A stretch of DNA of 39,501 nucleotides from assembly GCA_003022125.1 (NCBI GenBank), contig PXQH01000066.1:1-39501 (forward strand), in the 5' to 3' direction. The position numbers were made by a program, and so were the translations under genes. Below are positions 1 to 39,501 of the stretch, in pieces (position 1 is the stretch's first letter; each line of letters opens with the position of its first letter). The notes beneath the pieces were generated by a model, which saw only the letters and a program-made list of their open reading frames with translations, was not told the DNA's origin and did no database searches. The DNA comes from Cyanobacteria bacterium QS_8_64_29. GTDB lineage: Bacteria > Cyanobacteriota > Cyanobacteriia > Cyanobacteriales > Rubidibacteraceae.

Positions 1-1500
<1,500 letters not shown>

Positions 1501-1623
1501 ACAGGGAGAGGGGTCCCCGAGCGGCTGGCTGCCAGGAACAGCCAGAGTCAGCTTGGGGCCATCCCGAGGTCGAGCGGGGGCGACATTCGCCTTCGGGTCT
1601 CCAACGCGTCCGGTTGGGGGAAT
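1501..1623 (+). other. 16S-tRNA-Ile internal transcribed spacer
   Basis: Transcribed spacer between 16S and tRNA-Ile. It begins with a foldable element resembling the cyanobacterial D1-D1' helix: GGTCCCC near 1512 can face GGGGCC near 1556, enclosing a smaller hairpin made by GGCTG and CAGCC around 1523-1544. No coding capacity is evident. Useful for strain typing. Confidence 0.7.
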
Positions 1624-1698
1624 GGGCTATTAGCTCAGTTCGGTCAGAGCGCACCCCTGATAAGGGTGAGGTCCCTGGTTCAAATCCAGGATGGCCCA
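1624..1698 (+). tRNA. trnI-GAU: tRNA-Ile (GAU)
   Basis: Full cloverleaf: acceptor strands GGGCTAT and ATGGCCC, D stem GCTC/GAGC, anticodon stem CACCC/GGGTG with loop CTGATAA (anticodon GAT at 1659-1661), and T arm CCTGG-TTCAAAT-CCAGG. The discriminator is A at 1698 and CCA is not encoded. It lies in the usual position between 16S and tRNA-Ala and is co-transcribed with the rRNAs. Confidence 0.97.
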
Positions 1699-1711
1699 GT
1701 CATTGTGCCTT

Positions 1712-1784
1712 GGGGGTATAGCTCAGCTGGTAGAGCACCTGCTTTGCACGCAGGAAGTCAGCGGTTCGAGTCCGCTTACCTCCA
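1712..1784 (+). tRNA. trnA-UGC: tRNA-Ala (UGC)
   Basis: Full cloverleaf: acceptor GGGGGTA paired with TACCTCC (one G-U), D stem GCTC/GAGC, anticodon stem CCTGC/GCAGG with loop TTTGCAC (anticodon TGC at 1745-1747), and T arm GCGGT-TCGAGT-CCGC. The discriminator is A; CCA is not encoded. Only 13 bases separate it from tRNA-Ile. Confidence 0.97.
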
Positions 1785-1909
1785 CTGGGACGAGCGAGCG
1801 GCCAGCACCTCCTGAGGTGGGAGACTGCTGGGCCCTCAGTCCAGCCAGGACCTTGAAAACTGCATCGCCATCGAATGGGTAGCCAGACGCAGGCATTACC
1901 GAATGCCGA
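1785..1909 (+). other. tRNA-Ala-23S spacer with boxA-like motif and processing-stem arm
   Basis: Spacer ahead of 23S. It holds the conserved cyanobacterial motif ACCTTGAAAACTGCAT at about 1850-1865, usually described as the boxA/antitermination region. Bases 1851-1874 are also the 5' arm of a long stem whose 3' arm lies after 23S at 4719-4741. Confidence 0.75.
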
Positions 1910-4703
<2,794 letters not shown>

Positions 4704-4718
4704 GCGTCGGGTGGCCCG

Positions 4719-4741
4719 TCGATGGCATGCAGTTTTCAGGG
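4719..4741 (+). other. 3' arm of pre-23S processing stem
   Basis: These bases in the 23S-5S spacer are complementary to 1851-1874, upstream of 23S, over about 23 pairs with one bulged base and a single imperfect position. They would bring the two ends of pre-23S together, as in the RNase III processing stems known for bacterial rRNA operons. Confidence 0.85.
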
Positions 4742-4767
4742 GCTGGCTCGGGCCGGTCCAGTGCTTT

Positions 4768-4887
4768 CCCCTGGTGCCCATAGCGCCGCGGATCCACCCC
4801 GACCCATCCCGACCTCGGCGGTGAAACGCGGCTGCGGTGAAAATACTGGGGGGTTCGCCCCCTGGGAAGATAGCTCGGTGCCAGGGG
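4768..4887 (+). rRNA. rrf: 5S ribosomal RNA
   Basis: About 120 nt, closed by the terminal stem CCCCTGG (4768-4774) with CCAGGGG (4881-4887). It contains the conserved CCCATCCCGACCTCGG segment of loops B/C and the GGTGAAAC motif. The distance to 23S is about 65 nt. Ends are set by the terminal stem. Confidence 0.95.
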
Positions 4888-4896
4888 TATCCCTTC

Positions 4897-4923
4897 GCCC
4901 CCCGCCTCCTAGAGGTGGGGGGC
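4897..4923. terminator. rrn operon/dnaJ convergent terminator hairpin
   Basis: Twelve-pair hairpin GCCCCCCGCCTC/GAGGTGGGGGGC around a CTA loop. It starts 10 bases after 5S and ends 3 bases before the stop codon of the convergent dnaJ gene, so it may serve both strands. No strong T-run follows on either strand, so Rho-independent activity is inferred from the stem alone. Confidence 0.65.
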
Positions 4924-4926
4924 TTG

Positions 4927-5829
4927 CTAATCGCTCTCCCCTAAATCCCTCCGCGGATCGAAGGCTTCCACCTGCCGCAGCTGCTCGTAGAGCGATCGCT
5001 CGGCTTCGCTGGGGTCGCTGGGAACGGCAATGGCGATCTCGACGAGCTGGTCGCCGCGCCCCTGCGAGTGAGGGTAGCCCTTATCGGCCAATCGCAAGCG
5101 CTTGCCGCTCACCGTGCCGCCCGGAATCGAGACGCGAACCGGCCCATCCAGGGTGGGGACCTTGATCGCGCCGCCCAGAACGGCTTCGCTGGGCGTCACC
5201 GGCACCCGGCAGATGACATCCGAGCCGTGCAGCTTAAACAGCGAATGCGGTGCGATGGTAATAGTCAGGTAGAGGTCGCCTCCCTCGATGCCCTGACCGC
5301 GCAGCCGCATCTGCTGGCCATCGACCATTCCGCTGGGCATATCGATTTCCAGCGATCGCCCGTCCTCGAGGCGAACGCGTTCGCGGCCCCCTTGATAGGC
5401 CTTCTCGAGCGGTAGGGTGAGCTTGGCTTCGACGTCGCGCGGCCGCGCGCTGCCGCCATTCTTCCCCTCGCTGGGGGCAGCGCCGGCCTTGTACGCGCGC
5501 TTGGTGGTACCGGGCTGGTAGGCATCGTCGCGATCAAGCGGCACCTGCCGGGCCCGTTGCGTGCGGCTCTCCCGCCGACGGCGCCGCGGTGCACCCCGAC
5601 GGTGCCGCGAGCGCCGCATGGTTTGGTCGTACTGCGCGCGCTTGCGCTCGTCGCAGAGTACATCGTAGGCCTCACCGATGGCTTTAAAGGTCTCCTCGGC
5701 GTCCTTATCGCCTGGGTTGAGATCGGGGTGATAGCGCCGCGCCAGCCGCCGGTAGGCTTGCTTGATCTGTTCGGTGGAGGCCTCTGGCGAGACGTTCAAC
5801 AGCTCGTAGTAATTGCGGGATTGCTGCAT
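4927..5829 (-). CDS. dnaJ: DnaJ/CbpA-type Hsp40 co-chaperone without zinc finger
   Basis: J-domain co-chaperone that stimulates the ATPase of DnaK and delivers unfolded substrates. An N-terminal J domain (about residues 5-70) carries the invariant HPD at residues 34-36. A charged Arg/Gly-rich linker follows, then the DnaJ C-terminal beta-sandwich domains (from about residue 130). The CxxCxGxG zinc-finger repeats of type I DnaJ are absent, so this is a CbpA/DnaJ2-like class protein. It lies 54 bases downstream of dnaK on the same strand, so the two probably form an operon. The ATG at 5829 (MQQSRNYYEL) is chosen over an in-frame GTG three codons upstream; neither has a convincing ribosome-binding site. 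Cyanobacteria usually have several DnaJ paralogues, and which one this matches was not tested. Confidence 0.93.
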   Translation of the reverse strand: MQQSRNYYELLNVSPEASTEQIKQAYRRLARRYHPDLNPGDKDAEETFKAIGEAYDVLCDERKRAQYDQTMRRSRHRRGAPRRRRRESRTQRARQVPLDRDDAYQPGTTKRAYKAGAAPSEGKNGGSARPRDVEAKLTLPLEKAYQGGRERVRLEDGRSLEIDMPSGMVDGQQMRLRGQGIEGGDLYLTITIAPHSLFKLHGSDVICRVPVTPSEAVLGGAIKVPTLDGPVRVSIPGGTVSGKRLRLADKGYPHSQGRGDQLVEIAIAVPSDPSEAERSLYEQLRQVEAFDPRRDLGESD

Positions 5830-5883
5830 GGCTGCCACGCGCCGTTACGCTGGTCCTAAGGGCCTACCAAGCTGGCTGGGCGC

Positions 5884-7848
5884 TCAGAACCAGTCGTCGC
5901 CTTCGTCCCAGTCGTTTTCGTATTCGTAGGGACGGTAAGCTCGGCGCCGGCCAGCACGCCGCTCAGGCGGCTCGCGCTCGCCGGTGAAGGTGCGGCGGAT
6001 GCTGCCAAAAAAGTCGTCCTCCCCTTCCGCTTCGTACTGCAGCCGCACCTCGCGGTTGAGCTCGTAAACGGCATCCTGCAGGTCCGCGTGGGCGCGCTCG
6101 ATCCCGCGCTCGTCATCTTGCTCGAGGCTATCGCGCAGCTCTTGCACCAGGCCCTCGATGCGACGGCGGTAGTAGCTGGCAAAGTGGTTGCCAAAATCGA
6201 GGGCGACCTCCTTGAGGTGGCGCTGTGCTGCATCGGCAGCGGCCTCAGCCTGATTGCGCTTCTCAGCGCGCTCGCGGCGCTCGCGATCGGTACGGCTGTT
6301 TTCCTCGGCCTCGCGGATCATGCGCTCGAGCTGGTCCTGGCTCAGGTTGGAAGCTCCTTGGATGGTGACGCTTTGCTCGCGGCCGGTGGTTTTATCTTGG
6401 GCCGTTACCTGCAAAATGCCGTTGGCATCCAGATCCAGCGAGACTAGGATTTGGGGAACCCCGCGCGGGGCCGGCGGAATGCCGGTTAGTTTGAATCGGC
6501 CCAGCGACTTGTTGTCCGCTGCCATTTCGCGCTCGCCCTGGATGACGTGCACCTCGACCAGGGTTTGGTTGTTTTCGCTGGTCGAGAACACCTCCGAGCG
6601 GCGCACGGGAATGGTGGTGTTGCGCGGAATGAGCTTTTTCGTGACGCCCCCAATGGCCTCGACTCCAAATGAGATGGGCGAGACATCCAAAAGCAGGACA
6701 TCTTGCATCTCGCCGGCGAGGATGCCAGCTTGCAGGGCCGCCCCAAAGGCAACCACCTCTTCGGGGTTGACGTCTTGGTTGGGCTCGCGATCAATGAAGC
6801 TGCGCACCACCTCCTGCACCATGGGGATGCGCGTCGAGCCTCCCACCAGCACGACCTCATCAATTTCGGTGGGACGCAGGTCGGCATCGGCCAGCGAGCG
6901 CTTGAGCGGACGGCGCAACCGGCTGACCAAATCGGCGCACAGGTTCTCGAACTGCGAGCGCGTCAGGCGCGTTTCGATGTGCTTGGGCCCGTCGTCGCCA
7001 GCTGTAATAAAAGGAAGGTTGATCTCGGTGGCGTTGACCGACGACAGCTCGATCTTGGCTTTCTCGGCAGCCTCGGTTAGGCGCTGCAGGGCCTGCCGGT
7101 CCTGGCGCAGGTCGATGCCTTCGGCTTCTTGGAACCGATCAGCCAGCCAATCGACGATCTGGCGGTCGAAATCGTTACCGCCCAGTTGGGTGTCGCCGCT
7201 GGTGGCCTTGACATCGAAGACGCCGTCACCCACCTCCAGAATGGAGACATCGAAGGTGCCGCCGCCCAGATCGAACACCAGGATGATGCTGTTGGCCTGG
7301 CGGTCGAGCCCGTAGGCCAGCGAAGCTGCGGTGGGCTCGTTGAGGATGCGCTTAACCTCGAGTCCGGCAATCTGGCCGGCGTCTCGGGTCGCTTGGCGCT
7401 GGGCATCATCAAAATAGGCCGGCACGGTAATGACGGCCTCGGTGACGGGCTCGCCCAGATAGCGGCTGGCATCCTGGGCTAGCTTTTGCAGCACGCGAGC
7501 CGAAATTTCCTCGGGGGCAAACCGCTTTCTGAGGCGCGGGCAGCGCAGTTGGATGCTGTCATCCTCATCGCCGCGCACGGTATAGGGAACGCGCTTGTCG
7601 ATTGAGTTGAGCTCGCTGTAGCTGCGGCCCAAAAACCGTTTGGCGCCGAAGAAGGTATTGCGCGGGTTGAGCACGGCCTGACGCCGCGCTAGCTCGCCGA
7701 CGAGAAGCTCGCCGTCTTGATTGAACCCGACGACTGAGGGCGTGGTGCGGGCCCCTTCGGCATTGGTAATAATGGCAGGCCTGCCGCCTTCGTTGACCGC
7801 AACGACTGAGTTGGTGGTCCCCAAATCGATGCCGACTACCTTGCCCAT
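5884..7848 (-). CDS. dnaK: Hsp70 chaperone DnaK (DnaK1/DnaK3-like)
   Basis: ATP-dependent cytosolic or thylakoid-associated chaperone, 654 residues. The nucleotide-binding domain begins at the start codon with GIDLGTTNS (residues 5-13) and includes the phosphate loop LGGGTFDVS. The substrate-binding domain follows, then a helical lid and a tail ending in acidic/aromatic residues (DDWF) instead of the EEVD or K-D ends of other Hsp70s. The stretch [14 protein letters not shown] is typical of cyanobacterial DnaK1 and DnaK3, not the main heat-shock DnaK2. The start is the ATG before GKVVGID; longer in-frame starts would add 24 residues with no Hsp70 similarity. A GAAGG sits about 10 bases upstream. 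Likely co-transcribed with dnaJ downstream. Divergent from pdhB. Confidence 0.96.
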
Positions 7849-7899
7849 GCGATCGCTTGCCTTCGGTCTGCTTGCTGGCGCAATACCCTCGCTGCGAGC

Positions 7900-7905
7900 A
7901 TTGTA
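7900..7905 (-). promoter_or_regulatory. putative dnaK -10 element
   Basis: Reads TACAAT on the minus strand, about 52 bases upstream of the dnaK start. No good -35 hexamer is visible 16-18 bases further out, where one arm of an inverted repeat lies instead. I see no CIRCE element. Confidence 0.45.
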
Positions 7906-7913
7906 GCTTGCAG

Positions 7914-7957
7914 CTGCCACGGCACGGCGTGATCGCCGGCCGCCGTGCCTCGGGCAG
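7914..7957. promoter_or_regulatory. inverted repeat between dnaK and pdhB promoters
   Basis: Perfect 9-bp arms GGCACGGCG (7921-7929) and CGCCGTGCC (7941-7949) separated by 11 bases. An outer CTGCC (7914-7918)/GGCAG (7953-7957) match extends them. It sits between the divergent -10 elements and overlaps the expected -35 zones of both, so it could be an operator. Function is inferred from position only. Confidence 0.45.
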
Positions 7958-7966
7958 GTGGGTATC

Positions 7967-7975
7967 TGCTACGAT
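7967..7975 (+). promoter_or_regulatory. putative extended -10 promoter of pdhB
   Basis: TGCTACGAT (TG, one base, then TACGAT at 7970-7975) lies about 35 bases before the pdhB start, giving a leader of roughly 28 nt. The -35 region is poor, which is tolerated for extended -10 promoters. Confidence 0.45.
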
Positions 7976-8009
7976 TAGGTGGTACTGCCGAGCGGCGCGC
8001 TGGAGCGGG

Positions 8010-8993
8010 ATGGCCGAAACGACCCTTTTTAACGCCCTGCACCAAGCCCTGGATGAGGAGATGGGCCGCGACGACACAGTCGCCGTCATGGGCGAAGACG
8101 TGGGGCACTACGGCGGCTCCTACAAGGTCACCAAGGACCTGTACAAAAAGTACGGCGAGCTGCGCGTGCTCGATACGCCCATTGCCGAAAACAGCTTCAT
8201 GGGCATGGCGATCGGTAGCGCCATGACGGGCTTGCGCCCCGTGGTTGAGGGCATGAATATGGGGTTTCTGCTGCTGGCCTTCAACCAGATATCCAACAAT
8301 GCCGGCATGCTGCGCTACACCTCGGGCGGCAATTACAAAATCCCGCTGGTGGTGCGCGGCCCGGGCGGCGTGGGCCGTCAGCTCGGCGCCGAGCACTCGC
8401 AGCGGCTCGAGTCCTACTTTCACTCGGTGCCAGGCCTCAGGCTGGTGGCCTGCTCGACCCCCTATAACGCCAAGGGGTTGCTCAAAGCCGCCATCCGCGA
8501 CGACAATCCCATCCTATTTTTCGAGCACGTCCTGCTCTACAACCTCAAGGAAGAGCTGCCCGAAGGCGAGTACGCGCTGCCGCTCGATCGGGCCGAGGTG
8601 GTTCGCACGGGCAGCGACGTTACCATCCTGACCTACTCGCGCATGCGGCACCACGTGCTGCAAGCAGTCGAGCAGCTGCAGCAGGAAGGTTTCGATCCCG
8701 AGGCGATCGATCTGATCTCGCTCAAGCCCCTCGATATGGAAACGGTGGGTGCTTCCATTCGCAAGACCCACCGCGCGATTGTGGTGGAGGAGTGCGCGCG
8801 AACGGGTGGCATTGGTGCCGAACTGGTAGCGCGCCTCAACGACGAGCTGTTCGACGAACTGGATGCGCCGCCGCAGCGGCTGTCCTCAGAAGACATGCCC
8901 ACGCCCTATAACGGCACGCTGGAGCGCATGACCATCGTCCAGCCCGAGCAGATCGTCGAGGCCGTGCGCCAGCTGGTGGGGTTGCAAGTGTAG
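8010..8993 (+). CDS. pdhB: pyruvate dehydrogenase E1 component, beta subunit
   Basis: Beta subunit (327 residues) of the thiamine-diphosphate E1 enzyme that decarboxylates pyruvate and acetylates the E2 lipoyl arm to form acetyl-CoA. It starts [18 protein letters not shown] and carries the transketolase pyrimidine-binding fold with [16 protein letters not shown] and the [11 protein letters not shown] segment. The C-terminal transketolase domain follows (from about residue 190). GGAG at 8002-8005 precedes the ATG by 4 bases, which rejects the 51-codon upstream extension. The alpha subunit, E2 and E3 are not adjacent, as is common in cyanobacteria where pdh genes are scattered. secD begins 29 bases after the stop, so read-through into secDF is possible. 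Confidence 0.96.
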
Positions 8994-9022
8994 GCTGGCT
9001 GGGCTGCGAGCGAGGTATTGTC

Positions 9023-10423
9023 ATGCAACGCCAGCGCTTGCTGTTGGCCCTGATCGTGGCGTTGGTAATAGCAGCCATCGTGACGCTGGCGCAGATTCCG
9101 CTCAAGCTGGGGCTGGATTTGCGCGGTGGGGCGCAGCTGACCCTGCGCGTGCAAACCACCGAGCAAGTCGAGCAAATTAGCGACCAGCAGCTGCAAGCCG
9201 TGCGGCGCGTGATTCAAAACCGCGTCAACGGGCTAGGGGTCTCCAAAGCCGAAGTTCAAACCTCGGGCGAGGACAAGATCGTCGTGCAGTTGCCCGGGGT
9301 CAGCGATCCCAGCCAAGCCGAGCGCGTGCTGGGCGAGACGGCCCAGCTCGAATTCCGCCAGCAAAAGCAAGGGACCCAACAGCAGTTCCAGTCGCTGTTC
9401 GCGCGCCAGCAGCAGCTGCAGCAGGAACTGGAGCAGCTGCGCCAGGCTGAGCGTCCGGACGCCGAAGCGATCGCGCAAAAAAGCGAGCAGCTCGAGAAAA
9501 TCAACCAACAGCTGCTCCAGTTGTTTGGCTCGCCCGAGCTGACAGGCGAGCAGCTCAAAGATGCCCAAGCCCAACCCACCCAAGGGGGCAACAGCTGGGA
9601 GGTGGCGCTCGACTTTACCGGCGAGGGCGGCCGTCAGTTCGCCCAGCTCACGCAAGAGCTCGCTGGGACCGGTCGCACCATCGGCATCTTTTTGGACGAT
9701 CAGCTGCTGAGCGCCCCCACGGTGGCGGCGCGCTTTGCCGGCACCGGCATCACCGGCGGTGGCGCCGTCATCACCGGCGATTTTTCCACGCAAGAGGCCC
9801 GCAACTTGGCCATTCAGCTGCGCGGCGGCGCGCTGCCGCTGCCGGTGGAAATTGTCTCCAACCGCACGGTGGGGGCCACGCTGGGCCAGGCCAGCATCCG
9901 CAATAGCCTCTACGCTGCCGCATCGGGGTTGGTGCTAGTGCTAGCGTTCATGGCCGTTTACTACCGCCTGCCCGGTGCCATCGCGGACGCGGCCCTAGGC
10001 GTCTACGCGCTGCTCGCCGTTGCCAGCTATGCCTTGGTGGGCGTGACGCTAACCCTGCCCGGGATTGCCGGCTTCATTCTGAGCATCGGCATGGCTGTGG
10101 ATGCCAACGTGCTCATCTTCGAGCGCACCCGGGAGGAGCTGCGCGCCGGCAATACGCTCTACCGCTCGGTGGAATCGGGGTTCTATCGGGCTTTTTCTAG
10201 CATTATCGACAGCAACGTCACAACCTTAATTGCCTGCGCCGCCCTGTTTTGGCTGGGGACCGGTTTTGTTAAGGGCTTTGCCGTAACGCTGGCAATTGGC
10301 GTGGCGCTGAGTTTGTTTACGGCCCTATCCTGCACCCGAACGCTGATGCTGCTGGTGGTTTTGGGCCTGCCGGGGGTCCGCCGGCGGCCGCACCTGTTCT
10401 GCCCGCAGTTGGCCTCCTCGTAG
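9023..10423 (+). CDS. secD: protein translocase subunit SecD
   Basis: Membrane subunit (466 residues) of the SecDF complex that uses the proton-motive force to assist SecYEG export across plasma or thylakoid membrane. One N-terminal membrane helix is followed by the LGLDLRGGAQ motif (about residues 32-41), the VQLPGV motif, a Gln/Glu-rich periplasmic P1 region (about 115-185), and five C-terminal helices. The latter include the FMAVYYRLPG and GMAVDANVLIFERTREE motifs of the RND-like translocation domain. A GAGGT sits 7 bases before the ATG. secF follows 22 bases downstream, so the two form an operon. The coiled, Gln-rich stretch QQQLQQELEQL is a lineage-variable insert. Confidence 0.96.
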   Translation: MQRQRLLLALIVALVIAAIVTLAQIPLKLGLDLRGGAQLTLRVQTTEQVEQISDQQLQAVRRVIQNRVNGLGVSKAEVQTSGEDKIVVQLPGVSDPSQAERVLGETAQLEFRQQKQGTQQQFQSLFARQQQLQQELEQLRQAERPDAEAIAQKSEQLEKINQQLLQLFGSPELTGEQLKDAQAQPTQGGNSWEVALDFTGEGGRQFAQLTQELAGTGRTIGIFLDDQLLSAPTVAARFAGTGITGGGAVITGDFSTQEARNLAIQLRGGALPLPVEIVSNRTVGATLGQASIRNSLYAAASGLVLVLAFMAVYYRLPGAIADAALGVYALLAVASYALVGVTLTLPGIAGFILSIGMAVDANVLIFERTREELRAGNTLYRSVESGFYRAFSSIIDSNVTTLIACAALFWLGTGFVKGFAVTLAIGVALSLFTALSCTRTLMLLVVLGLPGVRRRPHLFCPQLASS

Positions 10424-10445
10424 CCGCGCCTGCCCGAGCTCGACC

Positions 10446-11408
10446 ATGCAACTAAACCTCACCCAACAGCGGCACCGGTGGTGGCTGGTTTCGATTGCAG
10501 CCCTGGTGGCGTGCGCCATTGCCATGGCGCTATCGCTGGCGCAGTTCAACGCGCCGCTGCGCCCCGGGCTGGAGTTTGTTGGGGGCACGCGCTTGCAGCT
10601 CACCCGCGCCTGCGCCACCGAAGGCAGCTGCGAGGAACCGATTGAGGTAGGGCGCGTGCGCCAGATTGCGCAGGCGCAAGGTTTGGGGAACAGCCGCATT
10701 CAAGTGGTGGGCGAGCGGCAGCAGACGCTCTCCATCCGCACCCAAGCCCTAGGCGTCGAGCAGCGCAGCCAGCTGCGAGCGGCGCTGCGCCAGGCGCTAG
10801 GCCGCTTTGACCCCCAAACCATTCAAATTGATACAATCGGGCCCACCATTGGGCGCGAGATCTTAACCTCGGGGTTGCTAGCGCTCGTGGTGGCGGCGTT
10901 TGGCATCATCGGCTACATCAGCCTTCGCTTTCAGCTCGACTATGCCCTGGTCGCCATCCTGGCGCTGTTCCACGACGTTTTTCTCACCAGCGGCCTGTTT
11001 TCGGTGTTGGGGTTGACGGCCGGGGTTGAGGTCAACAGCCTGTTTTTGGTCGCGCTGCTGACCATCATTGGCTTTTCGGTCAACGATACGGTCGTCATCT
11101 ACGATCGCATCCGCGAGACCCGCCGGCGGCGCCCCAGCGACGGGTTTGAGGCGATCGCTAACGAGTCCGTCAACCGCTCGCTGACCCGCTCCATCAACAC
11201 GACCGCAACCAGCGTGCTGCCGCTGCTGGCAATCTATCTGTTTGGCGGCGAAACGCTGACCAACTTTGCCCTGGCCCTAATCGTGGGCTTTATTTTGGGG
11301 GCTTACTCCAGCATTTTCGTAGCCAGTACGCTGCTGGCCTGGTGGCGCGCGCGCCAAGAGAGCGCCCAGGCAGCCATGCCGAGCGCGCAACCGTCCGATA
11401 AGGCCTAG
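10446..11408 (+). CDS. secF: protein translocase subunit SecF
   Basis: Partner of SecD (320 residues). It shows an N-terminal helix, then GLEFVGGTRLQL (the SecF form of the SecD/F motif), a short periplasmic domain, and five C-terminal membrane helices. The latter contain ALFHDVFLTSGLFSVLG and GFSVNDTVVIYDRIRE, with the conserved Asp in the proton path. The cytoplasmic C-terminal tail is Ala/Gln-rich. It begins 22 bases after secD. No terminator is visible between the stop and the next gene's promoter. Confidence 0.96.
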   Translation: MQLNLTQQRHRWWLVSIAALVACAIAMALSLAQFNAPLRPGLEFVGGTRLQLTRACATEGSCEEPIEVGRVRQIAQAQGLGNSRIQVVGERQQTLSIRTQALGVEQRSQLRAALRQALGRFDPQTIQIDTIGPTIGREILTSGLLALVVAAFGIIGYISLRFQLDYALVAILALFHDVFLTSGLFSVLGLTAGVEVNSLFLVALLTIIGFSVNDTVVIYDRIRETRRRRPSDGFEAIANESVNRSLTRSINTTATSVLPLLAIYLFGGETLTNFALALIVGFILGAYSSIFVASTLLAWWRARQESAQAAMPSAQPSDKA

Positions 11409-11474
11409 CACCCGGTCGCTGGATGAGCTTCTATAGCGGTCCGAAAGGGGATGTTGCCAATTTTTTAAGCTTCG

Positions 11475-11504
11475 GTTACATTTTGGTCTGAAAGGCTTAA
11501 TAAT
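11475..11504 (+). promoter_or_regulatory. putative hli promoter with HLR1-like half site
   Basis: TTACAT at 11476-11481, 16 bases, then TAATAA at 11498-11503 form a plausible promoter in a locally AT-rich patch. The -35 lies inside GTTACATT (11475-11482), which matches one half of the HLR1 element bound by the regulator RpaB at high-light genes. The second half (TCTGAAA near 11487) is poor, so the assignment is tentative. Confidence 0.5.
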
Positions 11505-11527
11505 TGTTTACGACCAGGAGGGTCACC

Positions 11528-11680
11528 ATGGAGAACGAAAATCGCAACGATTTTAAGTTCGGCTTCACCCCGCAAGCCGAGAATTGGAACGGTCGGCTTG
11601 CCATGATCGGCTTTTTCGCAGCGCTGATCGTCGAGGCCGTCAGCGGCCAAGGCGTCCTTAAGTTCCTGGGCTTGCTGTAA
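11528..11680 (+). CDS. hli: high-light-inducible protein (HLIP/SCP), single-helix chlorophyll-binding family
   Basis: Small protein of 50 residues. Its core [19 protein letters not shown] (about residues 18-36) matches the chlorophyll a/b-binding signature ExxNGRxAMIGF of one-helix HLIPs. Known members sit in the thylakoid membrane near photosystem II and help bind or quench chlorophyll under light stress. The N-terminus is polar ([14 protein letters not shown]) and the C-terminus ends [15 protein letters not shown] at 11516-11522 is a strong ribosome-binding site 5 bases before the ATG. It has its own promoter and terminator, so it is probably monocistronic although it follows secF by only 119 bases. 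Confidence 0.95.
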
Positions 11681-11707
11681 GCCCGCTCGCTTCAAGCTGT
11701 TCCGTGG

Positions 11708-11736
11708 GACCGATGGCCGCCATCGGTCTTTTTTTT
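11708..11736 (+). terminator. Rho-independent terminator of hli
   Basis: Nine-pair stem GACCGATGG/CCATCGGTC around a CCG loop (11708-11728), followed by eight T residues (11729-11736). It starts 27 bases after the hli stop. This is the clearest intrinsic terminator in the window. Confidence 0.93.
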
Positions 11737-11766
11737 GTCAGCGACTGTAGTTTGAGAGCGCTGCCC

Positions 11767-12291
11767 TCAAGGCAAGATGCGGCGGTAGCCGTCGCACAGC
11801 AGCAACCAAACCACCACCACGACCCAATGCAAAACCAGCGGCGGCCACACTGAGCCGCTTTGGTAGTAGCTGACCGTACAAGCCAGGCCCAGCAGGCCGG
11901 CTAGGCCGAGAAAGGTCGCGCTATTGAAGGTTGGCTTTGCCTGGGGCGCGCACAGCCGTGCCTGCAGCGGATGGGCCGCTACAAACAGCACCAGGCTCCC
12001 CAACACCCACCCCAAGCAGGTGATTGGCGGCGCGCCTTCAGCCGGATGCGGCAGCAGCACCACGCGAAACAGGCTTTCCTCGAGCAGGCTGGGCACCACC
12101 CAAGTGCGCCCCACGATCCAGCCAGCCGTAGTGGCCGTCGTTGCGCCGGGTGAAAAGCGCAACAATCCCTGCCGCCATCCCCAAGGCAGCGCGATCGCGC
12201 TAAAGCCGGCCAGCAGCAGCATCCCGCCCCAATCCCCGGCGGCAGGCGGGGTCGAGAAGGCCCATTCCAGGCGCTTATCCCACGGAAGCAT
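11767..12291 (-). CDS. CPBP-family intramembrane metalloprotease homologue
   Basis: Integral membrane protein of 174 residues with about four or five hydrophobic segments. The motif EESLFR (residues 71-76) is the EExxxR signature of the CPBP (Rce1/ABI) family. His residues in later helices (VAAHPL near 105 and LVLHW near 153) could complete the metal site. It is short for the family but has the core. Substrate is unknown; cyanobacterial members are uncharacterised or linked to membrane-protein maturation. It is convergent with hli and lies just upstream of, and divergent from, the flavoprotein gene. Confidence 0.8.
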   Translation of the reverse strand: MLPWDKRLEWAFSTPPAAGDWGGMLLLAGFSAIALPWGWRQGLLRFSPGATTATTAGWIVGRTWVVPSLLEESLFRVVLLPHPAEGAPPITCLGWVLGSLVLFVAAHPLQARLCAPQAKPTFNSATFLGLAGLLGLACTVSYYQSGSVWPPLVLHWVVVVVWLLLCDGYRRILP

Positions 12292-12378
12292 GCGTCGTTA
12301 GGAGGCAGTAGCGCTCAGCCTCCGTTCATTCTCGCTTGCTGGGATAGGTAAGTTGGAGGGAGCTAGCAAGGGACCACT

Positions 12379-13806
12379 GTGGCAGCAGATTACGACATCG
12401 TCGTTATTGGCGGCGGCTCGGGGGGGTTGGTCGTTGCCGGCGCTGCCGCCCAGCTCAATGCCCGGGTTGCGCTGGTGGAAAAGGACCGCCTGGGCGGCGA
12501 TTGCCTCTGGTACGGCTGCGTCCCCAGCAAATCGCTCATCCACGCCGCCCGCGTGGCCCACCAAGTCAAGCACGGCTCGCGGTTTGGCGTCTGCACGCCC
12601 CCACCCAATATTGCCTTGGCCGAAGCCAACGGGCACGTGCGCCGCACGATCGCCAACATTCAGCCCCACGATTCGCCCGAGCGCTTTAAGTCGATGGGGG
12701 TTGAGGTCATTTTTGGCGAGGGCCAATTTCGCGACGGGCGCACCTTTGCCGTTAATGGGCGCACGCTGCGGGCGAGGCGCTTTGTCATTGCCACCGGCTC
12801 CCGACCCTTGGTTCCGCCAGTTGCGGGCCTGGAAGCGGCAGGCTTTGTCACCAACGAGCAAGTTTTTTCGCTGCAAGAGCGCCCCAGCTCGCTGGCGGTC
12901 ATTGGCGGCGGGCCCATCGGATGCGAGCTAGCGCAGGCCCTCCACCGCTTGGGGGCCCAAGCCACCGTCATTGCCAGCCGGGACCAACTCTTGCCCCAAG
13001 AAGATCCCGCTGCGGCCGCGGTCGTGGAGCGTCAGTTCGAGGCTGAGGGCATCCGCGTGGTGAAATCGGCCCGCGCCGAGCGCGTCGAGCTGGCGGGCGG
13101 TTACAAGCGCATCCAGGCTGGCGGCGAGGCGATCACGGCCGAGCAAATCCTGCTCTCGACCGGACGGCAGCCCAACCTGGAAGGGCTCAACCTGGAAGCA
13201 GCCGGCGTCCGCGCGGGCTCGCAAGGTCTGGCCGTCAATGCCAAGCTACAAACCAGCAACCCGCGCATTTACGGTTGCGGCGATGTTATTGGCGGGTATC
13301 AGTTTACGCACGTGGCCAGCTACGAGGCAAGCGTTGTCCTGCAAAACGCGCTCTTTTGGCCCACCAAAAAGGCTGACTATCGCGTCGTGCCCTGGGCAAC
13401 CTTTACCGAACCCGAGCTGGCGCGCGTGGGCCTCACCGAGCAGCAAGCCCGGCGGCGTTACGGCAGTGACGTTCGCGTGCTGCAGCAGGATTTTGCCGAG
13501 GTCGATCGCGCCCAAGCCGAGGCAGCAACGGAAGGCTTTGTCAAGCTAATCGCGCGCAACAACGGCCAGATCCTGGGCGCTCACATTGTGGGCCCATCGG
13601 CCGGCGAGATCGTGCACGAGGTCATTCTGGCGATGAGGCACGGCCTCAAAGCCTCGGCCCTCACCAGCGCCATCCACATCTATCCCACCCTGGCCGAAGC
13701 CAACAGTCAGGCGGCCCTGCAGCTCACCAAGCAGAAGTACGCGCAGAACGCGCGCCTGCAGGCGCTGCTGCGCGGGTTATTCCGCTTGCGCCGCGCCTGG
13801 GGGTAG
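12379..13806 (+). CDS. FAD-dependent pyridine nucleotide-disulfide oxidoreductase (MerA/Lpd-like)
   Basis: Flavoprotein of 475 residues. It has an N-terminal FAD dinucleotide fold (VIGGGSGGLVVAGAAA), the redox-active disulfide in GGDCLWYGCVPSK, an NAD(P)-binding fold (VIGGGPIGCELAQALHRLG), the second FAD contact YGCGDVIGG, and a C-terminal dimerisation domain containing HIYPTLAE. The reading starts at GTG 12379. The cyanobacterial group with this CLWYGCVPSK motif is usually labelled mercuric reductase, but there is no N-terminal heavy-metal domain. The C-terminal end LFRLRRAWG lacks the Cys-Cys pair required for Hg(II) transfer, so mercury reduction is doubtful. E3 of pyruvate dehydrogenase is another possibility, though its active-site spacing is usually C-L-N-x-G-C. 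Substrate unresolved. Confidence 0.88.
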   Translation: MAADYDIVVIGGGSGGLVVAGAAAQLNARVALVEKDRLGGDCLWYGCVPSKSLIHAARVAHQVKHGSRFGVCTPPPNIALAEANGHVRRTIANIQPHDSPERFKSMGVEVIFGEGQFRDGRTFAVNGRTLRARRFVIATGSRPLVPPVAGLEAAGFVTNEQVFSLQERPSSLAVIGGGPIGCELAQALHRLGAQATVIASRDQLLPQEDPAAAAVVERQFEAEGIRVVKSARAERVELAGGYKRIQAGGEAITAEQILLSTGRQPNLEGLNLEAAGVRAGSQGLAVNAKLQTSNPRIYGCGDVIGGYQFTHVASYEASVVLQNALFWPTKKADYRVVPWATFTEPELARVGLTEQQARRRYGSDVRVLQQDFAEVDRAQAEAATEGFVKLIARNNGQILGAHIVGPSAGEIVHEVILAMRHGLKASALTSAIHIYPTLAEANSQAALQLTKQKYAQNARLQALLRGLFRLRRAWG

Positions 13807-13847
13807 TATGGCGCTAGCCTTGCGAGCAGTGACCGGAGGTATTGGCG

Positions 13848-15308
13848 TTGCTAGGACGCTGGCTGAGCGCTGCGCTTTTAGGCCCCCTAGCCGGGGGACT
13901 GCCTGCGGCTGACGCGGCGCTGGCTGCTGAGCCGGTACCGGCCGAGCAGCAGCGGCGACTGTGCCGCGACGAGCTGGCAACCGCAATCGATGCGATCGCC
14001 GAGGGCGGGGCGCTCGAGCGCGCCCGCTGGGGTGTTTTGGTCCGTACCTTGGAAGGCGGCCGAACGCTGTACGCGCGCCACCCCCGGCAGTACTTTACCC
14101 CGGCCTCCAACGCCAAGCTGCTCACCACTGCTGCTGCGCTGCGCGAGCTAGGGGGCTCGTTTCGCTTCCAGACCCCAGCCTACGCGACGGGCTCGCCGCC
14201 CGAACTGGCGACCTTGCGCATCTTCGGCCGCTGGGATCCCAGCCTGAAAACGCGCGATCTCGAGCGCTTGGCGCAGCAACTGGCCCGCCAGGGGGTGCGC
14301 CGCATCGAGCGCGCGATCGCCGATCGCGGCGGCACCCCCGGCCCGACCGTACCGCCTACCTGGGCTTGGGAAGATGCCTACGCGGCCTACGGGGCCATTC
14401 CCGATCCGTTCATGCTCAACGGCAACGCTGCCCCGCTGCAGTTGCAGCCGCGCCAGTTGGGTCAGCCGCTGCGACTGCGCTGGCGCGATCCGGTGGCAGC
14501 GCGCCAGTGGGATTTGCGCAACCGCAGCCTCACGGTGGCGGCCGGCAGCACCCCGGCCATAAACATGACGGGCCGCCTAGGAACGCCCGTGCTTCGCGTC
14601 GGCGGGCAGCTCCCCGCCGATGCCGAGTCCCAAACCTGGCAGCTGTCAGTTCCCCAACCCGGGCGCTACTGGGTGCAGACGTTGCAGTCGGCTTTGCGCG
14701 ATCGCGGCATTGCAGTGGGCCAAGCATCGGTCGCCTCCAGCCGCCCGCCCGAGCGCGACCCCCTAGCAACCCTAAGCTCGCCGCCGCTGGCCGAGCTGGT
14801 GGCAACGACCAACCGGCAAAGCAACAATCTCTACGCCGAGGCCCTATTTCGCAAGTTGGGGGCGCGCTCGGTTGCCACTACCGGTTCCCGGGCCATCGAG
14901 CAGGTCCTGAGCGAGATCGGGGTTCCGCGCGAGAGCTACGCCCTCACCGACGGCTCGGGGCTATCGCGCCACAACCGCATCAGCCCGCAAGCCCTGGTGG
15001 CAACGCTGCGGCAAATGGCCCAGACCCCTCAGGCCAGCGTCTATCGAGATTCGCTGGCCGTGGCCGGTCGCAGTGGCACCCTGCAAGAGCGCTTGCAGGG
15101 AACGGCCGCAGCCGGTCGGCTGCAGGGCAAAACCGGAACCATGACCGGCGTATCGGCCCTATCCGGGTATCTGGAAACGGGCGAAGCGCCCACCCTGACG
15201 TTTGCCATCCTGCTCAACCGCAGCGGTCGGAATGTGCCTACCATGCGCGCCGCGATCGATCGCATCGTGCAGCGCCTGGCCCGCTGGCCGGCGTGCGCGC
15301 CTCAGTAG
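13848..15308 (+). CDS. dacB: D-alanyl-D-alanine carboxypeptidase/endopeptidase, PBP4 (S13) family
   Basis: Periplasmic penicillin-binding protein that trims or cleaves peptidoglycan peptides. After a signal peptide (MLGRWLSAALLGPLAGG...ADAALAA, cleaved near residue 27) comes the active-site SNAK (Ser87-Lys90). Then come the SNN motif in TNRQSNNLYAE (about residue 325) and the KTG motif in LQGKTGTMTG (about residue 430). The order and spacing match class C PBP4/DacB, including the large insert between SxxK and SxN. No ATG is available. The TTG at 13848 is preferred because GGAGGT ends 7 bases upstream; a TTG two codons earlier would be too close. Its 3' end overlaps the convergent PRC-barrel gene by 7 bases. 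Confidence 0.92.
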   Translation: MLGRWLSAALLGPLAGGLPAADAALAAEPVPAEQQRRLCRDELATAIDAIAEGGALERARWGVLVRTLEGGRTLYARHPRQYFTPASNAKLLTTAAALRELGGSFRFQTPAYATGSPPELATLRIFGRWDPSLKTRDLERLAQQLARQGVRRIERAIADRGGTPGPTVPPTWAWEDAYAAYGAIPDPFMLNGNAAPLQLQPRQLGQPLRLRWRDPVAARQWDLRNRSLTVAAGSTPAINMTGRLGTPVLRVGGQLPADAESQTWQLSVPQPGRYWVQTLQSALRDRGIAVGQASVASSRPPERDPLATLSSPPLAELVATTNRQSNNLYAEALFRKLGARSVATTGSRAIEQVLSEIGVPRESYALTDGSGLSRHNRISPQALVATLRQMAQTPQASVYRDSLAVAGRSGTLQERLQGTAAAGRLQGKTGTMTGVSALSGYLETGEAPTLTFAILLNRSGRNVPTMRAAIDRIVQRLARWPACAPQ

Positions 15309-16261
15309 TTGGTTTCTTCCTCATACTCGGGCTCGGGCGCTTTGCTCTTGCGCTTGCTCGTCTCGGGCAAGTTGATGCGAGGCGGCTGGTACTCTTCCTC
15401 CGTCTCAGACTGAGCTTCTTCCGCCCACAAGTCGGTTTCCATGTCGTCGTAGTCGTACTGCGGCTTGCGCGGCTGCTGCAGCGGTTCGGGTTCGGGCTCT
15501 TGGTAGTCGGCTGCCGGCACATCGGCCCAACCCTCGCGCTCGAGCGGCTCGGCTTCGCCGCGATCGCCTTCGGCCCAGGCGTCCTGATAGAGCGGTTCCA
15601 CCGTTTCGGCTTCGGCGGCTTGCGAGACGGGCGGACGCTCTGGCTCGCCGGTACCGAGCTGGTTTTCGGGGCGCGCGGTCTGGGTCTGGTAGAGGTCGCC
15701 TTCGTCTTTTTCCCAGGGGGGGCTCCCGATGCCCAAGCGCTCCAGCAGCCCCACCGAGAGTTGCGTTAGGCGCTCTTCTGCCCCTTCAAAGACGATGATG
15801 CGGTTGGGCCCGCTGCTAACGAGCTCGTCAACGGGCAGCTCGTAGGTGCTGACGATGCTATCGGGGATTTGCGGATAGCTCAGCGAGGCAATAATGAGCG
15901 AGGCGATCTGGCCGCTCTCAAGGTCGAACTGAAAATCGCGGATGCGGCCGATCAGCTCGCCCGTTTCGGTTATGACCTCGCTACCGATTGCGCGGTTGTA
16001 GCGCCCCTCATCCACCCCCTGAATGGCCTCTTCGTCATCCACCAGGATGACGTCGCCCGCCTGGCGGATTTCGCTCAGCAGCATGTAGCGCGGCGTGCCG
16101 TTAAATGCCAACAGGCTGTCGCACAAGCCTAGGGCAACCACTTCGCGCCGATCGATATCGACCAGCATGTCCCGTATGATGCCCAGGCGCCTGCCGCTGT
16201 CGCGCGCGATGACCTGGGTATTGAGAAATTCCGAGCGTAAGCGATTGGGATCGGTGGTCAT
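15302..16261 (-). CDS. PRC-barrel domain protein with long acidic tail
   Basis: Predicted soluble protein of 319 residues. Two PRC-barrel-like repeats can be seen: residues about 8-75 (FLNTQVIARDSGRRLGIIRD...) and about 90-160 (GSEVITETGELIGRIRDFQ...). PRC barrels occur in photosynthetic reaction centre H subunits, RimM and many uncharacterised cyanobacterial proteins, where they mediate protein contacts. The second half (about 185-319) is rich in Glu, Pro and Gln, low-complexity and probably disordered. Function is unknown. Its last bases overlap dacB on the opposite strand. It follows smc by 56 bases on the same strand, so co-transcription is possible. Confidence 0.82.
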   Translation of the reverse strand: MTTDPNRLRSEFLNTQVIARDSGRRLGIIRDMLVDIDRREVVALGLCDSLLAFNGTPRYMLLSEIRQAGDVILVDDEEAIQGVDEGRYNRAIGSEVITETGELIGRIRDFQFDLESGQIASLIIASLSYPQIPDSIVSTYELPVDELVSSGPNRIIVFEGAEERLTQLSVGLLERLGIGSPPWEKDEGDLYQTQTARPENQLGTGEPERPPVSQAAEAETVEPLYQDAWAEGDRGEAEPLEREGWADVPAADYQEPEPEPLQQPRKPQYDYDDMETDLWAEEAQSETEEEYQPPRINLPETSKRKSKAPEPEYEEETNY

Positions 16262-16317
16262 TACATCCGGTCGGTCGTTGCTATGCGCCCCTAGCCTGCC
16301 CCGCTGGTCCTTGGCTG

Positions 16318-19300
16318 TCAGTGACTGCTGGCGGGCACAGTTATCCCCAATACCTGCGTATGAGCGCCCCGGGCTTGGGTAACGCCCAGGGTGCGATCGG
16401 CCGCGCTGATGGTGGGTCGGCGCAAGCTAACGACGATGAACTGCGCCTGTTGTGCCTGCTGCCGGATCATTTTAGCTAATCGCTCGACGTTTGCCCCATC
16501 TAGGAACATGTCGACCTCATCGAAGGCGTAGAACGGCGAGGGGCGATAGTGCTGCAAGGCAAAAATAAAGCTCAGGGCCGTGAGCGATTTTTCGCCGCCC
16601 GACATGGCGTGCAGCCGCTGCACGGGCTTGCCCTGGGGATGGGCGACTAGATTGAGACCGCCGTTGGCGGGCTCGTCGGGGTCATCCAGCTGCAAGTAAC
16701 CGTCCCCATCGGAGAGTTGGGCGAAGATGGCCCTAAAGTTGCGATTGACGGCGTCAAAGGCCTCGTGGAAGGCTTGCAAGCGCTGGGTGGTAAAGTTCTC
16801 GATCCGCGAGAGCAGCTCGGTGCGTTCGGCTTCTAGGGTCTGGCGCTTGTCGCTGAGATCTTGCAACCGCTGCTGGGCGCGCTCGTACTCCTCAATCGCC
16901 AGCATGTTGACAGGCTCCATGGCTTGCAGGCGCTTTTGGGCATCCCGCAACTCGGGCTGAAGCCGCTCGAGTTGGGCCGCAGGCGTCTCGCTATCGGTGC
17001 TGCCGTTGGCTGGCGTTAGCGGCAGCGGGCCTTCTGGCAGCAGATCGGGCAGCTCGGCCTCGCGCGCTTGGCGCTTTTGCTGGGTGGCTTGCAGCGTCTC
17101 CTGCTGCGACTGCAGGGTCTGGTCTAGCTGCTGCTGCCGCCATTGGGCTTGCTGCTGGCGCTGCTGCAGCGACTGCAAATTGGCGTCGGCGCGATCGCGG
17201 GCTTGCTTGGCGCCATCCAGCTGCTGCGAGAGTTGGGTCAGCTCGCGTTGCGTCTGCTCGATTTGCGCCTCGAGCGTGCTGAGCTCCTCCGCCAGCTCGT
17301 CGCGCTGGCGCTGCAGTTGTTGCTGCCGCTGCTGGGATGCTTGCTGGCGCTGCTGGCATGCCTGAATTTGGTCTCGCAAGCGCTGCTGTCGGTCGGCAGC
17401 TTCCTGGCGCGCTTCGCGCTCGGATTGCAGATCGCGCTCGCAGGCCTGGAGCTGGTCTTGTTGCTGCGCGATCTCGCGCTGGATTTGCTGCCAGCGCTGG
17501 TGGGTGTGGGAGCGCTCGAGCTGGGCGAGCTGCTGCTGGGCGCGCTCGAGCTCGGCCTCGCGTTCGGGCAGGGACTGCTCGAGCGCTTGCAGCTGCTCGG
17601 TGACCGAGGCCAGCTCGCGCTGGCGCTCGCTTAGGGTGGCATCGAGCTCATCCCGCTGCTGGCTCAGGCGCTGGATTTGCTGCTGCAGCTGCTGGCACTG
17701 CCACTGGCATGCTTGCTGCTGCTGCTGGGCTTGCGAGCGATCGCGCTCCAGCCGCTCGATTTCTTCGCTGTGCGCCTGTAGGGTCCGCTCGCACTCGTCC
17801 AGTACCGCCTCAATATCCTGCAGACGCTGCTTGAGTGCTTCGCTCTCGCCGGTGTCGCTCGAGGCGTCAGTCCCCAAGCGCAGCAGCGGTCGCTGGGCCT
17901 GGCTGCCACCGCTGATGGCGCCGCTGCGCTCCAGTAGCTCGCCTTGCAGGGTGACGATGCGGTTGCGGCCCAGGTGGCGGCGGGCGTCATCTAGGGTCTC
18001 AAAAACTGCCGTATCGCCCAGGACATAGGCAAAGACGTTGCGATAGCGCGGCGGGTGCTCGATCAGATTGACCGCGTAATCCAAAAAGCCGCGGGCTTGC
18101 TTGAGCTCGGCATCGGCTCGCGATCGCGGCGGGCGCAGCTTGTTGAGCGGCAAAAACGTGGCGCGCCCGGCCTTTTGCTGCCGCAGCAGTTCGATGCCGG
18201 CCGCCGCGACTGAGTCATCTTCAACTACCACATGGCCCAAGCGGCCGCCTGCCGCCGTCTCCAGCGCGAGTTGGTAGGACGGTGCGACTTGGCCCAGCTG
18301 CGCCACCAGGCCGCAGATACCCTCCAGAGCGGATTGCAGCAGGGTCTGGGTGGCCCGGGTGCCCTGGGCTTCTTGTCGGGCGTGCTGGGTCGCCTCGAGC
18401 CGATCGAGCTGGCGTTGCTTGTCGTGCCACTCCTGACGCAAGCGATCGCGGGTTTGCTGTTGCGTTTCGCTCTCCTGGCGGGCAGCGGCCAAGCGCTCGG
18501 CTAGGGCCTGCTGCTGCTGCTGCCATTGGTGAGCTTGGCGCTCCAGCCGCGCGTGCTCCTGCTGGGCTGCCTCCCAATCGGGCTGGATGGCCTCACGCGC
18601 TTGGGTTTGCTCGTCGAGCTGGGCCTGCAGCTGGCGCTGGCGCTCTTGCAGTTGCGCGCTCTCGTTGCGCTGCGGCTCGAGCGCCTGCTGCAGTTTAGCA
18701 ATGCGCTGGCTCAGATCCGTATGTTGCTGGAGCCACGTCTCGGCAGCGGCGGCCAAGCGATCGGCTTCGCTGCGCTGCTGCTCCAGCGCTTGCTGGGCGC
18801 GATCGCGCTGGGCTTCTAGCGCCACGAGCCGCTCGTTCTCCAAGCGCGCCTGCTCTTGTTGGACGCGTTCCAGCGCTTGCTGGTGCTGCGCTAGCGCCTG
18901 CTGGGCTTGCACCAGCTCGGTCTCGGCCTCGCGCGCGCTCTCCGCCAGCTCCTGCTGGCGCTGCTGCAACTGCTGCTGCTGGGTCTGTTGGGTCGCCAGC
19001 TGGGAGGTCAGCGCCAGCTGCTGGTCCTCGCCCAGGTCGCGGACGCGGGCGTTGCAGTCCTCGAGCTGCGCCCGGGCTTGCTCGATTTCGCTGCTTAGCG
19101 CCTCCAGCCGCTCGTCCAGTTGCGCCCGCTCGCGCTGGTGGGCCTCGATTTGGGCTTGCAGTTGGGCCTCGTCTTGCTGCAGCGAGCGCCACGCCAGCAC
19201 AGCTTCCCACTGCTGCAACTGCTGGATGTGGCTTTTGAGCTCGCGGTAGCGCTCGGCCTTGTCCCGCTCGGCAGCAGCGCGATCGCGGGTTTGGATTAGC

Positions 19301-19914
19301 TCGGTTTCCACCACGCGGCAGCGTTCTTCGCGCTCGCGCACGTCCTCCAGTGTTTCGCGCGCCTGCGCGATTTTGCGATCGTAGTCGGCAACGCCCGCGA
19401 GCTCGTCAACGATCTCGCGACGCTCGCGCGCATTCATGGTAATGATGCGGGTGACATCCCCCTGCAGCACCACGTTGTAGCCTTGGGGATAGATCCGCAT
19501 GCGGTAGAGCCGCTCGTGCAGCTCGCTTCGGGTGAGCGGCTCATCGTTGACATAGTAGCTCGAGCTGTACTGGCCTTGCTCGTTGAGGCGCAAGCGCCGC
19601 GTTACCTGCCACTCGCCGCTCTCGGGAATTTCTTGGGGGTCGCTCCAATCGGAGATATCAAAGGTGACCGTAACCCGGGTATCGACGCGCGCGCGGCCGT
19701 TGCGCTTGCTGTGGCTGACTAGATCGGGCAACCGTTCCGCCCGCATGCCTTTGGAGCCCGAGAGCCCGAGGGCAAACAGCAGCGCATCGAGGATGTTGGA
19801 TTTGCCCGAGCCGTTGGGCCCCGAGACAACGGTAAAGCCAGGCCGAAGCGGGATTTGGGTTGCCTTACCGAACGATTTGAAATTGGACAGCTCCAAGCGC
19901 TTGATGTGCACCAT
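16318..19914 (-). CDS. smc: chromosome segregation ATPase SMC
   Basis: Condensin subunit of 1198 residues, full length for bacterial SMC. The N-terminal head has Walker A GPNGSGKSN (residues 32-40). Two long Gln/Glu/Arg-rich coiled coils flank a hinge at about residues 520-680 (containing GRLGHVVVEDDSVAA and GRATFLPLNKL). The C-terminal head has the ABC signature SGGEKSLTAL (about 1105) and Walker B FYAFDEVDMFLD (about 1129-1140). It loads on DNA with ScpA/ScpB, which are not in this window. The ATG at 19914 is followed directly by the family start HIKRLELSNFKSFG. A possible -10 (TATCAT, minus strand, 19944-19949) lies in the intergenic region shared with argD. The Gln-rich coils create long spurious ORFs on the other strand. 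Confidence 0.97.
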   Translation of the reverse strand: MVHIKRLELSNFKSFGKATQIPLRPGFTVVSGPNGSGKSNILDALLFALGLSGSKGMRAERLPDLVSHSKRNGRARVDTRVTVTFDISDWSDPQEIPESGEWQVTRRLRLNEQGQYSSSYYVNDEPLTRSELHERLYRMRIYPQGYNVVLQGDVTRIITMNARERREIVDELAGVADYDRKIAQARETLEDVREREERCRVVETELIQTRDRAAAERDKAERYRELKSHIQQLQQWEAVLAWRSLQQDEAQLQAQIEAHQRERAQLDERLEALSSEIEQARAQLEDCNARVRDLGEDQQLALTSQLATQQTQQQQLQQRQQELAESAREAETELVQAQQALAQHQQALERVQQEQARLENERLVALEAQRDRAQQALEQQRSEADRLAAAAETWLQQHTDLSQRIAKLQQALEPQRNESAQLQERQRQLQAQLDEQTQAREAIQPDWEAAQQEHARLERQAHQWQQQQQALAERLAAARQESETQQQTRDRLRQEWHDKQRQLDRLEATQHARQEAQGTRATQTLLQSALEGICGLVAQLGQVAPSYQLALETAAGGRLGHVVVEDDSVAAAGIELLRQQKAGRATFLPLNKLRPPRSRADAELKQARGFLDYAVNLIEHPPRYRNVFAYVLGDTAVFETLDDARRHLGRNRIVTLQGELLERSGAISGGSQAQRPLLRLGTDASSDTGESEALKQRLQDIEAVLDECERTLQAHSEEIERLERDRSQAQQQQQACQWQCQQLQQQIQRLSQQRDELDATLSERQRELASVTEQLQALEQSLPEREAELERAQQQLAQLERSHTHQRWQQIQREIAQQQDQLQACERDLQSEREARQEAADRQQRLRDQIQACQQRQQASQQRQQQLQRQRDELAEELSTLEAQIEQTQRELTQLSQQLDGAKQARDRADANLQSLQQRQQQAQWRQQQLDQTLQSQQETLQATQQKRQAREAELPDLLPEGPLPLTPANGSTDSETPAAQLERLQPELRDAQKRLQAMEPVNMLAIEEYERAQQRLQDLSDKRQTLEAERTELLSRIENFTTQRLQAFHEAFDAVNRNFRAIFAQLSDGDGYLQLDDPDEPANGGLNLVAHPQGKPVQRLHAMSGGEKSLTALSFIFALQHYRPSPFYAFDEVDMFLDGANVERLAKMIRQQAQQAQFIVVSLRRPTISAADRTLGVTQARGAHTQVLGITVPASSH

Positions 19915-19978
19915 ACGCGCGGTGCCGGCAAAAGTCAGCCGCGATGATAGCGTTTTGGCACCCTGAGGTCAGTTGCGC

Positions 19979-20007
19979 TTGGCTGGCGGTGCTGCCACCG
20001 CTAGAAT
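19979..20007 (+). promoter_or_regulatory. putative argD promoter
   Basis: TTGGCT (19979-19984), a 17-base spacer and TAGAAT (20002-20007) resemble a sigma-70-type promoter. This would give a leader of about 27 nt containing the AAGGAG site at 20029-20034, six bases before the GTG start. Confidence 0.6.
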
Positions 20008-20040
20008 CAGCCCAGCCCCCTAGCAGGCAAGGAGCCTTTT

Positions 20041-21288
20041 GTGAGTGCGGATCCCGCCCGAGGCAAGGCCGCCAACGCCGCAGCGCCCGGTTTTGACCCC
20101 AGCGCTTTTGATGCCTGCGTCATGGGCACCTACCGGCGCTTGCCCGTGGCCCTGGAGCGGGGCGAAGGCTGCCGCTTGTGGGATACCCAAGGCAACGAAT
20201 ACCTAGATTTTGTGGCCGGCGTCGCCACCTGCGCGCTGGGGCATGCCCATCCGGCGCTCGTTGCGGCGGTGACGCAGCAGGTGCAGCACCTGCACCATGC
20301 CTCCAACCTGTACTACACGCCGCTGCAGGGGCAGCTGGCGCAGTGGCTGGTCGAGCGCAGCTGCGCGGACCGGGCGTTTTTTTGCAACTCAGGCGCCGAG
20401 GCCAATGAAGCGGCTATCAAGCTGGCGCGCAAGCACGCGCGCGCGGCCCGCGGCATAACCGAGCCCCTGATCCTGAGCGCCCGCGCTAGCTTTCACGGCC
20501 GCACCCTAGCCACCATGGCTGCCACCGGCCAAGCCAAAGTGCGGCAGGGGTTCGAGCCGCTGCCGCCCGGCTTTGCCCAAGTGCCTTACAACGATAGCGA
20601 GGCGCTTGAAGCCGCGCTAACGCCGCAGGTAGCAGCCATCATGCTGGAGCCGCTCCAGGGCGAGGGGGGTGTCCGCCCCGGCGATCCGAGCTACTTCCAG
20701 CGCGTGCGCCAGCTGTGCGACGAGCGCGGCATTCTACTCATTATGGATGAAGTCCAGACCGGGATGGGCCGCACCGGGACGCTCTGGGGCTACCAGCAGC
20801 TCGGGATCGAACCCGATGCCATCACCAGCGCCAAGGGCCTCGCCGGCGGCATCCCCATGGGGGCCATGCTGTGCAAGCGCTTTTGCGACGCCTTCGAGCC
20901 CGGCGACCACGCCAGCACCTTTGGGGGCAATCCGTTGGCCTGTGCGGCAGCGCTGGCCGTCGGGCAGACCCTAGAGCGCGACGGGTTGCCGGCCAATGCC
21001 CGAGCGCGCGGCGAGCAATTGCGCTCGCGGCTAACTGCCCTTGCCCGCCAGTTCCCGCAGCTGTTTGAAGGGGTCCGTGGTTGGGGGGTGATTTCAGGGC
21101 TCGTTTTGCGTGCGGACGCCCGCCTGGAGGCGCTCGATATTGTCAAAGCCGCCCTGCAACAAGGCCTGCTGGTGGCAGCTGCCGGCGCGGGCGTGGTGCG
21201 TTTGGTCCCGCCGCTGATTGTCTCGGCCGATGAGGTCGAGCGCGGGGTGGATGCCCTCGAGCGGGCTGTCGGCCAGCTTGCGCACTAA
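20041..21288 (+). CDS. argD: acetylornithine aminotransferase
   Basis: PLP-dependent class III aminotransferase of 415 residues that converts N-acetylglutamate semialdehyde to N-acetylornithine in arginine synthesis; it may also act on succinyl-diaminopimelate precursors. Visible hallmarks are FFCNSGAEANEAAIKLARKHAR (split here as FFCNSGAEANEAA and IKLARKHAR), the DEVQTGMGRTGTLWGYQ PLP-ring Asp segment, the SAKGLAGGIPMGAM Schiff-base lysine and TFGGNPLACAA. The GTG start at 20041 is supported by AAGGAG six bases upstream. The enzyme has no organelle or secretion signal and acts in the cytosol. Related 4-aminobutyrate or ornithine transaminases are less likely given the close ArgD-type motifs. 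Monocistronic, with a GC hairpin following. Confidence 0.95.
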   Translation: MSADPARGKAANAAAPGFDPSAFDACVMGTYRRLPVALERGEGCRLWDTQGNEYLDFVAGVATCALGHAHPALVAAVTQQVQHLHHASNLYYTPLQGQLAQWLVERSCADRAFFCNSGAEANEAAIKLARKHARAARGITEPLILSARASFHGRTLATMAATGQAKVRQGFEPLPPGFAQVPYNDSEALEAALTPQVAAIMLEPLQGEGGVRPGDPSYFQRVRQLCDERGILLIMDEVQTGMGRTGTLWGYQQLGIEPDAITSAKGLAGGIPMGAMLCKRFCDAFEPGDHASTFGGNPLACAAALAVGQTLERDGLPANARARGEQLRSRLTALARQFPQLFEGVRGWGVISGLVLRADARLEALDIVKAALQQGLLVAAAGAGVVRLVPPLIVSADEVERGVDALERAVGQLAH

Positions 21289-21322
21289 GCAAAGCGCCGG
21301 GGCCAGTTCCCCGGCGCCTTGC
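21289..21322. terminator. GC-rich hairpin after argD
   Basis: GCGCCGGGG (21294-21302) pairs perfectly with CCCCGGCGC (21309-21317) around CCAGTT. After one mismatch the stem extends by GCAA/TTGC to 21289-21322. It starts right after the argD stop. No T-run follows on either strand, so termination is plausible but not certain. It could also end a transcript arriving on the minus strand. Confidence 0.6.
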
Positions 21323-21595
21323 AGGCGGCAGAAGGGTGGGGCGTCCGTTCCCTCAGGCCGTTCTGATGGAGGGTTTCACCTCCCTTCGGGAACGACAAAG
21401 TGGAGGAAGCGACAAAAACTCCACACCGCCCCAGGCATGCGGTCCGTTCGCCCGCCTGACGTCGCTCTCCTTCGGCAGGCGATAAATGGGCCCAAACGGC
21501 AAAACACCCAATCCGGACAACCGCAGTGCCGTTATAGGGTCTTTCCTCCTAGCGTAACAATCCGTTTTGGGCTGAGGCGAGTCGCGGCAGTGGGC
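21323..21595. ncRNA. unidentified structured intergenic region, candidate RNA gene
   Basis: No credible protein is encoded between argD and the next gene. The DNA contains nested complementary segments: TGGGGCG (21337-21343) with CGCCCCA (21427-21433) encloses two hairpins, CGTTCCC/GGGAACG (21346-21352 with 21388-21394, with GGAGG/CCTCC inside) and GTGGAG/CTCCAC (21400-21405 with 21419-21424). This makes a three-way junction. A second domain pairs 21438-21446 with 21514-21525 around CGCCTG/CAGGCG (21453-21458 with 21476-21481). AACGGC/GCCGTT (21495-21500 with 21528-21533) would cross it as a pseudoknot. A minus-strand promoter, TTGTTA-18-TATAAC (21560 to 21531), would make a transcript of about 235 nt ending at the argD hairpin. 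It does not match 6S, tmRNA, SRP or RNase P RNA motifs I know. Strand and identity are unresolved. Confidence 0.45.
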
Positions 21596-21961
21596 TCAGC
21601 GCAGGGGGGAGCTGTCGGCCTCCTGGTGCTCGAGCAGCTGCCAGTGCTGGCAGCCCGTTACGGCTTGCTGCAGGGCATCGAAACTTTGCCGGCAGTGATT
21701 GTCAAGCTGGAGCGGCAGTTCGTCGTTTTTGACCACAAAGTGCAGGCGCGCTTCACTCGCCGTTGCCGTGGTGCGATCGATCAGAACCTCGACGGTAACC
21801 AGCTTGGAAAAATTAACGCGGCCGGGTTGCTCGCGCGCCATGACGTATTCGTCCGTGTCGTAGATGATGTCAAAGTGGCAAGCTTGCAACACCTCGGCCA
21901 AGGATGCCTGCAGCTGTTCGAAGGGAATGGCCACGACCGCAGAACAGGTATAGCGAGCCAT
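21596..21961 (-). CDS. conserved hypothetical cyanobacterial protein
   Basis: A 121-residue soluble protein I cannot place in a named family. It begins MARYTCSAVVAIPFEQLQ and alternates hydrophobic and charged segments, as in a small alpha/beta fold. It contains YDTDEYVMAREQPG, FSKLVTVEVLIDRT and LHFVVKNDELPLQLDNHC, with no signal peptide or membrane segment. Three Cys residues are present without a metal-binding spacing. It is divergent from tmk and has normal codon use for the region, so it is likely a genuine gene. The ATG at 21961 is the only sensible start. Confidence 0.75.
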   Translation of the reverse strand: MARYTCSAVVAIPFEQLQASLAEVLQACHFDIIYDTDEYVMAREQPGRVNFSKLVTVEVLIDRTTATASEARLHFVVKNDELPLQLDNHCRQSFDALQQAVTGCQHWQLLEHQEADSSPLR

Positions 21962-22072
21962 AGCGGGCGAGTCGGCTCCCGTCAGTATCGGTTGGTTGGC
22001 AAGTCACCCCATATTATCCAACGTGCAGGGGGCCAGACCAAGCGCCCGTGACCCAACCCAACGAATGTCAGG

Positions 22073-22708
22073 ATGCGCGGAACGCTGATCGCTTTTGAAG
22101 GTGTGGAAGGCTGCGGCAAAACCACCCAGCTGCAGCGGACGCAGGCATGGCTGGCCGCCCGCGTGGGCCGACCGTGGGTCGTGGCGACGCGCGAGCCCGG
22201 CGGAACCGCCGTGGGCGAGCGGCTGCGATCGCTGCTGCTGGAGGGACCCAAACTGGCAGCGCGTACCGAGCTGCTGCTGTACGCAGCCGATCGGGCCCAG
22301 CACGTGGCCGAGACTATCGGGCCGCAGCTCGAGCGGGGCGCGATCGTGCTGTGTGATCGCTACGCGGACTCGACGCTGGCCTATCAGGGCTACGGCCGCG
22401 GCCTGGCCCTAGCGTCCATCGAGCAGCTCCACCAGATGGCCACTGGCGGTTTGGCCAGCGATCTGACGTTGTGGCTGGATGTGGATGTCGCCACCGCTCG
22501 GGCGCGGATCGACCGGCGCGGCAGCACTGATCGCATGGATGGCGCCGAGCGGGCATTCCACCAGCGCGTGCGCGACGGTTTTGCCCAGCTGGCAGCCGCT
22601 TGCCCGCACCGCATTGCCCGCATTGATGCTGAGGGGCCATCGGACCAAGTCCAGCAGCAGATCCGCACGGTCGTGCGGCAGCGCTTGGGCTGGCCGCCAG
22701 CACGCTAG
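22073..22708 (+). CDS. tmk: thymidylate kinase
   Basis: Phosphorylates dTMP to dTDP for DNA synthesis; 211 residues, the usual length. P-loop FEGVEGCGKTTQ (Gly10 to Thr18), the DR motif CDRYADSTLAYQGYGRGL in the substrate site, and a LID segment with RGSTDRMDGAER are all present. The ATG at 22073 has no strong ribosome-binding site, though AGG lies directly before it. TATTAT at 22012-22017 may be a -10. holB starts 9 bases after its stop, a tmk-holB order common in bacteria, so the two are probably co-transcribed. Confidence 0.95.
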   Translation: MRGTLIAFEGVEGCGKTTQLQRTQAWLAARVGRPWVVATREPGGTAVGERLRSLLLEGPKLAARTELLLYAADRAQHVAETIGPQLERGAIVLCDRYADSTLAYQGYGRGLALASIEQLHQMATGGLASDLTLWLDVDVATARARIDRRGSTDRMDGAERAFHQRVRDGFAQLAAACPHRIARIDAEGPSDQVQQQIRTVVRQRLGWPPAR

Positions 22709-22717
22709 CTGATCGCC

Positions 22718-23695
22718 ATGGATCCGTTTGCCTCGCTCATCGGCCAGGACCGCGCCATCGAGCTTCTAGCTGCCAGCTACCGGCAAGGCCGGCTGGCCTC
22801 GGCTTACCTGCTGGCCGGTCCCCAGGGCGTCGGACGCGCCCGGGCAGCTGAAGCGTTTAGCGCGCTGTTGCTGGGCGGTGAGGAAGCGGCGGCGCGCGAG
22901 CGAGCGCTGCGCCAAGTGCGCGCCGGCACCCATCCCGATTGCCTGTGGATCGCCCCCGAAACCGGCCGGGGGCAACCGAGCATCGGCATCGAGCGCGCGC
23001 GCGCTCTGACCGAGTTTGCCAGCCGCCCCCCGCTGCAAGCGCCGCGCTCGGTGGCCGTCATTGACGGCGCTGAGGCCTTGACTGAGGCTGCTGCCAACGC
23101 GCTGCTCAAAACCTGGGAAGAACCGGGCCGCACGATCCCCATCGCGATCGCGCCCAGCCAGTACGCCCTACTGCCAACGCTCGCCTCGCGCTGCCAGTGC
23201 ATCCCCTTCTCCCGTCTCTCGGAGTCCGATGTAGCGCGCGTGCTGGAGCAGCAGGGGCACCACGGGGTTCTGGCCCAGCCCGAGGTTATGGCGAGCGCCC
23301 AGGGCCGACCGGGCGCTGCCCTGCGCGCATCCGCTTGCCTGCAGGCCTTGCCGGCGGGGCTGCTGGCCGATCTGCGCGCGGTTCCGCAAGCTGGACTCAA
23401 ACAGCGCGATGCGGCCGCTCGCGCTGCCTTCGAGCGCGAGTTGCTGCAGCTAGCGGCCGAAGCCGCCTCGCAGCTCGAGGCCGAGACCCAGCTATGGCTG
23501 CTCGATGCCTTGCAGTCCAGCTACTGGCAGCAGTACTTGCAGGGCCAGCTGCCCCACTGTCCGCTACCGGCCTTGGTCCAAGGACGCCACGCCCTGCAAG
23601 CCTACGCGCAGCCGCGCTTGGCCTGGGAAGTCCTGCTGCTGCAGTTTGGGGGTGTCCTGCCGCTTCAGTCGCGGGTGTTCCCCTCGGCCGCTTGA
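22718..23695 (+). CDS. holB: DNA polymerase III delta' subunit
   Basis: Clamp-loader subunit of 325 residues, AAA+ fold, cytosolic. It starts DPFASLIGQDRAIELL and has GPQGVGRARAAEAF where catalytic AAA+ proteins have GxxGxGK[ST]. The Lys and Thr are replaced, as expected for delta', which does not hydrolyse ATP. Further on are VIDGAEALTEAAANALLKTWEEPG and the sensor-like LPTLASRCQCIPF. The four-Cys zinc module of E. coli delta' is absent (only DC near residue 74), which is seen in other cyanobacteria. It follows tmk in a likely operon, and its last 31 bases overlap the convergent permease gene. Confidence 0.93.
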   Translation: MDPFASLIGQDRAIELLAASYRQGRLASAYLLAGPQGVGRARAAEAFSALLLGGEEAAARERALRQVRAGTHPDCLWIAPETGRGQPSIGIERARALTEFASRPPLQAPRSVAVIDGAEALTEAAANALLKTWEEPGRTIPIAIAPSQYALLPTLASRCQCIPFSRLSESDVARVLEQQGHHGVLAQPEVMASAQGRPGAALRASACLQALPAGLLADLRAVPQAGLKQRDAAARAAFERELLQLAAEAASQLEAETQLWLLDALQSSYWQQYLQGQLPHCPLPALVQGRHALQAYAQPRLAWEVLLLQFGGVLPLQSRVFPSAA

Positions 23696-25326
23696 GCTGC
23701 GGCCGGCCGGGCGGCAGTGCTCCCGCGCTTCTGCCACTGCGCGTAGAGCAACAGGACGGCCACGAGCATATAGCCCAGGGCCCACTCGGCAGCAGCACCC
23801 CAATCGAGCTGGATGGCTGTGCTACCTACCGTCCATCGGTAGCCGTGGATCAGGCCCACCCAGGCTAGGGCGGCTGCAACCAACGACCACAGTGCCGCCT
23901 TGAGGAACTCGCGATCGATAATGGCAGCGGTCATGGCCGCCAGCAGCATGGCCGAGAAGATCAGGCCCTGCTCGAGGGCAAACGCCCCGCCAATGTAGGT
24001 ATCGGCATTTTGGAAGGCCGCCAGGAGCTCGTCCGAGTTGGCCGAGAGGGGACGCTTGGGTGTGCCCATGCCGGCCGCCTGGAGTGCGCTTTTGGCCACC
24101 GAAGCCCCCCAGCCGGCAATGCCGGGCAGCAGGGCAATGGCCACCGCCGGTACGTGGCGCGCTGGAATGGCGGTAAAGCTCTGGGCCACAATGGCCAGCC
24201 CGATCCAGAGCACGATCGCCATGCCGCTCTCAATGGGAATGAAAAACGCCAGCAGCCCAAAGGCACCGGTCAGGCAAAACAGCCCCATGACGGCCCCGTT
24301 GAGCCAGGAGTAGCCCACGCGCGCGCCCAGGGCCTTCCAACCGGGATGGCCGATGTAGATGGTGGTGGGAAAGCAGGAGCCGAATAGGGCGACGGCAATA
24401 GAACCGATGCCGTTGACGGCCAGGCAGGGCGGCCCCGGGTAGCGATCGCCAGCGGCCTCGGCGCTCTCCAAATTCTGCAGCGAGCCAATGAGGTTGAACA
24501 GACCCATGGGGACGATGACGCTAAAAAAGTCCACTAGGACGCCGCGCTGCTGCCACAACTCGCCCATCCAGAGCTGGGGCAGGTAGGCGCCCAGCGGCTC
24601 GCGCGCTTGGGCAAACGCTTGAGCATCCCAGCTGGCCAGCCCGGTAGCCCAAGCCAGCGCCGTACCCAGTACCAGCGCGACCAGTCCGCCGGGCAAGACC
24701 GCGTTCGTCAGCGGCAGGCGAAACCGGACGCTACCAAAGTAGGTCAGCAAAACGACCGCCAGCGGCACCAGCCCTACCAGCGGATAGGCATAGGTGCGCA
24801 GCACAAACTTCATGGCAATGAAGGTCAGGGCAACGCCGCCCAGCGTGCCCAGCAGCGCCGCCCGCGGGATGAAGCGGCGCAGGCGATCGACCGCGAAAGC
24901 CCCAATTAGCTCGATCAGCCCCGAGCCCAGGCAGGCCACCATGCCGGCTTGCCACGCCAGTCGGGCCGCTTCAGTTGCGGTCGCGCCGTCCGCCATGGCC
25001 TGCGACTTGACCGGCAGCATGACCAGAAAGATAAAGGCAAACAGGCTGACGGTGTTGATGCCGTAGGGCAGGGCCGTGATGTCGTCGCGGCCCTCGCGCC
25101 GCCCTTGCCGGTAGGCCAGCCAGCTGTAGTAACCGTTGCCCACAATCAACCCCATCGCCAGGCTGGGCAGCACCCGGCCGTAGAGAATTTGGGGCGGGAA
25201 ATCCAGTACGCCCTGAGTTAGGGCCACGATCGCCAGGATCTGGACCAGGTTGTCCAACGCCAGCCCAAAGAACCCATCGATGTCCTGCCGGACGAACCAG
25301 CGCGGTGCTGCGGCGGGAGCTGCCAT
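23665..25326 (-). CDS. NCS2-family (xanthine/uracil permease-like) membrane transporter
   Basis: Polytopic membrane protein of 553 residues with about 12-14 hydrophobic segments. The N-terminus DIDGFFGLALDNLVQILAI and the later LPYGINTVSLFAFIF, GLFNLIGSLQNLESAEAAG and GHPGWKALGARVGYS segments place it among the NCS2/AzgA-like permeases. These usually carry purines, pyrimidines or, in distant branches, other anions, by proton symport. It is longer than typical UraA and its substrate cannot be read from sequence. The ATG at 25326 (MAAPAAAPRWFVRQD) is preferred over a GTG six codons upstream. Its 3' end overlaps holB by 31 bases. Confidence 0.85.
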   Translation of the reverse strand: MAAPAAAPRWFVRQDIDGFFGLALDNLVQILAIVALTQGVLDFPPQILYGRVLPSLAMGLIVGNGYYSWLAYRQGRREGRDDITALPYGINTVSLFAFIFLVMLPVKSQAMADGATATEAARLAWQAGMVACLGSGLIELIGAFAVDRLRRFIPRAALLGTLGGVALTFIAMKFVLRTYAYPLVGLVPLAVVLLTYFGSVRFRLPLTNAVLPGGLVALVLGTALAWATGLASWDAQAFAQAREPLGAYLPQLWMGELWQQRGVLVDFFSVIVPMGLFNLIGSLQNLESAEAAGDRYPGPPCLAVNGIGSIAVALFGSCFPTTIYIGHPGWKALGARVGYSWLNGAVMGLFCLTGAFGLLAFFIPIESGMAIVLWIGLAIVAQSFTAIPARHVPAVAIALLPGIAGWGASVAKSALQAAGMGTPKRPLSANSDELLAAFQNADTYIGGAFALEQGLIFSAMLLAAMTAAIIDREFLKAALWSLVAAALAWVGLIHGYRWTVGSTAIQLDWGAAAEWALGYMLVAVLLLYAQWQKRGSTAARPAAAQAAEGNTRD

Positions 25327-25398
25327 CGTGCTTGAGCTGAGCACCTACCAGCCAGCAATCCTACCGGAACGCACCGCCATCCCCAAACGCACCGGCCC

Positions 25399-26085
25399 TC
25401 AGGCCGCCTCCCACCACTGAGCCAGATAAGCCCTCACCTGGAAAAAGTCGTTCCAGGGCACGTAAGCAACGTTCTCGGCTTGGAGGTAGCGCCCCAGGCG
25501 ATCGCGGGCAAAGGTCAGATCGGCGGCCCGGGCCATGTTGAGATCCGTCAGCGAGTCGCCGATGGCGATCCGCTCGCGGGCACCGGATTGCGCCATGACC
25601 TGCACTTTGGAGACGAGCTCGTCGCCGCCCTCAAAAGCCGAGCGCACCCGCAGGTACTCGCTGCTGGCATTGAGCTCTAGCGCCGAGACGGAAGCCACGC
25701 GCTCGAGCAGCGAGCAGTCCCCGCTGCGCTGGCGGCTCAAAACGCGCTCCACCATGCCGCGAAGCCCACCTGAGACCACGTGGAGCGGGATGCCGCGCGC
25801 GTCGAGAAAATCCAACAGCTCGCTCAACCCCGGCCTGAGCGGCTGGCTGTCGGCGTGGGCCACCATGGCCGGGTAGTGCCGGCTGGGAATGGCCTCGAGC
25901 GCCTGCCGGACGCCCGTTCGCAGCGCGATCCGGCCGGCGTACAGCTCTGGGAGCAAGCGCGCCGATTCGGCCGGCGCAAAAGCTTGCAGCATGACCGAAA
26001 ACGTATCTTCGGCGGTAATGGTGCCGTCAAAATCGCAAAAGACGGCGCGTTGGAGCGCGGGCTCAGTAGGTGCTTTGGCTGGCAT
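25399..26085 (-). CDS. HAD-superfamily phosphatase, MtnX-like
   Basis: Soluble HAD hydrolase of 228 residues. Motif I is CDFDGTITAED (nucleophile Asp18, acid/base Asp20), motif II lies in PLHVVSGGLRG, motif III is the Lys in LVSKVQVM, and motif IV is AIGDSLTDLNMA. The DGTIT...D and VSGG pattern is that of MtnX (2-hydroxy-3-keto-5-methylthiopentenyl-1-phosphate phosphatase of methionine salvage) and phosphoserine phosphatase-like enzymes. No other methionine-salvage gene is in the window, so substrate is uncertain. It starts 9 bases after the EamA gene on the same strand, suggesting one operon. Confidence 0.85.
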   Translation of the reverse strand: MPAKAPTEPALQRAVFCDFDGTITAEDTFSVMLQAFAPAESARLLPELYAGRIALRTGVRQALEAIPSRHYPAMVAHADSQPLRPGLSELLDFLDARGIPLHVVSGGLRGMVERVLSRQRSGDCSLLERVASVSALELNASSEYLRVRSAFEGGDELVSKVQVMAQSGARERIAIGDSLTDLNMARAADLTFARDRLGRYLQAENVAYVPWNDFFQVRAYLAQWWEAA

Positions 26086-26094
26086 GCGCGGCAG

Positions 26095-26958
26095 CTATAG
26101 CAGCGTGACGATCGCGACGCCCGCAACCATGATGGCAGCCCCCGTGCCGCGCTCGCGCAGCCCTGGCTCGGCCAAAAGCAGGTGGCCCAGCAGGGCCGAG
26201 ATCAAAATGCTGGTGCGCTTGACGGCGACCACGTGGGCGACCAGCGTTAGCTGCAGCGCCTGCATCAGAAACAGCACCGTCAGGCCTTGGAGGAGGCCCG
26301 TGGCGATCGCGATGGGCAGGTGGCGGGCGAGCTGGGCTAGGGGCGCGCGCGAGCGCGCCAGCACGATGGGCGATAGGGCGGCCACGAGCATCACCGAGGT
26401 TGTCGCCGCCCAAAACGCCGGCGAGGAGTTGCGCACGCCCACTTTGTTGAGGGTTGACAGCAGGCTCCAGCAAAACGCCACACCCAGCATGAGTTGGGGC
26501 CCACGCTGGCGGAACAAGGCCCGAAACGGCGCCAGCACCCCCTGCTGGCGGCGGCTCAAGCTGAGCGCGTAGGAGCCGCTCACAATGCTGGCCATGCCCA
26601 GCGCGTCCCAGCTGCTCAAGCGCTCGCCCACAATCAGCGGGGCCGTAGCAAACAAAAACAGCGGCGTAAACGAAACGATGGGGACAGTCAGCGAGAGATC
26701 CGATTGCTGCAGGGCCCGAAAGTAGAGCAGGTTGGCCACCACTTGGATGCCCAGGGCCGCAGCCAGCACCAGGCCAAAGTGATCGCCTAGCTCGGGTAAC
26801 TCGTCCACCAGCAGCGCTGGCAGCAGCACTGGCAGCGCGAACGCGCGCGAGGCCCAAGTGACAACGTAAGCATCCAGATCCTGGAGGCCGCGCTTGCTGG
26901 CCAGATCGCGCAGGGACCCGCACACCGCCGTTAGGGCGGCAAACAGCAACCACAGCAT
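26095..26958 (-). CDS. EamA/DMT-family transporter
   Basis: Membrane protein of 287 residues with ten predicted helices in two five-helix halves, the EamA (10-TMS drug/metabolite transporter) layout. Recognisable segments are YFRALQQSDLSLTVPIVSFTPLF at the end of repeat 1 (in parts: YFRALQQSDLSLT and VPIVSFTPLF) and AHVVAVKRTSILISALLGH in repeat 2. Such proteins export amino acids, nucleotides or other metabolites; the substrate is not known. It is upstream of and closely linked to the MtnX-like phosphatase. Confidence 0.87.
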   Translation of the reverse strand: MLWLLFAALTAVCGSLRDLASKRGLQDLDAYVVTWASRAFALPVLLPALLVDELPELGDHFGLVLAAALGIQVVANLLYFRALQQSDLSLTVPIVSFTPLFLFATAPLIVGERLSSWDALGMASIVSGSYALSLSRRQQGVLAPFRALFRQRGPQLMLGVAFCWSLLSTLNKVGVRNSSPAFWAATTSVMLVAALSPIVLARSRAPLAQLARHLPIAIATGLLQGLTVLFLMQALQLTLVAHVVAVKRTSILISALLGHLLLAEPGLRERGTGAAIMVAGVAIVTLL

Positions 26959-27143
26959 GGGCGTTCCGGCGACAGTAACAGCGGCTGCGCGGGGCGCCCT
27001 AGCGCAGCCAGGCGGCTATCTGCTGGGCAACGAGCGCGCTGGCAATTGCTAGGCTGAGCGCCAGAACCACCTTACCGCCCGGAACAAGCTGCTGCGCGGC
27101 TGGCGGGGCAGCAACCTCGGCGCGCGCGAGGGTGGCGCCCTAT

Positions 27144-27887
27144 TTAGCCGATCAGACCCGATCGCAGGGCGCGGACGGCAGCTTGGGTGCGATCCTCAGC
27201 GCAGAGCTTGTTGAGGATGTTGCGCACGTGGGTTTTGACCGTGCCGACCGTAATGTAGAGCTGCTGGGCGATCTCGGCATTGCTGGCCCCATCCACGATC
27301 GAGCGCAGCACCTCGAGTTCGCGCTCGGTTAGCGGGTAAGCGGCCTGCGACGGATCGCCAGTGGCGGCCTCGGCATGGGCAGGGGCGGCATTGTCATTTG
27401 GGCCAGTGCTCTGGGGGGCATCGCCTCCCTCGCTGGCGCCATCGGCCAATCGGGCATGCGACAGCACAATTTTGGCAATGGCGGGATCGATCCAGGACTC
27501 GCCTTCCTGGGTGAGCTTGAGGGCCTCGGTGAGCACATCGAAGTTGATGCTTTTCATGCAGTAAGAGTCCGCTCCGGCCGCAAAAGCGGCCAGGACAGCC
27601 TCGCGGCTGTCGTAGAGCGTCAGGATCAGGACTTTGGTGTGCTGGAGCCGCTCGTCGCGCGCTTGTGCTTGCTTGAAACGCCGCGTCAGCTCGATGCCAT
27701 CGATATCGGGCAAGCCAATGTCAATAATGGCGACATCAGGCCGCTCGGTTTCGATGCAGTGCTGCCCCTGCCGGCCGTCGGCCGCTTCGGCAACCAGCTC
27801 GATTCCGCCGCGTCGCTGGAGTGCTGTCCGCAGGCCCACCCGCGTCAGATCGTGGTCTTCGACCAGCACTACCCGCATAGCCCCCAT
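27144..27887 (-). CDS. NarL/FixJ-family response regulator
   Basis: DNA-binding response regulator of 247 residues. The receiver domain (about 4-125) has the acidic pair in VLVEDHD, the phospho-acceptor Asp56 in IIDIGLPDIDG, and the Lys in YCMKSINF. A variable Ala/Gly/Pro linker (about 150-180) precedes a LuxR-type helix-turn-helix with LTERELEVLRSIVDGASNAE and the recognition segment VGTVKTHVRNILNKL. The ATG at 27887 has GGGAGGG ending 6 bases upstream and is preferred over an in-frame GTG at 27902 or the ATG at 27878. It is divergent from a histidine kinase gene and is a reasonable partner for it. Target genes are unknown. Confidence 0.92.
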   Translation of the reverse strand: MGAMRVVLVEDHDLTRVGLRTALQRRGGIELVAEAADGRQGQHCIETERPDVAIIDIGLPDIDGIELTRRFKQAQARDERLQHTKVLILTLYDSREAVLAAFAAGADSYCMKSINFDVLTEALKLTQEGESWIDPAIAKIVLSHARLADGASEGGDAPQSTGPNDNAAPAHAEAATGDPSQAAYPLTERELEVLRSIVDGASNAEIAQQLYITVGTVKTHVRNILNKLCAEDRTQAAVRALRSGLIG

Positions 27888-27954
27888 GAGCTGCCCTCCC
27901 ACGCGCGCAGCGCGCCGAGGCGGCTGCGTTTGCTTGCTGGCGGACTATTTCCCT

Positions 27955-27960
27955 GAATTA
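27955..27960 (-). promoter_or_regulatory. putative -10 element for the response regulator
   Basis: A perfect TATAAT on the minus strand, 68 bases upstream of the response-regulator start. A TG directly precedes it. No good -35 is seen at the normal distance. Confidence 0.5.
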
Positions 27961-28071
27961 TACAGCGACCGCCGCGATCACGCGCTGGCTGCAATTCAGC
28001 AGCAGGGTAGAGCCCGGATCCCCCTGCAGGGGACTAGGGTTAAACAGTGGTAAAACGGTGCACCCAGCTCA

Positions 28072-29292
28072 ATGAGCGATCCCCCTAAGCTGCAGGCAGT
28101 GCTGCTAGCCATTGCGGATGCCCGGCTTCGGCAGCGCGTGGCCTGCACCTTGGCCGAGCTGATCCAGCCCAGGTGCATCGAGGTCAAGAGCCTGTCAGAG
28201 GCACTTGCGGTGCTAGCGCGCGAGCTTGCCATCGAGGTTGCCGTTCTGGATGGCAGCTTGGCGTCAGCCGGGGCGCCGGCGCTAGTCCGTCGCATCCGGG
28301 CGCAGAACGACCGCTTGCCTGCCATTGCGCTGGCCGAGAGCGATAGCGCCGTGGCTGAGGCGATCGCGGCGGGGGCCTGCGATGGCTTGACGCCCGAGCG
28401 GCTAGGGCCGGCCACCCTGACCCGGGCGCTCCATCAGGCCCACCGCCACCGGCAAGCCCAGCAGCAAATCGAGGCGGCCCACCAACAGCTGCGCGAGAGC
28501 GAAGCGCGCTACCGCTCGTTCCTGCAAGGCGCCGCGGATACCGTCTCCCACGAGCTGCGCACGCCCATGAATGCCATCCTCGGGTTCTCCCAGTTGCTGC
28601 TGCGCCAGGGCCCTAGCGGGCTAACGCTGCAGCAGCAGCAAATGCTCGAGCGCATCCACAGCAACAGCCAAGCGCTGCTAGCGCTCATTAACGACATTCT
28701 CGCGCTCGCGCAATTGGAAGCTGGGCGCCTGCGCCTCGAGCCAGCCCCCTTCGATCTGCGCGAGCTGGCCCGATCCACCGTCGAGGAGCTGCGATCGCTG
28801 GCCGAGCAAAAGCAGCTGGCCCTCGTCCTCGAGAGCGAGTTGGCCGATCCCTACACCCGCAACGACCGGCGGCGCGTCCGCCAGTTGCTGACCCATTTGA
28901 TCGCCAACGCCATCAAGTTCACCCCCATGGGCCGCGTGACGGTCGAGCTGCGCGAGCGCTCGCCCCAAACGCTCGAGCTGGCCGTTCGCGACACCGGAAT
29001 TGGCCTCAGCGAGCGGCAGCAAGCCCAGGCTTTCGATCGCTTCTGGCAGCGCGATGGAAGCACGACGCGCCACCACGGCGGTACGGGATCGGGCCTGGCC
29101 ATCGTCCGGGCGCTAGCCGAGCGCATGCAGGGCCAGGTCTGGGTTGAGAGCGCGCCCGGGCAAGGTTCGCGCTTTGGCGTGGTGCTGCCGCGCCGCGTTG
29201 GCACTGCCAGCAGCCTTGCGCTACCGCGCGAGACTGGCCCATCCCCCCATGCGGCCGAGCTGCGAGCCCGCGATCCCCAGAATGGGGCTTAG
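28072..29292 (+). CDS. hybrid-like sensor histidine kinase with degenerate N-terminal receiver
   Basis: Cytosolic histidine kinase of 406 residues; no membrane segment is visible. Residues about 5-125 look like a receiver fold (AVLLAIADARLRQRV, then EVAVLDGSLAS with Asp60). The full acidic pocket and the conserved Lys are missing, so it is probably not phosphorylated. A coiled linker (125-155) leads to the HisKA dimerisation helix with His160 in SHELRTPMNAILGFSQLL. The ATPase domain has the N box ANAIKFTPMG, G1 DTGIGLS and G2 GTGSGLAIV. No clear ribosome-binding site precedes the ATG. It is divergent from the NarL-type regulator, 184 bases away, and ends 4 bases inside the convergent rsmH gene. 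Confidence 0.9.
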   Translation: MSDPPKLQAVLLAIADARLRQRVACTLAELIQPRCIEVKSLSEALAVLARELAIEVAVLDGSLASAGAPALVRRIRAQNDRLPAIALAESDSAVAEAIAAGACDGLTPERLGPATLTRALHQAHRHRQAQQQIEAAHQQLRESEARYRSFLQGAADTVSHELRTPMNAILGFSQLLLRQGPSGLTLQQQQMLERIHSNSQALLALINDILALAQLEAGRLRLEPAPFDLRELARSTVEELRSLAEQKQLALVLESELADPYTRNDRRRVRQLLTHLIANAIKFTPMGRVTVELRERSPQTLELAVRDTGIGLSERQQAQAFDRFWQRDGSTTRHHGGTGSGLAIVRALAERMQGQVWVESAPGQGSRFGVVLPRRVGTASSLALPRETGPSPHAAELRARDPQNGA

Positions 29293-30176
29293 GCTGCCCC
29301 GTCTGTCGGCTCGCGCTTGCGCGCGACGCGCAGCTTGGCCGAACGGGCGCGCGGGTTGCGGTCCCGTTCGGCGCTTGCCGGCGTTAAGGGCTTTTTCGTC
29401 TCGACGGCTAGGCTGGGGTCGGCCCGCAGCTGGTTCTTGACGCGGCGGTCCTCGAGGCTGTGGAAGCTGACGATCGCCAACCGGGCGCCCGGGCGCAGCC
29501 AGCCGCTGGCTCGCTGCAGGAAGGCCTCCAGCGATCGCAGCTCGTCGTTGACGGCAATGCGCAGCGCTTGGAAGCTGCGCGTGGCGGGATGAATGCGATG
29601 GTCCCGGCCGGCCCCGCGCGCGATAGCGGCAGCCAGCGCCGTGGTGGTGGCAAACGGTCGCTCGCGAACGATGCGCCGCGCGATGCGCCGCGCCCGCCGC
29701 TCTTCGCCGCAGTCGTAGAGCAAATCGGCTAGGGCGCGCTCGCTCCAGCCGTTGACAATGTCGGCGGCCCTCAGTGCCTGCTGCCGGTCCATGCGCATAT
29801 CCAGCGGGGCTTCGGCCCGGAAGCTAAACCCGCGCTCGGGGGCATCCAACTGGGCCGAGCTCGCCCCCAGATCGGCCACGATGCCGTCAAAGCGGGCTTC
29901 GCCCGGATCGAAGGTAGCGAAATTGCCGTGCCAAAAGTGCACTCGCTCCCCGTAGGGCACCAAGCGCGCGCGCGCGGCGGCCAGGGCGCTATCATCGCGA
30001 TCCAGGGCCGTGAGGTGCCCGTTGGGCGCTACCTCGAGCAGTTGCTGGGCGTGTCCTCCGCTCCCCACAGTGGCATCGAGATAGTGCCCGCCCGCATGCG
30101 GGTTGAGGTAGGCCACAACTTCGGCGGCCAGTACGGGAACGTGGCTGGGGGATTGCGAGAGCGCCATGGGCGGCAT
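29289..30176 (-). CDS. rsmH: 16S rRNA (cytosine-1402-N4)-methyltransferase
   Basis: Formerly MraW. Transfers methyl from S-adenosylmethionine to N4 of C1402 in the 16S P-site region. The protein is 295 residues, with HVPVLAAEVVAYLNP at the start, the SAM-binding DATVGSGGHAQQLL (about 34-47), VADLGASSAQLD, and the family motifs RGFSFRAEAPLDMRMD and FHSLEDRRVKNQL. The C-terminus is basic. The first ATG is used; an ATG three codons later is equally possible. It is not in a division and cell wall (dcw) cluster here, as is usual in cyanobacteria. Its 3' end overlaps the histidine kinase gene by 4 bases. Confidence 0.95.
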   Translation of the reverse strand: MPPMALSQSPSHVPVLAAEVVAYLNPHAGGHYLDATVGSGGHAQQLLEVAPNGHLTALDRDDSALAAARARLVPYGERVHFWHGNFATFDPGEARFDGIVADLGASSAQLDAPERGFSFRAEAPLDMRMDRQQALRAADIVNGWSERALADLLYDCGEERRARRIARRIVRERPFATTTALAAAIARGAGRDHRIHPATRSFQALRIAVNDELRSLEAFLQRASGWLRPGARLAIVSFHSLEDRRVKNQLRADPSLAVETKKPLTPASAERDRNPRARSAKLRVARKREPTDGAA

Positions 30177-30300
30177 CCAACGGGGGGCTGCCGGTGCCTA
30201 GGATAGGGCGCTGCCGCCGCTGCCGTTGCAGCTGGCGGATGCCAGAATGGAGGTTGCCCCGCCCAGCGCTGGTGGCATCGACGGCGGAGTTGAGTTCCTT

Positions 30301-31485
30301 ATGGCACGCATCGAGACCCGAACCGAGCCCATGGTGCTCAACATGGGCCCCCACCACCCCTCGACGCACGGGGTGCTGCGCCTCATCGTCACGCTCGATG
30401 GTGAGGATGTTGTCGATTGCGAGCCTGTCATCGGCTACCTCCATCGCGGCATGGAGAAGATTGCCGAGAACCGCACTAACATCATGTACGTCCCCTACGT
30501 CAGCCGCTGGGACTACGCGGCGGGGATGTTCAACGAGGCCGTTACGGTCAATGCCCCCGAGCAACTGGCGGACATTGAGGTCCCGCGGCGGGCCCAATAC
30601 ATCCGCGCCATCATGCTGGAGCTCAACCGCATCGCCAACCACCTCCTGTGGTTGGGCCCGTTCATGGCCGATTTGGGCGTCCAGACGCCCTTTTTCTACA
30701 TCTTCCGCGAGCGGGAGATGATCTACGACCTGTGGGAAGCGGCCTCCGGGCAGCGGCTGATCAACAACAACTACTTCCGCATTGGCGGGGTGGCAGTGGA
30801 TCTGCCCTACGGCTGGATCGATAAGTGCATCGATTTTTGCGACTACATCGACGACAAGATTGACGAGTACGGGCGCCTAATTACGGACAACCCCATCTTT
30901 CGCCGCCGCGTGGAAGGCGTGGGCACCATCAGCCGCGACGAGGCTATCAACTGGTCTCTATCCGGTCCCACGCTGCGCGCCTCCGGCGTGAACTGGGACT
31001 TGCGCAAGGTGGACCACTACGAGTGCTACGATGACTTCGACTGGGAAGTGCAGTGGGAAACCAGCGGCGACTGCCTGGCCCGTTACCTGGTGCGCATCCG
31101 CGAGATGCGCGAGTCAGTCAAAATCATCCGCCAGGCCTGCGAAAACATTCCGGGCGGTCCCTACGAAAACCTAGAAGCCCGGCGCATGGCTGAGGGCAAA
31201 AAGTCCCAGTGGAACGACTTTGACTACCAATACGTGGCCAAAAAAATCCCGCCCACGTTCAAAATCCCTGAGGGCGAGCACTACGTCCGCTTAGAGAGCG
31301 GCAAAGGCGAGCTCGGGATCTTTTTGGTGGGCTACGACAATGTCTTCCCCTGGCGCTGGAAGATCCGCGCGGCCGATTTCAACAACCTGCAAATCCTGCC
31401 CCAACTGCTGCAGGGGGTCAAAGTGGCCGACATTGTCGCGATCCTGGGGAGCATCGATATTATTATGGGCTCGGTGGATCGCTAG
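30301..31485 (+). CDS. ndhH: NAD(P)H-quinone oxidoreductase subunit H
   Basis: The 49-kDa-type peripheral-arm subunit of cyanobacterial NDH-1, 394 residues, exactly the usual length. The complex moves electrons from ferredoxin to plastoquinone in respiration and cyclic electron flow and resides on the thylakoid membrane. The start [20 protein letters not shown] is canonical and rejects a 25-codon upstream extension. Other signatures are [26 protein letters not shown] and the C-terminal [14 protein letters not shown]. The Ni-ligand cysteines of related hydrogenases are absent, as expected. GGAG lies 11 bases before the ATG, a slightly long spacing. The last 23 bases overlap the convergent CPA2 antiporter gene. 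Confidence 0.97.
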
Positions 31486-33757
31486 GCGCTGCCGGCGAGG
31501 GCTGCGGCCCTGCGACCCAATCGGCTTGGAACTGGGCCAGTTGCTGGAGGTCGCCGCACAGTAGCAGCCGATCCCCCGCCCGGAGGCGGGCGTCGCCGCC
31601 GGGGAAGCGCACGAACTGGTTGCCACGCCGGATGGCCTGACAGTGGAGCGCGTAGCGGCGGCGCAGATCCAGCTCGCCCAGCGCTTGCTCATCTAGAGCG
31701 CTCCCCTCGGCTGGCAGTGCGACCCACTGGCAGGTCGGTGCCTCGCTTTGGGGCAACCCCGTCTCGCCGGCTAGCAAGCGCTGGCAAGCTTCGAGCTCCT
31801 TGGTTTGGCCCACCACCAGCAGGCGGTCCTGCGGGTGCAGGGCGGTCTGGGCAGTGGGATAATCAATTTCCTGGCCCTGGGCGCGCTGGATGGCCATGAT
31901 GCTGGCGCCGGTGAGGCGGCGCAGGTCGATGGCATCCAGCGTCATCCCCGCCAGCGGCGAATCGGGCGGCATGGCGATCCACTTGCCGTTCATCTGTTGG
32001 GCGGTGGCGCGCAGCTCGCGCGCAACGCGCGCATCGGCTGGTTCCGAGCGTAGGGACTGGTAGCGAGTGGCGCGGATCTGGCGGATTTCTTCCCCAAATT
32101 CCGCTGAGTCTACGCCCATCCGCTGCAGCACGTGGGCCGAGAGTTCCAAGCTAGCTTCGAACTCGGGCTGCACCACCTCGCGCGCGCCGAGCTGGTACAG
32201 GCTCTCGATATCGCGATCGGTACTGGCCCGCACGACCACATCCAACTCGGGATTGAGCTCCAGGCTGCGCTTGAGGCACAGGCGCGCGCTCATGGCATCC
32301 GGCAAGGCGATCGCCATGCTGCGCGCTCGGTCAACGCCAGCTGCCTCCAAAACGGGGATGCTGACCGCGTTGCCGTAGACGTAGGGAAGCTGGCGTTCGC
32401 GCAGCCACTGGATGGCGATCTCGGACTGGTCGATAGCAATTGCCGGATAGCCGCGCTTGCACAGCAGGCGCACCAAAATCTTGCCCATGCTGCCGCAGCC
32501 GCAAACGACAATGGGGTTGCCCGCGGGCGCGCCGTCCGAGCTAGCGGGGGCGTTCGGCTCCCTCAGATAGGGCTGCAGCCAACGGATGCCCTTCAACCCA
32601 GCCAATACCTTGGGCACTAACTGCAGCACCAGCGGCGTCACCAGCAGCGTTACGGCGCTGGTTCCCAGCACCAGCAGATAGACGGGGCGCTCGATCAGCC
32701 CCAGCGACAGGCCCTCGCTGGCCAGGACGAACGAAAACTCGCCGATTTGGGCCAGTCCTAAACCAGTCAGGATGGCCGTCCGCCAGCTGTAGCCGAATCC
32801 GCGCACCAGCGGGATGCCGATCGCGGCTTTGACCGCGATCGCCAGCGCCACCAAGCCTAGAATGAGCCCGGCATTTTGCCACAGAAACACCGGGTCGATC
32901 AGCATGCCCACGGCGGCGAAAAACAGCGCCGAGAACACATCGCGCAGCGGCTCGACGTAGGCCAGGGTTTGGTCGGCGTACTCTACCTCCGAGATGGTCA
33001 GCCCTGCCACAAAAGCCCCCATCTCGATGGAGAGCCCCAGATAGTCGGTGAGCAAGGCAACGCTCAAGCACAAGCTCACCACCGCCAGCAGGAACAGCTC
33101 GCGGCTCTCGGTTTGGGCCACCAGGCGCAACAGGCGCGGAATGACCCATACCCCAAACGCCACAGCCCCACCGGCAAAGGCAGCCAGCGACAGCAGCGAC
33201 TTCGCGATCGCCGCTCCCAGTGCCGGCCCCGATGGGGCGATCACCGGCAGGACGGCCAGCATGACTCCCAGCGCCAGATCCTGGACGATCAAAATGCCCA
33301 GCATGACCTGGCCGTGCGGGGCATCAGTCTCGTTGCGTGCCATGAGGGTCTTGAGCACCACTGCCGTGGAGGACAGCGACAGGATGGCGCCCAGCAAGAT
33401 CCCCTGAGCGGGCGAGCTCGCCCAGCCGGCCAGGACGGTTATGCCGGCGGTGACTGCCACCATCAGCCCGATTTGCAAGGCGCCGCCGCCCAGGGCAATG
33501 TTGCGAACGCGCTGGAGCTCGGCCAGCGAGAACTCCACCCCCAGCGCAAACAGCAAAAACGCCACTCCCATTTGGGCCAGCGTTTCCACTTGCCCGAGCT
33601 CCCGGATCAGACCGATGCCAGTGGGGCCGACGACCGTCCCGCCCAGCAAGTACCCCAGCAGAGCGGGCTGGCGCAGCCGTGCGGCCAGCGTTCCGCCCAT
33701 GCCGGCAGCAACCAGAACCAGGACGATATCGGCGATGAGGCGAAAGTCTTCTTCCAA
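31463..33757 (-). CDS. CPA2-family cation:proton antiporter with RCK/TrkA domains (KefB/NapA type)
   Basis: Membrane antiporter of 764 residues. About 12 helices (residues 1-385) form the Na+/H+ exchanger fold, with [31 protein letters not shown] and the characteristic [14 protein letters not shown] Rossmann-type RCK-N/TrkA-N domain follows (about 415-530, [20 protein letters not shown]), then two TrkA-C-like segments (about 590-660 and 680-750, the latter with [17 protein letters not shown]). Such proteins exchange K+ or Na+ for H+ under control of ligands at the RCK domain. The start is TTG (33757) without a clear ribosome-binding site. It is the second gene of a two-antiporter operon, 36 bases after the CPA1 gene. 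Confidence 0.92.
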
Positions 33758-33793
33758 GGCGAACGGGAAACAGTTGCGGCTCAGGCAGGCGCG

Positions 33794-35749
33794 CTAGCGC
33801 GATTCAAACGCCTCAGTCGCGTTCGCCGGCACCTCGCTCGCTTGCGGGGCTGCCAACATGGCAAGCTCGCGCATGGGCGGGACTGTTGCCACCAGCGACT
33901 GAGCCTCGCCGGCGTGCGCTTGGGCCGCTCGGTCGGCCAGCTGGGACTGAGGCTCGCACAGCGCGCAGACAACCCGGTCGCCGGGCTGCCAAGTTTCGTA
34001 GGCGCGCGCCACTTGCAAGCGACCTTGCCGCTCAAGTGCCAGCGGCACGAGCGCCCCCGTGTCGATCGCGGCCTGCAGGTAGGTTTGCTGGTAGCTAAAG
34101 CTGGCCACTTGCAGGCTCGCCTCAACCAGCTTAACGTCACCCTGCCGAACGTACTGGTTCCAGGTTTTGAGCGCTAGCTCGGGCGCTAGCGCCTGTTGGA
34201 ACCGGCTGGGGCTGGTTTCGGGCTCGCCCAGCGCTGACGGAAAGACCCCCAGCACGCGCGGTGGCTCGAACTCCTCTTCAGCGCGATGCGCCAAGACGTA
34301 GTTGACCTCGCCGTTGGTGGTCATGGCCAAAAACGTCCCCATGCGATCCAGCCCGGCTTCCTCCAGCGTCTGGGCGTGCATGGCGTTTTTGAAAACCACC
34401 TGCAGGTCTTCGCGCTCGGCTTCGCGCACGGCCTGGGCGTTGGTGTCAATGAGGGCGACGGGCTCGCTGCGCTGCCGGAACAAGCGCGCGATCGTCCGGG
34501 CCAGCGGATTGGATCCCACAATGACCGCCCCGGTGCGGTCGTGGGCGTTGACCCGCAGCAAGTTGGCGACCCACTGCGCCGTTAGGCCCTGCAGCACCAC
34601 CGTCACCATGATGGTTAAAAACACCAAGGCCTTGACCGACTCGCCACCGCTGATGCCGTTGTTGGCCAGCACAATGGCAAACAGCGAGGCCACCGACGCC
34701 GAGACGATGCCTTTGGGGCCAATCCAGCTAATAAACAGCTTCTGGCGCCAGTTCAGCCCGCTGTTCCAGGTGCAAACCCAGATATTGAGCGGCCGTACCG
34801 CCACCATCAACGCCAGTACGGTCAGCAGGCCGCCCCACCCCAGTGCCAGCATTTGCGCCAGCGACAGGTCGGCCGCCAGCAGCACGAACAGCACCGATAC
34901 CGCCAGCACGGTGAGCTGGTTTTGGAAGCGCCGCAGCAACCGCTGTTGCGGCACGGATGCCGTGCTCAGCACGATGCCGGCGATCGCGGTCGCCATGAGC
35001 CCGGCTTCGTCCTCGATGGCCTGGGCGATGCTGTAGAGCCCCCACACCCCAGCCAGCACCACCAAGTTTTTGAGGTTTTCATCCAGGGCAGTGGCGCGCC
35101 GCAGGAAGCTGCCCAGGGCCCAGCCGCCTGCCGCGCCCACGGCAGCGCCTACGCCCAGCCGCGCGGCCATCTCGCTCAGCAGCGTTGCCAGATCGGGGTT
35201 GTCACTGAGGATGAAGTTGAGGACCAAAAGCGCCAGAATGGCCCCAACTGGGTCGATGAGGACGCCCTCACCCTCCAGCAGCGTGGCGATGGGGCGATCA
35301 ACGCGCACCTGGCGCAGCAGCGGGGTAATGACGGTAGGACCGGTTACCACCACCAGCGCCGCGTACAAAAACGCCAGGTCCCACGGCAACCCGGCCAAGT
35401 AGTGCGCGGCCATGGCTCCACCCAACAGCGAAATGGCCGTGCCGATGGTGACCAAATTGCGCAGGCTGTTGGACAGATGCCCCAAAGCCCGCAGATCCAG
35501 CGATAGGCCACCTTCAAACAGAATGATGGCCACCGAGAGCGAGACCAGCGCCTCCAACCCGTCGCCCAGATGGTGCGGCTCGATCAGGCCCAGGCCATCT
35601 CGGCCCAGCCCGATGCCAAACAGCAGCAAAAACACGATGCCGGGCACGCGCAGGTAGCGCCCCAACACTTGCGCCCCAACGCCTGCCACGGCAGTGACGG
35701 CCATTAGGGTAGTGAGATCCAGATCGACCGGTAGCTTCCAGGCAGTCAT
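33794..35749 (-). CDS. CPA1-family (NhaP-type) Na+(K+)/H+ antiporter with TrkA-N domain
   Basis: Membrane antiporter of 651 residues with about 12 helices (residues 15-410). Motifs include VPGIVFLLLFGIGLG, VSLSVAIILFEGGLSLD, VVTGPTVITPLLR and the transport-site region EGEGVLIDPVGAILA, which identify CPA1/NhaP. FISWIGPKGIVSASVASLFA corresponds to the conserved late helix. A cytosolic TrkA-N/RCK-like domain (about 415-530, VIVGSNPLARTIARLF) is followed by a C-terminal region that may be a TrkA-C fold. The ATG at 35749 is used. It precedes the CPA2 antiporter on the same strand by 36 bases, so the pair is likely one transcript. Confidence 0.92.
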   Translation of the reverse strand: MTAWKLPVDLDLTTLMAVTAVAGVGAQVLGRYLRVPGIVFLLLFGIGLGRDGLGLIEPHHLGDGLEALVSLSVAIILFEGGLSLDLRALGHLSNSLRNLVTIGTAISLLGGAMAAHYLAGLPWDLAFLYAALVVVTGPTVITPLLRQVRVDRPIATLLEGEGVLIDPVGAILALLVLNFILSDNPDLATLLSEMAARLGVGAAVGAAGGWALGSFLRRATALDENLKNLVVLAGVWGLYSIAQAIEDEAGLMATAIAGIVLSTASVPQQRLLRRFQNQLTVLAVSVLFVLLAADLSLAQMLALGWGGLLTVLALMVAVRPLNIWVCTWNSGLNWRQKLFISWIGPKGIVSASVASLFAIVLANNGISGGESVKALVFLTIMVTVVLQGLTAQWVANLLRVNAHDRTGAVIVGSNPLARTIARLFRQRSEPVALIDTNAQAVREAEREDLQVVFKNAMHAQTLEEAGLDRMGTFLAMTTNGEVNYVLAHRAEEEFEPPRVLGVFPSALGEPETSPSRFQQALAPELALKTWNQYVRQGDVKLVEASLQVASFSYQQTYLQAAIDTGALVPLALERQGRLQVARAYETWQPGDRVVCALCEPQSQLADRAAQAHAGEAQSLVATVPPMRELAMLAAPQASEVPANATEAFESR

Positions 35750-35830
35750 GACGGGCAGCAGTGCGGGGGGCTAACGCTCAACTTAAACGAGGGGAGGTCC
35801 CCGCGGCCACCCGGGCAGCGGGCGTAGGGG

Positions 35831-37451
35831 CTACCAGCTCACCTGCCCCGCCAGCTCGCGGGTCGTTGCCGGGCCGATCCCTGAGACCCGCTCCAAATCG
35901 GCCAGCGAGTCGAAGGGACGCTTTTGGCGGGCGGCGATGATCCGCTCGGCCAGCACCGGGCCGATGCCGGGTAGCGCGGCCAGCTCGGCTGGGGGGGCGC
36001 ATTGAGGTTGACGGGCGCTCCAGACGCCGCCGGGCTGGCGGGAGTTTCGAGGCGATCCCAGCGCTGCCGCTGGGCCTGGATGCGATCGCCCACGCGGGCC
36101 GGCACGCCCAGCGCAGCCTGGGACCAGAGCCGCTCGAACGCGCGCTGGAAGTGGGCTGTTACCGTTGGGCTCTCGATGGCAATGACGGTTTCGTCGTTGC
36201 TGGCGTTCGCCGCAGCCGACCAGTTGTGCGAGCCGGTAAGGACCGTTCGGCCATCGAGAGTGGCGAATTTGTGGTGGAGCTTGTCGCCTGCGGGCAGCCT
36301 GGGGACGCCGACGGTCTCGATGGGATCCGACCAGGGGCGATTGCTAGCCTCGTAGCTGCAGTCAGTGGCGAGCGCCACGCCCAGCATGTCCAGCCCTTCG
36401 CTGTAGGGCCGAAAGGCAAAGCCCCGGTCGATGAGGGCGCGCACGCGCACGCCCTGCTGGTGCCGCTCGGCTAGGGTATTGGCCAGCCGCTGGGCCGAGA
36501 AGACAAACAGGGCCAGATCCGCCGAATGGGTCGCCGCTGCCAACCAGCGGCGGATGAAGCCGTTGCTACTGTTGGCCCAGGGGTCGCTGGGGGAGGTAGG
36601 CGAGAAACGCACGCTCACCCGAGCCTCGCCCACCTCGACCGTTGCCGGGGAGCGTGCCGGTTTCTGCAAGCCGAACTGACTGTCAGGCTGACCGCCGGGG
36701 CCATCGCCCCACATCAGCTCGAACTCGCGCTCGAAGCGCGCTGCCAGCGCTGGGCTTTGGATCGCCAGCAAATGGTTGGCATTGCCCCGGGTCTGAGGCG
36801 CGTCCCAATTGCCGTGAACGCCACTGAGGGTAAGGTTGGCCGAGGTCACCAGCGTGGTTTCGCCGTCAATGACGGCGAACTTGTGATGCATCAGCCCGCT
36901 ACCGGCCGAGCCGTCGGCCGTGTCGTCGAGTATTGGCACGCCCGCTTGGTGCAGCATGGCAATGGCGTCCCGGCTGGCAACTTCAGCTGAGCTCAGGCGG
37001 CCGTTGCCGTCGCGATCGATAAACGCACGTCCCCGCTGGTAGCGCTCGCGGGATCGCTCGTCGAGCTGCGCAGTTTCGCTGGCCGTCAGGCTGCTCCAGG
37101 CTCGGCTGTAGGTATCGTCCACAATGACGCGCACCTGCACCCCAGCCTGGTGGCGCTCGATCAGCGCGCGCGTCACGCGGGGCAAGCGGAGCGCTTGCAC
37201 GGCCACATCCACGCGGGACTGCGCCGAGGCGATGGCCTCAGTAACAGCCTGCTCCAAGTTGTCCCCTGCGCGGCGAATGTCGCGGTAGGGATCGCGGTAG
37301 TTGGCCCCTTGGGTGCGATTGCGGTTGAAATAGACCGCGATGCTCTAGCCTGAGGCAGCGGCGGCGGTCGCTCAGAGCCTGACTGCTTGGCGCTGCACCC
37401 GCCCAGCAGTGCCAGTAGCACGCCCAGTAGGGCCCAACGCCGCGGCTGCAT
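35831..37451 (-). pseudogene. phospholipase-D-like lipoprotein with EF-hand-like and HhH motifs, two frameshifts
   Basis: Reading three frames in turn restores one protein. It opens with a lipoprotein signal (MQPRRWALLGVLLALLGGC from 37451). A lost base between about 37340 and 37390 separates this from SIAVYFNRNRTQGANYRDPY. The long central frame then holds two PLD HKD motifs, GLMHHKFAVIDG and KLHHKFATLDG, and a calcium-loop-like DRDGNGRLSSAE between them. At C7 (35991-35997, G7 on the plus strand) the frame breaks again. The correct tail AELAALPGIGPVLAERII...GIGPATTRELAGQVSW, a helix-hairpin-helix, ends at the stop at 35831. Intact relatives are common in cyanobacteria and are of unknown substrate. 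Either a decayed gene or two assembly indels. The undisturbed central frame spans 35839-37257. Confidence 0.85.
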
Positions 37452-37506
37452 GGTTTGCTCCTCAAAACCGGCACGCGATCGCGAGCGTTCCCCCATTGCG
37501 GCAATC

Positions 37507-38376
37507 TCAAAACAGGCGAAGCTGCTCGGGCGGTGCCTGGCAGCGCTCCCATGGCAGGGGCGGCACGGGCGCTCCCCAAGCTCCCAACGTGGTATGGAAG
37601 CGGCGGGCGTGATGCGGCGAGCGCGCTTCCACCGGACAGTGCATGAACCAATAAACGCGCGTGCCGGCTTGCAGCCAGTCCCGCAGGCGCTGCGCCCATT
37701 CGGCCCAAAAGGGTTGGTTGAGCGCCGGTTCGGGATGGCTGATGAAGCGCACCAGGCTAAACGGCGCCGTCACGCTAGGCTGCAGCGGCAGTTGCGGCTT
37801 GCGCCGCTCGGCCGCCACTTGCAGGTCGTCGGGACGCTGATAGATGGGCCGCGTATCCAGCAGGACGCGCCCCACGCCAGCCTGTTGCAGCAGCCCGTCC
37901 AAAGCACTGGCATGGGGCTCGACGAACCAATCCGGGTGGCGCACCTCAACCGCTAGCGGCACGTCCCGGCCGGGCAGCTGGGCCAGAAACGCTTCCAAAT
38001 CGGCGCGCGCTTGCGGACTGTAGGCAGGCGGGAGTTGGGCAAAAGTTGGGCCCAGCCGATCGCCGAGGGCCTGCATGCGATCGATGAACTGCCGCGCCCG
38101 GTCCAACTGCGGCACCAACCGGCCCGCATGCGTGATGGCCTGCGGGAGCTTGGGACAGAATGCAAACCCTGGCGGCACCTCGCTCGCCCACCGCGCCAGG
38201 GTGCGCTGGCTGGGAACGGCATAGAAGGTACTGTTGCCCTCAACGGCGCTCAGGCGCTGGCCGTAGAGCCGCAAAAAATCGCTCGAGCGGCTGCCCGATG
38301 GGTATAACGCCCCCACCCATCCCTGGTAGCCCCAAAGGGCGCAGCCCAGATAAAAGCGCATGGGGCTGCTAGCCAT
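37507..38376 (-). CDS. DUF72 family protein
   Basis: Soluble TIM-barrel-like protein of 289 residues. Hallmarks of DUF72 are LGCALWGYQGWVGALYP near the start, the EGNSTFYAVPS motif, FCPKLPQAITH, LAVEVRHPDWF and the late VYWFMHCPVEARSPHHA. The biochemical function of DUF72 is not established; some members are described as possible nucleases or sugar-binding barrels. The ATG at 38376 has AAGG 5 bases upstream and is preferred to a Met five codons later. It lies between the PLD gene and the DUF4282 gene, all on the minus strand. Confidence 0.88.
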   Translation of the reverse strand: MASSPMRFYLGCALWGYQGWVGALYPSGSRSSDFLRLYGQRLSAVEGNSTFYAVPSQRTLARWASEVPPGFAFCPKLPQAITHAGRLVPQLDRARQFIDRMQALGDRLGPTFAQLPPAYSPQARADLEAFLAQLPGRDVPLAVEVRHPDWFVEPHASALDGLLQQAGVGRVLLDTRPIYQRPDDLQVAAERRKPQLPLQPSVTAPFSLVRFISHPEPALNQPFWAEWAQRLRDWLQAGTRVYWFMHCPVEARSPHHARRFHTTLGAWGAPVPPLPWERCQAPPEQLRLF

Positions 38377-38397
38377 GCCGCCTTATAGGCACCGGAT

Positions 38398-38745
38398 TCA
38401 CGCGCTGGTTCCGCCACCAGCGGATGGGGACGACCCGTTGCCCGTATTGCGCGCCATTTGGGCTGTATTGTCCGCAATGCGAAACGCCACCACCACCGTC
38501 TCGAGAACGACGCGCAGGATCAGGATGGAAATAATGAACGTAATGGGCGAGACGATTAGGGCCAATAGCCCGGACTGAAACTCGCTGACAAAGGCATTGA
38601 TGATGTTGGCCAGCGCGGCCAGCGCCCCCACGACAATCCCCATCGAATAGACAATGCCCACCAGTCGCAGGGTGAGAAATTCGCTAAACGAGGGATCGAA
38701 CAGGGACTTTAAAAAGTTAAGAACGACGTTGCGACTCGATTCCAT
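38398..38745 (-). CDS. DUF4282 small membrane protein
   Basis: A 115-residue membrane protein. A short cytosolic start with FLKSLFDPSFSEFLTLRLVG leads to a hydrophobic helix (VGIVYSMGIVVGALAALANII), and a second one follows (LLALIVSPITFIISILILRVV, in two parts). The C-terminus is polar and Gly/Ser-rich. The F-D-x-S-F-x-x-F start followed by two helices is typical of DUF4282, a family of unknown function. It is 21 bases upstream of the DUF72 gene, possibly co-transcribed. Confidence 0.85.
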   Translation of the reverse strand: MESSRNVVLNFLKSLFDPSFSEFLTLRLVGIVYSMGIVVGALAALANIINAFVSEFQSGLLALIVSPITFIISILILRVVLETVVVAFRIADNTAQMARNTGNGSSPSAGGGTSA

Positions 38746-38825
38746 GGCAGCAGCCCCACCAACTAACCTGGGGCAATCCTAACGGATCGTGCCTCGGCAC
38801 CTCGAGCGCGGCCTATCGAATCGGG

Positions 38826-38914
38826 AGAGCGCGAGAGGGCTGTAGGACCCTACCCTCAGCGCTAGCGGGGTAGGGGGATATGGACCCTCTCGCTCTATGC
38901 TAGCTTTTTAGCAT
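38826..38914. repeat. nested palindromes upstream of tnpB
   Basis: Three stems lie in 89 bases. AGAGCG-CG-AGAGGG (38826-38839) pairs with CCCTCTCGCTCT (38885-38896), leaving a CG bulge. Inside it CCCTACCC (38848-38855) pairs perfectly with GGGTAGGG (38868-38875). Directly after, ATGCTA (38897-38902) pairs with TAGCAT (38909-38914). The block sits 14 bases before tnpB. It may be the left end of an IS200/IS605-type element, whose ends carry subterminal palindromes, or a separate palindromic repeat. Confidence 0.65.
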
Positions 38915-38928
38915 GGATTGATGCCTCC

Positions 38929-39501
38929 ATGTTCGTTCTAGAAGCCAAGCTCTACGGCCGCCCCGGTCAGTACCGGGCCATCGATGAGGCCATCCGAACG
39001 GCCCAGTTCATCCGCAACAAGGCCCTGCGGTACTGGATGGATAATTGGGGCGTCCAGAAGCGCGACCTCAACAAGCTTTGTCGGACCTTGGCTCAGGAGC
39101 ATGAGGTTGCCCGCCAGCTCGATGCTCAAGCCCGGCAGGGAGCAGCCGAACCGCCTGGGCTGCTATCTCGCGGTTCTACGACAACTGCCGCAAGCAGGTG
39201 CCAGGAGGATACCCGCAGTTCAAAAAGAACGGTTGCTCGGTCACATACAAATAGACCGGGTGGAAGCTCTCGGCCTGTCGCAAATACCTGACTCTGACCG
39301 ATGGAAAGTACATCGGGCGCCTGAAGCTGCGCTCGGGCTACGACCTGCATCGGTACGACCCGAGCCAAATCAAGCAGGTGCGATTGCTCCGACGCGCCGA
39401 CAGTTACTACGCGCAGTTTTGTGTGGATGCCGAGCGCCGTATCGAGCTTGAGCCAGCCCATCGCGAGCTGGGGTTGGATGTCGGGCTGGAACACTTCTAC
39501 A
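38929..39501 (+). pseudogene. tnpB: TnpB (IS200/IS605-type RNA-guided nuclease/transposon protein), decayed and cut by window end
   Basis: Relic of a TnpB gene. The first frame (MFVLEAKLYGRPGQY...IRTAQFIRNKALRYWMDN) runs to about 39145. A lost base near 39146-39156 then shifts the frame, and the sequence continues as AAISRFYDNCRKQVPGGYPQFK. Next is an in-frame TAG at 39252-39254 (K-stop-TGWKL where intact copies read K-x-[ST]-GWKL). The reading then goes on through RRADSYYAQFCVDAE to GLDVGLEHFY at the window edge, which holds the first RuvC catalytic Asp. The rest of the RuvC domain, the zinc finger and any omega RNA would lie beyond the window. No TnpA is seen upstream. With a frameshift and a stop it should not yield active protein. 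Confidence 0.88.

Follow-up and report, generated by a model that had tools for sequence, protein, structure and literature searches.

A two-domain CyVA-1-class RNA of cyanobacteria with predicted reciprocal kissing loops and a candidate homodimeric counterpart in acidobacteria

Within the window, the whole 39,501-nucleotide stretch of contig PXQH01000066.1 analysed here, the gene-free gap between argD and a minus-strand ORF of 121 aa carries a structured RNA gene on the minus strand. The features of the locus, in the direction in which the RNA would be read, are as follows.

21596–21961, minus strand: ORF of 121 aa, upstream of the RNA and co-oriented with it, without a Pfam or NCBIfam match
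21555–21560, minus strand: −35-like box TTGTTA, read in the sequence from consensus resemblance only
21531–21536, minus strand: −10-like box TATAAC, also read in the sequence, 18 nt from the −35-like box
21439–21520, minus strand: domain A, a three-way junction and Rfam CyVA-1 proper (RF02965 at 21441–21519, 78.2 bits, E 8e-17; model R2, 76.5 bits)
21514–21519 with 21441–21446 (approximate), minus strand: helix P1A (RF02965 alignment and covariation in relatives)
21487–21510, minus strand: hairpin P2A with the large loop L2A, UGGG at 21507–21510 pairing with CCCA at 21487–21490 (RF02965 alignment and covariation)
21448–21482, minus strand: hairpin P3A with loop L3A, 21474–21482 pairing with 21448–21456 (RF02965 alignment and covariation)
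21495–21500, minus strand: predicted kissing hexamer GCCGUU of L2A (K1; partner 21357–21362; covariation ranks 11, 24 and 31 of 14,365)
21461–21466, minus strand: predicted kissing hexamer AGCGAC of L3A (K2; partner 21408–21413; covariation ranks 14, 27 and 36 of 14,365)
21338–21432, minus strand: domain B, a second, diverged copy of CyVA-1 whose loop 3 carries an extra hairpin (RF02965, 40.2 bits, E 1e-7; model R1, 109.4 bits)
21427–21432 (GGGGCG) with 21338–21343 (CGCCCC), minus strand: helix P1B (covariation in relatives)
21400–21424, minus strand: hairpin P2B with loop L2B, 21419–21424 pairing with 21400–21405 (100% of cells paired in 34 relatives)
21346–21394, minus strand: hairpin P3B (21388–21394 with 21346–21352) enclosing P4B (21379–21383 with 21368–21372) (covariation)
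21408–21413, minus strand: predicted kissing hexamer GUCGCU of L2B (K2; partner 21461–21466; covariation)
21357–21362, minus strand: predicted kissing hexamer AACGGC of L3B (K1; partner 21495–21500; covariation)
21294–21318, minus strand: GC-rich terminator-like hairpin 3′ of domain B, followed by TTTGC (sequence and folding)
20041–21288, plus strand: argD, encoding acetylornithine aminotransferase (TIGR00707, 497.5 bits), a convergent neighbour outside the RNA

A preliminary description of this gap had proposed a minus-strand structured RNA of about 235 nt, starting from the two promoter-like boxes and ending at a GC hairpin, and our analysis recovered the boxes, the hairpin and an RNA of about 230 nt. 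The position of the −10-like box would place the 5′ end at about 21520–21526, directly before P1 of domain A; the −35-like box was not reported by a stricter promoter scan. The terminal hairpin is also able to serve argD on the opposite strand. In folding, the minus strand beat 200 of 200 dinucleotide shuffles (z −3.0), and the fold z-score alone was about −3 on both strands of this GC-rich window. The plus strand thus folds well too, yet the family evidence and the directional features are all on the minus strand, and the plus-strand reading was rejected. As already suspected from the absence of their motifs, 6S, tmRNA, SRP and RNase P RNAs had no Rfam match within the window; the genome's 6S RNA (RF00013) lies elsewhere (G000 C27). 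No further CyVA-1 copy was found in the window's own genome.

Comparison with Rfam identified the 5′ half of this RNA as a member of CyVA-1, an orphan family. Domain A scored well above the RF02965 gathering cut-off of 41.4 bits, and it contains the CyVA-1 three-way junction of P1, P2 and P3 together with the conserved loops (GUUUU..., GAAGGAGA...GUCA). Its helices covary in relatives: across 33 cyanobacterial copies 85% of cells pair, with both-side changes in 18 of 18 pairs. The match to domain B, which surfaced with a permissive threshold, lies directly 3′ of domain A, has an insertion in loop 3 and, taken alone, scores just below the cut-off; by its sequence, domain B is a CyVA-1 homologue below that cut-off. 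Among 34 cyanobacterial copies of domain B, the paired cells amount to 92% and both-side changes occur in 21 of 22 pairs, and pairing falls to about half when the partner strand is slid by 1–3 columns. All helices of both domains are backed by compensatory changes in relatives, except for weak parts of P1. In addition, columns B44-B46/B76-B78 (covariation rank 20; approximately 21385–21387/21353–21355 in the window) suggest that tandem G.A pairs extend P3B as far as another covarying pair beneath P4B. An inner mini-hairpin of domain B, UCAG/CUGA, was rejected because, on visual inspection of the alignment, pairing between its letters is not maintained.

These results recast the preliminary description in several respects. 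The three-way junction that it had drawn is domain B, whose P1B, P2B and P3B with P4B all covary, whereas its second domain is domain A, for which the P1A and P3A pairings stood but P2A had been overlooked. The pseudoknot that it had proposed between 21495–21500 and 21528–21533 does join complementary letters, but AACGGC at 21528–21533 overlaps the −10-like box, and the conserved partner is the AACGGC at 21357–21362; the second loop-loop helix, 21461–21466 with 21408–21413, had escaped notice. The label "undescribed" does not apply to the 5′ half, which is RF02965, and holds, as far as could be checked, for the 3′ half and for the way in which the halves fit together. Two of the checks that it had proposed, an Rfam search and a test for compensatory changes in relatives, gave positive results, the latter in nearly every pair.

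Covariation analysis gave strong support for two helices that join the domains through their loops. Using an APC-corrected G statistic, we ranked all 14,365 column pairs of 106 non-redundant tandem RNAs with no structure supplied. The nested helices, as expected, occupied the top of the ranking, and six interdomain pairs were found among the top 36: A23-B72 (rank 11), A59-B18 (14), A25-B70 (24), A55-B22 (27), A22-B73 (31) and A58-B19 (36). These pairs fall within two antiparallel six-pair helices, K1, between loop 2 of A and loop 3 of B (GCCGUU/AACGGC in the window), and K2, between loop 3 of A and loop 2 of B (AGCGAC/GUCGCU in the window). Column pairs through rank 26, including A23-B72, A59-B18 and A25-B70, scored above everything in 20 alignments simulated under a simple null, and the other three carry about 0.05 expected false pairs, with clade-linked column pairs that make no structural sense mixed in from rank 34 on. 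Among the 106 tandem RNAs, 94.7% of K1 cells and 97.8% of K2 cells pair, and sliding either partner by 1–3 columns reduces pairing to 22–55%; about one sequence in four has an imperfect K1, mainly through a single mismatch at the helix end. The loop codes differ between lineages and between paralogues of the same genome (e.g. ACCUUU/AAAGGU and GCUGUU/AACAGC), with K1 and K2 complementary or nearly so in most copies. The fold and the interdomain pairing are therefore strongly supported by covariation, and we consider it very likely that the RNA adopts the interdomain structure.

In cyanobacteria the two domains occur together almost without exception. RF02965 was found in 28 of 386 cyanobacterial genomes, one of them at chance level, and model R1, built from domain B, also found 28 carriers in the same 386 genomes. 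All 27 genuine carriers of domain A also have domain B, and one extra genome has domain B without a detectable domain A. Carriers include Coleofasciculus, Oculatella, Baaleninema, Fischerella and Adonisia, and in the order to which the window belongs 143 of 391 genomes contain domain B. The tandem set used here comprised 136 A-B pairs (143 B matches) from 126 loci and other copies; the linker between the domains ranges from 4 to 135 nt in these pairs, and this variability suggests that docking takes place between two separate units, A and B. A weak match in genome G264 (26.8 bits) looks like chance, a viral match to the pattern GAAGGAGANCGACGTCA (L251) was rejected as lying inside a low-complexity coding stretch that no model matched, and no match was found in plasmids and phages. 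Searches of genome contigs with GAAGGAGANCGACGTCA, which has only 16 fixed bases, yielded mostly chance matches; only the cyanobacterial ones were used, plus one further record that was useful only since its genome (Acidobacteriales, G387) has CyVA-1 elsewhere.

Several loci depart from a single A-B unit. At L217 and L266, domain B lies without a detectable domain A, and at L217 it seems to abut the preceding gene. Two full A-B units 215–730 bp apart form local arrays in several genomes (L192, L302, L326, L327, L194, L282). At L339 (3963–5560; G897), a TnpB-like ORF of 381 aa (4125–5270, minus strand) lies between domains A and B, apparently a transposon that landed in the linker and split the tandem RNA naturally; by eye the A and B loops are complementary there, and P1 of B may be damaged. 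Two kinds of tandem RNA were observed within one genome in seven cases (G308, G123, G215, G882, G806, G807, G819), one with a short linker and a K2 of AGCGAY:RUCGCU, the other with a linker of 37–63 nt and a K2 of AACGRY:RYCGUU, and the two kinds resemble paralogous subfamilies that differ in loop code.

Outside cyanobacteria, CyVA-1 was found in acidobacteria, where it consists of a single domain. The name presumably stands for cyanobacteria, verrucomicrobia and acidobacteria; among 195 genomes of the phylum of the Verrucomicrobiia locus none scored above the cut-off, and two 28-bit matches there look like chance. A search begun from G387 found CyVA-1 in 3 of 199 genomes of an acidobacterial phylum sample and in 41 of 120 genomes of one acidobacterial family. 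The genome searches gave one match per place with none beside it, and inspection by eye of the flanks of the loci viewed revealed no second copy; two of these copies (L223, L224) adjoin tRNA-like sequence. The acidobacterial loop 2 resembles loop 2 of B and its loop 3 resembles loop 3 of A, and the two loops of one copy are themselves complementary: in 42 non-redundant copies 98.4% of cells pair (shuffled mean 84%), 39 of the 42 at 6/6, with 18 compensatory double changes on the tree and codes that include AUCGUU/AACGAU, GCCGUU/AACGGC, GCGAUU/AAUCGC and GCCAUU/AAUGGC. This RNA thus has what a kissing-loop homodimer calls for, two complementary loops per protomer that are selected to pair.

How the complementary loops pair was considered for both forms of the RNA. 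Within each domain, loops 2 and 3 might form a cis kiss like those of the lysine or purine riboswitches, with the cross-domain complementarity a by-product of the similarity of the copies. Within-domain complementarity in the tandem RNA is fairly high, with 22 and 45 of the 106 sequences at 6/6, but the proportions of cells that pair within domains, 78.5% and 87.6%, lie near the shuffled means of 77.2% and 85.9%. Moreover, compensatory double changes, counted on a tree built without the hexamers and rough as trees of short RNAs are, number 52 between domains (23 for K1, 29 for K2) but only 2 + 2 within them, making cis kissing an unlikely account. For the single-domain RNA of acidobacteria, a cis kiss and a homodimer are indistinguishable from sequence alone; two points favour the homodimer, namely that in the tandem RNA these loops pair strictly between domains and that a coaxial kiss of two short arms in one three-way junction would require sharp bends, and on balance we lean towards the view that the acidobacterial RNA forms the same particle as a homodimer. 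The suggestion that the stems arose by chance, which the GC richness of the window and a fold z-score of only about −3 on both strands might invite, is already refuted by the Rfam E value, by conservation across phyla and by compensatory changes in nearly every pair.

The genomic context bears on whether the RNA is a gene of its own or part of a neighbouring transcript. Were the RNA a tandem riboswitch-like element, it would bind a ligand and regulate a neighbouring gene in cis. This reading would fit the aptamer-like look of two homologous three-way junctions in tandem, their loops carrying invariant letters, the terminator-like hairpins that frequently follow (within 130 nt past the 3′ end at 34 of 106 loci, compared to 3.9 expected) and the recurrence, at 38 of 121 loci (e.g. 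L205, L213 and L296), of a membrane protein-like family of about 230 aa that has no Pfam or NCBIfam match. This family always lies directly upstream and co-oriented. No recurring regulated gene, however, was found downstream in the same orientation: at most of the 121 loci the neighbours differ with no downstream gene in common, 68 have their downstream gene on the opposite strand, a same-strand gene follows within 300 nt at only 26, and in the window argD is convergent. We therefore judge cis control improbable, and no better a prospect is that the RNA belongs to the mRNA of the upstream gene, as a 3′-end element or stability module. That gene is co-oriented at 91 of 121 loci, often 80–400 nt away, but upstream genes differ among most loci and lie on the other strand at 27, and the window has a promoter-like site directly adjoining P1A. 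Across 105 relatives, TAnnnT boxes are mildly enriched about 20–25 nt before domain A. The preliminary description had suggested aligning orthologous regions downstream of argD, but the surroundings of argD are not the conserved context. Since neighbours vary among loci, a link to c0, argD or nicotinate phosphoribosyltransferase genes was rejected as an explanation. The Rfam type of RF02965 is sRNA, which would mean an independent intergenic RNA acting in trans; observed here were variable neighbours and promoter-like and terminator-like sites. Low-abundance CyVA-1 RNA has been reported from halite cyanobacteria (PMC7002113). Independent transcription of the tandem RNA is thus supported, and the varied contexts, scarcity of same-strand downstream genes, terminator-like hairpins, TAnnnT boxes and detected transcripts together point to a stand-alone RNA that may act in trans.

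We propose that the minus-strand gene encodes a free-standing CyVA-1-class non-coding RNA of about 230 nt, in which the homologous three-way-junction domains A and B would dock via K1 and K2 into a closed ring of quasi-twofold symmetry. An acidobacterial protomer with self-complementary loops 2 and 3 would form the same particle as a homodimer, and the cyanobacterial RNA would be a tandem fusion of two protomers that have since specialised. The ring may serve in trans as a rigid scaffold offering invariant unpaired letters (UUUUU of loops 2, GAAGG, and the CAG by which loops 3 are closed) to a partner, probably a protein. The explanation as a whole, a free-standing two-domain RNA with reciprocal kissing loops, a homodimeric counterpart and a scaffold role in trans, seems to us likely, with its parts held at different strengths. 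That CyVA-1 is natively a homodimer, and that tandem fusion in cyanobacteria turned intermolecular into interdomain pairing, after which A and B diverged and paralogues of one genome came to carry different codes, is a proposition to which we give about even weight. The scaffold role, a ring presenting invariant unpaired letters to a partner, is suggested tentatively from context and conservation.

The original description of CyVA-1 is reportedly that of Weinberg et al. in 2017. Within the literature that we searched, to which that description does not belong, CyVA-1 was named only in PMC7002113, in passing. The Rfam model covers less than half of the cyanobacterial RNA and none of its interdomain pairing. 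If the proposal is correct, CyVA-1 would be an RNA counterpart of the evolution of protein dimers into fusions, and nature would supply one-protomer and two-protomer genes of the same family for comparison, with a readable, swappable six-letter loop code, making RNA quaternary structure and its evolution directly testable. Functional RNA oligomers are rarely observed in nature, according to a review (PMC7357161).

Comparison with known systems places this RNA closest to CyVA-1 itself, since domain A matches RF02965 over its full length and above the gathering score, with the same three-way junction and conserved loop letters. The Rfam model, however, is a single 77-nt domain without loop-loop pairing, whereas here, and nearly always in cyanobacteria, the domain is followed by a diverged domain B that bears an extra hairpin, and reciprocal loop-loop helices are predicted to join the two. 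Each protomer of bicoid 3′-UTR domain III and of phage phi29 prohead RNA likewise has two complementary, non-palindromic segments, pairing over six positions in bicoid, and can thereby form head-to-tail closed dimers (PMC7357161). These RNAs have other folds and come from other organisms, and no common ancestry is claimed; in contrast to them, the CyVA-1 tandem has both protomers in one transcript, with partners that covary. The tandem glycine riboswitch also brings two homologous tandem junction domains into contact with quasi-twofold symmetry and also exists in single-domain forms (PMC7357161), but it makes these contacts by A-minor interactions and intercalation, not by Watson-Crick kissing loops, and it is a cis-regulator before genes, a role that the context of CyVA-1 does not support. 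Homo-oligomeric complexes, as proposed here for CyVA-1, are formed by GOLLD, ROOL and OLE, which are likewise natural non-coding RNAs of bacteria (PMC12286853); they are far larger and unrelated in sequence and fold, and their oligomers have been solved by cryo-EM, whereas that of CyVA-1 is a proposal.
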